DNA of 57,501 bases from an uncultured Bacteroidales bacterium (lineage in GTDB: Bacteria; Bacteroidota; Bacteroidia; Bacteroidales; Muribaculaceae). Below, one piece after another: positions 1 to 57,501 of the stretch. The stretch's first letter is position 1. Each line of letters starts with the position of its first letter. Location: positions 1 to 57,501 of the forward strand of contig CADAFP010000011.1 of the NCBI GenBank assembly GCA_902787185.1, in the 5' to 3' direction. A program made the translations under genes and the position numbers. The notes under the pieces are model-generated. The model worked only from the letters and a program-made list of their open reading frames with translations, did not search any database and had not been told where the DNA came from.

Positions 1-594
1 GAGAGCGAGGCCAGCATCGTCATCAGCAGTGAGGGGGCGCAGGATGTCACCGTCTTCGTTCACGGCAACGCAAGCATTCACCTGTTCACGCCCGTGATGT
101 TGCCTGCCGACAGCACCGCCATCACGACAACGTCATTCCGCGCCGATTGGACCGATGAGACGCAACCTGACGTCATCGCCAGCTACATCCTTGAGGTGGC
201 GACCACGCCAGAATTCCTGCCCGACAGCGCCGACTACCGCATCTTCACAAATATCGACACCACCTGCTGCAACGTCGATACCCTCACCCCTGGCAACACC
301 TACTATTACCGCGTCAGGACACTCTACAACGACAGCACCCTCAGCGACTGGTCAAACGTCGAGAGTGTCACGCTACCCGTGCCCGCCGAAGAACATGAAT
401 TCGAGTTAGGAGATATCAATCACGACGGCTTGATAGGTATCGCTGACGTGACCTGGCTTGTTGAGTATCTGCTCGATATCATTCCCGAAGTGTGCCCGAT
501 ATGCTCTGATGTGAACCAGGACGGAATCATCGGCATCGCCGACATCTCCACCCTTACCGACATCCTGCTCGACATGAGCCATGCTCCAGAGTAG
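1..594 (+). CDS. Secreted dockerin protein, 3' part (C10 peptidase-like tail)
   Basis: The frame is open from base 1 to the TAG at 592-594, so this is the C-terminal part of a gene that starts before the window. Visible parts are the end of an Ig-like domain, a fibronectin type III domain (FRADWTDE through YYYRVRTLY to DWSNVESVTL) and a C-terminal dockerin with two Ca-loop repeats (GDINHDGLIGIADV and SDVNQDGIIGIADI). The FN3 and dockerin closely match the same modules at the end of the C10 peptidase gene that follows, so the missing N-terminus is probably a C10 (streptopain-like) peptidase; that is inference. The paralogue downstream has an extra domain inserted in its FN3 that is absent here. 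Confidence 0.8.
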   Translation, partial: ESEASIVISSEGAQDVTVFVHGNASIHLFTPVMLPADSTAITTTSFRADWTDETQPDVIASYILEVATTPEFLPDSADYRIFTNIDTTCCNVDTLTPGNTYYYRVRTLYNDSTLSDWSNVESVTLPVPAEEHEFELGDINHDGLIGIADVTWLVEYLLDIIPEVCPICSDVNQDGIIGIADISTLTDILLDMSHAPE

Positions 595-674
595 AACGCT
601 GCCCAATAACACCAGCCACACCCCTTATCCTGCATTTTTCTTCTTCTAATACCCAACACATTCACGATTTTTAT

Positions 675-682
675 TACTTTTG
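675..682 (+). promoter_or_regulatory. Bacteroidales -7 promoter box
   Basis: TACTTTTG fits the Bacteroidetes TAnnTTTG -7 consensus and lies 34 bases before the ATG of the C10 peptidase gene. No clear -33 element was identified. Confidence 0.5.
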
Positions 683-716
683 TGACTTTCATCAATTATC
701 CATTAATATAAACCAC

Positions 717-3074
717 ATGAAAAGAATCTTACTTCTCACCGCAATGCTGATGGCGGTCACCCAGTTATGGGCTGTTAGCATCAGCCAGACCACCGCTCAA
801 AGCAAGGCCCAGGCATTCCTGCGCAGCCAAGCCTCCGGCAAAATCATGGCACCCAAGAGCAATATGGACCTGCGCCTCGTCGGCACGGGCAACCATTTCA
901 CTCATGAGCCCGCCTACTATGTATTCAATGCCGCCGACGCCTTTGTCATCGTCGCTGGTGACGACCGCGCCCGTCAGATTCTCGCCTATGGCGACCGTCC
1001 CATCAACATGAACGACATCCCTGAGAACATGCAATACTGGCTCTCATGCTACGAGAAGCAGATGGCGTTCCTCATGGAGCACCCCGACCTGCAGCTGCCG
1101 CCCTACCAGGCATCAGGCGAGACGGTACAGCCGCTCATCAGCGCCAACTGGAGCCAGTTGGCACCCTATTGGAACGAGTGCCCTGTCTTTGGAACCGACA
1201 CCTGCTACACGGGCTGCCCCGCCACATCGCTGGCGATGGTCTTCCACTACTGGAAGTATCCCAAGCAGCAGACGCCCGCCGTGCCGTCCTACTTGATGCC
1301 CACCTATGGCGTCACGCTGCCCGAACTGCCGCCCACCATCTTTGATTGGGACAACATGCTCGATGACTATACGGGCAACTACTCTGAGGCACAGGCTACT
1401 GCCGTCGCCCACCTGATGCGCTACATCGGGCAGGCCGAAGAGATGGACTACACCATCTCGGGCAGCGGTGGCTATCTCAAGGACATCCTGCGTGCCGTCA
1501 AACTCTTTGAGTATGACCAGAATGCCCAGATGCTGTTCAAGAGCGATGAACTGGGCTATGCCAATTACTCTGACGCCCAGTGGGCGAGCCTGATTCAGAA
1601 CGAGTTGCAGAACGGTCGCCCCATCGTGTATTGTGCCTACGACAACGCGACGGGCGCCGGACATGCCTTCAACGTCGACGGATATGACGCCACGACCGGC
1701 GAGTACCACGTCAACTGGGGCTGGAACGGACGCGGCAACGGCCACTACGCCCTCAACGCCTTCTCTTACGGCGACTACACTTTTGGCACCGCCCAGCAGA
1801 TGGTCATCGGCATCCAGCCTCCTGAGGGCTACCAGGACCCGCGCCTGCAGGCCTATCCCTCCACCGTGAATATACAAGCCTATCCTGGCAAACCCAGTTC
1901 GGTAACCTTCACCCTCAAGGGCACCAACCTGACCGATGACGTGACCTTGACGATGAATGACCCGGACGGCGTGTTTGACATCGGTGCCACCACATTGCCG
2001 CAAGCCGAAGTCGAGGCCGGTAAAGAGATTACCGTGACCTACTCACCCCAAATGGTGAGCAACAGCACGGCTACGGTCATCTGCCAGTCCCAAGGAGCCA
2101 ACGTGCTGACGCTGACACTCAACGGCAACGCGCCCCTCGAGGTCTATCAGCCCGAGATGAAGCCCGCCAAAGGCTCATGGGTGACCCTGACGTCCTTCCG
2201 CGCCGACTGGACCGACAACACACCGTCCGCCAACGTGGTGTCCTACACCCTTGAGGTTAAGGAGAAGCCCGAATACTTATTGCTCGAGGAGGCCGACTTC
2301 AGCGACCTGCCCAAAATCGTGCCCACCAACCAGGCATCACACGCCAACGACTACCTTCCCGAAGGCTGGAACTTCACCGGTTCGGAGTTTAATTTGGAAG
2401 GCGGTTGCATCATGCCCCGCCGCCACGGTGTCATCACCACCGATGCCCTCTCGCTCAGCGGCTATGACAAGGTGACCGTCGTGGTGACCGGATGCAGCTA
2501 TGACCCTTATGGTTACGCCTCCGAACTCACCATCTCGACCGGCAAAGCCTCCGAAACCATCGAGTTGCCATTCGGCGACTATGGTCCAACGGCCGTTGTG
2601 CTCGACTGTGACGAGGGCAGCAACATCACCTTCACTGCCGGCTATTATCCCAAGATCCAGAAGATTGAGATTTATGCCGGTGAGTATTCAATAAGTGAAA
2701 GCGAGGCAGACGAAGGTAATGTCCGCCTGTTTACCGGCATCACCGACAAGTATTACAACGTCACCCAACTGATGGCTGGAGGAACGTACTTCTATCGGGT
2801 GAAGGCCCTCTATATCGACAACACCGAGAGTGAGTGGAGCAACACCCAGATTGTCACTCTCGTCAAGGGTGGCTACCCCGATGAGCACGATTACGCCATT
2901 GGCGACGTGAACCATAACGGCGTTGTAGGTATCGAGGACGCAACCACCCTCATCGACTATCTGCTGGACCGCAGTGCGATAACGATTTGCGACATCTGCG
3001 CTGACGTCAACAGCGACTCCCGCATCGACATCGCCGACGTCACATCACTCATCGACCTCATCCTCGGCAACTAA
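717..3074 (+). CDS. Secreted C10 (streptopain-family) cysteine peptidase with FN3 and dockerin
   Basis: This is a 785-residue exported cysteine protease. It starts with a signal peptide (MKRILLLTAMLMAVTQLWA). A Spi-like propeptide follows (about 22-115), then the C10 catalytic domain (about 130-370) with nucleophile Cys167 in CYTGCPATSLAM, His316 in GAGHAFNVDGYD and the WGWNG motif. Next are an Ig-like domain, an FN3 domain and a C-terminal dockerin (about 728-785). Residues about 521-664 look like a separate beta-rich module inserted inside the FN3, because the paralogue upstream runs straight across this point. The maturation mechanism is inferred from the family. The dockerin implies docking to a cohesin partner; cohesin-like proteins are encoded at 51433-54779. 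Confidence 0.9.
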   Translation: MKRILLLTAMLMAVTQLWAVSISQTTAQSKAQAFLRSQASGKIMAPKSNMDLRLVGTGNHFTHEPAYYVFNAADAFVIVAGDDRARQILAYGDRPINMNDIPENMQYWLSCYEKQMAFLMEHPDLQLPPYQASGETVQPLISANWSQLAPYWNECPVFGTDTCYTGCPATSLAMVFHYWKYPKQQTPAVPSYLMPTYGVTLPELPPTIFDWDNMLDDYTGNYSEAQATAVAHLMRYIGQAEEMDYTISGSGGYLKDILRAVKLFEYDQNAQMLFKSDELGYANYSDAQWASLIQNELQNGRPIVYCAYDNATGAGHAFNVDGYDATTGEYHVNWGWNGRGNGHYALNAFSYGDYTFGTAQQMVIGIQPPEGYQDPRLQAYPSTVNIQAYPGKPSSVTFTLKGTNLTDDVTLTMNDPDGVFDIGATTLPQAEVEAGKEITVTYSPQMVSNSTATVICQSQGANVLTLTLNGNAPLEVYQPEMKPAKGSWVTLTSFRADWTDNTPSANVVSYTLEVKEKPEYLLLEEADFSDLPKIVPTNQASHANDYLPEGWNFTGSEFNLEGGCIMPRRHGVITTDALSLSGYDKVTVVVTGCSYDPYGYASELTISTGKASETIELPFGDYGPTAVVLDCDEGSNITFTAGYYPKIQKIEIYAGEYSISESEADEGNVRLFTGITDKYYNVTQLMAGGTYFYRVKALYIDNTESEWSNTQIVTLVKGGYPDEHDYAIGDVNHNGVVGIEDATTLIDYLLDRSAITICDICADVNSDSRIDIADVTSLIDLILGN

Positions 3075-3216
3075 AACCCCTCGCTAAGACGCAAAATTCT
3101 CAGACAACAAAGACAACCCTTGAAACAACATGGGACAACTTGATTGAATGGCATCCGTTTCCCATGCATCTTAGCGACATGTCGTGAGATTATACAAAAG
3201 CCGTTTGGGCTGAATT

Positions 3217-3265
3217 GAAAGTGCGCCAAAATCATCAAAAATCGATCGTTTTGGCGCACTTTCAG
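3217..3265. terminator. Hairpin between convergent genes
   Basis: Perfect 16-bp inverted repeat (arms 3217-3232 and 3250-3265, core GTGCGCCAAAA / TTTTGGCGCAC) with a 17-base loop. It lies between two convergent gene ends, so a bidirectional terminator is the likely role. The rest of 3075-3282 shows nothing recognisable. Confidence 0.6.
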
Positions 3266-3282
3266 TTTTCTTGTCTTCAATT

Positions 3283-4167
3283 TCAGTTGCCCGAAATGAT
3301 GCGGTCGATGATCATGGTGACGTCGCCGATAGTGATGCGGCCATCACCGTCCACGTCAGCAGCAGGATAGTCATATAAATCAACTACTCCATCTTCAAGA
3401 AGTAAGTCGATAAGAGCCGTCGCGTCGCCAATGCCGATTTGCCAGTCACCATCCACATCACCTGGTTCTGGATTATTGCCACTATCATACGTTGCTTTGA
3501 CCACGTAACTGTAAATTCCATCCTTTACTGCATATGCCCTTAAACCTTCATTGTCGTGGACTACAAAAGGTGCTACGTACAAATTCCAAGGAATATAACG
3601 ATCATCGTACCGAGTACTGTAGCAATAAAATATCTCTGCTCCATTATCAGCCGAGTTCAGGGTCACCTTAACTGGTCCTGAATAGCTGCCCGCTGGTGGT
3701 GAGAAAGTGGGAGACTTCGGCAACTGGACATCAGCACTCACAGTGACTTCAATCTTAGTGGCGCGCACTTGAACGCAATAGGCAATGAGTGTAACGCTTG
3801 TTGCACTACCACTCCAAATGCCAATATAACCATCTTTTTCATATTCATACCCCGCATTCCCCTCAAAACCCCATGGACTATATGAGTGTTCTCCTTTAGC
3901 TATACAGGTGAACTTAATACTCGTAATCGAACCAACTGATGTAGTGAAGATATAAGCATAGTTTTTATGAAAACGATATGCAATGTCATTGCCAAAATCA
4001 GTTAGCCCATATTGGCTCAACACACTTACACAACCAAGGCTCATAGTGTCTGGTATTCCTACTTCGAAAGTCTTGTGAACTGTCTTTCCCGGAATAAAAG
4101 TGAAGACTGTTGCCCACGAGAGGCTTGCCATCATGGATAAAATAAATAACGTAATAATCTTTCTCAT
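3283..4167 (-). CDS. Secreted dockerin protein with chitobiase/Fn3-associated-like domain
   Basis: A 294-residue exported protein with a signal peptide (MRKIITLFILSMMASLSWA). Residues about 25-150 are unrecognised and beta-rich. A domain at about 150-225 (PTFSPPAGSYSGPVKVTLNS to LRAYAVKDG) resembles the C-terminal chitobiase/hexosaminidase and Fn3-associated family. The C-terminus is a two-repeat dockerin (GDVDGDWQIGIGDATALIDLLL and AADVDGDGRITIGDVTMIID). The gene is visibly more AT-rich than the neighbouring peptidase gene. No catalytic motif was seen. A structural or binding role in a dockerin-mediated assembly is inference. Confidence 0.75.
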   Translation of the reverse strand: MRKIITLFILSMMASLSWATVFTFIPGKTVHKTFEVGIPDTMSLGCVSVLSQYGLTDFGNDIAYRFHKNYAYIFTTSVGSITSIKFTCIAKGEHSYSPWGFEGNAGYEYEKDGYIGIWSGSATSVTLIAYCVQVRATKIEVTVSADVQLPKSPTFSPPAGSYSGPVKVTLNSADNGAEIFYCYSTRYDDRYIPWNLYVAPFVVHDNEGLRAYAVKDGIYSYVVKATYDSGNNPEPGDVDGDWQIGIGDATALIDLLLEDGVVDLYDYPAADVDGDGRITIGDVTMIIDRIISGN

Positions 4168-4254
4168 TGCCGTGAAATATTATTGATGAATAATAACTAT
4201 GTACAAAAAGAATATGTGGACTGCTATTTATGCTACAGATCTCTTTTACAATCG

Positions 4255-4262
4255 CAAAGATA
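4255..4262 (-). promoter_or_regulatory. -7 box for the dockerin gene (minus strand)
   Basis: CAAAGATA on the plus strand reads TATCTTTG on the minus strand, the consensus -7 box. A CAAA (TTTG on minus) about 19 bases further right can serve as the -33 element. The box is about 90 bases upstream of the ATG at 4167. Confidence 0.5.
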
Positions 4263-4527
4263 ATAAACTTCAACCGAAGAACAAAAGAATTCTATCTTTT
4301 TCATCAAGACGTAGCCTATCTTTGCCGCAAGCAATAGCAACAATTTCCCTATAAACCTCCAAATCCAACAACTGATTCTCTGATTTTTTCTGATGACATC
4401 CACAATCTTTTACCTATTTATTGTTTTTATCACCTTATTGTTTTCCTTATCGACATTGTGTCAGTTGTTTTGGTTGTCTTTAATTCATTGATATCGTCGT
4501 TTTCTCATTGGAGTGCGAAAAAAACAC

Positions 4528-4535
4528 TAACTTTG
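4528..4535 (+). promoter_or_regulatory. Promoter of mfd
   Basis: TAACTTTG is a consensus -7 box, with TTG at 4508-4510 as a -33 element (17-base spacing). It lies 20 bases before the GTG start of mfd. A second candidate, TATCTTTG, is at 4317-4324. The remaining 4168-4554 interval holds only these signals and AT-rich sequence. Confidence 0.55.
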
Positions 4536-4554
4536 CGACTTCAATCTTGTTGAC

Positions 4555-7500
4555 GTGGAGATACGGGAACTATGCGACATATTTAACCGGAAGGGGCGAC
4601 TGACGGCGTTATCCAAGTTGTTGGATGGCGGTGCTGGCAATGCGGTGATTGACGGGCTGGCAGGGTCCAGTGCGGCGATGCTGTTTGCGCGGCTGCCGCA
4701 GCGTGAGTGCCCCTATCTGATTGTCATGAACGACCTGGACGAGGCGGGGTATATGTACAACGACCTGTGTCAATTCGTGGGCGACAAGCAGGTGCTGATT
4801 TTCCCGTCGGGCTACAAGCGCGACATCAAGTATGGACAGGTGGATGCACCGAACGAGATTCTGCGTACCGAGGTGCTGAACCGTTGGTATGACGACAAGG
4901 ATGTGCGCTGGGTCGTCACCTACCCCGAGGCGTTGGCCCAGCGGGTGCGCCGCCGCGAGGACGTGGAGGCCAGCACCGTGCAGTTGAAGACTGGAGGCAC
5001 GGCCGACATGACCGAGGTGGCGGCACGGTTGCGCGAACTGGGCTTCACGGCGACCGACTACGTCTATGAGCCAGGCCAGTACAGCGTGCGCGGTTCCATC
5101 CTCGACGTGTTCTCTTACAGCAACGAACTGCCCTACCGCATCGACTTTTGGGGCGACGACATCGACTCGATACGCACCTTCAACGTCGAGACACAGTTGA
5201 GCGAGGAGCACCTGGAGCAAGTGAGCATCCTCAACAATGACACGGGCGGAGGCCGTGAGGATAACGTGTCATTGCTGGACTATGTGGGCGACGACACCAT
5301 CGTGCTGTGCCGCAGCGAGCAGTGGCTCACGGCGCGCATTGGCGAGATTGCCCGCGAAGGCATGTCGGTCAGCGCCCTCATCGCCGACGAGGGCGACACC
5401 CAAGCGACCAGCAAAGTGGTGGATGCCGACTTGTTTGTCCAGCGCCTGAACCAGTTGCGGCGCATCGCTTTTCAGGACAGCGAGGCCCCTGACGAGCGCG
5501 GCGTGAAGCGCCTGACGCTACACTGCAAGCCGCAGGGCATCTATCACAAGAATTTTGACCTCATCGGGCAGTCGTTTACCGATTTTTTAGCAAAAGGCTA
5601 TAAACTCATCATCCTGAGCGACAGCGCCAAGCAGATAGAACGCCTGCACAACATCTTTGAGGACCGCGGCGACGACATCACCTTTGAGCCCGTGCTGCGC
5701 ACGCTGCACGAGGGCTTTGTCGATGACGACCTGAAGTTGTGCGTCTTCACCGACCATCAGATATTTGACCGTTTCCACAAGTACAACCTCAAGAGCGACC
5801 GCGCCCGTTCGGGCAAGTTGGCCTTGTCGCTCAAGGAACTGAACCAGATAGAAAAGGGCGACTACATCGTCCACGAGGACCTGGGCGTGGGCAAGTTCGG
5901 CGGACTCATCCGCACCTCGATGAACGGCACGCCACAGGAAATGATCAAACTCACCTACCTCAACGGCGACGAAGCCTACGTCTCGATTCACTCGCTCCAC
6001 AAACTCTCGAAATACCGCAGCAAGGAGGGTGAGGCACCACGCCTGAACCGCTTGGGCAGCAACGCGTGGGCACGCATCAAGTCGCGCACCAAGAGCCGCC
6101 TCAAGGACATCGCCCGCGAACTCATCCGCCTGTATGCCGCACGTCGCGAGCAGCAGGGCTTCGCCTACACCCCCGACGGCTACCTTCAGCAGGAGTTGGA
6201 GGCCTCGTTCATCTATGAGGACACCCCCGACCAGCTGACCGCCACCCAAGCCGTCAAGGCCGACATGGAGAGCAGCAAGCCGATGGACCGCCTCATCTGC
6301 GGCGATGTGGGCTTCGGCAAGACCGAGATTGCCATCCGTGCCGCCTTCAAGGCCGCTACCGACAGCAAACAGACCGCAGTGCTGGTGCCCACCACCGTGC
6401 TGGCATTCCAGCACTGGCGCACCTTCAGCGAGCGCCTGCACGACTTCCCCGTCAGGGTGGATTACCTGAGCCGAGCCCGCAAGCCTAAGGAGGTGAAGCA
6501 GATTCTTGCCGACCTCAAGGAGGGCAAAATCGACATCCTCATCGGTACCCACAAACTCATCGGAAAGACCGTGGAGTTCCATGACTTGGGACTGCTGGTG
6601 GTGGATGAGGAGCAGAAATTTGGCGTCGCCGTCAAGGACAAGCTCAAGCAGATGAAACTCAACGTCGATACGTTGACGATGAGTGCCACGCCCATCCCGC
6701 GCACCCTGCAGTTCTCGCTAATGGGCGCGCGCGACCTGAGCACGCTGACTACCCCACCCGCCAACCGCTACCCCATCCTCACCACGGTGGGAACGCTGAA
6801 CGACGACATCGTCGCCGAGGCCATCAACTTCGAGCTGTCGCGCAACGGCCAGGTCTTTTTCGTCAACCACCGCATCGAGCAACTGGAGCAGTTGGAGAAC
6901 ATGATACACCGCGTGGTGCCTGATGCCCGCGTCGCCGTGGGACACGGCCAGATGCCACCCGAGCGGCTGGAACAGACCATCATCGACTTTGGCAACCACG
7001 ATTACGACGTGCTGCTCTCGACAACCATCATCGAGAACGGCATCGACATGCCCAACGTCAACACCATCATCATCAACAACGCCGACCGTTATGGCCTGAG
7101 CGACCTGCACCAGTTGCGTGGCCGCGTGGGACGCAGCAGCCGCAAGGCCTTCTGCTACCTGCTCGTGCCGCCGGGCAAGCCGCTGGCCACCGACGCACGC
7201 CGTCGCTTGCAGGCCATCGAGAGTTTCAGCGACCTGGGGGCCGGCATCCAGATTGCCATGCAGGACCTGGACATCCGCGGTGCGGGCAACCTGCTGGGCG
7301 CAGAGCAGAGCGGCTTCATTGCCGACCTGGGCTACGAGACCTACCAGCGTGTGCTCAAGGAGGCCGTCACCGAGTTGCGCAACGAGGAATTCTCGTCGCT
7401 GTTTAGCGCAACGGGCAACGGAGAAAACGGAGATGACGAATTGAACGGAGGGACGGAGTTTGTCACCGATTGCGTGGTCGATACCGACCTGGAACTGATG

Positions 7501-7926
7501 TTCCCCGCCAGCTATGTGCCGCAGGAGAACGAGCGCATCACCCTGTACCGCGAGTTGGATAATATGGAGACCGACGACCAGGTGGAGGCATTCGAGCAGA
7601 GGATGGTGGACCGTTTCGGCAAGATTCCCGATATGGCCGCCGAACTCATCCGCATCGTGCCCTTGAGGCGTACAGCGCGACGCCTGGGCATAGAGAAACT
7701 GGTCATCCGACAGACGCGGATGCACCTGTTCATGGTGGGTGAGGAAAATGTGGCTTATTACCAGTCTCCCGCCTTCGGGCGGCTGCTCAACTTCATCCAG
7801 CAGAACCCCAAGCGGTGCAACTTGAGTCAGAAAAACGGCCGCCGTAGCATCATCATCAGCAACATCCCCAGTGTGAGCACCGCCCTATCGGTCCTGCGCA
7901 CCATCACGCACCTGGAAAGCCTGTAA
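4555..7926 (+). CDS. mfd: Transcription-repair coupling factor
   Basis: This 1123-residue SF2 translocase pushes stalled RNA polymerase off DNA lesions and recruits the UvrABC excision system. It has a UvrB-like N-terminal region (about 1-350), a CarD-like RNA-polymerase interaction domain (GDYIVHEDLGVGKFGG, about 430-500) and the helicase core with Walker A GDVGFGKTE (about 583-591) and DEEQKFGV (about 684). Its C-terminal regulatory domain runs from about 960 to 1090. Length is normal for the family. The frame opens with GTG at 4555 just after a promoter box and no better ATG lies nearby, so GTG is taken as start. Its last 42 bases overlap the convergent GH89 gene. Confidence 0.96.
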   Translation: MEIRELCDIFNRKGRLTALSKLLDGGAGNAVIDGLAGSSAAMLFARLPQRECPYLIVMNDLDEAGYMYNDLCQFVGDKQVLIFPSGYKRDIKYGQVDAPNEILRTEVLNRWYDDKDVRWVVTYPEALAQRVRRREDVEASTVQLKTGGTADMTEVAARLRELGFTATDYVYEPGQYSVRGSILDVFSYSNELPYRIDFWGDDIDSIRTFNVETQLSEEHLEQVSILNNDTGGGREDNVSLLDYVGDDTIVLCRSEQWLTARIGEIAREGMSVSALIADEGDTQATSKVVDADLFVQRLNQLRRIAFQDSEAPDERGVKRLTLHCKPQGIYHKNFDLIGQSFTDFLAKGYKLIILSDSAKQIERLHNIFEDRGDDITFEPVLRTLHEGFVDDDLKLCVFTDHQIFDRFHKYNLKSDRARSGKLALSLKELNQIEKGDYIVHEDLGVGKFGGLIRTSMNGTPQEMIKLTYLNGDEAYVSIHSLHKLSKYRSKEGEAPRLNRLGSNAWARIKSRTKSRLKDIARELIRLYAARREQQGFAYTPDGYLQQELEASFIYEDTPDQLTATQAVKADMESSKPMDRLICGDVGFGKTEIAIRAAFKAATDSKQTAVLVPTTVLAFQHWRTFSERLHDFPVRVDYLSRARKPKEVKQILADLKEGKIDILIGTHKLIGKTVEFHDLGLLVVDEEQKFGVAVKDKLKQMKLNVDTLTMSATPIPRTLQFSLMGARDLSTLTTPPANRYPILTTVGTLNDDIVAEAINFELSRNGQVFFVNHRIEQLEQLENMIHRVVPDARVAVGHGQMPPERLEQTIIDFGNHDYDVLLSTTIIENGIDMPNVNTIIINNADRYGLSDLHQLRGRVGRSSRKAFCYLLVPPGKPLATDARRRLQAIESFSDLGAGIQIAMQDLDIRGAGNLLGAEQSGFIADLGYETYQRVLKEAVTELRNEEFSSLFSATGNGENGDDELNGGTEFVTDCVVDTDLELMFPASYVPQENERITLYRELDNMETDDQVEAFEQRMVDRFGKIPDMAAELIRIVPLRRTARRLGIEKLVIRQTRMHLFMVGEENVAYYQSPAFGRLLNFIQQNPKRCNLSQKNGRRSIIISNIPSVSTALSVLRTITHLESL

Positions 7927-10107
7927 CAGCTGTTCGCGGTATTTGTCCCGCAACTGGCGCGAGTGGGTGAGGATATCGAGGTCGGATGAGCCGCAGATGG
8001 GTTCATCGGTCGAGGTGACCCAGCGCTCTTGGTACTTGTCGATGGTCGAGCGCATCTTGTCGTTGTCAACATCTTGTCCCGAAATCATCCCGACGGTGAG
8101 TTCACGGATGTAGGTTTCCCAACGCTTGACGTAGTAATCCCACATCAGGCCGTTCCAGTTGCGGCAGGCATAGTCGTTCAGATGGCCGCCCCATGTGGTG
8201 ATGAGCCTTCGGGCGTTCATCTCGTAGTAATCCTTGAGCTCTGTAGTGGTGCCCAGGTTGCGGGCTTGCTGCAGCCAAGTGCCCAGCATGGCATAGGGAT
8301 GATGGCTGTTGAAACTGTCCAGATCGGACAAAAGTTCAAACAGCAGGTCGCTCTGGCGGTAGAATGCTTCTCTGTCCTTCTGCTCAAAAGCCTGGTCAAA
8401 CTTCTGTTTCTCGACGAGGAAAAGGTCGCCCAGCAGTTGCCGGCCCACCCACACGAGGTCGATGGTCATGGCGTCGGTCGTGACATTTTCCTGCTCCAGC
8501 AACAGGTCCCACACGGCAAGCAATTCGCGCGGGTTATACTTGATTTTGCGGCCCTCCTTGCCAAATTCGGGATAGGAGCAGGGAAGCGGTGCGGCAAAAT
8601 TGCCTGGGGTAATATCCAGCACGTTGTCATAGAGCAGTTGCCATGCCTCGCGGACGGGGCGGCACTCGCAGCCCGCATGGCGGTCGGCAAGTTCGTTAAT
8701 GACCTGCTCGTCACTCTTGGCAAAGTCCCAAGCCTTCTCGAGGATGTACTCGTAAGGGAACTGCTGCACGTCGAGGCCCTCGAGCGTCGAGCCGATGCCC
8801 ACGAGATTGTCGCCATTCTCGGCCAAGGCCCGCTCGATGCGCTCGCCAGCCTCCTTGACGCGGCCCTGCACGTTGGTGTTGCCGCCAAAATTGCCCAAAT
8901 AGCACCAGATGAAGGGCTGGCCGTAGAAACCGTCATGCTCGCGCCACATCTCCTTATACTCGCAATAGTAGTCGAGCATTGTCATCTTGCCCTGCGGCAC
9001 ACCGGTGAGCATGGCACGGGTGCGATCGCGGGTGTAGTCGTCGCGCTGGTAATAAAGGAACCACGCCATCTGCAACCACTCGGCAGCAGGGTCCACCGCC
9101 GTCAGGCTCTCATAGATGTGGCGGGACACCTGATTGAGGTAGTCGGGCTCAAAACTGGGCGGGTCCACCTCGTTGAACGGGTCAATGCCGTAGATGTGGT
9201 CGGTACCGAACAAGCGGGTCTGCTCCTCGAGGAAGAGCCGCTGGATGCGGCTGTACAGTGGATCCTCACTGTTGAGGAAATAGGTACGGTATTGGTCGTC
9301 AAAACCTGCCCAGCCGCCCAACGCCTGGATGTCGGCATCAGGGAAGAGGTCGCGCAAGGCGCCTGGTACATGACCGGCAAAGGCGGGCAACACGGGACGC
9401 ATGTTCAAACCGCGCTCCCGCTCCACGATGCGCTGCTGTAACTGTGTTTGGTGCTCCAACCATTGTTTGGGCAGGGGGCCGCACCAGCCGTCGATGTTGG
9501 CCATGCGGTGCCACGGCAGATAGGCAGGTCCGGTAAAGTAGGAACGTACCTGCTTGTCAGTCATTCCCAAGCTCGTCCACACGTTGTACCACACCGCCTC
9601 CTGTCCCGTGATGGCCAATGGCAGGTTCACGCCGTTGAGCGCCATCCAGTCGATGAGGCGTTCCCAGTCACGCCATTGCCAGAAGGGCATTGTGTAGCCC
9701 CAAGTGCAGTAGTTGAGGAAAAAGCGTTGCGGCACGCGTGCCGTCACCCGCTCGGCAGCGGGAACGTCGGGCAGGACACGCGGCAGTTCCACGGGCACAT
9801 CGGCATACCACGACACTGTCGTCATGCAGTAGCGGTTCAGGTAGCGGTTCAGCCCCACCGCCATCGACCCGGCATTGTTGCCTCCGATGATGACCTTGCC
9901 TCCCCCACTCTCGAGGGTGAAGACATCCTTGCCGCCAACGGCATCAATGGTCACAAACTCCACCTTGTCCAGCAGCCGCGGTGACAAACGCTCGGCGAGA
10001 TTCCTCGCTTGAATCACATCGTCGCCATGTTGTCCCTCGATGGTGGCACCACTGGCAGTCAACGCAACCACCAGCATCAGCATCAAGTTGAGTAAACGCT
10101 TTTTCAT
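7885..10107 (-). CDS. GH89 alpha-N-acetylglucosaminidase, exported
   Basis: This is a glycoside hydrolase family 89 enzyme (NAGLU type), which releases terminal alpha-N-acetylglucosamine from glycans such as mucin or heparan sulfate. Starting at 10107 gives a clean signal peptide (MKKRLLNLMLMLVVALTASGA) and about 740 residues; an in-frame ATG at 10119 only adds MTGF. Family hallmarks are RFFLNYCTWGYTMPFWQW, WMALNGVNLPLA, and the two likely catalytic acids in YGIDPFNEVDPP (Glu about 313) and GIGSTLEGLD. The last 14 codons are encoded antisense to the end of mfd. It stands alone, with no SusCD pair or sulfatase nearby. Confidence 0.92.
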   Translation of the reverse strand: MKKRLLNLMLMLVVALTASGATIEGQHGDDVIQARNLAERLSPRLLDKVEFVTIDAVGGKDVFTLESGGGKVIIGGNNAGSMAVGLNRYLNRYCMTTVSWYADVPVELPRVLPDVPAAERVTARVPQRFFLNYCTWGYTMPFWQWRDWERLIDWMALNGVNLPLAITGQEAVWYNVWTSLGMTDKQVRSYFTGPAYLPWHRMANIDGWCGPLPKQWLEHQTQLQQRIVERERGLNMRPVLPAFAGHVPGALRDLFPDADIQALGGWAGFDDQYRTYFLNSEDPLYSRIQRLFLEEQTRLFGTDHIYGIDPFNEVDPPSFEPDYLNQVSRHIYESLTAVDPAAEWLQMAWFLYYQRDDYTRDRTRAMLTGVPQGKMTMLDYYCEYKEMWREHDGFYGQPFIWCYLGNFGGNTNVQGRVKEAGERIERALAENGDNLVGIGSTLEGLDVQQFPYEYILEKAWDFAKSDEQVINELADRHAGCECRPVREAWQLLYDNVLDITPGNFAAPLPCSYPEFGKEGRKIKYNPRELLAVWDLLLEQENVTTDAMTIDLVWVGRQLLGDLFLVEKQKFDQAFEQKDREAFYRQSDLLFELLSDLDSFNSHHPYAMLGTWLQQARNLGTTTELKDYYEMNARRLITTWGGHLNDYACRNWNGLMWDYYVKRWETYIRELTVGMISGQDVDNDKMRSTIDKYQERWVTSTDEPICGSSDLDILTHSRQLRDKYREQLLQAFQVRDGAQDR

Positions 10108-10117
10108 AAAACCTGTC

Positions 10118-10199
10118 AATTAAAGGTTTAGGCCTTAGGTTCTTGCCACACGCAGCAAACACCTAAAGCCTAACACTTATAGCCTAAAGCCTAAAAAAA
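10118..10199. repeat. Degenerate TTTAGGC-type repeat with hairpin
   Basis: Several copies of CCTAAAGCCTAA and TTAGGCCTTAGG lie between the GH89 start and the rubrerythrin stop. The outer copies can pair (TTAGGCCTTAGGT with ACCTAAAGCCTAA, one mismatch), so the tract may act as the rubrerythrin terminator. A similar tract follows nifJ at 57103-57133. Confidence 0.5.
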
Positions 10200-10742
10200 T
10201 CAATAGTTCTCGGCCTTGATCTGGAAGTAGGCCTGCGGATGGTTGCACACGGGGCACATCTCGGGAGCCTTCTTGCCAATGACCACATGGCCGCAGTTGG
10301 AGCACTGCCAGATGGTGTCACCGTCACGTGAGAAGACGATGTCCTGCTTGATGTTGTTCAACAACTTGAGGTAACGCTCCTCGTGCAGTTTCTCGATGGC
10401 GGCAACGCCTTCCATCTGGGCGGCAATCTCGTCAAAACCCTCCTCACGGGCCTCCTGAGCCATGCGCTTGTACATGTCGGTCCACTCGAAGTTCTCGCCT
10501 GCAGCGGCATCCTCCAGGTTCTCGATGGTGCCCTTCACAGCACCGCCCTGCAGATGCTTGAACCACAGTTTGGCGTGCTCCTTCTCCTGGTTGGCGGTCT
10601 CTTCAAAGATGGCAGCAATCTGCACATAGCCGTCCTTCTTGGCCTTGGATGCGTAATAGGTGTACTTGTTGCGAGCCTGGGATTCGCCAGCAAAGGCTTC
10701 CATCAGGTTCTTCTCGGTCTTGGTTCCTTTTAACTCTTTCAT
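10200..10742 (-). CDS. rbr: Rubrerythrin
   Basis: A 180-residue non-haem iron peroxidase that reduces hydrogen peroxide in the cytoplasm of anaerobes. The N-terminal four-helix ferritin-like domain carries the di-iron ligands ([47 protein letters not shown]). The C-terminal rubredoxin domain has two Cys pairs (CSNCGH and CPVCNH). Length is typical. A TATCTTTG promoter box lies on the minus strand at 10790-10797, about 48 bases upstream, so it is probably transcribed alone. Confidence 0.95.
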
Positions 10743-10789
10743 TGTGATAACGTTGTTTAATAATTAGTTGATGTCATTAATTTATGCTA

Positions 10790-10797
10790 CAAAGATA
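10790..10797 (-). promoter_or_regulatory. -7 box of rubrerythrin promoter
   Basis: The plus strand reads CAAAGATA, which is TATCTTTG on the minus strand, a perfect Bacteroidetes -7 box in front of the rubrerythrin ATG. Confidence 0.55.
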
Positions 10798-10848
10798 GTG
10801 CAAGCCGAGAACAAAACAAAAAGAATTCATTCTTTTTTTTGTCGGGTA

Positions 10849-11961
10849 TTACTCCTCAAAAGTTTGGGCAACGAGTTTGAGGTTCTCGATGATGTCGATG
10901 TGCTGCGGGCACTGCGCCTCACACTGGCCACACTCCAAGCACTCACTGGCCTTGCTATGATTCTTGGCTACCAAGTTATAGTATAGGGTACTGTTGCTCT
11001 TCTGGTCCGGAAACTGCTGCACCGTGTTGTACAGACTGAAGTACTCGGGGATGGCAATCTGCTGGGGACAGCCTTCAGAACAATAGTGACAAGCTGTGCA
11101 AGGGATCGCAATCGATTCACGGATAGACTCAGTGGCCCGGGCAATGATGGCCTGCTCCTCGTCGTTGAGAGGCTGGAAATCCTGCATATAGCTGGTGTTG
11201 TCATCCACTTGCTCGATGTTGCTCATGCCGCTAAGCACAGTGAGCACATTGGGCAGTGAGGCACAGTAGCGAATGGCCCACGATGCGGGACTTGCATCGG
11301 GATGATACTCCTTGAACAGGCGATCTACCGCCTCTGGAACACGTGCAAGAGAGCCGCCCTTAACCGGCTCCATCACGATGACAGGCTTGCCGTGTTTGGT
11401 GCACAGGTTGTAGCACGTCTTGCTTTCGATAGCCGGACTTTCCCAATCGAGATAGTTAATCTGCAGCTGCACGTACTCTATCTCGGGATGGCGCTCCAAA
11501 ATCTGTGCCAGCAACGCTGAGTCGTCATGGAACGAGAAACCGATGTGGCGGATGCGTCCCTCAGCCTTCTTGCGCACGAGGAACCCCCAGCCATCCATGC
11601 GTTCCATCACCTCAACGCGCTCATGGTTAAGGGCATGCAGCCAGTAGTAATCAAAGTAGTCCAAGCCGCATTTCTCCAACTGCTCGTTGAAGATGCGCTC
11701 CAGGTCGGCTGGCTCATTGATGGCCCATACGGGCATTTTGCTGGTCACGGTGAAGGCCTCGCGCGGATAACGTTTCACCACCGCTTCGCGCAGGGCTTCC
11801 TCACTCTTGCCCCCGTGATAAGGGTAGGCCGTGTCAAAATAGGTGAAACCACGCTCCATATACAGGTCCACCATCTGTTTCATCCTTTCTAAATCAATGC
11901 TCGTTTGGTCGTCGGGGTTGACCAGCGGCAGACGCATCAATCCAAATCCAAGTTTTCTCAT
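10849..11961 (-). CDS. Aldo/keto reductase with C-terminal ferredoxin-like domain
   Basis: About 370 residues. The N-terminal aldo/keto reductase barrel has the nucleotide and catalytic motifs FGLMRLP, YFDTAYPYHGGKSE (catalytic Tyr) and TSKMP (Lys), plus the usual YYWLHAL. The C-terminal ~70 residues carry Cys clusters of a 4Fe-4S type (CTACHYCSEGCP and CLECGQCEAQCP). This fusion is common in anaerobes and the substrate is unknown. The frame extends to an ATG at 12009, but MRKLGFGLMRLP at 11961 is the natural family start, and the extra 16 residues look like untranslated leader. Confidence 0.9.
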   Translation of the reverse strand: MRKLGFGLMRLPLVNPDDQTSIDLERMKQMVDLYMERGFTYFDTAYPYHGGKSEEALREAVVKRYPREAFTVTSKMPVWAINEPADLERIFNEQLEKCGLDYFDYYWLHALNHERVEVMERMDGWGFLVRKKAEGRIRHIGFSFHDDSALLAQILERHPEIEYVQLQINYLDWESPAIESKTCYNLCTKHGKPVIVMEPVKGGSLARVPEAVDRLFKEYHPDASPASWAIRYCASLPNVLTVLSGMSNIEQVDDNTSYMQDFQPLNDEEQAIIARATESIRESIAIPCTACHYCSEGCPQQIAIPEYFSLYNTVQQFPDQKSNSTLYYNLVAKNHSKASECLECGQCEAQCPQHIDIIENLKLVAQTFEE

Positions 11962-12012
11962 ATTGTTGAATCTTAAGTTGTTATTCACTATTCTAAGCAC
12001 TTTCACCAACCG

Positions 12013-13032
12013 CTATTGAATCTTGAGGTCGGTAAAGAGTTTAATGCCACGCAGGTAATGGGCGGTGATGATGTTGACACGCTCCTCGGGCAGCTGGCGC
12101 AAGAGATTGACAGTGGGCTGTGAGGTGTAGCGGGAACGGTCGCGACGGAAGTCACGGTGGGCGCGGATGATGGCCCAGGCATCGCCAAAGTGGAATTTGG
12201 CCACTGCCATGCCGAAGGCTAACGTGTCCATCATGCGGCGCACCAGCAGCAAGCGCTTGCCCTCTTCGGCGGGGAGGTTTTTGTACAATAGCAGCAGGTT
12301 GTTGCGAAAGTTGAGGTAGGTCTTGCGTGGGTTGCCATAGGCCAAACTGCCGCCTCCCAGATGATAGACACAGCTCGACGGCACCATGGTCAAGTCATAG
12401 CCGGCAAGACGGATGCGCCAGCACAGGTCAATCTCTTCCATGTGGGCAAAGAAGTCCTTGTCCAGACCGCCCACATCATGATAGAGCTGGCTGCGCACCA
12501 TCAGGCAAGCCCCGCTGGCCCAAAAGACGCTCTTTGGGGCTCCGTCATACTGACCGTGATCATCCTCGACATACTCAAAAATGCGCCCCCTGCAATAGGG
12601 ATAGCCATGGCAGTCGATGTAGCCGCCTGCCGCACCCGCATACTCAAACGTCTGCTTGCCGTCCTCGTGGTCCTTGAGCAATTTGGGCATCACGGCACCC
12701 ACCTCGGGGTGAGCCTCCATGTAGTCATATAGAGGATTGAGCCAACCCTGCGGCGTGCGCACGTCGCCATTGAGGAGCACCGTGTAAGGGTACATCGTCT
12801 GGCCGATGGCCAGATTGTAACCCTCGGCAAAACCATGGTTCTTGTCAAATTTCAGCACTTTGACTTGAGGAAACTCCTCTTGCATCACCTTTAGGCTCTC
12901 GTCGGTGCTGCCGTTATCAGCGACAATGACATCGGCGATAGCGGCATCGGTGCCCGCCAGCACCGTGGGCAGATAGCGGCGCAGCAGTTTGGCACCGTTC
13001 CAATTTAATATGATGACAGCAACTGGTTTCAT
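12013..13032 (-). CDS. Family 2 glycosyltransferase (rhamnosyltransferase-like)
   Basis: A 339-residue GT-A glycosyltransferase that probably adds a sugar to a cell-surface polysaccharide. It shows the GT2 start (PVAVIILNWNGAKLLRRYL), the nucleotide-binding loop DNGSTDES, a DXD-like LLNGDVR and the acceptor-side motif FFAHMEEIDLCWRIRLAGY. The C-terminal part (RNNLLLLYKNLP onward) may contact the membrane. The first 30 codons exist a second time at 14103-14192, beyond the inserted DUF1016 gene. The duplicated segment covers the start codon and only four bases upstream of it, so the original promoter was probably displaced. Confidence 0.9.
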   Translation of the reverse strand: MKPVAVIILNWNGAKLLRRYLPTVLAGTDAAIADVIVADNGSTDESLKVMQEEFPQVKVLKFDKNHGFAEGYNLAIGQTMYPYTVLLNGDVRTPQGWLNPLYDYMEAHPEVGAVMPKLLKDHEDGKQTFEYAGAAGGYIDCHGYPYCRGRIFEYVEDDHGQYDGAPKSVFWASGACLMVRSQLYHDVGGLDKDFFAHMEEIDLCWRIRLAGYDLTMVPSSCVYHLGGGSLAYGNPRKTYLNFRNNLLLLYKNLPAEEGKRLLLVRRMMDTLAFGMAVAKFHFGDAWAIIRAHRDFRRDRSRYTSQPTVNLLRQLPEERVNIITAHYLRGIKLFTDLKIQ

Positions 13033-13036
13033 GCTT
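12943..13036. repeat. 94-bp direct repeat, copy 1 (glycosyltransferase 5' end)
   Basis: The first 30 codons of the glycosyltransferase plus four upstream bases. It matches 14103-14196 at 93 of 94 positions; the only difference is C at 12958 against G at 14118. The two copies lie 1160 bp apart in direct orientation and flank the DUF1016 gene. Confidence 0.97.
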
Positions 13037-13076
13037 GTTTCTTATCTCGTTATATAAAAACTAATGAATTGCTATT

Positions 13077-14078
13077 TCAAATGGATTCCAGCAACTGCTT
13101 GAATTCCTCCTCGGTTGGCAGATACAATTTATAACGCGATGCAAAAATTTGTTTGCCTTCACTCAAAACAGAATATTTCACTATTGCCTCACTCTTTTGA
13201 GAACACAGTATTATACCCAATGTGGGATTATCATCTTCGTTGCGATAAAGTGCCTCAAACATGCGAATATAGCTATCCATCTGTCCGACATCTTCATGAG
13301 TCAGTTTACCCAATTTCAGGTCTATCAGCACATGACATTTAAGAATGCTATGATAGAAAACTAAATCAACATAGAAGTCTTCATCATCATACCGCATCCG
13401 TTTTTGGCGAGCAACAAAGCAGAAACCACGTCCCAATTCGAGTAAAAACTGTTGAAGGTGATCTATCAGGGCTTGTTCCAAAACATCCTCATGTAAAGAC
13501 GGATAATCTCTCAAATTCAAAAATTCCAACACAAATGGGTCCCTAATGAATTGCTGAGGGGCGATTTGTCCCATTTTTTCTTGGGCTTCACGCATGACTG
13601 GGTCTTTATCCCTGCTTGCCAACAGTCTTTCATAATAAAGGGAGGATATTTGCCTATCCAGTTGCCGCGTACTCCAAACGCCATCTGCCGCCTCATTCAT
13701 ATACCATAGTCGCGCCTGATTGTCCTCCACACTGATAAGGCGTCGGTAGTGTGACCACGTCAATTCGGGACGCAGTGTGTCCCGAATCTGGAATGTGAGA
13801 TAAAATTGACGCATTTTTCGCAATTCGCGTTCGTCAAAGCCCTTACCAAAATCCGCAGTAAGACGATTTGCCAGTTCTTTTAGTATCTTTTTGCCGTAGG
13901 CAGCGCGTGTCTCACCATGTTGTTCATGTTCTACTATGGTCTGACCTATCATCCAGTAGCTTTCTACCATCGCAAAATTAATGGCGTGATAAGTCTGTTT
14001 TCGAGCCCTCGCCAGAATGCTTTTGATACTATCATATATAGTATCGACGCTACTTGGTATTTTTTCTAACTCATTCAT
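13077..14078 (-). CDS. DUF1016 / YhcG-type PDDEXK nuclease-domain protein
   Basis: A 333-residue protein with the N-terminal DUF1016 helical domain (about 10-160, with ESYWMIGQTIVEHEQ and GFDERELRKMRQFYLTF). The C-terminal domain is a YhcG-type PD-(D/E)xK nuclease (about 170-330), with the catalytic-looking FYVDLVFYHSILKCHVLIDLK providing an Asp followed by D-L-K, then GQMDSYI. Members are frequent in mobile and defence regions, but their cellular role is not settled. The gene is more AT-rich than its neighbours and sits between two direct copies of the glycosyltransferase start, so it is an insertion. A 36-codon remnant ORF ends 3 bases before its ATG, which could allow translational coupling. 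Confidence 0.88.
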   Translation of the reverse strand: MNELEKIPSSVDTIYDSIKSILARARKQTYHAINFAMVESYWMIGQTIVEHEQHGETRAAYGKKILKELANRLTADFGKGFDERELRKMRQFYLTFQIRDTLRPELTWSHYRRLISVEDNQARLWYMNEAADGVWSTRQLDRQISSLYYERLLASRDKDPVMREAQEKMGQIAPQQFIRDPFVLEFLNLRDYPSLHEDVLEQALIDHLQQFLLELGRGFCFVARQKRMRYDDEDFYVDLVFYHSILKCHVLIDLKLGKLTHEDVGQMDSYIRMFEALYRNEDDNPTLGIILCSQKSEAIVKYSVLSEGKQIFASRYKLYLPTEEEFKQLLESI

Positions 14079-14081
14079 TGA

Positions 14082-14192
14082 TCAAATATCATGAATTATC
14101 TGGGCATCGGTGCCCGCGAGCACCGTGGGCAGATAGCGGCGCAGCAGTTTGGCACCGTTCCAATTTAATATGATGACAGCAACTGGTTTCAT
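14082..14192 (-). pseudogene. Truncated duplicate of glycosyltransferase start
   Basis: Starting at the ATG at 14192 this reads 30 codons identical to the glycosyltransferase N-terminus (MKPVAVIILNWNG to TVLAGTDA), then six unrelated codons and TGA. It is the upstream relic of the target gene left when the DUF1016 gene entered. It begins 9 bases after the ORF6N stop, which suggests the glycosyltransferase once followed ORF6N directly. Confidence 0.93.
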
Positions 14193-14196
14193 GCTT
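14103..14196. repeat. 94-bp direct repeat, copy 2
   Basis: Second copy of the glycosyltransferase 5' end; see 12943-13036. Outside the 94 bp the two flanks are unrelated. Confidence 0.97.
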
Positions 14197-14201
14197 AAGT
14201 T

Positions 14202-14900
14202 TTACTCCATATCAGGTTTTATAAATCCGATGGACCTGCGGCGCTGACGCGGGCGGTTGTCTTGTAATTCGGCAAGCGCTGTACTGATGGCGTCAAGTTG
14301 GGCGCGGGTATCCTCGTTAATTTCGTTCTGGTCGGCAAGAATCTCGTTCATCTCGTCGCGCACGGCTTGAATCTCGCGCCTCAGCTCGGCACTGCTGTCG
14401 GGCAATGTGAGAGAGGCTGCCATTCGACGAATTTCGGTGAAGACACGCATTATACCTATATTCATCTGTATGGCTAATGGAGAGCGCAGTACACTGCTAA
14501 GCATGGCCACACCGTTCTCAGTGAATGCGTAAGGAAGTTTGCGTGTGCCCATTTTAGAAATCTTTGAAATCCCAATTTGTGATTTCAAAAAAACATCTTC
14601 TTCAGTATTGGATATCACAGTTTGTGATTTCCAATTTATATTTCTTTGTTTTTCAGGCTGATTGGATATCACAATTTGTGATTCTTCATTTGTAATCATC
14701 ATTTGTGACCGCAAAATCTCTAATTCGCCTTTGGTCAATTGAAACATGAAATCCTCGGGGAAACGCTCGATGTTGCGTTTGACCGCTTGATTCAATACTC
14801 GAGTTTCTATGCCATAAAGTGCTGCCAAATCAAAATCCAGCATTACCTTTTGGCCACGGATTTCATGAATTCTATACTGAATACTTTCGATTTCGTTCAT
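14202..14900 (-). CDS. ORF6N-domain protein with internal degenerate repeats
   Basis: A 232-residue protein. The N-terminal ORF6N domain ([49 protein letters not shown]) is a predicted DNA-binding domain of phage and mobile elements. The signature [31 protein letters not shown] follows, then a C-terminal coiled coil. Between them, residues about 65-120 hold four variants of a short unit (SQMMITN, SQIVISN, SQTVISN, SQIGISK). The underlying DNA repeats the word TTTGTGATT. The gene is AT-rich relative to mtaB, which ends 13 bases upstream of its start. Its role is unknown; a regulatory function in mobile DNA is inference. Confidence 0.85.
14570..14710. repeat. Degenerate TTTGTGATT repeats inside ORF6N gene
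   Basis: Four imperfect copies of CA(A/G)TTTGTGATT spaced about 25-50 bases apart. They encode the SQ-x-x-I-S/T-N units of the ORF6N protein. Confidence 0.75.
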
Positions 14901-14913
14901 TTCAATTTGGGCA

Positions 14914-16221
14914 TTATCTAATTATCTCGGCATCGACACTCAGGTCATCGTTGAGTGTCAAGAGTTTCACGTTCACAATCTGGTTGGCAAGGCTCATATC
15001 GGGGGCCACGTTGACGCGGATGTAGTTGTCGGTGAAGCCGTGCATCAGTCCCTTGCCGCGGCCATGCTCGAGCAAAACGGGGCGCACGGTGCCCAGGTAG
15101 CGGCGGGTGAAGTCGGCTTGTTTCTCGTCACTCAAGGCTATCATGCGGGCAGCACGCTCCTGCTTGTCCTGCTGGGTGACGATATAGGGGATGCGCAGGG
15201 CCATCGTCCCGGGGCGCTCACTGTAAGGGAACACGTGAAGATGCTGCACGTCGAGGCCCGCGATGAAGTTGAAGCTGTCCTCAAACAGTTCGGGCGTCTC
15301 GCCACGGGTGCCCCCCATCACGTCCACGCCGATGAAGCAGTCGGGCATCAGCTGGCGACACCGCTGCACCTTGTCGGCAAACAGTTGGCGGTCGTAGTGG
15401 CGGCGCATGAGTTTGAGAATGGGGTCACTGCCGCTCTGCAAGGGGATGTGGAAATGGGGCATGAAGGCGCGTGACTGGGCGCAGAAGTCAATGATTTCGT
15501 CGGTCAACAGGTCAGGCTCAATCGACGAGATGCGGTAACGCTCGATGCCCTCGATGCCGTCCAACGCCTTGAGCAAGTCAAGGAAGTGTTCCCCCGTGTT
15601 TTTGCCAAAGTCGCCGATATTCACGCCCGTGATGACGATTTCCTTGCCTCCGTCGGCAGCCACCTCGCGGGCCTGGGCCGTGAGGTCGGCAATGGTGCCA
15701 CTGCGGCTGCGCCCACGGGCAGCGGGAATGGTGCAATAGCTACACCAGTAGTCACAGCCGTCCTGCACCTTGAGCCAGTAGCGCGTGCGGTCACCACGGT
15801 CGCACGAGGGCGAGAAGGTGCGGATATCGAGCGAGGGTGTCACGTCGAGGCGCTGCTGACGGTCTTCGAACCACCTCAGCACGTACTTTGCGACTTCAGC
15901 CTTGTGCTCGCTGCCCAACACAATGTCCACCCCAGGAATCTCGGCGATTTCCTTACCCTTGAGCTGGGCATAGCAACCAGTAACCACCATGAGGGCGTCA
16001 GGATACTGGCGGATAAGGTGGCGGATGTGTTGGCGGCACTTACTGTCGGCCAGCGCGGTGACGCTGCACGTGTTCACGATGCACACGTCAGGCACCTCGC
16101 CCTTAGCCACAGGCAGAATACCGTGGCTGGCGAGCAGCGACTGCATGGTGGCGGTTTCCGAGAAATTGAGTTTGCAGCCCAACGTCTCGAGTTTTACCTT
16201 ATGTCGGATGGTATCACTCAT
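14914..16221 (-). CDS. mtaB: tRNA threonylcarbamoyladenosine methylthiotransferase
   Basis: A 435-residue radical-SAM methylthiotransferase that converts t6A37 to ms2t6A37 in tRNA. The N-terminal MTTase domain has Cys residues in LGCKLNFSE and VNTCSVTA and a third in VVTGCYAQ. The radical-SAM cluster motif is [11 protein letters not shown] (about 150-160), followed by RGRSRSG, and the C-terminus is a TRAM-like region. The sequence matches MtaB better than MiaB or RimO because of the LGCKLN start and overall length. It is the first gene of a co-directional run with ORF6N, DUF1016 and the glycosyltransferase. Confidence 0.93.
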
Positions 16222-16285
16222 TTATCTATCACAAGGATAAAATGGATGAAATGGATGGAACCGAAAAAAACTCCTAACTCCTAAC

Positions 16286-18688
16286 TTATTTTTTGCGTCC
16301 GCGGGGCTTGCCTGTGCGGCCTGACTTACGGCCGGGTTTACCGACTTTACCGTCGCGGGCCTCACGGGCCTGGCGGCGGGTGCTGTTGCCACGCTGGCCG
16401 CGCTGCTGACGGCGCGAGGCGCTGCCGCCCTCGAATTGTTCACGGCGACGTTCGTCACGCGACATTTTGCCGCTGGTGCTGCGGCTGTTCTGTTCGGTGA
16501 TGGGCTCACGGTCAATGCGGTGGCTGTTGGCTGGATTCTCCTTGTCAACAAGGACAAAATCGAGCTGCTTTTTAATCAGGTCGGCACGTGCCACCTGAAT
16601 GGTGATGGGGTCACCCAGTCGATAGACACGTCCCAAACGACGGCCACGGATGCAATAGTTCTTCTCGTCGAACTCATAGAAGTCGTCATCAAGTCCGCGA
16701 ATGCCCACAAGGCCCTCGCAATGCGTCTCGTCGAGTTCCACATACAGGCCCCATTCGGTCACACCCGAAATATGACCCTTGAACACGCCACCCAGGCGCT
16801 GGCCCATGAACTCGACCTCCTTGTACTTGATAGAGGCTCGCTCGGCATTGGCGGCAAGCTGTTCCTGGGCACTCATGTGCTTGCACTGGTCTTCAAGTTT
16901 GACGGGGTCAACGCTCTTCTCGCCGGCGGCATACTTGTCCAGCAGACGGTGCACCGTCAAGTCGGGATAGCGGCGGATGGGCGAGGTGAAGTGGGTATAG
17001 TAGTCAAACGCGAGGCCATAGTGACCGATGTTGGTCGCGCTATAGATGGCCTTGGCCATCGAACGGATGGCAAGGATGGCGAGCATCTCCTCTTCGGGCT
17101 TGCCCTTGGCCTGCTCGAGCATCTTGTTGATGGACTTGTTGATGTCGCGGCCTGAACCCTTGGTGCGCACCTTGTAGCCGAAGTGGGCGGCGATGTCGGC
17201 AAAATTCTGCAGCTTATCCAAGTCGGGCTGGTCATGCACACGATAGACAAAGGCCTTGGCGGTTCTGTTCTTGGCCACCTTGCCGATGTGCTCAGCCACC
17301 TTGCAGTTGGCAAGCAGCATGAACTCCTCGATGAGTTTGTTGGCGTCTTGCGCCACATGGATATGGACGGCGGTGGGCCTGCCCTGCTCGTCGATGTCAA
17401 ACTTTTTCTCCTCGCGGTTGAAGGACACCGAGCCGCCTTCCTCAAAGCGACGACGGCGCAGCTGCTTGGCCATCTCGTTGAGCACAGCGAGTTCCTCGGC
17501 GAGGTCACCCTTGCCGGTCTCGAGGATGTGTTGTGCCTCCTCATAGGAGAAGCGCCTGTTGCTGCGTGTCACCGTGTGGCAAATCTTGTATTTCTTCACC
17601 TTTGCCTCGGCATCCATCTCCATGATGACCGAATGGGTGAGTTTGTCTTCATCGGGGCGCAACGAGCAGATGTTGTTACACAGCTTCTCAGGCAGCATGG
17701 GGATGGTGCGGTCCACCAGATAGACCGAGGTGGCGCGCTCATAGGCCTCCTTGTCGATAATGGAGCCTGGGGTCACATAGTGGCTCACGTCGGCAATGTG
17801 TACGCCGATTTCCCAGTTACCGTTCTTGAGTTTTTCGATAGACAGGGCATCGTCAAAGTCCTTGGCATCGGCGGGGTCGATGGTAAAGGTCGTCACGTCG
17901 CGCATGTCGCGGCGACGGGCAATCTCCTCGGGCGTGATGCCGTCATCCAGCGCCTCGGCGGCCTGGGTGACGTTCTCGGGATACTTGTAGGGCAACCCGA
18001 ACTCGGCAAGGATGGCATGAATCTCGGCATTGTTCTCACCGGCCACGCCCAGCACATCAACCACCTCACCGATGGGCGAGTTGGCTTCCTCGGGCCATTC
18101 CACAATCTTCACAACGGCTTTGTCGCCCGTCCGGCCTCCAGCCAGCTTGTCTAACGGGATGAAGATATCGGTGGCAAGAAACTTGCTGTCGGTGGCGAGT
18201 TGGGCAAAGTATTTCATCACCTGCAACGTGCCCACAAAGACCTGCTCCTTGCGCTCGAGGATTTTCACCACCTCGGCTTCAGGCTCCATGCCGTGACGCG
18301 CCGCGCGGATATGCACCAGCACACGGTCACCATTCAGGGCGTGCATCGAGTTGCGCTCGGCAACCATAATGGGATTGCCGTCGTCGCTGGCAGTATCCAC
18401 ACTGTTCTTGCCATTGCCGCGGCGAATGAAGATTCCCTCGGCAACCGACGAGCGGCCTGCTGCCTTGTAGCTGCCAGCCCCCACTTGCACCAGGAAGCCG
18501 TCCACGGCGAGCTGGTCGAGAATCTCCACGATGATGGCGCGCCGCTTGGGTGTGTTGGCACCCACGGCAGCCGACACCTGCTTGTAGTTGAACGACCCTT
18601 CACCCTGCTCATTGAAGAAGTTAATCACCCTGTCGTGGTATTCACGACGTTCCTGTTTCAACGATTGTAATCCGCTTTTCTTTGCCAT
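16286..18688 (-). CDS. rnr: Ribonuclease R
   Basis: An 800-residue RNase II-family 3'-5' exoribonuclease that degrades structured RNA. It has an N-terminal winged-helix region (VSAAVGANTPKRRAIIVEIL), cold-shock domains (about 65-230) and the RNB catalytic domain with DPADAKDFDDAL (about 270-281) supplying the metal-binding Asp residues. An S1 domain follows (about 630-710). The last ~65 residues are a very basic, low-complexity tail rich in Arg, Lys and Gly, as is usual for RNase R. A minus-strand TATCTTTG box lies just upstream at about 18730. Confidence 0.95.
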   Translation of the reverse strand: MAKKSGLQSLKQERREYHDRVINFFNEQGEGSFNYKQVSAAVGANTPKRRAIIVEILDQLAVDGFLVQVGAGSYKAAGRSSVAEGIFIRRGNGKNSVDTASDDGNPIMVAERNSMHALNGDRVLVHIRAARHGMEPEAEVVKILERKEQVFVGTLQVMKYFAQLATDSKFLATDIFIPLDKLAGGRTGDKAVVKIVEWPEEANSPIGEVVDVLGVAGENNAEIHAILAEFGLPYKYPENVTQAAEALDDGITPEEIARRRDMRDVTTFTIDPADAKDFDDALSIEKLKNGNWEIGVHIADVSHYVTPGSIIDKEAYERATSVYLVDRTIPMLPEKLCNNICSLRPDEDKLTHSVIMEMDAEAKVKKYKICHTVTRSNRRFSYEEAQHILETGKGDLAEELAVLNEMAKQLRRRRFEEGGSVSFNREEKKFDIDEQGRPTAVHIHVAQDANKLIEEFMLLANCKVAEHIGKVAKNRTAKAFVYRVHDQPDLDKLQNFADIAAHFGYKVRTKGSGRDINKSINKMLEQAKGKPEEEMLAILAIRSMAKAIYSATNIGHYGLAFDYYTHFTSPIRRYPDLTVHRLLDKYAAGEKSVDPVKLEDQCKHMSAQEQLAANAERASIKYKEVEFMGQRLGGVFKGHISGVTEWGLYVELDETHCEGLVGIRGLDDDFYEFDEKNYCIRGRRLGRVYRLGDPITIQVARADLIKKQLDFVLVDKENPANSHRIDREPITEQNSRSTSGKMSRDERRREQFEGGSASRRQQRGQRGNSTRRQAREARDGKVGKPGRKSGRTGKPRGRKK

Positions 18689-18874
18689 ATCTTGACCGTA
18701 TTGATGCTATTGTTCTTAGTTTAAACTACAAAGATACGGATTTTTGTACACAAAAGCCGACAAAATCAACGTTTTTCGCATTTTTTTAGATTGATATACT
18801 TGAAACCCTGCTAAAGCAAGCTATAAAAAAACTAAAACTTTATTGCTGCAACCTCGCGATTCAAGATTTTTTCC

Positions 18875-18882
18875 TATCTTTG
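18875..18882 (+). promoter_or_regulatory. -7 box in front of GH25 genes
   Basis: TATCTTTG matches the -7 consensus. It overlaps the point where the open frame could begin (a TTG at 18880), which rules that start out and supports the downstream ATGs. The interval 18689-18993 otherwise holds the divergent rnr promoter and AT-rich sequence. Confidence 0.6.
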
Positions 18883-18993
18883 CAGTCAACTTTATTTAAA
18901 ATTGGCATCACCTTAGCAGCAAAAGGATATCCTCTTTGTCCTGTTTTCGGTATGCGCAATTTCCCCGGAATACCACAATTAGCAATGGATTTA

Positions 18994-20574
18994 ATGGTTA
19001 CACGCAAGACATCTATCATATCTATCACCCTGTTGATTATCGCAGTGTTTGTCTTCATGCCCTGCATGGACTTGCACGCCCAGTCAACAGCCACCGACAT
19101 CAACAAACCCACGCGCGAGCGCGTGAAGAACAAGAAGGACACGCAGCAGGAGGTGAAACAGGAGGCCACCCCTGCCAAGAAGCAGGAGGCCACCCCCGCC
19201 AAGAAGCAAGAGACCACACCTGCCAAGAAGCAGGAAGCCGCGAAGCCCGCCGAGAAACAGGACAACGCGAAGCCCACAACCGACTCCACAGCCAAGGCTG
19301 CCGCCGAAAAGCCCAAGGTGAGAAAAACCACCAATACCGAGACCACCGACTTTGACGGCATCGACGTGTCAAAGTACCAAGGCCGCATCAACTGGGAAGA
19401 GCTCAAGAAGAATCCCAAGATCAAGTTCGTCTATATCAAGGCCACCGAGGGCAGCGACTATATTGATCCGACCTACATGGAAAACATCCGTAACGCTCGT
19501 AGGCACGGTTTCAAGGTCGGCAGTTATCACTTCCTGTCCACCCGTTCGAGTGTGGTCACACAGTTCGTCAACTTCGCTCGCACCGTAAAGCGCGACGAGC
19601 AAGACTTGCTGCCCGTCATTGATGTCGAGAAACTCAAACCATGGACTTCACAGCAGCTCAGGGACAGCCTCAAGGTCTTTGCCGACCTGGTCGAGGATTA
19701 TTATGGCTGCAAGCCCCTCATCTACACCAGCGAGAAATTCTTCACGACCAACTTGGGACGCGCCTTTGCCGACTATCCCTTGTTCATCGCCAAGTACAGC
19801 TCGGTTGCCCCCAACATCGGCTATAAATGGATTATCTGGCAATTTGCCGACAATGGCCTGTTCAAGGGCCCCGTCAAGGGTAACTATGGCGAAGTGGACC
19901 TGAGCCGCTTCAGCAAGGGATGCGGCATCAACGACATCATTTACAAGCCCGCCAAGGGGAAACCCAAAATCAGCGTCAAGGATGCCGTGGACAAGAACAA
20001 GGAGAAACCCACCACCGTCAACCTGACCGAGCAACAACAGCAAAACAAGGCAAAAGAGACCCCAAAAGTCTCAGCAAAGCAGCAGAAAGAGGAAGAACAG
20101 AAAAAAGCCGAAAAAGCCAAGCGCGCCAGTGAACGCGAGAAACGCTTAGCCGAGGAAGAAGCCAAGAAAAAAGCTAAAGAAAAAGCCGAGGCCGAGAAGA
20201 AAGCTAAGGCCAAAGCCGAACAGGAAAAGCGCGAGAAAGCCCGCGAAAAAGAGCGCCAGCAGGCCAAAGAGCAAAAAGCTAAAAAAGAAGCCGAGATAAA
20301 GGCTAAACAGCGCGAAGCCGCCGAGCAGAAAGCCAAAGCCGAACAAAAGGCTAAGGAAGAAGCCGAGGCCAAGGCTAAACGCAAAGCAGCCGCCCAAAAG
20401 GCTAAGCAGGAAAAGAGCCAGCGCAATGCCAACAGCAAGCAGAACAAGAGCAAGAGTTCCAACCTGCTGGGCTCGTCATCCACCAGTATGTCTAAGGCAC
20501 TGCAGGGCGACAGCATCCGCAACGCCCAGTACAAAGGCCGCAAAATCAACAAAAGCTCGGCTGACAATGATTAA
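18994..20574 (+). CDS. GH25 lysozyme-like protein with long charged coiled-coil tail
   Basis: The start at 18994 (or the ATG at 18985) gives about 526 residues. An N-terminal membrane segment or signal (SIISITLLIIAVFVFMPCM) is followed by a Lys/Pro/Ala-rich stretch with a repeated KKQEATPA unit. The GH25 muramidase domain (about 115-310) has FDGIDVSKYQG, VYIKATEGSDY and LLPVIDVEKL carrying the acidic active-site residues. The C-terminal ~190 residues are almost only Lys, Ala, Glu, Arg and Gln, predicting a long helical, TolA-like rod. It probably cleaves peptidoglycan in the periplasm. It is translationally coupled to the next GH25 gene, with an 8-base overlap. Confidence 0.85.
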   Translation: MVTRKTSIISITLLIIAVFVFMPCMDLHAQSTATDINKPTRERVKNKKDTQQEVKQEATPAKKQEATPAKKQETTPAKKQEAAKPAEKQDNAKPTTDSTAKAAAEKPKVRKTTNTETTDFDGIDVSKYQGRINWEELKKNPKIKFVYIKATEGSDYIDPTYMENIRNARRHGFKVGSYHFLSTRSSVVTQFVNFARTVKRDEQDLLPVIDVEKLKPWTSQQLRDSLKVFADLVEDYYGCKPLIYTSEKFFTTNLGRAFADYPLFIAKYSSVAPNIGYKWIIWQFADNGLFKGPVKGNYGEVDLSRFSKGCGINDIIYKPAKGKPKISVKDAVDKNKEKPTTVNLTEQQQQNKAKETPKVSAKQQKEEEQKKAEKAKRASEREKRLAEEEAKKKAKEKAEAEKKAKAKAEQEKREKAREKERQQAKEQKAKKEAEIKAKQREAAEQKAKAEQKAKEEAEAKAKRKAAAQKAKQEKSQRNANSKQNKSKSSNLLGSSSTSMSKALQGDSIRNAQYKGRKINKSSADND

Positions 20575-21316
20575 GTGGCAACATAGCACACCAGCACGAC
20601 CGCTACGGTCTGCCCTACTGCTGACTATGGTCATGGTGTTGCTATGGTCCTGTGACAACAGCAATCAACGGCGCATCGACGACGTGATTCGCCACATGCC
20701 ATCCCGAGATGCCGAAGCCCCCTACGACGGCATCGACATATCCAGCTACCAGGGATACATCGACTGGAACAAGGTGAGCAGCGACAAGAACATCCGCTTT
20801 GTTTACATCAAAGCCACCGAGGGCGCCACCTACCGCTCGACGCACTATGCCCACAACCTGTCTCAGGCACGCCGTAACGGCATGCTCGTGGGCAGCTACC
20901 ATTACCTCACCTCGTCCTCGTCCATCGATGAGCAGTTCCAGAATTTCTCATCCTTTGCCCTCAAGTCGGTGCAAGACCTGGTGCCCATGCTCGACGTGGA
21001 GGTGCGCGGCACGTGGTCACGCAGTCAACTCATCGACAGCGTGGACAAGTTCTGCCAACTTGTCCAGCGCCTCTATGGTGTGCAGCCCATGATTTACAGC
21101 ACGATGGAGTTTTACAACAAGAATCTAACCCCACATTTCAACAAGCACCTCCTCTACATCGGGCGTTACTCCAAGGAACCACCCGAAATCAACTGGGAAG
21201 GCAAATACACCATCTGGCAGTTCAGCGAGACGGGTATCATCCCAGGCATCGATGCCTATGTGGACCTGTGCCATTTCCACAAGGACACCTGGCTCCAGGA
21301 CATCATCCTACATTAA
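20567..21316 (+). CDS. GH25 lysozyme-like lipoprotein
   Basis: The ATG at 20567 overlaps the stop of the previous gene and gives 249 residues. The open frame extends further upstream, but only as antisense-like sequence within the K-rich tail. The N-terminus has a lipoprotein signal (LLLTMVMVLLWSC, acylated Cys predicted). The GH25 domain shows YDGIDISSYQGYIDW, VYIKATEGATY and LVPMLDVEV, paralogous to the preceding protein. A peptidoglycan muramidase anchored in a membrane is the family-based expectation. The pair probably arose by tandem duplication, with only the first gene gaining the charged tail. Confidence 0.88.
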   Translation: MIKWQHSTPARPLRSALLLTMVMVLLWSCDNSNQRRIDDVIRHMPSRDAEAPYDGIDISSYQGYIDWNKVSSDKNIRFVYIKATEGATYRSTHYAHNLSQARRNGMLVGSYHYLTSSSSIDEQFQNFSSFALKSVQDLVPMLDVEVRGTWSRSQLIDSVDKFCQLVQRLYGVQPMIYSTMEFYNKNLTPHFNKHLLYIGRYSKEPPEINWEGKYTIWQFSETGIIPGIDAYVDLCHFHKDTWLQDIILH

Positions 21317-21332
21317 TTGATTGAGGCGTCAG

Positions 21333-22601
21333 CTATTGCCTGGCGTCTGATTGTCCCTTGGGGATAACAGTTTCCCACAGGTAGAGTTTGTCGCTCGGAC
21401 GGATTTTCTCGGCGACGGCAATAGAGAAGTGTTCGCCCTTGACGGTTTTCTCCACGGGCTTCAGATCCACACGGATTTCCTCGATGGTCAAGGGGATAGC
21501 ACCCGTGGTGGGACCGATAATCCATGCCTCGTCGCCCACGTGCAGTTCGCCTGCCTCCATGAGAAACTCGGCAACGCCCAACTTGCTGTAATAGCGGATG
21601 CCCTTGGCGACATATTTTTTGACCCTGGTGGCACTGGAACCATATTTGGACGACCACTCGCCCAGACGCTGCCCCATGTAATAGCCGTCCCAAAAGCCGC
21701 GGTTGAACACCTTGGCCAAACGCTCGTTCCACTGGTCGATGCGTTCCTCGCTGTAGGTTCCGTCGCATATCGCCTGCAACGCCTCGTCATAACAGCCGAT
21801 GACTGTGCGCACATATTCGGGTCCTCGCGCCCTACCCTCGACCTTGAACACAGTGACGCCGGCATCCACCATCTTGTTGAGGAAGTGGATGGTCTTCAAG
21901 TCCTTGGGCGACATGATATATTTGTTCTCGATGGCCAGTTCGTCACCGTTCTCTCGGTCGGTGACGATGTAGCCGCGACGGCAAATCTGGCGGCACGCGC
22001 CGCGGTTGGCACTGGTATTCTCCTGGTGCAGGCTCATGTAACACTTGCCACTCACCGCCATGCACAGGGCACCATGGCAGAACATCTCCAGCCTGACCCG
22101 GTCGCCGTGAGGGCCGCGGACGTCATTTTCCTCGATGAACGCGCTGATTTTCTTGACCTGCTCCAGATTCAACTCGCGGGCGAGCACCATGACATCGGCC
22201 CACTGGCTGTAATAGCGCACCGCCTCACTGTTGCTCACGTTGACCTGGGTGGAGATGTGCACCTCCACACCGATGCTGCGGGCAAACAGGATGGTCGCCA
22301 TGTCGCTGGCGATGATGGCGCTCACCTGGGCATCGCGGGCCGCAGTGACAATCTGGCGCATGTAGTCCATGTCCTCGTCATAGACGATGGTGTTCACCGT
22401 CAGGTAGCTCTTCATGCCGTGCTCATGGCACCACTGGGCGATGGTGTGCAGGTCATCGAGCGTGAAGTTGACGCTGGAACGCGAACGCATGTTCAGTCCC
22501 TCGATGCCAAAGTAAATGGCGTCGGCACCGCCTTGCTGGGCGGCATATAGTGATTCCCAAGACCCCACAGGAGCCATAATCTCAAAATCCTTGCGATTCA
22601 T
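21333..22601 (-). CDS. U32 peptidase-family protein (TrhP-like)
   Basis: A 422-residue member of the U32 family. The N-terminal barrel starts FEIMAPVGSWESLYAAQQGGADAIYFG-like and contains the U32 signature (LEMFCHGALCMAVSGKCYMS, then RGACRQICRR) with the Cys residues expected to bind an Fe-S cluster. Bacterial U32 relatives such as TrhP (YegQ) take part in 5-hydroxyuridine formation on tRNA rather than proteolysis; which subgroup this belongs to cannot be settled by eye. The left inverted repeat of the GxxExxY cassette ends 17 bases upstream of its start codon, so its promoter lies in or beyond that repeat. Confidence 0.88.
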   Translation of the reverse strand: MNRKDFEIMAPVGSWESLYAAQQGGADAIYFGIEGLNMRSRSSVNFTLDDLHTIAQWCHEHGMKSYLTVNTIVYDEDMDYMRQIVTAARDAQVSAIIASDMATILFARSIGVEVHISTQVNVSNSEAVRYYSQWADVMVLARELNLEQVKKISAFIEENDVRGPHGDRVRLEMFCHGALCMAVSGKCYMSLHQENTSANRGACRQICRRGYIVTDRENGDELAIENKYIMSPKDLKTIHFLNKMVDAGVTVFKVEGRARGPEYVRTVIGCYDEALQAICDGTYSEERIDQWNERLAKVFNRGFWDGYYMGQRLGEWSSKYGSSATRVKKYVAKGIRYYSKLGVAEFLMEAGELHVGDEAWIIGPTTGAIPLTIEEIRVDLKPVEKTVKGEHFSIAVAEKIRPSDKLYLWETVIPKGQSDARQ

Positions 22602-22618
22602 TGTCTTATCTCATTTTT

Positions 22619-22661
22619 AAACTACGAATTACGCTAATTATACTAATTGGCATCCGCATTC
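22619..22661. repeat. 43-bp terminal inverted repeat, left (GxxExxY cassette)
   Basis: This 43-bp sequence runs from AAACTACGAATTAC to GGCATCCGCATTC. Its reverse complement matches 23134-23176 at 39 of 43 positions with no gaps, and weaker similarity continues inward for about 20 bp. The outer word AAACTACGAATTACG also ends the repeats bounding the restriction island. Confidence 0.9.
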
Positions 22662-22714
22662 ATATTCTTTCTAATTTCACGAATTGACATTCATATATAG
22701 TTAATAAAAGAAAG

Positions 22715-23113
22715 CTATTCATGTGCTGTTTTATTGATATTGCAGAAACGTTCCGTTTTTAGACTGGTTTCGCCAAAATTAGCAAGGATACCCAATTCAT
22801 AGCCTGTCGCTTTCAGGTAATTGATAATTTGGGCTTTTTCAACATCAGATAACTTACTAATGGCTTTCAATTCGACAATAATCTTGCCGTAGCACACAAA
22901 ATCAGCGATATACTCTTGCTGTAAAGGAGTACCTCTATAATAAATCTTCAAATTGACCTCCCTTTGAAACGGAATTTCCTCAGCAATGAATTCGCGCTCT
23001 AAAGCTTCCTGGTAAACTTTCTCCAAAAATCCGCACCCCAACTCACGATGAACTCTCATCATGCAACCAATAATATTATATGACTCGCTCGGATAAATGA
23101 TCATCGTGTTCAT
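22715..23113 (-). CDS. GxxExxY family protein (PD-(D/E)xK fold)
   Basis: A 132-residue protein (129 if started at the ATG at 23104) with the family-naming motif GCGFLEKVYQEAL. The downstream pattern DFVCYGKIIVELKAI supplies Asp and E-L-K, the likely PD-(D/E)xK metal site, followed by QIINYLKATGYELGILANFG. The family is widespread and often multicopy, with no established function. The gene is AT-rich and is the only gene between two 43-bp inverted repeats, so it looks like a compact self-contained cassette inserted between the U32 gene and mutS. Confidence 0.9.
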   Translation of the reverse strand: MNTMIIYPSESYNIIGCMMRVHRELGCGFLEKVYQEALEREFIAEEIPFQREVNLKIYYRGTPLQQEYIADFVCYGKIIVELKAISKLSDVEKAQIINYLKATGYELGILANFGETSLKTERFCNINKTAHE

Positions 23114-23133
23114 TAGTCAAATTCGTTATAATT

Positions 23134-23176
23134 GAATGCGGATGCCAATCAGTTTAATTTGTGTAATTCGTAGTTT
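23134..23176. repeat. 43-bp terminal inverted repeat, right (GxxExxY cassette)
   Basis: Inverted partner of 22619-22661 (39/43 identical). It ends with GTAATTCGTAGTTT only 8 bases before the mutS stop codon. No convincing target-site duplication is seen outside the pair. Confidence 0.9.
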
Positions 23177-23184
23177 TTTAAAAT

Positions 23185-25806
23185 TTATCGTTGTTTCTTG
23201 CCGGTGAGGATGCCCTTGATGTCGTAGAGTTTGTTCAGGGCCTCCATGGGCGTGAGGTTGTTGATGTCGATGGTGAGGATTTCGTCGCGGATTTGACTCA
23301 GCACGGGGTCATCAAGCTGGAAGATGGACAGCTGATAGCCCGAGCGGCTGCTGGCGACGTCACCCAGGTCCTTGGTCAGGGCCGTGTCGTTGCGGTTGTT
23401 GGTCTCCAGCTGCTTGAGCACCTCGTTGGCGCGTGCGACGATGGTGGGCGGCATGCCGGCGAGTTTGGCGACGTGGATACCGAAGCTGTGCTCGCTGCCA
23501 CCCTTGACCAGCTGACGCACAAACACCACCTTGCCGTTGATTTCCTTCACACTCACGTTATAGTTCACGATGCGCTTGAAGGACTTCTCCATCTCGTTCA
23601 ACTCATGGTAATGGGTGGCAAACAGTGTCTTGGGCCTGGTGGCGTGCTCATGGATGTGCTCAACGATGCTCCAGGCAATGGAAATACCATCGTAGGTGCT
23701 CGTGCCACGGCCCAACTCGTCGAACAGGATAAGGCTCCTTTGACTCATGTTGTTGAGGATGGCGGCGGCCTCGGTCATCTCGACCATAAAGGTGGATTCG
23801 CCCAACGAGATGTTGTCGCTGGCACCCACACGGGTAAAAATCTTGTCCACGATGCCGATGCGCGCCTGCTGGGCCGGAACGAAGCTGCCCATCTGCGCCA
23901 TCAGGGTGATGAGCGCCGTTTGTCGCAGCAGTGCCGACTTACCCGCCATGTTGGGACCGGTGATGATGATGATCTGCTGGTCGTCGTTGCTCAGGCGAAT
24001 GCTGTTGGGCACATAGGTCTCGCCCGGCGGCAGCTGGCACTCGATGACGGGGTGTCGGCCCATGGCGATGTCGATGTCCAGGCTGTCGTCGAGCACGGGA
24101 CGGTTATAGCGATTCTCCATCGCCACACGTGTGAGTGCGTTCAGGCAGTCGAGCTGTGCGATGATGGCGCTATCGTTCTGGATGGCGGGGATATACTCTG
24201 TCACGGCGGTCACCAGTTCGTTGAACAGGCGGCTCTCGATGATGAGGATTTTCTCCTCGGCACCCAGAATCTTTTCCTCATATTCCTTGAGTTCCTGCGT
24301 CACATAGCGCTCGGCGTTGACCAGCGTCTGCTTGCGTATCCACTCCTCAGGCACCTTGTCCTTGTGGGTGTTGCGCACCTCGATATAGTAGCCGAACACG
24401 TTATTATATGATATCTTCAGGCTCGGGATGCCCGTTTGGTCGCTCAACGAGCGTTGCATGGCAATCAAGTAATCCTTGCCACTGCTCGAGATGTCGCGCA
24501 ATTCGTCAAGTTGCTCGTCCACGCCGCGGCAGATGACGTTGCCACGGTTGGTCTGATTGGGGGCATCAGGGTTAATCTCCCGCTCGATGCGGTCACGAAT
24601 GAGGGCGCAGGGATTCAACTGCTCGCCCAGGCTGCGCAACACCTCACACGACGACTGTTCGCAGTATTGCTTCATCGGCTCGATGGCCTGCAGGGCGCTC
24701 TTGAGCTGGACGAGCTCACGCGGCGTGATGCGTCCCACGGCGGCCTTTGACGTCAGGCGCTCCAGATCCCCTATCAGTTCCAGGCGCTCCCTCACCATAT
24801 CGCGCCCGTCGGGGTCACGCATGAAGTGCTCCACCACGTCGAGTCGGCGGTTGATGGCCTTGACGTCCTGCAGCGGGAACAGCACCCAGCGGCGCATCAT
24901 GCGGCCACCCATCGGCGAGATGGTGCGGTCGATGACGTCGAGCAGCGACTTGCCGTCGTCACTCATGGGGGCCACCAGCTCCAGGTTGCGGATGGTGAAC
25001 TTGTCGAGGCGTACATAGCGCTCAGCCTCGATGCGCGACAAGTGGGTGATGTGGCCCAACTGGGTGTGCTGGGTGATATCGAGGTAGTGCAGGATGGCAC
25101 CGCTGGCGATAATGGCGTTGTCCATGGCCGTGATGCCGAAGCCCTTGAGGTTCTGCGTCTCGAAATGCTTCAACAGGCGGTCGTTGGCCGAATCAAAGGT
25201 GAACACCCAGTCCTCCAGCTCAAACGTCAGGTAGCGCGACGAGAAGGTAGCGGCAAAGCGCTGACGGTTGCTGCGCTCGATGAGCACCTCCTTGGGCGAA
25301 AAATTGACCAACAGTTTATCGACATACTCCTCATTGCCCTCGGCGGTGAGAAATTCACCCGTGCTGATGTCGAGGAACGACACGCCCATCATCTTCTTGC
25401 CGAAGTGTACCGCCGCGAGCCAGTTGTTCTCCTTGCGGTCGAGCATCGTGCCGCCCACCACCACGCCAGGCGTCACCAGTTCGGTGATGCCGCGTTTCAC
25501 GAGCTTTTTGGTCAGCTTGGGGTCCTCCAGTTGGTCGCAGATGGCGACACGCTTGCCCGCGCGCACCAGCTTGGGCAGGTAGGTGTCCAGCGCATGGTGG
25601 GGGAAACCCGCCATCTCGGTCGCTGCCGCCGCTCCGTTGCTACGACGCGTCAGCGTGATGCCCAAGATTTCACTCGCCGTCACCGCATCCTCCAGATAGG
25701 TTTCATAGAAGTCTCCCACACGGAACAGCAGCACAGCGTCGGGATGCTTAGCCTTCATCTCGACAAACTGCTTCATCATCGGCGTATTCAACGGGTCCTT
25801 TGCCAT
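23185..25806 (-). CDS. mutS: DNA mismatch repair protein MutS
   Basis: An 873-residue mismatch-recognition ATPase. The N-terminal mismatch-binding domain ([20 protein letters not shown], then [10 protein letters not shown]) carries the conserved Phe-x-Glu region. The connector, lever and clamp domains are followed by the ATPase with Walker [15 protein letters not shown] (about 616-629), then [11 protein letters not shown] and [11 protein letters not shown]. It starts at the ATG at 25806. Both flanks are accessory DNA: the GxxExxY cassette abuts its 3' end and the restriction island's left repeat reaches its promoter. The gene itself is intact. Confidence 0.97.
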
Positions 25807-25834
25807 CGCTCACAAATCTTTATAAATCGAACTA

Positions 25835-26006
25835 CAAAGGTACAACATTTTTTTCAAACTACGAATTACGCCAATTCAACTACTTGAAAGCCTAACGTCT
25901 TTAAACAATAACAATAGCATCCGCTCTTTCTTATTTCTGTCGGCGAATTATGCGGATTAATCGAATGACTGCCGCACTAATCCCTAATCAGCAGCGCCAG
26001 CTGCTC
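25835..26006. repeat. Left inverted repeat of the restriction island (about 150-170 bp)
   Basis: Its reverse complement aligns with 32655-32849. Shared blocks include GAAAAAAA next to TAGTTT, GCGTAATTCGTAGTTT, TTTAAAGACGTT, GCGGATGCTATTG, CCGCATAATTCGCCGACAGA and GCAGCTG-x-CGCTGCT. Similarity is roughly 80 percent by eye, with a ~16-bp gap. The outermost part includes a minus-strand TACCTTTG box at 25835-25842 that fits the mutS promoter. Confidence 0.85.
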
Positions 26007-26060
26007 CATTAAAAAATGACCGCCGTCTCGTAAAGAAAGAAAAGCCTTCACACTAAGTCG

Positions 26061-28208
26061 TTAATTTGCTTTATACAACTCTTCAAGGGTCGCATATTGG
26101 GCATCATAACGGGTTGAGGGGATATATTCCTTTTTGCGGCTATCCACGAGTGTGGCATCAAGTTCTTGTGTGTCAATGTCAACAATGACGTAGATAGTGG
26201 TAGTGTTAACGTTCTTGTAACGGTCGGTTTCCAACTCGCCATCCGATTTCACGGCGCAGTTCCCTTTCACCTTGAATAAATGCTGACCTTCATCGCTTCT
26301 AACGTGGAAAAGAACATAACCAATGGTGTTCAGGTGTTCGACAATCTCCATCGAGTCCCGAGTGTACTTGATGCCAATGGCCAGTTCCCCTCTCTCGAGA
26401 AATAACAAACTCTTGATATAGTAGTTTTCCATCATCACCATCAACACGCCGTTCTTGTTGGGCAGATTGACCACGGCTCTTTGGCCAGACGTGGCTTGTT
26501 CCAGAATCTGCTCGGGTTTCTCGCCAAGATTACATTCCTCAACGAAGAAATACTTGCGCAACTCTCCTAACAGGTGCTCGTTTTCCTCGGCCTCCTTGTT
26601 ATGCAGGGCTAGTGAGAAAATGTTTTCATCGGCAAAAGGAGTGAACGTCTTGCCCAGTACATCCCTGAAGTGGGTTTGGAAATACTCCTTGGCGTCCACA
26701 CCTTGACGAGGCGCCATGGCATAGAACTGATAGTCGTCCTGCAGCCATTTCTGGATTTCTTCACGAAACTTATTGCGGATTTTGACTTTCCAGGCGGCCT
26801 TTTGACTTGCATTGTTTCGGGCATACAGGGCCAGCACAAACAGGAAATTCACGTCATAGTGGAACAACAGCAGCGTGTCACGGTCAAACAGGCGGTTCTT
26901 GAAGTGTGACTGGCTGTGACGATTATCCTCGCGGTCGGTTTTCTCGATGCCGTCGGTCGTGTAGTCAAAGCCCTCGTCCATTTTGGCCGAAATGAAGAAA
27001 TTGGGGATGATGTTGTAGCCCTCAGTCACGTCGTCACGCAACTTGACACCCGACTTTGTCGTGTTGCCGGCATTGAAGATGTCGAGGTTCCACTGAATGA
27101 CGTTGCGGGCATAGGTGTACTGCTTGTAGATGGATTCGTTGCCCAACTTATGACCCATCTTGTAATACTTGCTGTCACCGATGTAGTAGGTGTTGCTGTG
27201 GTCGTTCTCGATAAGGCTCTTGGCCGTGTAGAGGTGGTCAACAATCTTGCCGTCCTCCTGTTTCTTGTCCATGCCGTCGGGCAGCGGATTGTCACCCACA
27301 AGTTCGTCGATGATGGCCTCAAACACGATGTAGAAATTCTTGACCAGCAGATATTCCTTCTTGGCAGTATTGATGGAGACCTGACGCGCCTCGTCAAAGA
27401 AGGCAAAGCACAGTCGCCACAATTCCAATGCCTTGTCGCTAAAGTATTTGTACTTGATTTGCAACAGGCGTGTCTTGCCATAGCCCTTCAGATAGGTCTC
27501 AAAGCGCCTGCCAGTAATAAGGTCATACTGGCAATTTATCTCTATCGGGAAACCGTATTTATTACCGATATGGTTCAAGATAGAGAAGAAGATGACCAAC
27601 AACTCCTCGTCAAAGTTGATGCGGCGCTTCTTGTTGATGGGATTCAGATAAACAGGACTGTTGTCCTGAACGATGGCCGTTTCGCGGCTGATGGTGCGCG
27701 TCCAGTTAATCTTGTTCAATCCCGCATGCAGGTTCTTGAGGATAAAGAAGAAAAAGTCCTGGTTATCCCTGTTGAACTGCAACAGCTGCAACAGGATATC
27801 GAGGTAGGTGTTGCTCAAGCGCCGCCGTCCCTTGCCGATCTCAGCAATCTTGGTGTGATAGACAATATCGGGGTCGCAGTTACGGGAATTCTTATAGACC
27901 ATGATGGCTCGGTAAATCCACACGGCAAACTTATAGAGGAAGTCACGCTCGTCTTTTTCCAGCATTTGGGGATCAAGACTGACGATGTCCTCAGGGCTGT
28001 ATTTCCCGAAGGCCAATTCTCGCCCGCCAACATCCTTGAGCAGCACCTTGGGCAGGATAAAGACACAGTCCTTTAGCAGGGTATTGTAGTAATACCCCAC
28101 ATAGTGGATAGACACCTGGCCCTCAACGTTCTCCAGGGCATCAATACCATGCAGCACGTCCCTCACCCGCGCCACGTCATACCGATATTCCTCAATGAGA
28201 ATCCTCAT
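26061..28208 (-). CDS. LlaJI-family restriction endonuclease (McrC-like partner)
   Basis: A 715-residue protein. The N-terminal half matches the pattern of LlaJI-type R2 endonucleases: GLNKINWTRTI (about 160-170), DNSPVYLNPINKK and FYIVFEAIIDELVGD. It then has TYYIGDSKYYKMG (about 340-352), whose D-x-K resembles the PD-(D/E)xK site 'DAKYY' of the family. The C-terminal ~250 residues are unrecognised. In LlaJI the endonuclease works with a McrB-like NTPase; here one lies in the same operon, but no methyltransferase is seen, so a modification-dependent (type IV-like) role is inferred. The ATG at 28208 is supported because the first ten codons occur again at 29388-29417 directly after the McrB stop. 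Confidence 0.75.
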   Translation of the reverse strand: MRILIEEYRYDVARVRDVLHGIDALENVEGQVSIHYVGYYYNTLLKDCVFILPKVLLKDVGGRELAFGKYSPEDIVSLDPQMLEKDERDFLYKFAVWIYRAIMVYKNSRNCDPDIVYHTKIAEIGKGRRRLSNTYLDILLQLLQFNRDNQDFFFFILKNLHAGLNKINWTRTISRETAIVQDNSPVYLNPINKKRRINFDEELLVIFFSILNHIGNKYGFPIEINCQYDLITGRRFETYLKGYGKTRLLQIKYKYFSDKALELWRLCFAFFDEARQVSINTAKKEYLLVKNFYIVFEAIIDELVGDNPLPDGMDKKQEDGKIVDHLYTAKSLIENDHSNTYYIGDSKYYKMGHKLGNESIYKQYTYARNVIQWNLDIFNAGNTTKSGVKLRDDVTEGYNIIPNFFISAKMDEGFDYTTDGIEKTDREDNRHSQSHFKNRLFDRDTLLLFHYDVNFLFVLALYARNNASQKAAWKVKIRNKFREEIQKWLQDDYQFYAMAPRQGVDAKEYFQTHFRDVLGKTFTPFADENIFSLALHNKEAEENEHLLGELRKYFFVEECNLGEKPEQILEQATSGQRAVVNLPNKNGVLMVMMENYYIKSLLFLERGELAIGIKYTRDSMEIVEHLNTIGYVLFHVRSDEGQHLFKVKGNCAVKSDGELETDRYKNVNTTTIYVIVDIDTQELDATLVDSRKKEYIPSTRYDAQYATLEELYKAN
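28179..28208. repeat. 30-bp direct repeat, copy 1 (endonuclease start)
   Basis: The first ten codons of the endonuclease (MRILIEEYRY). It matches 29388-29417 at 29 of 30 positions, and the copies are 1209 bp apart, flanking the RhuM gene. Confidence 0.95.
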
Positions 28209-28216
28209 GTTTAGTG

Positions 28217-29341
28217 TTACTTACCCAATAATCCATCCAACTCATCGTCAAAGTCCGACCTGAATAACCTGTCCTGAACAATGCGGTATTTCTCAAATTC
28301 CGATTCAGCAAATTGCTTTGCAGCGGCTGCCGAAACGCTACCGCTGTCTTGCAGTAACTGGCGGTCATCCATTGCCAAGAACTTGTCGATGTGCTTTGCC
28401 CAGTCTTCCATCGTCATGGGAATGTGTCGCTTGGCACGATCTTCGGCCAAATCCAGGAAAGCGTTGACAACGCGTCCCAAGCTCTCCAACTCATCGCCCT
28501 TCAAGTAGTTCTTAGCAACAGACACATCAGTCTTGACAATCTTACCGGATGGGGCGTTTTCCCACGTGGTAAGCCCCATGTGCTCTTTGTCAGCATCAGC
28601 GCGTTCCACAATCAATTCTGCTGCGGTGTGGCCATGTATGGCATAATGGAGTTTGTTCTGCACCATGGCAAAAAATCGACGTGTCGTAGGTGCATCCTTG
28701 TTATAGTCGATGGCGGTGGCATACAAGTCAGTCACCTTTTGATACAATCGACGCTCGCTTATGCGGATTTCCCGAATTTCGGCAAGCAGGTGCTCAAAAT
28801 AGTCAACCGTCAAGAAGGCTCCGTTCTCCATTCGCTTCTTGTCAATCACATAGCCACGGATAGCAAACTGACGGAGTACCGCAGTCGCCCATTGACGGAA
28901 CTGCGTGGCGCGGGTAGAGTTAGCCCGGTAACCGACCGAAATGATAGCGTCCAAGTTATAGAATTGGGTCTCATATGCCTTCCCATCGGTGGCAGTTCGT
29001 CGGAATTTCCGACAAACTGTATCTTTCTGTAACTCACCCTCTTTAAAAATATTCTGCAGATGCTCAGCTATCGTTGATCGGCTTTTATCGAATAAGGCCG
29101 CTATGGCGTCCTGAGTACACCAAATTGTCTCATCACGATACATCACCTCAACGCCGTTCTCTTGACTCTGCGCTTGGAAAATCAAGAATTCAGCGGTACT
29201 GTTCCTGATCATCAGGGATTGTGAGGATGAAGGATTGATTCTCCATTCACAATCACAATCCAGACAGCGAAACTCGCCGTTCTCCTCTCGAATGTTCTGC
29301 GATTGGCACCTTGGACAAGATATGTCTTTATAGTCAGTCAT
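28217..29341 (-). CDS. RhuM family protein with N-terminal zinc ribbon
   Basis: A 374-residue protein. Residues about 55-330 match the RhuM family: EVMYRDETIWCTQDAIAALF, STIAEHLQNIFKEGEL, VCRKFRR, YNLDAIISVGYRANS and RATQFRQWAT. RhuM proteins occur in pathogenicity and defence islands without a proven function. The N-terminus adds a predicted zinc ribbon with Cys9/Cys12 and Cys26/Cys29 (SCPRC and RCLDCDC), which is unusual for the family as I know it. The gene sits between the McrB-like and endonuclease genes and is flanked by duplicated codons of the latter, so it is a later insertion. It ends 8 bases before the endonuclease start. Confidence 0.87.
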   Translation of the reverse strand: MTDYKDISCPRCQSQNIREENGEFRCLDCDCEWRINPSSSQSLMIRNSTAEFLIFQAQSQENGVEVMYRDETIWCTQDAIAALFDKSRSTIAEHLQNIFKEGELQKDTVCRKFRRTATDGKAYETQFYNLDAIISVGYRANSTRATQFRQWATAVLRQFAIRGYVIDKKRMENGAFLTVDYFEHLLAEIREIRISERRLYQKVTDLYATAIDYNKDAPTTRRFFAMVQNKLHYAIHGHTAAELIVERADADKEHMGLTTWENAPSGKIVKTDVSVAKNYLKGDELESLGRVVNAFLDLAEDRAKRHIPMTMEDWAKHIDKFLAMDDRQLLQDSGSVSAAAAKQFAESEFEKYRIVQDRLFRSDFDDELDGLLGK

Positions 29342-29360
29342 TCGTTTATTGCATTATTCA

Positions 29361-29417
29361 TTATATGCATGTATCTTCGCTTGAGATATACCGATATTCC
29401 TCTATGAGAATCCTCAT
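29361..29417 (-). pseudogene. Remnant of endonuclease 5' end
   Basis: The McrB stop and an ATG overlap here as TAATG. From that ATG the frame reads MRILIEEYRY, identical to the endonuclease start 1.2 kb downstream, then eight unrelated codons and TAA. It shows that the endonuclease gene was originally coupled directly to the McrB-like gene before RhuM entered. Confidence 0.92.
29388..29417. repeat. 30-bp direct repeat, copy 2
   Basis: Partner of 28179-28208; the only mismatch is T at 29402 against A at 28193. Confidence 0.95.
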
Positions 29418-31234
29418 TAGTTTATCTTCTCGATATGGATGCCCCAGTCTTGGGCATTGACTTTCTCAATAAAGTCGTTGATGCGCTCGACCGTGAATTG
29501 ATTGCTAACATAGACCGATTCTCCATTAGGCAATGATAAGTAAAATGACCTTTGGTCAAATTGAGGATCATTTCCTCTTCTTGCCTCGTGTTGCTCTTGA
29601 GTTTCTACTAGATTACTTCTCTTTATTCCTAATCCCATCCATATATCAACGATTTCCTTTGCTGTCATTTCAGGATGCGATTGAACATAATTCATAACGC
29701 ATTCAACGGGAAGCCTTCTTTTATTGAAACTGCCTTGGCCATTGATTGAATACTTTGAACGGTCTTTACCATCTGAGTTTTCATTGGCTCCTCCAGAGCC
29801 AGAGGTGCCCTCATCTTCTTCGGGGATAAAAACCTCGTTCTCTTCCTCGGCAAATTTCACTCCGAGGTTGGTCAAGAAGATGTCAACTTTGCTCTCACGG
29901 ACGGCGGGCCTGCCATCACCATCGGTACGGTAGAATTTGTCGAATGTGAGTTTGGACTCTTTGTCCTCGTCGATGAAGACGTCGCCCTCAAATTCAAAGT
30001 CCTTAAACACATCATTCCACAGGTAGAAGATAACCTTGCTTACAAAGGTCTCGGCTGTGATAACGTCATCAGTGGTCTTGCAGAAGAAATAGCCCAGTTT
30101 CTTGTCCTCGCTGTTGGTGGTGTCACCAATCAAGGCATTAATCTTCTCCAAGAAGTCCCACCAGTCATAGTCCTTTCCATAGACATGGATTTTCCAGCCC
30201 TTGCCCGCATTGGCGATGGGCACATACTGCCAGTCCCAGCGGCGCTTGAAGGCGCTGTCAATCGGGAACAGGCTTTGGTCGCTGGTGTTCATCGTGGCCC
30301 AGATATACAAGTTGGGAGGCAACAGCAATATGTTGCCATTCCTAATCTTCAACGCCACTTTTTCAGAAGTCATTTCACCAACGGCTGGTACGTTCAGAAA
30401 CGCCATATTCTCAAATGACTTGGCCAGTTGCTTCTGCAAATCCTTGTCAGCGACGATGGGATATTCCGAGAAACCATTATCGCCACGGTCAAGCAGTTGG
30501 AACAGGTCGCCAAAGATTTGGGCACAATTACCGCGGTTGATTTCCTCAATTACAAGATATACATCTTTCGGCTTTTTACCTTCATCTGTTGCACTAGCAT
30601 ATTTTTTCCAAGCCTTTACATAAGCCTGCAAGAAAGCTTGTTCCACGAACTCATAGACGATGCGTTCCTCGGTAATTTCATTACCGTCTTCATCTTTCAC
30701 ATTGATAGCTTTACCACCAAAATTAGAGATGACAGGAAATTCCTTGGTCGTCGGCTTATAGCAACCCACAAAAGTCGAGTAGTCACTGTCAGGATGGAAT
30801 GTCGTGCGAATCACCTCATCGCCCTTAGTCAGTTCTTTGATGGCAAATGACTTACCCGTACCAGGAGCACCATAGAAAATCTGCTGTAGAGACTGGCCTG
30901 GCCTGTTTACTGGAGTCACAGCAACTGTTTTCCTTATGTTGGCGTATTGTAAAGCCATTTTTGCCAAAACAGTCAACGTAGAAGCATAACCATATTCAAA
31001 TCTATCAATATCGCTTGTACCTGATAACGCATCACGAGCCTGATTCGCATTTGAATCTGGATGTTGTTCAATATATTGTACAAATTCTTTGAGAAGTGCC
31101 TTTGAGATGGTTCTTATACCGACTGCACCTTTGCTTTCAGACCTAACCAGATAACACAATCTATCTTCATCAATTATCGTAACCTGACCATTATCTGATA
31201 CGTCACTGACACGAAGAGAAAAAACAATATCCAT
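29417..31234 (-). CDS. McrB-like AAA+ NTPase
   Basis: A 605-residue motor subunit of a McrBC/LlaJI-type system. The AAA+ core has Walker A FYGAPGTGKS (about 118-128), Walker B VYLVIEEINRGN (about 225-236), the McrB-type signature ATMNTSDQS (about 312-320) and the arginine finger region FKRRWDW. McrB homologues use GTP or ATP; which is used here cannot be read. After an acidic Gly/Ser linker (about 475-500), a separate C-terminal domain follows (KYSINGQGSFNKRRLPVECV to NDFIEKVNAQDWGIHI), perhaps winged-helix DNA- or substrate-reading. It starts 11 bases after the membrane-protein gene, within one operon. Confidence 0.87.
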   Translation of the reverse strand: MDIVFSLRVSDVSDNGQVTIIDEDRLCYLVRSESKGAVGIRTISKALLKEFVQYIEQHPDSNANQARDALSGTSDIDRFEYGYASTLTVLAKMALQYANIRKTVAVTPVNRPGQSLQQIFYGAPGTGKSFAIKELTKGDEVIRTTFHPDSDYSTFVGCYKPTTKEFPVISNFGGKAINVKDEDGNEITEERIVYEFVEQAFLQAYVKAWKKYASATDEGKKPKDVYLVIEEINRGNCAQIFGDLFQLLDRGDNGFSEYPIVADKDLQKQLAKSFENMAFLNVPAVGEMTSEKVALKIRNGNILLLPPNLYIWATMNTSDQSLFPIDSAFKRRWDWQYVPIANAGKGWKIHVYGKDYDWWDFLEKINALIGDTTNSEDKKLGYFFCKTTDDVITAETFVSKVIFYLWNDVFKDFEFEGDVFIDEDKESKLTFDKFYRTDGDGRPAVRESKVDIFLTNLGVKFAEEENEVFIPEEDEGTSGSGGANENSDGKDRSKYSINGQGSFNKRRLPVECVMNYVQSHPEMTAKEIVDIWMGLGIKRSNLVETQEQHEARRGNDPQFDQRSFYLSLPNGESVYVSNQFTVERINDFIEKVNAQDWGIHIEKIN

Positions 31235-31245
31235 AATACAAATTA

Positions 31246-32172
31246 TTACTCAACTTCATTATTATCATTACTTTCTTCCTCAGGAGCATATACTTCAAAC
31301 ATAATTAAATAGCATTTGTCAGATGTGCATCTGTCGATAGCCTCAACCAATAAATCATTCTTAATATTATCTTGAAGTGTATTCTTAATATCTATTAAAT
31401 TATTGAATTTTGATTGATTAATTGCCTTAAGATATGCAGTCAAAATATCAACTTTGTTAAATGGAGCACTATCAATAGAAAGGGCATCGCAAATATCTTT
31501 TGTAGATTTTATAATATCACATTTGAAGGCACATCGAGCTGCATAATCAAAGTCTTGGACAATCTCATCTCTCAATTCATCATCGAGAATTGATTGGAAT
31601 AAAAAGTGCTGAAATAATAAGAGTCGATAGAGGTTCTGTTCTTTTTCAAACATATATTCCCGAACTTCTTCTTTTAATCCACGATGCTTAAGAAATGCAT
31701 CTTTCAAGTAGTCAAAACTTTTACTATTAAGACTGCGAGCCATAAGGAGGTCTGATAGGTTTGAAATGTCGCGAGGTTCATCAACCAGTCGCTTAAGGAG
31801 AGCATTCGTTTCCTCTTGCTGCAATCTTTTATACAAGCCACTTAAATCGCTCTGGATTTTTTGATCTGTTTCCTCAATTTTATTAGCTAACTCTCGAATA
31901 GTTCTGTCTTTTATCTCAACATTTCTATTCATTTCAGACACTCTGTTTTTGAGATAAGTAATATAATAACCTATTCCCAGTCCAAATACTGTAACTACAA
32001 TTGTACAAACTACAAGAAGAGTATTCACGGCACTAATTTCATTAGCAATAGTGTCGTTGGAAATGTCTATTATTCTATTTATTCGCTCAATGTCGTCATT
32101 GATCTCTTGTATGAATCGAATAGAATCAGTCGTAATGAATTTTAAAAGGGGCACTTGGATTACAGTTAACAT
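31246..32172 (-). CDS. Membrane-anchored coiled-coil protein of the restriction operon (unrecognised)
   Basis: 308 residues and no family recognised. It has a helical N-terminus (about 1-48), one clear membrane segment (TLLVVCTIVVTVFGLGIGYY, about 51-72) and a coiled coil (about 75-125, NRNVEIKDRTIRELANKIEE). A mostly helical, possibly repeat-like C-terminal region (about 130-295) precedes an acidic tail. The gene is the most AT-rich in the window, in sharp contrast to tyrS and mutS. As first gene of the operon, 11 bases before the McrB-like gene, it is a candidate sensor or effector that ties the nuclease complex to the inner membrane; that is inference. Confidence 0.7.
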   Translation of the reverse strand: MLTVIQVPLLKFITTDSIRFIQEINDDIERINRIIDISNDTIANEISAVNTLLVVCTIVVTVFGLGIGYYITYLKNRVSEMNRNVEIKDRTIRELANKIEETDQKIQSDLSGLYKRLQQEETNALLKRLVDEPRDISNLSDLLMARSLNSKSFDYLKDAFLKHRGLKEEVREYMFEKEQNLYRLLLFQHFLFQSILDDELRDEIVQDFDYAARCAFKCDIIKSTKDICDALSIDSAPFNKVDILTAYLKAINQSKFNNLIDIKNTLQDNIKNDLLVEAIDRCTSDKCYLIMFEVYAPEEESNDNNEVE

Positions 32173-32654
32173 ATTGTTATATCGAAATTAAAGATATTGT
32201 GACTATTTATATAAAAACCAAACTCCAATGTAGCCCAGCGAGCCGACCAAAGCTCATAACTACAAAGGAGTTTGTGTTGTATTATTCTATGTTGATTGGT
32301 CGTCGGCTGGTATAGCGATGGCAAAGATAATCATTTTTCTTGAAAATGTCATCATCATCTATAGATGATGCCAAAAACTACCATTGCTATCACGCTGCAA
32401 AGGTAGCGCAAAGGTGTGCCAAAATCGTGGCACTAGAAAAAGGAAAAAAACTTAAATATTCGCCAAGTCAAATGTCTTTCCCTAGAAAATGTTGGCAGAT
32501 TTGAGAGCGATTAACTGAGTTGGTTTACACTAATTTTATCGTTCGCCTAAACTGGGTTGACAGTTTCGCGGTTCCTTCGTCAAATCCGCATAATTCGCCG
32601 ACAGAAAAAAGCGAGGGCGGATGCCTATCAGAAATATCAGAGAAATCCGTAGTT
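32173..32654. promoter_or_regulatory. Regulatory region of the restriction operon with nested dyads
   Basis: About 480 bases without a gene. Minus-strand promoter boxes are at 32322-32329 (CAAAGATA) and 32398-32405 (CAAAGGTA). Two interlocked dyads lie between them and the operon start: arms 32220-32233/32260-32273 (AAACTCCAATGTAG, 12/14) and 32235-32250/32296-32310 (core GCCGACCAA). These could be operator or attenuator structures. At 32577-32622 there is an extra partial copy of the island repeat (CCGCATAATTCGCCGACAGA). Confidence 0.45.
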
Positions 32655-32849
32655 GAAGCAGCTGACGCTGCTAATCAGTGATTAGCGGTTAGTGAACAAG
32701 GCGGCAGCCATTCGTCTAATCCGCATAATTCGCCGACAGAAAGGAGAAAGAGCGCGGATGCTATTGTCATTCTTGTTGTTTAAAGACGTTGGGCATTCAA
32801 GTTGTTTTGTTTGCGTAATTCGTAGTTTGAAAAAAAGTTGTATCTTTGT
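32655..32849. repeat. Right inverted repeat of the restriction island (about 174-195 bp)
   Basis: Inverted partner of 25835-26006. It contains the GCAGC/GCTGC mini-hairpin, the CCGCATAATTCGCCGACAGA block, GCGGATGCTATTG and the outer end GCGTAATTCGTAGTTT. The last 20 bp run into TATCTTTG (32841-32848), the probable -7 box of tyrS. Confidence 0.85.
32841..32848 (+). promoter_or_regulatory. -7 box of tyrS
   Basis: TATCTTTG lies 43 bases before the tyrS ATG and is embedded in the outer end of the island's right inverted repeat. Confidence 0.6.
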
Positions 32850-32891
32850 GGCTCCATCAGATAACAATTAATCAATAACGATAAAGAAACG

Positions 32892-34184
32892 ATGAATTTT
32901 GTAGAAGAACTGAAATGGCGCGGCATGATCAATGACATCATGCCTGGTGCCGAGGAGCAACTCAACAAGGAAATGACCAGTGGCTATGTGGGCATCGACC
33001 CGACAGCCGACTCACTGCACATCGGCCACCTGGTGGGCGTGATGATGCTCAAGCACCTGCAGCGCGCGGGACATCGTCCCATCGCCCTGATTGGCGGTGC
33101 GACGGGTATGATTGGCGACCCCTCGATGAAGTCGCAGGAGCGCAAGCTCATCGACGAGGAGACGCTGCGTCACAACCAGGAGTGCATTCGCAAGCAGCTG
33201 GCCAAGTTCCTGGACTTTGACAGCGACGCTCCCAACCATGCCATCGTGGTCAACAACTATGACTGGATGAAGAACTTCACCTTCCTGAGCTTCATCCGCG
33301 ACATCGGCAAGCATATCACCGTCAACTACATGATGGCCAAGGACAGCGTGAAGAAACGTCTGGCCGCCAACGCCGACCACGGCATGTCGTTCACCGAGTT
33401 TTCCTATCAGTTGCTCCAGGGCTACGACTTCCTGTACCTCTATGAGCACGAGGGCTGCAGGCTGCAGATGGGCGGCAGCGACCAGTGGGGCAACATCACC
33501 ACGGGTACCGAGTTGATTCGCCGCATCAACGGCGGTGAGGCCTACGCCATCACCTGCCCGCTCATCACCAAGAGCGACGGCACCAAGTTCGGCAAGACCG
33601 AGGGTGGCAACGTGTGGCTCGACCCCCAGCGCACCTCGCCCTACAAGTTCTACCAGTTCTGGATCAACGTGAGCGACGAGGATGCCAAGAAGTATATCAA
33701 GATCTTCACCGACCTGCCCCAGGACGAGATTGAAGAGCTGATTGCTGAGCAGGAGAAGGATCCCGGCCTGCGCCCGCTGCAAAAGCGCCTCGCCAAGGAA
33801 ATCACCACCATGGTACACAGCGCCGAGGACTACGAGATGGCTGTCGAGGCTTCACAGATTCTTTTCTCTAACAAGGCCAAGGACATCCTGCACAAGATTG
33901 ATGAGGAGACGCTGCTCAACGTGTTTGAAGGCGTTCCCCAGTTCGAGGTACCCCGCAGCGCCATCGACGAGGGCACTCCGCTCATCTCGTTGCTGACCGA
34001 CGTGGCTGCCGTCTTCCCCAGCAAGGGCGAGATGCGCAAACTCACCCAGGGCGGCGGCGTGAGCGTCAACAAGGAGAAGGTGGCCGACCCCAACATGCCT
34101 GCCAGCCCCGACATGCTGCTCAACGGCAAGTACATCCTCGCCCAGAAGGGCAAGAAGAACTACTACCTGCTGATTGTCAAGTAA
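32892..34184 (+). CDS. tyrS: Tyrosyl-tRNA synthetase
   Basis: A 430-residue class I aminoacyl-tRNA synthetase that charges tRNA-Tyr. It has the HIGH motif (HIGHL, about 43-47), the TyrRS tyrosine site ([14 protein letters not shown] and [15 protein letters not shown]) and the KMSKS-equivalent [10 protein letters not shown] (about 232-241). The C-terminal S4-like RNA-binding domain starts near [10 protein letters not shown]. Length is normal. A terminator hairpin follows immediately. Confidence 0.97.
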
Positions 34185-34190
34185 ATAATG

Positions 34191-34221
34191 CGAGTCCTGT
34201 GTCATTTCGATGCAGGACTCG
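34191..34221 (+). terminator. Terminator after tyrS
   Basis: 9-bp stem (CGAGTCCTG / CAGGACTCG) with a 13-base loop, followed by TTCTTCTT. Confidence 0.75.
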
Positions 34222-34300
34222 TTCTTCTTAAAAGATCAATAAAAAAATCCCTTAATTGGGATGAAACCCATATTATTAACCAACTTAACTTTTAACTATT

Positions 34301-34564
34301 ATGGCAAATAATCTGAAAAATTGCTGCGGTGCCAAAAACTTGGACCAGGCAACCATCGACAAAATTGTAGAGGAACTGTTGAAGCAACAAGCGAGAGGTG
34401 AGGTCCTCGACCAGAAGGCTATTGATAAAATCCTTGAAGAACATGGTTTGCGAAACACTAAGGAGGTAATTGACGCAATTATTGCGACAATAGAACTTAA
34501 TCCAAGGAGAGTGACCGTTTCGGAGGGCATTAAGATATTAAAGAAGATGCAAGAGGAGAAGTAA
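34301..34564 (+). CDS. Small helical hypothetical protein
   Basis: 87 residues beginning MANNLKNCCGAKN, followed by two or three amphipathic helices (DQATIDKIVEELLKQQAR, DQKAIDKILEEHGL, VIDAIIATIEL) and a charged C-terminus. There is no signal peptide, membrane segment or family I recognise. The coding look is fair: a clean ATG after an A/T-rich leader and charged helical composition. It is likely monocistronic between the tyrS terminator and tRNA-Gln. Confidence 0.6.
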   Translation: MANNLKNCCGAKNLDQATIDKIVEELLKQQARGEVLDQKAIDKILEEHGLRNTKEVIDAIIATIELNPRRVTVSEGIKILKKMQEEK

Positions 34565-34760
34565 ACACTGCAACGGCTTATTGGTTTCGGGCACTGGCCG
34601 ACAGTTTTGATGACTTGACTACTGCGTGAGCCAATACGCGTTCCCTTACAATTTAAAGAAAGCAATTTTTAAAAAATCCTGCAAAAAAGATTGCAAATCA
34701 AAAAAAAGCAGTAATTTTGCACCGCAATTTGAGCGCTTGCCGCTCAGTTGACATAGGGAT

Positions 34761-34834
34761 TGCCTTGTAGTGTAATGGTAACACAACGGTTTTTGGTGCC
34801 GCATTTCCTGGTTCGAGTCCGGGCAAGGCAACCA
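34761..34834 (+). tRNA. tRNA-Gln (UUG)
   Basis: A 74-base cloverleaf with the CCA end encoded. The acceptor is TGCCTTG/CAAGGCA, the D stem GTGT/ACAC, and the anticodon loop TTTTGGT has anticodon TTG. The T arm is CCTGG TTCGAGT CCGGG. The first anticodon-stem pair is an A-C mismatch. Confidence 0.93.
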
Positions 34835-34896
34835 AAGGAAAAAGGAGGTGAACAATGGTTCATCTCCCTTTTTCTTTTTTATCCGCAACGGTGTTT

Positions 34897-35322
34897 TTAC
34901 TGGCGGCGAGCCTGTTTCTGCCGCTCCTTGAGTTTCTGCTGGATGATGCTTTCCACCTCAAACAGGCGGTCCACCTGATTGGCGTTGAGCACCGTGGCAA
35001 ACTTGTCGATATACTTGATTCTGATGCCCTGTGCCCGCTGCTGCATCTCCATCTTGCGCTTGGCGATAGCGGCGGCATCGCTGCTGGTCCCGGGCTTGAT
35101 GGGCGTCTTGCGCTCGTTCCACAAGGCCCGCATCTCTTCACAGTAGCTGCGGTAGATGGGCTCAAACTTCTTCTTCTGTTGCTCGGTGATGTGCAACCGA
35201 TAGACGATTTCCTTTAATTTGGCTTGGTAAAAACGCTCGTTGAGTGAGCTGCCGCCGTGACCTTGTGCCGCGGCTTGAAGGCCAATCATGGCCAGCAGCA
35301 TAATGATAACTATCTTTTTCAT
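34897..35322 (-). CDS. Spy/CpxP-like periplasmic protein
   Basis: About 141 residues from MKKIVIIMLLAMIGLQAAAQ, a clear signal peptide; an upstream ATG at 35337 adds MTMET. The mature part is all-helical and charged (AKLKEIVYRLHITEQQKKKFEPIYRSY to ANQVDRLFEVESIIQQKL), with the 'ITEQQ...KF' pattern of Spy/CpxP-type envelope stress proteins. It is the third gene of a sigma factor/anti-sigma/Spy-like operon, which supports an envelope-stress role. Assignment is by pattern only. Confidence 0.7.
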   Translation of the reverse strand: MKKIVIIMLLAMIGLQAAAQGHGGSSLNERFYQAKLKEIVYRLHITEQQKKKFEPIYRSYCEEMRALWNERKTPIKPGTSSDAAAIAKRKMEMQQRAQGIRIKYIDKFATVLNANQVDRLFEVESIIQQKLKERQKQARRQ

Positions 35323-35349
35323 CGTCTCCATTGTCAATTTAAGGGGGGG

Positions 35350-35685
35350 TTAATATTCTGGAATTTCTTCGATTTCATAACAGGGCAGTTGTGCCACTTC
35401 CTCGTCGGTCAACGAGTTCAGGAACTCGTCAATGGGACCGTCCGCCCGTTGGGCCGCAACAGGTTGACGGCTCACATCGTTCAGCTCATGAAAACCGATG
35501 CCCATGAGCAACAGCGCCACGGCCGCCGCCGAGGCCCACATCAAGCCCCAACGCTTCCTGCCAAGGGGCTTGCCATGTTGCTGCAGGGCAACGTGTGCCG
35601 CCTTGTCCAGCAAACCGTCAAGGTACTCCTCACTCTCATCGTATGGCAGCCTTTTCCCTATATTGTCGAATGATTCATCTTTCAT
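35350..35685 (-). CDS. Membrane protein, probable anti-sigma factor
   Basis: 111 residues. The cytoplasmic N-terminus is about 45 residues with helical, acidic character (DESEEYLDGLLDKAAHVAL), followed by one membrane segment (GLMWASAAAVALLLMGIGF, about 48-66) and a short periplasmic part. It overlaps the ECF sigma gene by 4 bases (ATGA) and precedes a Spy-like gene. Topology and position suggest it holds the sigma factor at the membrane. No zinc-binding anti-sigma motif (HxxxCxxC) is seen. Confidence 0.65.
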   Translation of the reverse strand: MKDESFDNIGKRLPYDESEEYLDGLLDKAAHVALQQHGKPLGRKRWGLMWASAAAVALLLMGIGFHELNDVSRQPVAAQRADGPIDEFLNSLTDEEVAQLPCYEIEEIPEY

Positions 35686-36245
35686 AATGAATGCTCTTTA
35701 ATGTAGTCTTTCACCTTTTGGGTGGCATAATGGTAATTGGTCTTGAGCGTGCCCACGGGTTTCCCGGTGATGCGGGCAATCTCGTCATAACTCAACTCAT
35801 CGTAGTAGCGCAGGTTGAAGGCGATGCGTTGCTGCGTCGGCAAGGTGAGCAGTGCCTGTTGGAAGAGCACCTCGGCCTCGTGGCCCTCTATCGTGGTTTC
35901 GGCCTGCAATTTTGCCGTGAGCGTCTCACCCAGCGCGTCAATGCTTTGGAACAGATGCGTCTGTCGCCGCAGGTGCATCAGGGCCTCGTTGGTGGCAACG
36001 CGGTAGAGCCATGTCGCCAACGGGCTGTCGCCCTTGAACGAGTCGATGCGGTTCAAGACCTTGATGCAGGTCTCCTGCAGCACATCCTCGGCATCGTCAT
36101 GTCCCACAACGATGCGGCGTATGTGCCAGTATAGCCTGCGGCCATACTGCTCCAATAATGCCCTGAAACCCTCATCACGGCGGGAGGGGTCGAGGAGCAT
36201 CTGCCTGAAGGCGCTGTCGTCAGTCTTGTTGGTCATTCCAATCAT
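35682..36245 (-). CDS. ECF RNA polymerase sigma factor
   Basis: 187 residues (184 if the start is the ATG at 36236). Region 2 is YWHIRRIVVGHDDAEDVLQE and TCIKVLNRIDSFKGDSPLATWLYRVATNEAL; region 4 is LPTQQRIAFNLRYYDELSYDEIA and RITGKPVGTLKTNYHYA, a helix-turn-helix. It belongs to the RpoE-like group and directs transcription of an envelope or stress regulon, probably including its own operon. It overlaps the downstream anti-sigma-like gene, the usual arrangement. Confidence 0.93.
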   Translation of the reverse strand: MIGMTNKTDDSAFRQMLLDPSRRDEGFRALLEQYGRRLYWHIRRIVVGHDDAEDVLQETCIKVLNRIDSFKGDSPLATWLYRVATNEALMHLRRQTHLFQSIDALGETLTAKLQAETTIEGHEAEVLFQQALLTLPTQQRIAFNLRYYDELSYDEIARITGKPVGTLKTNYHYATQKVKDYIKEHSL

Positions 36246-36373
36246 TTGATGCCTAAAAAGGGCAAAAGTTAAATGCTCATCGCTTTTTTATCACCCGATT
36301 TTTAACTTTTCCACAATCGCTGCATCACTTTGTTGTGAAACGACAACAATAACCTCAAAAAACCGAATGAATT

Positions 36374-38473
36374 ATGTTACTACCATCCATCCGAAGAATC
36401 TTGCTTTTCACAAGCGTTTTACTGATTGGGTTGACACTCAATGCCCAGGGCACATGCGAGCCTGGTGGCGACTGCGGCGGCGATGAATCGCTGGGCACCT
36501 ACGACGTGCTGTCCCCTGTGGGCCAGTCGGCTGTGGATATGATTGAAATGGCTCCCCGCCTGGAGAGCCTCGAGGGGAAGACAATCGCCCTGGTTGGCGG
36601 TTCTTTTATGGCCAGCGTGACGCATGTCGAGCTGCGCAAAATCATCCTTGAGAATTACCCCACCTGCAAGGTCTATGTGCTGAGCGAAATCGGCTCAGCA
36701 GGACTGTTCCCGGGTCCCCGCGTGCACAAGCAGCAGGTGGAACGGTTCCAGCAGCGTTTGCTGGAATATGGCGTTGACGCGGTCATTTCGGGCAACGGCG
36801 GTTGTGGCATCTGCACTCCCAAGGAGACAGGCTCGTGCATCGCAGCCGAGTACATCGGCATTCCCTCGGTGATGATTGCGGCGCCCGGTTTTGACACCCA
36901 AGCCAAGACGACAGCCCGCAACAACGGCGTTCCCGTGCTACGCGTGGCCGTTTATCCCGGAGCCTTTGCCTCCCACACCGAGGCGGAACTCAAACTCAAC
37001 ACCCGCACCGTGCTGTGGCCCCAAATCCTTGAAGCCCTGACCACGCCCATCACCCAAGAGGAAATCGATGAGAGCAGCCAGTTGGGCGACACCGACCCTC
37101 AGGACATCGTGTTCAGCGGAACGATTGACGAGGTCAACGAGTTCTTCAACGACATGCAGTGGAGCGATGGCATGCCCATCATCCCTCCGACGATGGAACG
37201 TGTCGAGGAATTCATGAAATACACTGACTACCGCTGGAACCGCACCATCGCCGTGCTATCGCCGTCCTACCGCCAGTCGCTGGTGTGGCACGTGGCCATC
37301 AACGGCGTCATGGCTGGCTGCAAACCCGAATACATGCCGCTGCTTATTGCACTGACCAAAGCCATGACTTCGGGGGACTTCAGGCGCACCCTGGGCAGCA
37401 CCCATGCCTGGGTGCCCTACTGCTGGGCCAACGGTCCCGTTGCCCGCCAGCTGGGACTTGACCACGGGCAGGGACAAATCAATGAGCACGCCAATGTCGC
37501 CATCGGGCGCTTCATGAACCTGGCGATGCTCAATCTGGCAGGTTATTATGTGAAGCAAGACCGCATGGGCACCTTCGGCTACCCCGTGTCGTGGTGCCTT
37601 GCCGAGGACGATGAGGCCTGTCTGCGCGTGGGCTGGAACCCCTATCACGTGCGCCAAGGCCTGGACCTCAACGAGAGTGCCATCACAACGGCATCCACAC
37701 TGCTATGGGGCAACAACATGCCTCCCGCCACCACCGACGGGGAGAAAATCATGCAATTGCTGGCATGGGACATCACAGAGCGCTGCCAGTTGGCACTGGG
37801 AAGCGGCGTGCAGTACACCAACCGCGCCATCATGATGACCGAAGAGGTCGCCTCCATCCTGAAGGAGAAATATGGTACCATCGACGCTCTTGAGGACCAA
37901 CTTATTGTCACAGCCCGCCGTCCGTTGTACGAACGGGCCTATGCCCACTACTATGCCAACCCGGGTAGCGCCATCGATCCCGACAGGGTGTCGCTGGAGG
38001 AGTTCATGACACAACTGCAGGACGAGGAAGACGCCGAGATGACACCCACCCCTGAATGGTATGCCAGCGATGTGGCCCAGATGATGACCATCCCGACCAT
38101 GGTCAAGGGAGAAACCGCATTCCTCATCACTGGTGACCCTTCACGCAACAAGATCCAAACCATGCCTGGCGGTGGCATGTCAACGGTAGCCGTTGAGTTG
38201 CCCGCCGACTGGGATTCGCTCATGGAAGAGAAAGGTTATGAACCCCTGCGCTCGTTCTATCTGGAGCCCATCAACGACGAGGGCCACGACCCGGTGACGG
38301 CCGTCGAAGAAATCGTTGCCGACCCCGACCCCACTACAAGTGATGTCACCAACGTGCGTTACTACAACCTCAACGGCCACGAGAGCACCGTCCCCTTCGA
38401 CGGCGTCAATATCGAGGTGACGACCCATAGCAACAAGAGCCGCAGTGCCAAGAAGATTCTCCGTATCCAATAA
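36374..38473 (+). CDS. Exported two-domain UGSC-like protein with sorting tail
   Basis: 699 residues. A signal peptide (RRILLFTSVLLIGLTLNAQG) is followed by a domain (about 25-235) resembling UGSC-family (seleno)proteins: GGSFMASVTHVE, VDAVISGNGGCGICTPKE, then GIPSVMIAAPGF. The family's U/C-G-S-C is here C-G-I-C. A second domain (about 250-600; FNDMQWSDGMPIIPPTMERV, VAINGVMAGCKPEYMP) resembles the protein usually encoded beside UGSC proteins, so this looks like a natural fusion. The C-terminal ~45 residues (VRYYNLNGHE, PFDGVNIEVTT, KILRIQ) resemble type IX secretion sorting tails. The reaction is unknown; redox chemistry at the Cys pair is inference. It is co-directional with the next gene, 13 bases apart. 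Confidence 0.65.
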   Translation: MLLPSIRRILLFTSVLLIGLTLNAQGTCEPGGDCGGDESLGTYDVLSPVGQSAVDMIEMAPRLESLEGKTIALVGGSFMASVTHVELRKIILENYPTCKVYVLSEIGSAGLFPGPRVHKQQVERFQQRLLEYGVDAVISGNGGCGICTPKETGSCIAAEYIGIPSVMIAAPGFDTQAKTTARNNGVPVLRVAVYPGAFASHTEAELKLNTRTVLWPQILEALTTPITQEEIDESSQLGDTDPQDIVFSGTIDEVNEFFNDMQWSDGMPIIPPTMERVEEFMKYTDYRWNRTIAVLSPSYRQSLVWHVAINGVMAGCKPEYMPLLIALTKAMTSGDFRRTLGSTHAWVPYCWANGPVARQLGLDHGQGQINEHANVAIGRFMNLAMLNLAGYYVKQDRMGTFGYPVSWCLAEDDEACLRVGWNPYHVRQGLDLNESAITTASTLLWGNNMPPATTDGEKIMQLLAWDITERCQLALGSGVQYTNRAIMMTEEVASILKEKYGTIDALEDQLIVTARRPLYERAYAHYYANPGSAIDPDRVSLEEFMTQLQDEEDAEMTPTPEWYASDVAQMMTIPTMVKGETAFLITGDPSRNKIQTMPGGGMSTVAVELPADWDSLMEEKGYEPLRSFYLEPINDEGHDPVTAVEEIVADPDPTTSDVTNVRYYNLNGHESTVPFDGVNIEVTTHSNKSRSAKKILRIQ

Positions 38474-38486
38474 AACTTGAATCACG

Positions 38487-39479
38487 ATGAAAAACAATCA
38501 TCAATCTTTACTGCTACGGCTATCGCTGATGCTGATGTTGGCAATGGCGGCCAATAGCATGACCGCGACCAACATGAGGGGTGACGTCGATGACGATGGC
38601 ACACTGTCGATTGCCGATGTGACCATCCTCATCGATTACATGCTGGATCATAGCACCATCCTTAATGCCATCAATGCCGACCTCGACAGGGACGGCAGCA
38701 TCAACATCGCCGATGTGACTATCCTCGTCGATTGCATCCTGGGGGCTGTCACATTCCCACCTGATGAGGAGGAATTCAATGTGGGCGATGTCACTTTTAC
38801 CATGATGCCCGTCGAGGGCGGCACCTTCATGATGGGGGCCACCGACGAACAGGGCAGTGACGGAAGCGAGCGCGAAAGGCCGGTTCACCAGGTGACCTTG
38901 GACACTTACTTCATCGGGCAGACCGAGGTCACTCAAGCACTGTGGATCGCCGTCATGGGCAGCAACCCGAGCCACTTTGCCGGGAGTTCCAACCCCGTCG
39001 AGAATGTGTCGTGGGAGGACTGCCAGGAGTTCATCGCTGCACTCAACCAACTGACGGGCAGAAACTTCAGACTCCCCACCGAGGCCGAATGGGAGTTTGC
39101 TGCCCGCGGTGGCAATGAAAGTCAGGGATACAAGTATGCTGGCAGCGACAACATCTCCAGCGTCGCTTGGTACTCGGGCAACGACTCGTGGCAGATAAGG
39201 GGTACTGGAGCCTATGGCACCCACCCCGTGGCCACCCGCATGCCCAACGAGTTGATGCTCTTTGACATGAGCGGCAATGTACACGAGTGGTGCCAGGACT
39301 GGTATGGGGGCTACACGTCAGACAGCCAAATGAATCCCACAGGCCCCGCCAGCGGCAGCAACCGCGTGTACCGTGGCGGCAGCTGGTACTTTGACGAATG
39401 GTTCTGCCGCGTGTCGTTCCGCAATGCGGTCACACCCACCTACCGCAGCTACGGCATCGGGCTGAGACTGGCATTGTGA
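38487..39479 (+). CDS. Secreted dockerin plus FGE/sulfatase-modifying-factor-like protein
   Basis: 330 residues: a signal peptide (LLLRLSLMLMLAMAANS), an N-terminal two-repeat dockerin (RGDVDDDGTLSIADVTILID and DLDRDGSINIADVTILVD, about 30-85) and a C-terminal FGE-sulfatase (SUMF1) fold. Markers of the latter are VEGGTFMMGA, TEVTQALWIAVMG, PVENVSWEDCQEF, LPTEAEWEFAARGG, SGNVHEWCQDWYG and YRGGSWYFDEWFCRVSFRN. In the formylglycine-generating enzyme this last region has two copper-binding Cys residues; only the second position has Cys here, so oxidase activity is doubtful and a binding or structural role likely. A dockerin at the N-terminus is atypical for this window. Confidence 0.85.
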   Translation: MKNNHQSLLLRLSLMLMLAMAANSMTATNMRGDVDDDGTLSIADVTILIDYMLDHSTILNAINADLDRDGSINIADVTILVDCILGAVTFPPDEEEFNVGDVTFTMMPVEGGTFMMGATDEQGSDGSERERPVHQVTLDTYFIGQTEVTQALWIAVMGSNPSHFAGSSNPVENVSWEDCQEFIAALNQLTGRNFRLPTEAEWEFAARGGNESQGYKYAGSDNISSVAWYSGNDSWQIRGTGAYGTHPVATRMPNELMLFDMSGNVHEWCQDWYGGYTSDSQMNPTGPASGSNRVYRGGSWYFDEWFCRVSFRNAVTPTYRSYGIGLRLAL

Positions 39480-39659
39480 GCTGGTCCTCCCCTTCGCTAA
39501 TCAGCCTTTCAAATCCCTATCATTCAAGTGGCAAAAACGTTTTGCCACTTGTTTTTTAAAAAAATGGCACAAATCTTGCAATTGTTTACAAGGTTATTAC
39601 TAAATTTGCCTTTTAAAAGAACAAAATTCACATTATTAAATTAAAAAATAAAAAAGACA

Positions 39660-40268
39660 ATGAAAAAAGGATTGATCGGACTTATTGTCCTGGGCGTGAT
39701 CGCCCTCGCTTTGTATGGCTGGGTAAAAGGCACCTTCAACGGACTCGTGTCATCACAAGAGGGCGTTGAGAAGGCTTGGGCTGATGTGGAGAACGTGTAC
39801 CAGCGCCGCGCTGACCTGATTCCCAATCTGGTGGAGACCGTCAAGGGCTATGCCAAGCACGAGCAGGAGACGCTCGAAGGCGTTATTGAGGCTCGCGCCA
39901 ACGCCACCAAGGTCACCATCGACCCGACCAACATGACTCCCGAGGACCTGCAGAAGTATCAGGCCGCACAGGGTGACGTGACCAACGCACTGAGCCGACT
40001 GATTGCCGTGGCCGAGAACTATCCCGACCTGAAGGCCAACCAGAACTTCCTGGAGTTGCAGAGCCAACTGGAAGGCACCGAGAACCGCATCACTGTTGAA
40101 CGCAACAAGTTCAACGAGGCGGCTAGGGAATACAACACCAAGCGCCGCACCTTCCCCACCAACATCATCGCAATGATTTTCAACTTCGATGATAAGCCTT
40201 ACTTCCAGGCACAAGAGGGTGCCGACAAGGCGCCTAAGGTGGACTTTGGTACCAGCGAGGGCAAGTAA
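39660..40268 (+). CDS. lemA: LemA family protein
   Basis: 202 residues: an N-terminal membrane anchor (GLIGLIVLGVIALALYGWV) and a long helical domain with the LemA pattern (LVSSQEGVEKAWADVENVYQRRADLIPNLVE-like, then ENRITVERNKFNEAAREYNT and FPTNIIA). The family lacks a firmly known function. It forms a tight operon with two TPM-domain proteins (3-base gap to the next), a common arrangement. Confidence 0.93.
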   Translation: MKKGLIGLIVLGVIALALYGWVKGTFNGLVSSQEGVEKAWADVENVYQRRADLIPNLVETVKGYAKHEQETLEGVIEARANATKVTIDPTNMTPEDLQKYQAAQGDVTNALSRLIAVAENYPDLKANQNFLELQSQLEGTENRITVERNKFNEAAREYNTKRRTFPTNIIAMIFNFDDKPYFQAQEGADKAPKVDFGTSEGK

Positions 40269-40271
40269 CCG

Positions 40272-40763
40272 ATGGCACTGGTCGATTTCATCCCCAGTGA
40301 GGGGCAACGGCGCATTGCCGATGCCATTACCGCAGCCGAGCGTCACACTACGGGCGAGATTTGCGTCCATGTGACGCCGCGTTGCCGCGGTAATGTGATG
40401 AAACGCGCCACCCGCACTTTTAACCGCCTGCACCTGTACACCACCAAGCGCCGCAACGCCGTGCTGATTTTTGTCGCCTACGAGGACCGTAAGTTTGCCA
40501 TCCTGGGCGACACCGGCATCAACGATGTGGTGCCCACGGGTTTCTGGGACGGCGAGGTTGAGGAGTTACAAGGCTACCTCAAAGCGGGGCGGCCGGTTGA
40601 CGGCCTGTGCGCCATTATCGCCCGTATGGGCGAACGCTTGTCGCAGTACTTCCCCGGGGAGCGCGACGACGAGAACGAGTTGAGCAACGAGGTCAGCTTC
40701 GACGACCTTGACGACGATGACGAACCCGATGACCACAACGACGACTATGGCAACATGGAATAA
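40272..40763 (+). CDS. TPM domain protein, cytoplasmic form
   Basis: 163 residues with a TPM domain (FIPSEGQRRIADAITAAERH, TGEICVHVTP, NAVLIFVAYEDRKFAILGDTGI, VPTGFWDGEVEELQ) and a strongly acidic C-terminus (DDLDDDDEPDDHNDD). There is no signal peptide. It lies between lemA and a membrane-type TPM protein, and its last 17 bases overlap that gene. The function of the LemA-TPM group is not established. Confidence 0.85.
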   Translation: MALVDFIPSEGQRRIADAITAAERHTTGEICVHVTPRCRGNVMKRATRTFNRLHLYTTKRRNAVLIFVAYEDRKFAILGDTGINDVVPTGFWDGEVEELQGYLKAGRPVDGLCAIIARMGERLSQYFPGERDDENELSNEVSFDDLDDDDEPDDHNDDYGNME

Positions 40764-41550
40764 AGCGATATTGCGCCTGACGGCAACGCTGTTGCTGTGC
40801 CTCACCACATTGACGGTGCTGGCACAGGTGCCTCCACGGCCCGATCCGCCACGACTGGTTAACGACTTCGCTGGCATCCTGGGCGATTGCCAGTGGCTCG
40901 AGGACTCCCTGGAGAAAATTGCCATGGAGACCAGCAACCAGATTTGTGTGGTCACCATGGACGACCTGGGCGGATATGACAAAGCCATGATGGCTTATAG
41001 CATCGGCCAACAGTGGGGCGTGGGCACGCAGAAAAACCGCAATGGCGTGGTCATCCTCATCAAGCCCAAAACGGCTGACAGCAAGGGTGAGGCATTCATC
41101 GCTACTGGCTACGGACTCGAGGGCGCCATTACCGATGCCACCAGCACGCGCATCGTCAACCAAGAGATGATCCCCTACTTCAAGGACAATGACTACCTGG
41201 GGGGCGTGTGGGCTGGTGCCAAAGTCGTGCGCGACCTCGCCACCGGCGAGTACAACGAGGAGGACTATGCCCAGCAGGACGACGACAGCGCACTGTTCGC
41301 CTTGATCATGTTCATCCTGATCATGGCGTTCTTCATGTACCTTGCTCACAAGAGCAACCAGGGTAACCACGGCAACCGCAACAACGGCGACACCGGCACC
41401 TGGGGCGGACCCATCATCTTCACCAGCGGCAACGACTGGGGACGTGGCGGCTCGTCATGGAGCGGCGGTGGCAGCTGGGGTGGCGGCGGTGGCTGGGGAG
41501 GCTTCGGAGGAGGCTCCTTCGGCGGCGGCGGTGGCGGCGGCAGCTGGTAA
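40747..41550 (+). CDS. TPM domain membrane protein with Gly-rich tail (YgcG-like)
   Basis: The ATG at 40747 gives 267 residues with a signal peptide (ILRLTATLLLCLTTLTVLAQ); upstream ATGs only add a Thr-rich stretch inside the overlap. The TPM domain (RLVNDFAGILGD, TSNQICVVTMDDLGGYD, AFIATGYGLEGAITDATS) faces the periplasm, followed by a membrane helix (FALIMFILIMAFFMYLA, about 200) and a C-terminus almost entirely Gly, Ser and Trp. This layout is typical of LemA-linked YgcG-like proteins. Confidence 0.9.
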   Translation: MATWNKAILRLTATLLLCLTTLTVLAQVPPRPDPPRLVNDFAGILGDCQWLEDSLEKIAMETSNQICVVTMDDLGGYDKAMMAYSIGQQWGVGTQKNRNGVVILIKPKTADSKGEAFIATGYGLEGAITDATSTRIVNQEMIPYFKDNDYLGGVWAGAKVVRDLATGEYNEEDYAQQDDDSALFALIMFILIMAFFMYLAHKSNQGNHGNRNNGDTGTWGGPIIFTSGNDWGRGGSSWSGGGSWGGGGGWGGFGGGSFGGGGGGGSW

Positions 41551-41646
41551 CCGTCTCACGCCAAGTTTTCCAAACAACTTGAACAACGCGGAACAACACG
41601 AACAACTCGTTTTCAATTAAGTTCCCTCGTTACCTTCACTTATCAT

Positions 41647-41690
41647 CATTAAGGACTTTATGGACCCTAGGGCCTTTAAGGTCCTTAATG
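41647..41690. terminator. Bidirectional terminator between TPM gene and recO
   Basis: Stem CATTAAGGAC / GTCCTTAATG (10 bp) enclosing a further GGACCCTAGGGCC palindrome, followed by TTTTTATA on the plus strand. Confidence 0.75.
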
Positions 41691-41693
41691 TTT

Positions 41694-42419
41694 TTATACA
41701 AACAGTTGCTTGAGGATGTCGGGGGAGCGCAGGGTGCCGATGGCGGCATTGTGAAGGCGGTAGTAACTGATGATGACGTCAAGCACCTGGTTGCGCTCCT
41801 CGCGGCTGAAGCGGAAGACGCCCATGTTGCTGAAGTTCATGCGTGACAGCAGGTGGATGACCTGCGCCTGCTGGGGATGCAGCAAGGCATGCCCCCGAAC
41901 CGCTGAGGGCACAAACACGCCATCGGTCATGTCAAACCAATAGTCCTTGTGGTAACTCTCGACATTGGGCTGGATGCCCAGATGAGCGCCCAGGTGGTAA
42001 AGGAAACAAATGTGGAAATTGGCGACCTGACCCGGCAGTTGCTCCAGCAACTGCACCGACTGCTCGATGTAACTGAACAGGTAACTGTTGCCTTCGGGCT
42101 CCTGGATGACATGAGCCAGCAGTTCGCTGATGAAAAGGGCGATGGCATTCTTCACGGGGTCACTGTAAATCGTCGCCAACGGGTAGTTGCGGCGCACCTC
42201 GCGCAGCAGTGACAAGTCGCGGCAGTTGCGCAGACCTGCCTCGAGGTCCACCAGCGACAGCGGCATGAGCATCGCGTTGCGCATCCGTGCCGCTGCTGTC
42301 TTGCCCTGGGGAACGGCAAACGACATCAGCCCGCGCCCATCGGTGTAAATGTGCACGATGTTGTGCTTGTCACTGTAACGCACGGTATTGAGCACGACGC
42401 CCTTCAATTTCTCATACAT
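41694..42419 (-). CDS. recO: DNA repair protein RecO
   Basis: 241 residues with the RecO start (KLKGVVLNTVRYSDKHNIVHIYT), an N-terminal OB fold (LMSFAVPQGKTAAARMRNAML, then LMPLSLVDLEAGL) and a helical C-terminal domain. It helps load RecA with RecF/RecR at gaps. The zinc-binding Cys cluster present in many RecO proteins is absent, as in other Bacteroidetes versions I know. It is encoded alone and convergent with the LemA/TPM operon. Confidence 0.9.
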   Translation of the reverse strand: MYEKLKGVVLNTVRYSDKHNIVHIYTDGRGLMSFAVPQGKTAAARMRNAMLMPLSLVDLEAGLRNCRDLSLLREVRRNYPLATIYSDPVKNAIALFISELLAHVIQEPEGNSYLFSYIEQSVQLLEQLPGQVANFHICFLYHLGAHLGIQPNVESYHKDYWFDMTDGVFVPSAVRGHALLHPQQAQVIHLLSRMNFSNMGVFRFSREERNQVLDVIISYYRLHNAAIGTLRSPDILKQLFV

Positions 42420-42526
42420 GCCGCTAATTTACTCATTCTTTGCCATTCACAAGCCATAAAACACCAAAAAACGCAACTTTTTCTGCTTTTCAAGAGGTTA
42501 AATTTTGCCAATTCAAAAAATAGTTC

Positions 42527-42534
42527 TAATTTTG
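42527..42534 (+). promoter_or_regulatory. Promoter of tRNA-Glu/rpsT unit
   Basis: TAATTTTG -7 box with TTTG at 42503-42506 (20-base spacing) as the -33 element, 31 bases before the first tRNA-Glu. Confidence 0.65.
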
Positions 42535-42565
42535 CAGTCGCTTTTGCGGAAAAAATCCGCTTTTC

Positions 42566-42637
42566 GGCCCATTCGTCTATCGGCTAGGACGCAAGATTTT
42601 CATTCTTGAAAGAGCAGTTCGATTCTGCTATGGGCTA
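42566..42637 (+). tRNA. tRNA-Glu (UUC), copy 1
   Basis: 72 bases without encoded CCA. The acceptor is GGCCCAT/ATGGGCT, the D stem GTCT/GGAC, the anticodon stem CAAGA/TCTTG with loop TTTTCAT (anticodon TTC), and the T arm AGCAG TTCGATT CTGCT. It is identical to 42989-43060. Confidence 0.95.
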
Positions 42638-42674
42638 CTTTTAATCACTAAATAACAACGTTTTATATTAAATT

Positions 42675-42935
42675 ATGGCAAACCATAAATCAGCTATTAA
42701 GAGAATTCGTCAGAGCGAGACCCGCCGTCTTCGCAACCGTTATTACAGCAAGACCATGCGCAACGCCGTGCGCAACATCCGCAAGATGACCGACGCCAAG
42801 GAAGCCGCCGAGGCTATGCCCAGGGTAACCGCCATGCTTGACAAGCTTGCTGGCAAGAACGTGATCAGCAAGAACAAGGCCGCTAACCTGAAGTCCAAGC
42901 TCGCTCAGCACATCAACAAGCTGAACCAGGCCTAA
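42675..42935 (+). CDS. rpsT: 30S ribosomal protein S20
   Basis: 86 residues, basic and helical: [20 protein letters not shown], then [17 protein letters not shown] and [18 protein letters not shown]. It binds 16S rRNA early in 30S assembly. It is enclosed by two identical tRNA-Glu genes and probably co-transcribed with them. Confidence 0.96.
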
Positions 42936-42988
42936 GCAATTAGGAGCGTGGCGTCCCCTACCGGGGGTGTCATGGTTCAGCAAGGTAC

Positions 42989-43060
42989 GGCCCATTCGTC
43001 TATCGGCTAGGACGCAAGATTTTCATTCTTGAAAGAGCAGTTCGATTCTGCTATGGGCTA
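42989..43060 (+). tRNA. tRNA-Glu (UUC), copy 2
   Basis: Base-for-base identical to copy 1, while flanking sequence is unrelated apart from one or two bases. It is followed by a strong hairpin. Confidence 0.95.
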
Positions 43061-43065
43061 CCGCA

Positions 43066-43105
43066 GCAAAGCGTTAATGCACCCATGTGCACTTTAACGC
43101 TTTGC
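43066..43105 (+). terminator. Terminator-like hairpin after tRNA-Glu
   Basis: Arms GCAAAGCGTTAA-TGCAC and GTGCA-C-TTTAACGCTTTGC form a long stem with one bulge and a short loop. It follows the tRNA by 5 bases. Confidence 0.65.
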
Positions 43106-43218
43106 CTTGTCTGTATTATTTCACTACCTCAATACTTTTCCCCACAGCAGGAATGGCCGGCTCGTCTTGTCTCGTGGACGGTGGCTTTGCCGCCGTCGCC
43201 ACACTCACGTCAGTGCGT

Positions 43219-43255
43219 AAAAAAAGCAAGAGACGGCTCCCGCAGTCTCTTGCTT
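43219..43255 (-). terminator. Rho-independent terminator of the tRNA-Asn unit
   Basis: On the minus strand a 9-bp stem (GCAAGAGAC / GTCTCTTGC) is followed by a run of seven T, directly after the tRNA-Asn pair. Confidence 0.8.
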
Positions 43256-43256
43256 G

Positions 43257-43330
43257 CGCTTCTTCTTGGACTTGAACCAAGGACCCCCTGATTAACAGTC
43301 AGATGCTCTAACCAACTGAGCTAAAGAAGC
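43257..43330 (-). tRNA. tRNA-Asn (GUU), copy 1
   Basis: On the minus strand: acceptor GCTTCTT/AAGAAGC, TAGCTCAGTTGGTTAGAGC D arm, anticodon loop CTGTTAA (GTT), T arm with GTTCAAG, and discriminator G. No CCA is encoded. It is identical to the second copy about 100 bases upstream. Confidence 0.95.
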
Positions 43331-43361
43331 AATCCACTCTTAAATATCTGTCATTATGATG

Positions 43362-43435
43362 CGCTTCTTCTTGGACTTGAACCAAGGACCCCCTGATTAA
43401 CAGTCAGATGCTCTAACCAACTGAGCTAAAGAAGC
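43362..43435 (-). tRNA. tRNA-Asn (GUU), copy 2
   Basis: Identical to 43257-43330 and in the same orientation, with a 31-base spacer. A tandem pair sharing one terminator. Confidence 0.95.
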
Positions 43436-43621
43436 GTTTTCAGCACCTTTTGGCAGAACCCTGCCGAAAAATGCGGTGCAAAGATAGTACCAATATTTGA
43501 ACTGTGCAATAAAAAAATAAAAAATCTTGCTTTTTTTCATGTCATAAAGGTTTTTTAGGCGTGAAAAACGGGAAAAATTCGGGGAATAGTAGTACTTTCG
43601 CAGCCAAATACATTATAAATA

Positions 43622-45346
43622 ATGAAAAAGACGCTCAAATATCTTGCTTGGGGTTGCGTGGTGTTGTGCCTCGCTGCTCCGGCAGCCCTCGCCGACGACG
43701 AGAAAAAGGTGAACGACGATGCGGCAGTGGCGCGCAGCTTGGACATCTTCAACACCCTGTACAAGGAGTTGAACACCTTCTACGTTGACACCATCGATGC
43801 CCAGAAGTCTATCGAGAACGCCATCAACGCGATGCTCGAAGACATTGACCCCTATACCGAGTACATCCCCGCCAAGGAGACCGATGAGTTCATGACCATC
43901 AGCACGGGCGAGTATGGCGGTATCGGCAGCTACCTGATGGAGCGCACCGTCGATGGCAAAAAGGGTGTTTACATCAGCGGACCCTACGAGGGCAGCCCTG
44001 CGGCCCGCGCCGGATTGCGCTCGGGAGACCGCATCATCATGATTGACGGCGACAGCACCGCCACCTGGACGAGCGACCAGGTGAGCAAGCGGCTCAAGGG
44101 ACAAGCCAACACCCACCTGACCGTGACCGTTGTGCGCCCCTACGATGAGGACAGCGTCAAGACCTTCTCGTTCAACCGCGAGACCATCAGCGTCAATCCC
44201 GTGCCCTACTATGGCGTGACACGTGATAATATCGGTTACATCGACCTGACGACCTTCAACGAGAAGTCGGCACAGCAGGTGCGCGATGCCCTCATCGAGC
44301 TTAAGAAAGACCCCAGGGTGAAAAACATCGTCCTGGACCTGCGCAGCAATGGCGGCGGCATCGTCGAGGGAGCCATCCAGATTGTGGGCTGCTTTGTGCC
44401 CAAGGGCACCCAGGTGCTGCAGATGCGCGGCCGCGACAAGTCGAGTGAACGCACCTACAAGACCACCGTCGATCCCGTTGACACCGAGATACCCCTGGCC
44501 GTACTCATCGACGGCGGGTCGGCGAGCGCCAGCGAAATCACCGCAGGCGCCCTTCAGGACCTGGACCGCGCCGTCATTATCGGCACGAGGTCCTTTGGCA
44601 AAGGCCTTGTGCAATCTACCCGTTCGTTACCCTACGACGGGATGCTCAAGGTCACCATCGCCAAGTACTACATCCCCAGCGGACGACTCATCCAGGAGGT
44701 GGACTACGGCAACCGCAATGCCGACGGCACGTTCAAGAAGACCACGACCGACAGCACCGCACGTGTGTTCCACACCGCACATGGCCGCGAGGTGCTCGAG
44801 GGAGGCGGCATCATGCCCGACCTCAAGGTGGAGCCCCGCGAGCTGAAACGCATCGTCTATAACATCATGCGCGACCACTGGGACTTTGACTTCGCCACCA
44901 AATATGTCGCCGAGCATGGCCATGAAATCTCCAACCCTGAGGATTTTGAGATTACCGACGAGATTTTCAATGAGTTCAAGGCTTTTGTCGATGCCGAGAA
45001 ATTTGAATATGACAAGGTGTGCGAGCAGCAACTCGCTACCTTGCGAAAGACCGCGACTGCCGAGGGATATATGAACGACTCCACGAGTGCGCAGTTCGAC
45101 CGCCTCGAGGCCCTGCTCAAGCATGATTTGGACCATGACCTTGACCTGCACCGACGCGATATCGCCTACTTGCTCGCTCAAGAGATCATGGACCGCCTCT
45201 ATTACCAGCGCGGTCAGGTACAGAACGCTATCAAGGACGACGAGTATCTGGACAAGGCCAAGGAGATGTTCGATAAGGCAGGTGAATTCCGCCGTATCCT
45301 CAACCTGGGCACCAAGAAGAACAAGTCTAACAAAAAATCCAAATAA
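43622..45346 (+). CDS. S41 family C-terminal processing peptidase
   Basis: 574 residues: a signal peptide (YLAWGCVVLCLAAPAALA), a helical lead, a PDZ domain (about 90-170, GGIGSYLMER to GLRSGDRIIMIDGDS) and the S41 protease core with nucleophile Ser in DGGSASASEITAGAL (about 300) and Lys in SFGKGLVQ (about 325). The C-terminal ~190 residues are helical, as in Bacteroidetes CtpA-type enzymes. It is a periplasmic serine protease that trims protein tails. A TACTTTCG box about 30 bases upstream is a weak promoter candidate. Confidence 0.93.
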   Translation: MKKTLKYLAWGCVVLCLAAPAALADDEKKVNDDAAVARSLDIFNTLYKELNTFYVDTIDAQKSIENAINAMLEDIDPYTEYIPAKETDEFMTISTGEYGGIGSYLMERTVDGKKGVYISGPYEGSPAARAGLRSGDRIIMIDGDSTATWTSDQVSKRLKGQANTHLTVTVVRPYDEDSVKTFSFNRETISVNPVPYYGVTRDNIGYIDLTTFNEKSAQQVRDALIELKKDPRVKNIVLDLRSNGGGIVEGAIQIVGCFVPKGTQVLQMRGRDKSSERTYKTTVDPVDTEIPLAVLIDGGSASASEITAGALQDLDRAVIIGTRSFGKGLVQSTRSLPYDGMLKVTIAKYYIPSGRLIQEVDYGNRNADGTFKKTTTDSTARVFHTAHGREVLEGGGIMPDLKVEPRELKRIVYNIMRDHWDFDFATKYVAEHGHEISNPEDFEITDEIFNEFKAFVDAEKFEYDKVCEQQLATLRKTATAEGYMNDSTSAQFDRLEALLKHDLDHDLDLHRRDIAYLLAQEIMDRLYYQRGQVQNAIKDDEYLDKAKEMFDKAGEFRRILNLGTKKNKSNKKSK

Positions 45347-45410
45347 TTTGCGTCTCGGCAACAGCAATTGCCGCGGCACATGCAATTAAACACAATCAAT
45401 TTACATCACG

Positions 45411-46022
45411 ATGAAAATTAAGAGTTTATTGGCTATTTTAGCCATCAGTATTGCTTTCTGTGCTACAGCACAAACCCAAGAGCCTGAAGAGACACGTCAT
45501 GAGATTGCCATCAGCTATGGTACCGTGCCCAATTCGATGTGGATTGACATTCTTACCGATGTCATCCCTGCCATGTTCGGCGAGGACTATGAAGACTATA
45601 AGTGCGTCGGCCCTATCGGACTGGAATACTTCTATCACACCAGCCCCCTGATTGGCGTCGGTGCTGTGGCCGTCTTCGCCACCAACAACGAGGACGGTTA
45701 CTATGACAATGAGCTGAGCTCGCACATCAACAGGACCTACTTTACTTTTATGCCCTCGGTGAAATTCAACTGGCTGCGCAAGAAGAATTGGGGTCTTTAT
45801 TCCAAACTGGCATTGGGTACCACCTACACCCACTTCGTCAATAAGGATTATGATGAGCAAGGCAATAAGTCCGAAGAAAAGATAACAGCCAACGACCTGC
45901 TGTTCAACTTCCAGGTTTCACTTCTTGGCTTTGAGGCCGGCGGTAGCCACGTGCGCGGTTTCCTCGAGTTAGGTATGGGTGAGCAGGGTGTTGCCCTGGC
46001 CGGCGTGCGCTACAAGTTCTGA
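45411..46022 (+). CDS. Exported beta-barrel-like hypothetical protein
   Basis: 203 residues with a signal peptide (SLLAILAISIAFCATAQT). The rest is rich in alternating hydrophobic/aromatic strands (YFTFMPSVKFNWLRKKNWGLYSKLALG-like pattern) ending in the aromatic GVRYKF, as is common for small outer-membrane barrel proteins of the phylum. Function unknown. It follows the S41 peptidase by 64 bases and ends at a terminator. Confidence 0.65.
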   Translation: MKIKSLLAILAISIAFCATAQTQEPEETRHEIAISYGTVPNSMWIDILTDVIPAMFGEDYEDYKCVGPIGLEYFYHTSPLIGVGAVAVFATNNEDGYYDNELSSHINRTYFTFMPSVKFNWLRKKNWGLYSKLALGTTYTHFVNKDYDEQGNKSEEKITANDLLFNFQVSLLGFEAGGSHVRGFLELGMGEQGVALAGVRYKF

Positions 46023-46046
46023 TGCCACCATCACCCATTTCACGAT

Positions 46047-46081
46047 AAAAAGCGGCCTAAGAGCAGTCTCGGGCCGCTTTT
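46047..46081 (+). terminator. Rho-independent terminator
   Basis: 10-bp stem AAAAGCGGCC / GGCCGCTTTT with a 15-base loop and a T-rich tail, after the barrel-like gene. Confidence 0.8.
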
Positions 46082-46106
46082 CTTTGTAGGAGTCCCAGAT
46101 TTTCCC

Positions 46107-46114
46107 TAATTTTG
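46107..46114 (+). promoter_or_regulatory. -7 box for the isomerase-fold gene
   Basis: TAATTTTG, 31 bases before the ATG at 46146. Confidence 0.5.
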
Positions 46115-46145
46115 CACCATTATCACAACCCATTAACCATTCATC

Positions 46146-47381
46146 ATGATGAAACTGAATCTGATTACATTTGCATCGTCGCTGGCATCACGTGAGTCGA
46201 TTTTCACCGACCACCACGAACTGCTCGACACTATCGCCGGGAAATATGACGTGCAATACATCTTCCCCGAAGAATTGGACAAGCCATTGCCCGAGGGCGC
46301 CACAATGGTGCTGGTGGGCAGCGGCGGTGTGGAGGAGATGGTCAAGGCCAATATCGACCGCTTGCCCCACTACGTTGTGCTCATCGCCGACGGGCTGAAG
46401 AATTCACTCGCCGCATCACTCGAGATCCTGTCGTGGATGCGTCAGAACGACCGCCACGGCCGTGTGTTGCATGGCCCCGTCAGTTTCATCATGCAGGGCA
46501 TCGACGACTATGCCATTGCCCAAGACGCCATCGACAAGTTGAATGGCAAGCGGGTGGGCGTCATCGGCAAGCCGTCAGGCTGGCTCATCGCCAGTGGCGT
46601 GAGCTATGCCGCTATGCGCAGCCACTGGGGCGTGGAGATGGTTGACGTTCCCCTCGACGAGGTGGTCAAGGGCTATGAGGCCGTTGCCGATGACGAGGTG
46701 CAGGATATCACCGACGAGTTCATCAGCAAGGCCGTGGGTGTCAAGGAGCCCTCGCGCGACGAGGTGGTCAAAGCGATGCGCCTGTACCGCTCGGTCAAGG
46801 GCATCGTGGAGCGCTATAGCTTGGATGCCTTCACGCTCAACTGCTTCGACCTGATTCCCACAACGCATACCACGGGTTGCGTGGCGTTGGCACTGCTCAA
46901 CCAGGAAGGCATTCCCGCTGGCTGCGAGGGCGACGAGCAGACCCTGTTGACCATGCTTGCCGTACAGGCTGCCACGGGCGAGATGACCTTCATGGCCAAC
47001 CCGTCCAAGATTCTGGACAATGCCGCCCACGAGATGGTGTTTGCCCACTGCACCATTGCACCCGCGATGACCGACCGCTACATCGTGCGCGACCATTACG
47101 AGTCGCTGAGCGGCGTCGCCGTCGAGGGCGTCTTCGAGCCGATGGACATGACTGTGGTCAAGTGCGGCGGAGCAGGCATGGAACGATTCTTCATCTGCAA
47201 GGCGCGCCTGCTGGAATGCACCACCAATCCCAACATGTGCCGCACCCAATTGCACCTGCGCCTCGACGAACCATTGGACTACTTCCTGGAACGCAGCATC
47301 GGCAACCATCACGTCATCGTGCGAGGCGACCACGTTGAAAACTTGTCAACCGTGTTTCGCATGCTTGGCGCTAAAGCATAA
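46146..47381 (+). CDS. L-fucose/L-arabinose isomerase-fold protein
   Basis: 411 residues and cytoplasmic. The two-domain layout resembles the fucose/arabinose isomerase superfamily, with a Rossmann-like N-terminal part (MVLVGSGGVEEMVKANI, KRVGVIGKPSGWLIASGV). The core has DAFTLNCFDLIPTTHTTGCVALALLNQEGIPAGCEGD, and the C-terminal part is beta-rich with conserved acids and His (VFAHCTIAPAMT). The substrate cannot be named. The next gene, a small kinase-like protein, starts 8 bases downstream, suggesting a two-gene operon. Confidence 0.65.
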   Translation: MMKLNLITFASSLASRESIFTDHHELLDTIAGKYDVQYIFPEELDKPLPEGATMVLVGSGGVEEMVKANIDRLPHYVVLIADGLKNSLAASLEILSWMRQNDRHGRVLHGPVSFIMQGIDDYAIAQDAIDKLNGKRVGVIGKPSGWLIASGVSYAAMRSHWGVEMVDVPLDEVVKGYEAVADDEVQDITDEFISKAVGVKEPSRDEVVKAMRLYRSVKGIVERYSLDAFTLNCFDLIPTTHTTGCVALALLNQEGIPAGCEGDEQTLLTMLAVQAATGEMTFMANPSKILDNAAHEMVFAHCTIAPAMTDRYIVRDHYESLSGVAVEGVFEPMDMTVVKCGGAGMERFFICKARLLECTTNPNMCRTQLHLRLDEPLDYFLERSIGNHHVIVRGDHVENLSTVFRMLGAKA

Positions 47382-47389
47382 CACAAAGA

Positions 47390-48136
47390 GTGCTCATCAA
47401 TAAGAAATATCAGCATCTTGAGCAATGGCTGGAAGGGTTGCCCGAGGAATTTGAGCGACTGGGCGAGGTCATCTACGACAAGCGCAACCAGTTGCGCGTC
47501 ATCAAGGCCCCTGACGGCACACTCGTCAACGCCAAGCGTTATTGTGTGCCTCATGCCTTGAACCGCGTGGTCTATTCTTTGGGCATACGCCAACCCAAGG
47601 GGCAGCGCGCCTTCCTCTACCCTGCCCGACTGCTCGAACGCGGCATCGACACACCCGAACCCATCGCCTACATCGAGCGGCGCCGTTGCGGCCTGCTGGG
47701 ACTGAGCTACTTCGTCAGCGTTCAGTCCCCGTTGAGGCACACACTCTACGACTTAAGCCACGCCACCGAGGGCACCTACGAGGAGATTGCCGTTGCCGTT
47801 GGCCGTTTCATCGCCATGATGCATGATCGCGAGGTGTTGCACCTGGACCTGTCACCAGGTAACATCCTGTGGGACAAGGACAATCAAGGGTTCCATTTCG
47901 CCGTGGTTGACATCAACCGGATGCGTTTCGGCAAGGTGGATATTAAGCAAGGCTGCTCCACCCTGTGCCGCCTGTGGGGTCCCAAACGCCTCACCCAACT
48001 CGTTGCCCGCAGCTACGCCCAAGCCCGCAACTTTGACGAGGAACAAGCCCTTCGCCTCACCATGCAAGCCCGCAACGCCTACTGGACCCGCTACCAACGC
48101 CGCCACCACCCCCTCGAATTCCCCCTCGAACTCTAA
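47390..48136 (+). CDS. LPS-kinase-like (InaA/WaaP-type) protein
   Basis: 248 residues from a GTG start 8 bases after the previous stop. The kinase-like fold has a Lys in NAKRY, the catalytic loop VLHLDLSPGNILW (His-x-Asp ... Asn) and the metal-binding VVDINRMRF. This matches the lipopolysaccharide core (Kdo/heptose) kinase family, which phosphorylates inner-core sugars at the cytoplasmic membrane. A family-level assignment only; pairing with a sugar-isomerase-fold gene would fit surface-glycan metabolism. Confidence 0.75.
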   Translation: MLINKKYQHLEQWLEGLPEEFERLGEVIYDKRNQLRVIKAPDGTLVNAKRYCVPHALNRVVYSLGIRQPKGQRAFLYPARLLERGIDTPEPIAYIERRRCGLLGLSYFVSVQSPLRHTLYDLSHATEGTYEEIAVAVGRFIAMMHDREVLHLDLSPGNILWDKDNQGFHFAVVDINRMRFGKVDIKQGCSTLCRLWGPKRLTQLVARSYAQARNFDEEQALRLTMQARNAYWTRYQRRHHPLEFPLEL

Positions 48137-48247
48137 CCCCTCCCCACCCCAACCATAACAACGCTATTGCCATTAGGGCTAATTCAATCATCTGCCTGAA
48201 AGTAATAAAAAAGGAGATTTTTTCTTGCTGTTGTGGCTGAGTTGCAT

Positions 48248-48255
48248 TACCTTTG
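48248..48255 (+). promoter_or_regulatory. -7 box of glnA
   Basis: TACCTTTG, 56 bases before the GTG start of glutamine synthetase; a TTG-containing -33 candidate lies about 20 bases upstream. Confidence 0.5.
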
Positions 48256-48311
48256 CACCAACAACTAAAAACCATTAATTAACCTGCTATTCAGCTACTG
48301 GTCATCAACTG

Positions 48312-49853
48312 GTGGTTATTAGCGTAAATCTTATTAGATTAGAAGTGGAAAACGAAATTCTGGCGTTGAACGCCAATCAGGTAGTAGCCTACCTGCAAAA
48401 AGAGCCGCGTGAGTTCACCAAGGCCGACATCATCCGCTACATTGAGGAGAACGACATCCGTATGGTCAACTTCATGTATCCTGGCGGTGACGGCAAGTTG
48501 AAAACCCTGAACTTTGTCATCAGCAGCAAGGATTACCTGCGCACGATCTTGTCGTGTGGCGAGCGTGTTGACGGTTCGAGCCTGTTCAGCTTCATCGAGG
48601 CCAGCTCGAGCGACCTGTATGTGCTGCCGCGCTTCAGCACCGCTTTCCTTGACCCGTTTGCCGAGATTCCCACCCTGTGCCTGCTGTGCTCGTTCTTTGA
48701 CAAGGACGGCAACCCGCTGGAGAGTTCTCCCGAGCAGACGCTGCGCAAGGCCGCCCAGGCCTTCCGCGAGGTGACGGGTATGGAGTATGAGGCCATGGGC
48801 GAGCTGGAGTATTATGTCATCCGCCCCTCGGTGGACTATTATCCCGCACGCGACCAGCACGGCTACCATGAGTCGATGCCCTATGCCAAGACCAACGGCT
48901 TCCGCCAGCGCTGCATGGACTACATCGCCAAGGCCGGCGGTAAGATCAAGTACGGCCACAGCGAGGTGGGTAACTTTGAGCAGGACGGCGTGGTGTATGA
49001 GCAGAACGAGATTGAGTTCCTGCCCGTTCCCGTGCTCGACGCTGCCGACCAGCTGATGGTGGCCAAGTGGGTCATCCGCAACCTGGCTTTCCGTGCTAAC
49101 CTGAACGTGACCTTTGCCCCCAAGATCACTACGGGCAAGGCTGGTTCGGGCCTTCACATCCACATGCGCATGATGAAGGACGGCCGCAACATGATGATTA
49201 ACGACAAGGGCGTCCTGAGCGACGAAGCCCGCAAGGCTATCGCCGGTATGATGGAGTTGGCTCCCGCCATCACCGCCTTCGGTAACAAGAACCCGATGTC
49301 CTACTTCCGCCTGGTTCCTCACCAGGAGGCTCCCACCAATGTATGCTGGGGCGACCGCAACCGCTCGGTGCTCGTGCGCGTGCCTCTGGGCTGGACCGCT
49401 GGTGCCGACATGTGCCGCATCGCCAACCCGCTGGAACCCGCCAACAAGTTTGACACGACCCAGAAGCAGACCGTCGAGATGCGTTCGCCGGACGGCTCTG
49501 CCGACATCTATCAGCTGCTGGCTGGCCTGTGCGTAGCCTGCCGCCATGGCTTCGAGATGGAGAACGCGCTGGATCTGGCCGCCAAGACCTATGTTGACGT
49601 CAACATCCACGATGCCGCCAACGCCGACCGCCTCAACCAGCTCGACTGCCTGCCCGACAGCTGCGTCGCCAGTGCCGACTGCCTGGAGAAGCTGCGTGCT
49701 GCCTTCGAGGAGAAGGGTGTATTCAGTGCCCACATGATCGACGGCATCATCGCTCAGTTGCGTTCCTTCAACGACCGCACCCTGCGCCACGATATCGAGC
49801 ACGATCCCAAGCGCACCTCACAACTCGTTAACGAGTACTTCCAGTGCGGCTAA
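48312..49853 (+). CDS. glnA: Glutamine synthetase, type I-like
   Basis: 513 residues; ATP-dependent amidation of glutamate with ammonia. It has the beta-grasp N-terminus (VNFMYPGGDGKLKTLNFVIS), the metal-binding E-x-E region (GELEYYVI), NEIEFLP, the GSGLHIHMRM motif with the glutamate-binding His, and NRSVLVRVPLG with MRSPDGSADIYQLLAG near the active site. No ATG precedes the motif-bearing part, so the GTG at 48312 is taken as start. Its final 14 codons recur, mutated, at 54819-54860. A terminator follows at 49887-49925. Confidence 0.92.
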   Translation: MVISVNLIRLEVENEILALNANQVVAYLQKEPREFTKADIIRYIEENDIRMVNFMYPGGDGKLKTLNFVISSKDYLRTILSCGERVDGSSLFSFIEASSSDLYVLPRFSTAFLDPFAEIPTLCLLCSFFDKDGNPLESSPEQTLRKAAQAFREVTGMEYEAMGELEYYVIRPSVDYYPARDQHGYHESMPYAKTNGFRQRCMDYIAKAGGKIKYGHSEVGNFEQDGVVYEQNEIEFLPVPVLDAADQLMVAKWVIRNLAFRANLNVTFAPKITTGKAGSGLHIHMRMMKDGRNMMINDKGVLSDEARKAIAGMMELAPAITAFGNKNPMSYFRLVPHQEAPTNVCWGDRNRSVLVRVPLGWTAGADMCRIANPLEPANKFDTTQKQTVEMRSPDGSADIYQLLAGLCVACRHGFEMENALDLAAKTYVDVNIHDAANADRLNQLDCLPDSCVASADCLEKLRAAFEEKGVFSAHMIDGIIAQLRSFNDRTLRHDIEHDPKRTSQLVNEYFQCG

Positions 49854-49886
49854 TTTCCGGACGGTAAACACTGCCAAAAATAATAG

Positions 49887-49925
49887 CAACAAGGGACAAT
49901 CCACTGTCAAGATTGTTCCTTGTTG
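49887..49925 (+). terminator. Terminator after glnA
   Basis: 15-bp stem (CAACAAGGGACAATC / GATTGTTCCTTGTTG, one mismatch) followed by TTGTTTTTAT. A decayed copy is at 54893-54933. Confidence 0.8.
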
Positions 49926-49948
49926 TTGTTTTTATGGCAATTTTTGTG

Positions 49949-49956
49949 TAATTTTG
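49949..49956 (+). promoter_or_regulatory. -7 box of the repeat-dockerin gene
   Basis: TAATTTTG, 33 bases before the ATG at 49990. Confidence 0.5.
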
Positions 49957-49989
49957 TAAGCAGAAATGTTTAACTAATTTTCAACTAAT

Positions 49990-51111
49990 ATGCTTATGAG
50001 AAAAATCACTTTCTTCTTGATTGCAGTAGCCGCTTTGGCGTTTGCTGCACACGCCAGCGAGTTTTCCGCCAGTTCGGGAACAACGAGTGTTGAGCCCGCC
50101 GTAGAAAACTCGTTGAGCGGGCTGGGCGTGTCCACGCAGGATGACAGTCAGACATCGTGGCCCGTATATTATGGCTTTTCTGAGGATGGTGTTGTGGGCT
50201 ACAACGTCGAAATCTCCGCGACTGAGCCCAATTGCACCCTTTATTACCGTGTTCGGTATCCCGACCCCGACGGGGAGTGGAGCGAATGGATGAAATACAC
50301 CGACATGCTGATGTTTACCGAGCCAGGCCATTACCGCATCGAGGCCTATGCCGTTGCTCCTGGTAAGTCTCCCAGCCAGACGATTGCCTACGAGTTCGTG
50401 GTTATGGAGATAACCCTGAACCCGACCATCAGTGTCACTCATTTTGAAGGTGAACCAGGCTGCTGCGTGGAAATCACCGAGAGTGAGCCCAATAGCACGA
50501 TCTACTACAGCATTAAGTATCCCAACGGCGATTATAGCGATTTGATGGTATATGACGGGACTTTGGTATTTAACGAACCCGGCATTTACCGCATTGAGGC
50601 TTATGCCATTGCTCCTGGTAAGATCCAAAGCGAAACGGTTTCCTACGAATTTGCGGTAGAGGAGCAGACATCGTGGCCCGTATATTATGGCTTTTCTGAG
50701 GATGGTGTTGTGGGCTACAACGTCGAAATCTCCGCAACTGAGCCCAATTGCACCCTTTACTACCGTGTTCGGTATCCCGACCCCGACGGGGAGTGGAGCG
50801 AATGGATGGAATACACCGACATGCTGATGTTCACCGAAATTGGCCGATACCGTGTCGAGGCCTATGCCGCCGCACCTGGTAAGACCCCCAGTCAGACGAT
50901 TGCCTACGAGTTCGTGGTTATGCCTATAGTGCAACCCGGTGACGTGAATCGTGACGGCATCATTGGCATTGAAGATGTGACCACACTCATCGACATCATC
51001 CTCTACAAGAGCACAACTACTCCAGAATGTGACGTGAACCAGGATGGTGAGGTTACCATTGCCGATGTGACCGACCTGATCGATTACATACTCGACCATG
51101 ACCATCAATGA
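49990..51111 (+). CDS. Secreted repeat protein with dockerin
   Basis: 373 residues (start 49990, or MRKITFF at 49996). After a signal peptide (ITFFLIAVAALAFAAHA) there are three ~85-residue repeats of an Fn3-associated/chitobiase-C-like module (cores SATEPNCTLYYRVRYPDPDG, MFTEPGHYRIEAYAVAPGK) and a C-terminal two-repeat dockerin (GDVNRDGIIGIEDVTTLID, CDVNQDGEVTIADVTDLID). Repeats 1 and 3 are almost identical at DNA level. No catalytic motif was found. It is paralogous over its full length, and over its flanks, to the gene at 55015. A spacer or binding role in a cell-surface complex is inference. Confidence 0.75.
   Translation: MLMRKITFFLIAVAALAFAAHASEFSASSGTTSVEPAVENSLSGLGVSTQDDSQTSWPVYYGFSEDGVVGYNVEISATEPNCTLYYRVRYPDPDGEWSEWMKYTDMLMFTEPGHYRIEAYAVAPGKSPSQTIAYEFVVMEITLNPTISVTHFEGEPGCCVEITESEPNSTIYYSIKYPNGDYSDLMVYDGTLVFNEPGIYRIEAYAIAPGKIQSETVSYEFAVEEQTSWPVYYGFSEDGVVGYNVEISATEPNCTLYYRVRYPDPDGEWSEWMEYTDMLMFTEIGRYRVEAYAAAPGKTPSQTIAYEFVVMPIVQPGDVNRDGIIGIEDVTTLIDIILYKSTTTPECDVNQDGEVTIADVTDLIDYILDHDHQ
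50149..50321. repeat. Near-identical internal repeat (with 50665-50837)
   Basis: About 172 bp repeated 516 bp (172 codons) downstream with only a handful of differences, encoding modules 1 and 3. Module 2 between them is clearly diverged, pointing to recent duplication or gene conversion. Confidence 0.85.
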
Positions 51112-51161
51112 ATCATTCATTCCTGGTCCTGAAAGGCCGGAATAGATGATTTCACACATCG

Positions 51162-51197
51162 CCACTGCTCTGCCTAAGTTTAATGGCAGGGCAGTGG
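51162..51197 (+). terminator. Terminator-like hairpin after the repeat-dockerin gene
   Basis: 13-bp stem CCACTGCTCTGCC / GGCAGGGCAGTGG with one mismatch, then TTTTGC. The homologous, more diverged hairpin follows the paralogue at 56481-56514. The rest of 51112-51432 holds only a -7 box (TAAATTTG, 51367-51374) for the next gene. Confidence 0.65.
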
Positions 51198-51432
51198 TTT
51201 TGCAATAAAGTGTCATCTCGCGGCTTACAGCACATTTCCTGATTTCCTTTTTCCAGAATTTATATTTTGGGGACCAAAGTGTAAAAAAATTAGACACTTT
51301 TAGTAATTTTTTTGGTGATTTGCATAATTGGCATGCCCGAGTAACGGATTTTAAGGAAAAAAGCCTTAAATTTGCAAATGGGAAATTTTTCTCCAACCCT
51401 AAAGAATAGTTATTAATTAAAAACATGCGATT

Positions 51433-54000
51433 ATGAGACATTTATTACTGACACTCATGGCTTTGCTCACAGCAGGAGCAGCCATGGCAAATTGTTATTT
51501 TTACATTGATGATTTTGAAGTAAATGCCGGCAGCCAGATCACGGTGCCCATTAAAGCCCATTTCGACGGTCGTCTGAATGCCTTCGATCTTGACATCACT
51601 TATCCTGCAGGCCTCACCCCTATAAGGGCGATTTCCGGCAGGGATATGACTGTGTCCTATGTTGACAAGAATGGCCAGAACCAGACCTATGCTACAAGTT
51701 TTATGACGAATGCTGAATTCACACGTTATATTGCTGCTATTAGCATTAGCGGATACTGGAATGGCCCCAACGGTTTTGAGACATATGGAGCCGTTAAATG
51801 GGAAGCCGGCGACTATGATGAAATGATTCTCTTGACGCTGCAGGTCGCCAGCAACTTCAACGGTGGCAACATTTCGATCCACTCTGAGATGTCATCAGGC
51901 GCTGACACTCGCGGCGGCACCATCGGCTGGGTGGAGAGAGGCGATAGCGATTGCCATGTCTCGTTGAAGTCAAGCCCCGATGTATCACCGGGCAACTACT
52001 TCTACATTGATGACTTTGAGGTTAATGCAGGCAGCCAGATCACGGTGCCCATTAAGGCTCACTTCGATGGACGTTTGAATGGTTATGATGTGTCGATCAC
52101 TTGTCCTGAAGGTCTCACACCCGTAAGGGCGGTTGCCGGCAGGGGCATGACTGTGACCTATCTTGACGAGAATGCCCAGGAGCAGACCACGGCACTTACA
52201 CTCCATCAGAATGACGACCATACGCATTTCATCGGAGTCATTGACTTTACCGGTTATTGGTATGGTCCCAATGGCTTTGAGATGTACGGAGCTGCCAAGT
52301 GGGAAGCTGGCGATTATGAGGAGATGATCCTCTTGACGCTGCAGGTTGCTGAAGACTTCCTTGGTGGCACCATTCAGGTACACTCTGAGATGTCATCAGG
52401 TAATGACACTCGCGGCGGCACCATCGGCAGGTTAGTGATTGACGATACCGATTGCCTTGTATCGTTGAAGTTTGCCCCCGAGGCAAAGACTCCGAATCCC
52501 TTCATTGCCTATGATAGTGAAACGGCAACCGTCACCGTATGGTCCGACTATGAGGGTGCTATGGTAAGCGTCTATATCAATGATGAAGATATGGGACAGT
52601 TTGAGGGCATGTATACCTACCAGTTCCCCCGCACCGATGTTGCTCAAGAATATGAAGTCATGGCTTGTGCAAAGGCTGAAAACATGTTAGTCAGCGATTA
52701 TGTTACCTTGACTTTCACTGTCGAGCCTCTGCCCGTAGAACCTGATCCTGAGCCCTCAGACAACAGCCTGACGCTTGCTAACGCTGAGGTGGTACGTGGC
52801 AACACCGTCGTTATCCCGCTGTCGTTGACCAATGCTACCGGTATTACCGCCTTCCAGACCGACGTCTATCTGCCCGAGGGCTTCGAGATGATGAAGCAGG
52901 ATGGCGAATTCTTGATCGAGACTTCGAGCCGCCTGAGCGACCACATCGTGATGGCCAATACCCGTCCCGACGGCAGTGTGCGCATCCTGTGCTACTCGCC
53001 CATGATCAATCCTATTACCGGTAATGACGGTGAACTGCTCTATATCACCGTTGTGGTTCCCGACGATGCCGAGGGTGATTACACCATGAGCCTGAAGAAC
53101 AGTGCACTGACCACGACTGAATATGAGGAGTTGCGTTGCGCCGAGACCACCAGCACGCTGACCGTTCTGCCCTACATCGTTGGTGATGCCAACAATAGCG
53201 GCACCGTGACGGTGACCGACGTTGTGCTCGCTGCACGCTATGTCCTGGGCTATGAAACCGACGAATTTGAGTTTGGTGCAGCCGACATGAACGGCGACGG
53301 CCAGATTACCGTTACCGATGTCGTGCTCATTGCCCGCCTCGTGCACAATCCTCAGGGCGGAGCTCCCCTGCACGCTCCCGCATCCATCAACTTGAATGAT
53401 GCCATGAGTGGTGAGGACTTCAACATTGCCGCTGGCGAGACCCGCACCGTGACAATCGCTCTTGATAATTCGATTGATTACACCGCATTCCAGCTCGACA
53501 TGATGCTGCCCGATGGACTGACGGCAAGCAACTTCCGTCTTACCGACCGTGCTGCAAGCCACGTCCTTGATGCCAACATGCAGGCCGACGGCAGCCTGCG
53601 CGTGCTGTGCTATTCTGCCGAGTTGGCCACCATCGATGGCAGCGAGGGTGCTCTGCTCACCTTCGACGTGACTGCTGTCGGCAATGTGGAGGGTGCTATC
53701 AATGTCGATGGCATCGAAATGGTGACCGCCGATTGCCAGACCATGATGCTCGACACCTTCTCAATGAATGTGAACGCTGTTAGTGCCGTGAACGAGATTG
53801 CTGCAGCAACCCGCATCTATAGCGATGGCCATGACATTATTGTCGAGAGCCCTGTAGATCAGGTACTGACCGTGAGCGACATTGCAGGTCGTGCCCAGCA
53901 GGTTAAGGTCAACGCTGGCCACAACGTTATTGCCAATCCTGGCAACGGCGTCTATGTTGTAGTGGCACGCGGCAAGACGGCCAAGCTGATGCTCAAGTAA
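51433..54000 (+). CDS. Secreted multi-cohesin-like protein with internal dockerin and sorting tail
   Basis: 855 residues with a signal peptide (LLLTLMALLTAGAAMA). Two paralogous cohesin-like domains (about 20-170 and 190-345; YFYIDDFEVNAGSQITVPIK) are followed by an Fn3-like segment (about 355-440) and a third cohesin-like domain (about 448-580; TAFQTDVYLPEGFEM). Then come a two-repeat dockerin (about 582-640; GDANNSGTVTVTDVVLAARY, DMNGDGQITVTDVVLIARLV) and a fourth cohesin-like domain (about 650-785; TAFQLDMMLPDGLTA). The C-terminal tail (NGVYVVVARGKTAKLMLK) resembles type IX secretion sorting domains. It could act as a surface scaffold for the dockerin proteins encoded nearby; this is inference. 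Confidence 0.8.
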   Translation: MRHLLLTLMALLTAGAAMANCYFYIDDFEVNAGSQITVPIKAHFDGRLNAFDLDITYPAGLTPIRAISGRDMTVSYVDKNGQNQTYATSFMTNAEFTRYIAAISISGYWNGPNGFETYGAVKWEAGDYDEMILLTLQVASNFNGGNISIHSEMSSGADTRGGTIGWVERGDSDCHVSLKSSPDVSPGNYFYIDDFEVNAGSQITVPIKAHFDGRLNGYDVSITCPEGLTPVRAVAGRGMTVTYLDENAQEQTTALTLHQNDDHTHFIGVIDFTGYWYGPNGFEMYGAAKWEAGDYEEMILLTLQVAEDFLGGTIQVHSEMSSGNDTRGGTIGRLVIDDTDCLVSLKFAPEAKTPNPFIAYDSETATVTVWSDYEGAMVSVYINDEDMGQFEGMYTYQFPRTDVAQEYEVMACAKAENMLVSDYVTLTFTVEPLPVEPDPEPSDNSLTLANAEVVRGNTVVIPLSLTNATGITAFQTDVYLPEGFEMMKQDGEFLIETSSRLSDHIVMANTRPDGSVRILCYSPMINPITGNDGELLYITVVVPDDAEGDYTMSLKNSALTTTEYEELRCAETTSTLTVLPYIVGDANNSGTVTVTDVVLAARYVLGYETDEFEFGAADMNGDGQITVTDVVLIARLVHNPQGGAPLHAPASINLNDAMSGEDFNIAAGETRTVTIALDNSIDYTAFQLDMMLPDGLTASNFRLTDRAASHVLDANMQADGSLRVLCYSAELATIDGSEGALLTFDVTAVGNVEGAINVDGIEMVTADCQTMMLDTFSMNVNAVSAVNEIAAATRIYSDGHDIIVESPVDQVLTVSDIAGRAQQVKVNAGHNVIANPGNGVYVVVARGKTAKLMLK

Positions 54001-54134
54001 ATGAGTCTTGAACAGCTTTGCCTGTTCAAGATAGCCGACTAAGGTGGGCGGGATAGATGATTCTATTGTTAGGGCAATATCCCGCCCGCCCTATGGCGGC
54101 TCCACAATAAATACTGTTTTTTACAATTTAAATC

Positions 54135-54779
54135 ATGACTATGAAAAGATTCTTTATACTGGCAATGGCGGCTGTCGCAACGATGTGTGCCGCAGCCACC
54201 CAACGCTTCCACATCGAGGACTTCTCGATACTCCCCGGAGACACGGTTACCGTCGAGATGCTGTTAGACAACGAGATGGAATTCACCGCTTTCCAAGCCG
54301 ACATGTACTTGCCTGAAGGTTTGACGGCGCTTGATTCCTCGTTTGCCTTGACCAGCCGCAAGAGCAGCAGCCACACGCTGTCAACCAGTCACCAACCTGA
54401 TGGAGCGATTAGGATGATGGCCTATTCCATACAGGTCAAGAGTTTCAGTGGCAATAGTGGTGCTTTGGTGACTTTTAGGTTGGCGGCGAGTGAGGATTTC
54501 ACAGGTAGTGCTGTCATTACCATGCGCAACATCCTGTTCACTACAGTATTAGGCCGAGAAATTCCCTTTGAGAACGAATCCTGTACCGTCTGTTATCTTT
54601 CAAAGGGCGATGTTAACCTTGACGGGAAGGTATCGATTGATGATGTCACCGACATGATTGACTACATTCTTCGCGTTGAGGTGTCCCCATTCAGTAAAGA
54701 TAATGCTGACCTGGATGATGATGGTCTAGTCACCATCTCCGACATCACTGATGTCATCGACTTGATACTGTCCAAATAA
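54135..54779 (+). CDS. Secreted cohesin-like plus dockerin protein
   Basis: 214 residues: a signal peptide (RFFILAMAAVATMCAAA), one cohesin-like domain (about 22-155; FHIEDFSILPGDTVTVEMLL, TAFQADMYLPEGLTAL, GALVTFRL) and a C-terminal dockerin (GDVNLDGKVSIDDVTDMIDY, DLDDDGLVTISDITDVID). It is homologous to domains 3 and 4 of the preceding large protein. Carrying both module types, it could act as an adaptor between scaffold and enzymes. ATGs at 54135 and 54141 are both possible. Confidence 0.8.
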   Translation: MTMKRFFILAMAAVATMCAAATQRFHIEDFSILPGDTVTVEMLLDNEMEFTAFQADMYLPEGLTALDSSFALTSRKSSSHTLSTSHQPDGAIRMMAYSIQVKSFSGNSGALVTFRLAASEDFTGSAVITMRNILFTTVLGREIPFENESCTVCYLSKGDVNLDGKVSIDDVTDMIDYILRVEVSPFSKDNADLDDDGLVTISDITDVIDLILSK

Positions 54780-54807
54780 CACAACGGTAGCCTGCCAGCA
54801 AGTTTTA

Positions 54808-54860
54808 CACGTCTCAGGCACACCTCGCACCTTGTCAACGAGCACCTCCAGTGCCGCTGA
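54808..54860 (+). pseudogene. Fossil of the glnA 3' end
   Basis: The reading TSHLVNEHLQC ending in TGA matches the last codons of glutamine synthetase (TSQLVNEYFQCG stop) 5007 bp upstream. The following ~130 bases, including the terminator hairpin and the leader of the next gene, also match the region after glnA. It is the relic of a segmental duplication, not a gene. Confidence 0.88.
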
Positions 54861-55014
54861 TTTTAGGACGTTAAACAGTACTTAAAATTATAGCAACAAG
54901 GAGCGACTTATCATCAAGATTGTTCCTTGTTGTTGGTTTAGGGCATTTTTTGTGTATTTGAAAGCAGGATTGTTTAACTGAAGAATATCATTGTTTAACT
55001 AATTTACAACTAAT

Positions 55015-56424
55015 GTGCTTATGAGAAGAATTACTTTATTCTTGATTACAGTAGCCGCTTTGGCGTTTGCTGCACATGCTGGCGAGTTTTCGGCCAGTCC
55101 GGGAACCAGTGTTGTACCTGCGATAGCCAATTCGTTGAGCGATTTGGGCACGCAGGATGAGCCCACCGAGCAGACCGAGCCTCCGATGTTTAATGGTCTC
55201 ACTGAAGACGGCGTTCAGGGCTTTGGTGTCATCATCTTTGATAATGAGCCCGATTGCACCATCTACTACCGCTTTACGGTCGACGATGAATATTCCGGGT
55301 GGATGGAATATACCGAATGGATGGAATATACCGAATGGATGGAATATACCGAAATGCTGTGGTTTACCGAGCCTGGCCATTACCGCGTCGAGGCCTATGC
55401 CGTTGCGCCAGGAAAGGATCCCAGCGAGGTGTATGCCTATGAATTTGTGGTATATGAGTTGATTCCAGAGCAGACCGAGCCTCCGATGTTTAATGGTTTC
55501 ACTGAAGACGGTATTCAGGGCTACGGTGTCATCATCTTCGATACTGAGCCCGATTGCACCATCTACTACCGCTATACGTTTGAAGGCGAATTTACCGATT
55601 GGATGGAATATACCGATATGCTGTGGTTTACCGAGCCGGGCCATTACCGTGTCGAGGCCTATGCCGTTGCGCCCGGAAAGTGTCCCAGCGAGGTGTATGC
55701 CTACGAGTTTATGATAGAAGAGATGATTGAGCAAACCTTATGCCCAACAATCACTATTCGTACCGTTAACGGTTATCAGGGTAAATTAGTAGAAATCACT
55801 GAGAACGAGCCAGATTGTTACATCTATTTCCGCTATCAGACGGCCGATGGGTATTGGAGCGATTGGATGGCTTATACCGATGCGATGACGTTTACTGAGC
55901 CTGGCGATTACGTCATCGAGGCCTATGCCGTTGCTCCCGGTAAAGCTCAAAGCGAGGTGGTTGCCGAATGGTTCACGGTATCTATGCCAGAACAGACCGT
56001 GGCCCCGATGTTTAATGGTTTCACTGTAGACGGTGTCCAGGGCTTTGGTGTCATCATCTTTGAAAATGAGCCCGATTGCACCATCTACTACCGCTATGTG
56101 TTCGAAGGCGAAGGATATTCGGACTGGATGGAATATACCGATGAGCTGTGGTTTACCGAGCCTGGCCATTACCGTGTCGAGGCCTATGCCGTTGCGCCCG
56201 GAAAGTGTCCCAGCGAGGTGTATGCCTATGAATTCATAGTTATGCCGATAGTACAACCCGGTGACTTGAACCATGACGGCATACTTGGCATTGAAGATGT
56301 GACCACACTCATCGACATCATCCTCGACAATAGCACTACTACTCCCGAATGCGACGTGAACCAGGACGGCAGCGTGGATATTGCCGATGTGACTGACCTC
56401 ATCGATTACATACTCGCCCAATAA
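55015..56424 (+). CDS. Secreted repeat protein with dockerin, paralogue of 49990
   Basis: 469 residues. The signal peptide is nearly identical to that of the 49990 gene (LFLITVAALAFAAHA). Four ~85-residue modules follow (EQTEPPMFNG, DGVQGFGVIIFDNEPDCTIY, WFTEPGHYRVEAYAVAPGK), of which the third is most like module 2 of the paralogue. The C-terminal dockerin is GDLNHDGILGIEDVTTLIDI plus CDVNQDGSVDIADVTDLID. Module 1 contains a threefold WMEYTE repeat. Created by duplication together with the glnA terminator region. Function unknown, presumably the same surface-assembly role as its twin. Confidence 0.78.
   Translation: MLMRRITLFLITVAALAFAAHAGEFSASPGTSVVPAIANSLSDLGTQDEPTEQTEPPMFNGLTEDGVQGFGVIIFDNEPDCTIYYRFTVDDEYSGWMEYTEWMEYTEWMEYTEMLWFTEPGHYRVEAYAVAPGKDPSEVYAYEFVVYELIPEQTEPPMFNGFTEDGIQGYGVIIFDTEPDCTIYYRYTFEGEFTDWMEYTDMLWFTEPGHYRVEAYAVAPGKCPSEVYAYEFMIEEMIEQTLCPTITIRTVNGYQGKLVEITENEPDCYIYFRYQTADGYWSDWMAYTDAMTFTEPGDYVIEAYAVAPGKAQSEVVAEWFTVSMPEQTVAPMFNGFTVDGVQGFGVIIFENEPDCTIYYRYVFEGEGYSDWMEYTDELWFTEPGHYRVEAYAVAPGKCPSEVYAYEFIVMPIVQPGDLNHDGILGIEDVTTLIDIILDNSTTTPECDVNQDGSVDIADVTDLIDYILAQ
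55300..55353. repeat. 18-bp tandem repeat, three copies
   Basis: TGGATGGAATATACCGAA repeated three times perfectly, encoding WMEYTE three times in frame. Sister modules have a single copy, so this is recent slippage. Confidence 0.95.
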
Positions 56425-56564
56425 ATGAATCATTCCTGGCCAGAAATGACCAGGAATGATTTTTCACACTACACAACACTACTGCTCTGCCTGTGTGAGA
56501 CGGCAGGACAGTGGTGTTGCAATAAGGTGTCAGCTCGTGGCTTACGGCCGACTTTTATCGTGAA

Positions 56565-56903
56565 TTATTCCTTCTTCTCCTCGTCCATCAAGCCGGCGCG
56601 AAAACCGCCTGCCTGAGCGACTTGAACGCCATACTGGTAGCCCAGCTGGTAGGCCTGCTGAACCAGTTGCTGCATCTGCTGCATGATCATCTGATACTGC
56701 TGCTGATACTGCTGCTGGTTGGGCTGCTGTGGCTGCTGGTAACCCGGAGGGAAGTTAGGCACCTGCTGCTGTTGAGGTTGTTGCGGCTGGTTATCCCACG
56801 GATTGGGGATGTCGTCAGAGCTGACTGATCCACCGCCGCTCTGCTGCTGTGCCTGGCGTGCTGCCTCTTCTAATTTTCTCTGAAGTTCGTCAAGTAATCC
56901 CAT
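56565..56903 (-). CDS. Gln/Pro-rich hypothetical protein
   Basis: 112 residues from MGLLDELQRKLEEAARQAQQ; the frame opens earlier, but this ATG is the natural start. A short N-terminal amphipathic helix is followed by a Gln/Pro/Asn-rich low-complexity centre and a C-terminal helix (QMQQLVQQAYQLGYQYGVQVAQA). There is no signal peptide or membrane segment. No family recognised. The codon-level repeat of CTG/TTG on the plus strand reflects the poly-Gln, not a shifted gene. Confidence 0.55.
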   Translation of the reverse strand: MGLLDELQRKLEEAARQAQQQSGGGSVSSDDIPNPWDNQPQQPQQQQVPNFPPGYQQPQQPNQQQYQQQYQMIMQQMQQLVQQAYQLGYQYGVQVAQAGGFRAGLMDEEKKE

Positions 56904-57051
56904 AATGATTGTAATTTTAGTTGGTTCTTTTGTCATGCCGCCTCATAATGAGTTTGGCAATAGAATGATGCACAAATATAGACATTTAATTTAAATGCGG
57001 CGGCTTTTCTAACAATGTTTAACTATTTGACTCAGTGCGGAAAATAAATTT

Positions 57052-57082
57052 CACGGGGCTGGAAACTGGTCCCAGCCCCGTG
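57052..57082 (-). terminator. Terminator-like hairpin after nifJ
   Basis: Perfect 11-bp stem CACGGGGCTGG / CCAGCCCCGTG with a 9-base loop, followed on the minus strand by an A/T-rich tail. It lies about 50 bases past the nifJ stop. Confidence 0.7.
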
Positions 57083-57102
57083 AATAAGGGATTCTTTCAG
57101 TT

Positions 57103-57133
57103 ATCAGGCCCTAAACCTAAAGCCTAAAGCCTG
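57103..57133. repeat. TTTAGGC-type repeat after nifJ
   Basis: ATCAGGC, CTAAACCTAAAGCCTAAAG and GCCTGAT: short tandem CCTAAAG units bracketed by a 7-bp inverted repeat. The same unit occurs at 10118-10199. Confidence 0.6.
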
Positions 57134-57134
57134 A

Positions 57135-57501
57135 TTATGCCTCAGGGTCAACACCCCACTGCTGGCGAGCCAGACGGCGGTAGTTGTTGTAACGCCACTG
57201 GGCATTCTCCTTGGCGGCAGCGAACAGCTCGGCAGCCTCGTCGGGATACTGCTTGAGTACCGATGCGTAGCGCACCTCGCCCTTGAGGAAGTTCTCAAAG
57301 TCGTCCCAGTTGGGCTCCTTGCTGTCGAGGGTGAAGGGGTTCTTGCCCTCGGCCTCGAGCTGCGGGTTGTAACGCCACAGGTGCCAGTAACCGCATGCTA
57401 CGGCTGCCTGCTCCTCGGCCTGTGCCTTACCCATACCGGCCTTGATGCCGTGGTTGATACAGGGAGCGTAGGCGATGATGATCGAGGGACCGTCATAGGC
57501 C
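57135..57501 (-). CDS. nifJ: Pyruvate:ferredoxin (flavodoxin) oxidoreductase, C-terminal part
   Basis: The 5' end lies beyond the window. The visible ~122 codons contain AYDGPSIIIAYAPCINHGI, KAQAEEQAAVACGYWHLWRYNP and FTLDSKEPNWDDFENFLKGEVRYASV, all characteristic of the C-terminal, TPP-binding-side end of PFOR. The full enzyme oxidises pyruvate to acetyl-CoA and CO2 and passes electrons to ferredoxin in anaerobes. The frame ends at the stop at 57135, with QQWGVDPEA as C-terminus. Confidence 0.94.
   Translation of the reverse strand, partial: AYDGPSIIIAYAPCINHGIKAGMGKAQAEEQAAVACGYWHLWRYNPQLEAEGKNPFTLDSKEPNWDDFENFLKGEVRYASVLKQYPDEAAELFAAAKENAQWRYNNYRRLARQQWGVDPEA

Follow-up and report, generated by a model that had tools for sequence, protein, structure and literature searches.

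The window analysed here is a contiguous stretch of 57,501 nucleotides (57.5 kb) from an uncultured Bacteroidales bacterium of the Muribaculaceae. Pfam matches confirm the original prediction in placing mutS and tyrS on either side of a gene island, which holds four main genes, all on the minus strand, for a nuclease candidate, a RhuM protein, a McrB-like AAA protein and a membrane-type protein. The predicted AT-richness is also seen, the GC content per kilobase being 0.33–0.50 in the island and 0.53–0.60 in the kilobases of mutS and of the start of tyrS. The features are as follows.

22619–23176, no strand: second element with the same ends as the island, 558 bp, just beyond mutS
22715–23113, minus: GxxExxY protein (TIGR04256; PF13366, PD-(D/E)XK nuclease superfamily)
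23185–25806, minus: mutS, left neighbour (Pfam)
25856–26008, minus: left arm (blastn), its outer edge beginning with AAACTACGAATTACGC; exact family end at 25856–25869
26061–28208, minus: P1, McrC/R2.LlaJI-like nuclease candidate, 715 aa (invariant residues)
28179–28213, plus: direct repeat, copy 1, covering the P1 start codon region (92% over 37 bp)
28217–29341, minus: RhuM family protein (PF13310, Pfam E 1.5e-108; PADLOC candidate PDC-S05)
29388–29424, plus: direct repeat, copy 2, duplicating the P1 start across the RhuM gene
29417–31234, minus: predicted McrB-like AAA+ subunit (AAA_5, E 1.2e-6; McrB-type PDB chains)
31246–32172, minus: 308-aa protein of no family with a hydrophobic stretch, putatively a membrane span (by eye)
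32576–32624, plus: additional, incomplete copy of the inner arm (86% match to 32711–32761 over 51 bp)
32654–32828, plus: right arm (blastn), with GCGTAATTCGTAGTTT at its end; exact family end at 32815–32828
32892–34184, plus: tyrS, right neighbour (Pfam)

P1 may be a nuclease of the McrC/R2.LlaJI type, as judged from residues E297, D301, D345 and K347, which are invariant in an alignment of 23 sequences; D345-S-K347 together with E297 and D301 resembles a PD-(D/E)XK centre. Neither Pfam, at the cut-off, nor NCBIfam matched the protein, a profile search against solved structures returned no match, and its AlphaFold model is poor (pLDDT 54). The product of 29417–31234 is predicted to be a McrB-like AAA+ subunit with putative GTP specificity, its best match to McrB-type PDB chains (E 3.7e-12) extending over a short stretch. 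The RhuM gene sits between these two restriction subunits. Judging from the sequences of its products, the operon probably restricts foreign DNA as a McrBC-type motor nuclease. In agreement with the original prediction, no transposase or integrase was recognised by Pfam, PADLOC or NCBIfam in the four main proteins, two of which match no Pfam or PADLOC family, and by this measure the island does not qualify as an autonomous transposon. None of the four is a GxxExxY protein, and the five GxxExxY matches of this genome all lie outside the island.

The long imperfect inverted repeats predicted at the island edges were recovered by alignment. With the reverse complement of 25781–26060 as query and the window as target, blastn matched 25826–26008 to the reverse complement of 32654–32857 at 78.5% over 205 bp (E 5.8e-45), the strongest of three inverted pairs at E ≤ 1e-6 in the window, and it also matched 32583–32624 as a further, incomplete copy. 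The local alignment score between the arms is 194 against a maximum of 28 across 500 composition shuffles, which rules out chance repeats. The window has three copies of CCGCATAATTCGCCGACAGA (25936 on the minus strand, 32586 and 32721 on the plus strand) where none is expected, and GCGTAATTCGTAGTTT is found exactly at 22619 (minus), 25856 (minus) and 32813 (plus) and with one mismatch at 23161 (plus); beyond the two island edges it also bounds a second gene, on which the original prediction was silent. The arms, 153 and 175 bp long and without a long ORF of their own, are not complete insertion sequences, as each end of a composite transposon would be, and no structured RNA from Rfam matched 25700–33000 at E 0.5. 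Neither arm folds into a hairpin by itself (z −0.58 and 0.07). Their self-match at a 9-bp lag is 0.35 compared with 0.257 in composition shuffles, a value reached by 1 of 2000, and it is as high (0.358) at a 3-bp lag. The outermost arm edge carries TTTG...TAnnTTTG, which we take to be a promoter motif accounting for part of the similarity; in three relatives the divergent promoters of mutS and tyrS show the same motif by eye. That the repeats are nothing more than similar promoters of two diverging genes is rejected as a full explanation, since such similarity covers the outermost bases only. A search of the remaining 100 genus genomes at E 1e-8, in which at most 8 candidates per genome were scored, gave no genome with both arms. 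Among the matches listed from those genomes the longest arm match covers 76 of 176 query bases, and the arms are more alike to each other than to any other sequence listed.

A search with tyrS matched 56 of 61 genus genomes, and upstream stretches were fetched for 40 of these. In seven of the 40, mutS and tyrS are divergent neighbours 133–210 bp apart, with neither island nor repeat between them; in the other 33, mutS does not stand beside tyrS in the fetched stretch, which in some cases is short. The island is therefore an insertion relative to these relatives. It is present in one genome only, and such presence and absence at orthologous sites is a property of TIR elements and MITEs. The comparison of this junction, proposed originally as a check, thus bears out the expectation of empty sites, but not that of a single repeat left at an empty site (0/7), and neither exchange nor inversion of the cargo, also envisaged, was seen in the seven relatives. 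Contents do differ between relatives at the next junction, U32–mutS: G036 and G037 carry a GxxExxY gene between the same ends, as in this genome, G044 has a copy of about 60 bp that is hairpin-like and whose ends have diverged, G025 and G007 have nothing recognisable, and G033 and G026 have other genes. In G007, G036 and G037 nothing but CAAAC-14 bp-G(T/C)AGTTTG lies between the mutS and tyrS promoters, and by eye both island edges coincide with these promoter points; the remaining four empty-site relatives have a different intergenic sequence. The edge bases at mutS–tyrS are ambiguous for a target-site duplication. On the far side, two ORFs 3' of tyrS found no match beside tyrS in 29 relatives, so that synteny there is not established.

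The outer arm ends belong to a dispersed family whose members end in AAACTACGAATTAC...GTAATTCGTAGTTT, and terminal inverted repeats common to dispersed copies are likewise a property of TIR elements and MITEs. GTAATTCGTAGTTT, the outer end of both arms, occurs 11 times exactly in this genome and is found in 41 of 101 genus genomes, with up to 58 copies in a relative, against one match in each of two genomes for the reversed control pattern. Random scattering of the repeats had been named in advance as evidence against a mobile island, and the dispersal of the 11 ends answers to this in part; permanent separation of mutS and tyrS in relatives, named as the other such finding, is contradicted by the seven genomes in which they adjoin. 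Two of the 11 ends bound the island (6973 bp) and two bound the 558-bp GxxExxY stretch, where 22619–22684 and 23112–23176 form an inverted repeat around the gene (83% over 66 bp, E 4e-11). The ends of this GxxExxY element align with the outermost 36 and 26 bp of the left arm and, in the right arm, with the outermost 24 and 25 bp. Elsewhere in this genome there are three two-ended copies (107–163 bp, with no room for a gene) and one one-ended copy; all four have 58–76 bp in common with the GxxExxY element at its right end, and three also have 14–31 nt in common with its left end, which is how internal deletion derivatives of that element would look.

Nine short copies were taken from three relatives, seven of 62–75 bp and the others of 122 and 151 bp, and no target-site duplication was seen in them by eye. 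Two short family members folded as DNA form near-perfect hairpins (z −7.07 and −9.82), whereas the island arms alone do not, which makes either arm look like one half of a single element. The orientation of neighbouring ends was compared among the ends listed for 20 of the 41 matching genomes. Pairs less than 1 kb apart comprise 24 outward, 1 inward and 30 same-direction pairs, and those 1–12 kb apart comprise 4 outward (the island included), 6 inward and 17 same-direction pairs. The other long outward pairs enclose, as read from translations, a protease-like gene (L244), a BspA-like gene (L233), and genes resembling sppA, lpxK, purine nucleoside phosphorylase and thiL (L245). Long outward pairs thus show no enrichment and elsewhere surround genes of ordinary appearance, so that end orientation alone is no proof for the island.

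GxxExxY genes are widespread, with matches in 89 of 101 genus genomes and in 74 of 148 genomes sampled across the phylum. Their flanks were compared with those of 523 small ORFs from relatives, which were relied on as the control in place of mismatched pairs, set aside because the loci were closely related. The fetched loci, one from each genome, had some of the best family scores; 25 of 30 from the genus and 28 of 30 from the phylum were usable, the other 5 and 2 being truncated. Mirrored flanks at or above the 95th percentile of controls were observed at 5/5 loci in this genome, 25/25 in the genus and 26/28 in the phylum, and at the 99th percentile at 3/5, 16/25 and 9/28, respectively. The highest-scoring controls were a gene that reads in translation as a RAYT-like transposase and three GxxExxY genes; the RAYT-like gene at the top of the screen is a fitting positive control. 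Self-match within the mirrored flanks is highest at a lag of 9 bp in this genome (0.42) and in the genus (0.407), with 0.278 at 9 bp for tyrS controls, and the repeated 9-mer differs by eye between elements. In the phylum the peak lies at 10 bp (0.341, against 0.313 at 9 bp). In a literature search that took in few subscription journals and no preprints, no publication was found linking GxxExxY, PF13366 or TIGR04256 to mirrored or mobile repeats, and the repeat strings had no match in the literature searched.

Relatives of the operon were located by a P1 scan of the GTDB collection, which returned 34 loci. A McrB-like match is present at 31 of these, the remaining three holding only a piece of P1, and a C5-methyltransferase match lies in the fetched stretch at 18, including L109, the source of the query; many of the methyltransferase matches are of low identity and not all are adjacent. 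The window itself has no match to the L109 methyltransferase at E 1e-10, and within that search the island does not qualify as LlaJI-type. Strong inverted repeats surround the homologous operon at 2 of the 34 loci and at 2 of 13 genus loci, some of the loci counted being incomplete and one contig, judged by length and positions, appearing in both sets (as L093 and L192), compared with 5 of 40 control stretches, for which the E-value cut-off was slightly tighter. A general rule that the operon travels with such repeats is not borne out by these counts. The island arms match none of the 34 loci at E 1e-3. The flanking repeats of L093/L192, the nearest relative by P1 and RhuM, differ in sequence from those of the island, which argues that arms and cargo are not travelling together there. 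A plasmid origin of the cargo was considered and rejected, a distant Pedobacter plasmid match being the single one found (33.7%, over 68% of P1).

The reading that we tentatively favour, at close to even probability, is that one non-autonomous element with GxxExxY-linked family ends fills the mutS–tyrS gap and has the McrBC/LlaJI-like operon as its cargo. The terminal inverted repeats of the dispersed GxxExxY-associated family would be the ends of this single element, which would sit, with the operon inside, between the diverging promoters of mutS and tyrS. Element and cargo would have arrived as one event, and the ends may be, or may have been, acted on in trans by machinery including the GxxExxY nuclease-like protein. 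Four observations carry the case: the site is empty in seven relatives, the arms have 200 bp in common, each arm has the appearance of a half-element, and both edges fit a single 14-bp gap; that two unrelated insertions in opposite orientation should have entered the same 14 bp would be a coincidence. Against it stand the lack of enrichment of outward pairs at 1–12 kb, the absence of the arms from the 34 operon loci, the absence of a target-site duplication visible in the nine short copies, and the absence of a second genome with the island. The suggestion in the original prediction that the ends are recognised in trans is conceivable, in that a gene-bearing family member lies on the same contig, but gains nothing from the long outward pairs. 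Overall, its mobility reading of the island is partly supported.

The main rival is that a hairpin-type repeat with long arms was resident first and that the operon entered its middle later by another route, by illegitimate or homologous recombination, the repeats being bystanders that mark a tolerated site. We regard this as possible, though on balance improbable. It would accommodate the commonness of cargo-free short copies, both of the two folded being hairpins, the scarcity of such repeats around the cargo family and the lack of enrichment of long outward end pairs; however, none of the seven relatives has the repeat minus cargo at mutS–tyrS, and no cargo-free copy with 200-bp arms was found in the other 100 genomes, with up to 8 candidates scored in each. 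The operon may thus have been carried along between the ends, or may have entered a repeat that was already there.

The close resemblance of the arms, far greater than to other sequences among the matches listed, could also reflect an inverted duplication in place, in which a mosaic repeat beside one promoter was copied in inverted form to the other side during the rearrangement that brought the cargo. Mosaic intergenic repeats are indeed frequent in this genome, but the edges meet both promoters symmetrically and an exact family end is present on both, which makes this origin unlikely. Less likely again, if anything, is that two dispersed repeats inserted independently and came to face each other across the operon by chance: two strikes within about 14 ancestral bp are required, and the arms, which are not hairpins alone, keep the same block order over 200 bp, even though the family is dispersed, as its copy numbers here and in relatives attest, and a relative (L091) has a matched inverted pair of another repeat around chromosomal genes.

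If the ends of the favoured single element did move the operon, a very common family of unknown function would be linked to the spread of defence genes. Even without such movement, the mirrored flanks and the gene-free copies elsewhere in the genome provide a testable lead on GxxExxY genes, and the arrangement hints at how restriction genes may settle between ordinary genes. It is conceivable, but rather doubtful, that GxxExxY genes mark a widespread unnamed transposon-like class with ends of 9–10 bp mirrored arrays, hairpin derivatives and larger cargo mobilised in trans, of which the island would be a cargo-bearing non-autonomous member; the case for such a class is lowered by the phylum periodicity peaking at 10 rather than 9 bp.

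Compared with known systems, the operon is closest to McrBC (type IV) and to the McrBC-like type II system LlaJI. R1.LlaJI is reported to be McrB-like and R2.LlaJI to carry PD...D/EXK (PMC1459862), in keeping with the McrB-like AAA gene of the island and a partner whose invariant residues resemble those of the PD-(D/E)XK type. LlaJI also has methyltransferases, and this finds a parallel in the C5-methyltransferase matches at related loci. Unlike LlaJI, this window shows no match to the L109 C5-methyltransferase, and unlike both systems the island has RhuM between the subunits, a membrane-type protein ahead of them and, in P1, a protein that matches no family model. Restriction systems can be carried on transposons or islands, and the defence operon described here similarly lies between core genes with repeats at its bounds; it differs in that no recombinase was recognised in the island, and its transfer is putative.

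The repeats share with MITEs, such as BrickBuilt of Porphyromonas gingivalis (PMC4596501), their short length, dispersal, inverted-repeat ends, lack of a transposase and position near promoters, a likeness that is one of described features. In contrast to these, the gene-bearing member here has a GxxExxY gene, and the island, with its restriction cargo, would be a member 7 kb in length. REP elements and their RAYT (Y1) transposases offer a further parallel, in which dispersed hairpins go with one small gene that has the same repeats on either side. Although GxxExxY belongs to the PD-(D/E)XK nuclease superfamily rather than to Y1, and its ends are built as arrays repeating about every 9 bp, the GxxExxY family resembles REP/RAYT in consisting of dispersed hairpins tied to one small gene between the same repeats.

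The RhuM gene within the restriction operon (28217..29341, minus strand) looks as if it had been inserted there with duplication of the start of the neighbouring McrC/R2.LlaJI-like candidate nuclease gene, the gene start being repeated beyond RhuM by a 37-bp direct repeat of 92% identity (28179-28213 / 29388-29424). No such RhuM-flanking direct repeat was seen in four RhuM-bearing relatives. The same pattern is found around a 333-aa ORF (13077-14078), whose product seems to resemble a PDDEXK/DUF1016-type protein and on either side of which the start of a glycosyltransferase-like gene is present as a 94-bp direct repeat of 99% identity (12943-13036 / 14103-14196).

Adjoining the 3' end of mutS is an element in which a GxxExxY gene is enclosed by inverted repeats (22619-23176), with repeat ends identical in kind to those of the island. 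At this site in the seven relatives where mutS and tyrS are divergent neighbours, the GxxExxY gene is kept, shrunk to a short copy, missing, or other genes occupy its place. Most GxxExxY genes sampled across the phylum (L162-L191), judged by the 7 listed of these 30 loci, carry mirrored short repeats on their flanks, in arrays of, for example, CACAGAG or GCAAAG type, and the repeat varies between elements.

The family end, which forms the outer end of the island arms, is also found in tandem arrays in one relative, G055 (C8:11397-11738 and C19:33991-34333), each with five copies at a period of 80-83 bp. A locus of a relative, L091, has an inverted pair (4606-4716 / 10341-10453; 113 bp, 93% identity) that is built from short repeats and encloses chromosomal genes of ordinary appearance. 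In the source organism's own genome (L205-L232), mosaic intergenic sequences join differing short-repeat blocks, with GCGGATGCC as the junction, and GCGGATGCCNAT gave 28 matches versus 2 for the reversed pattern; some of these matches appear to lie within genes.
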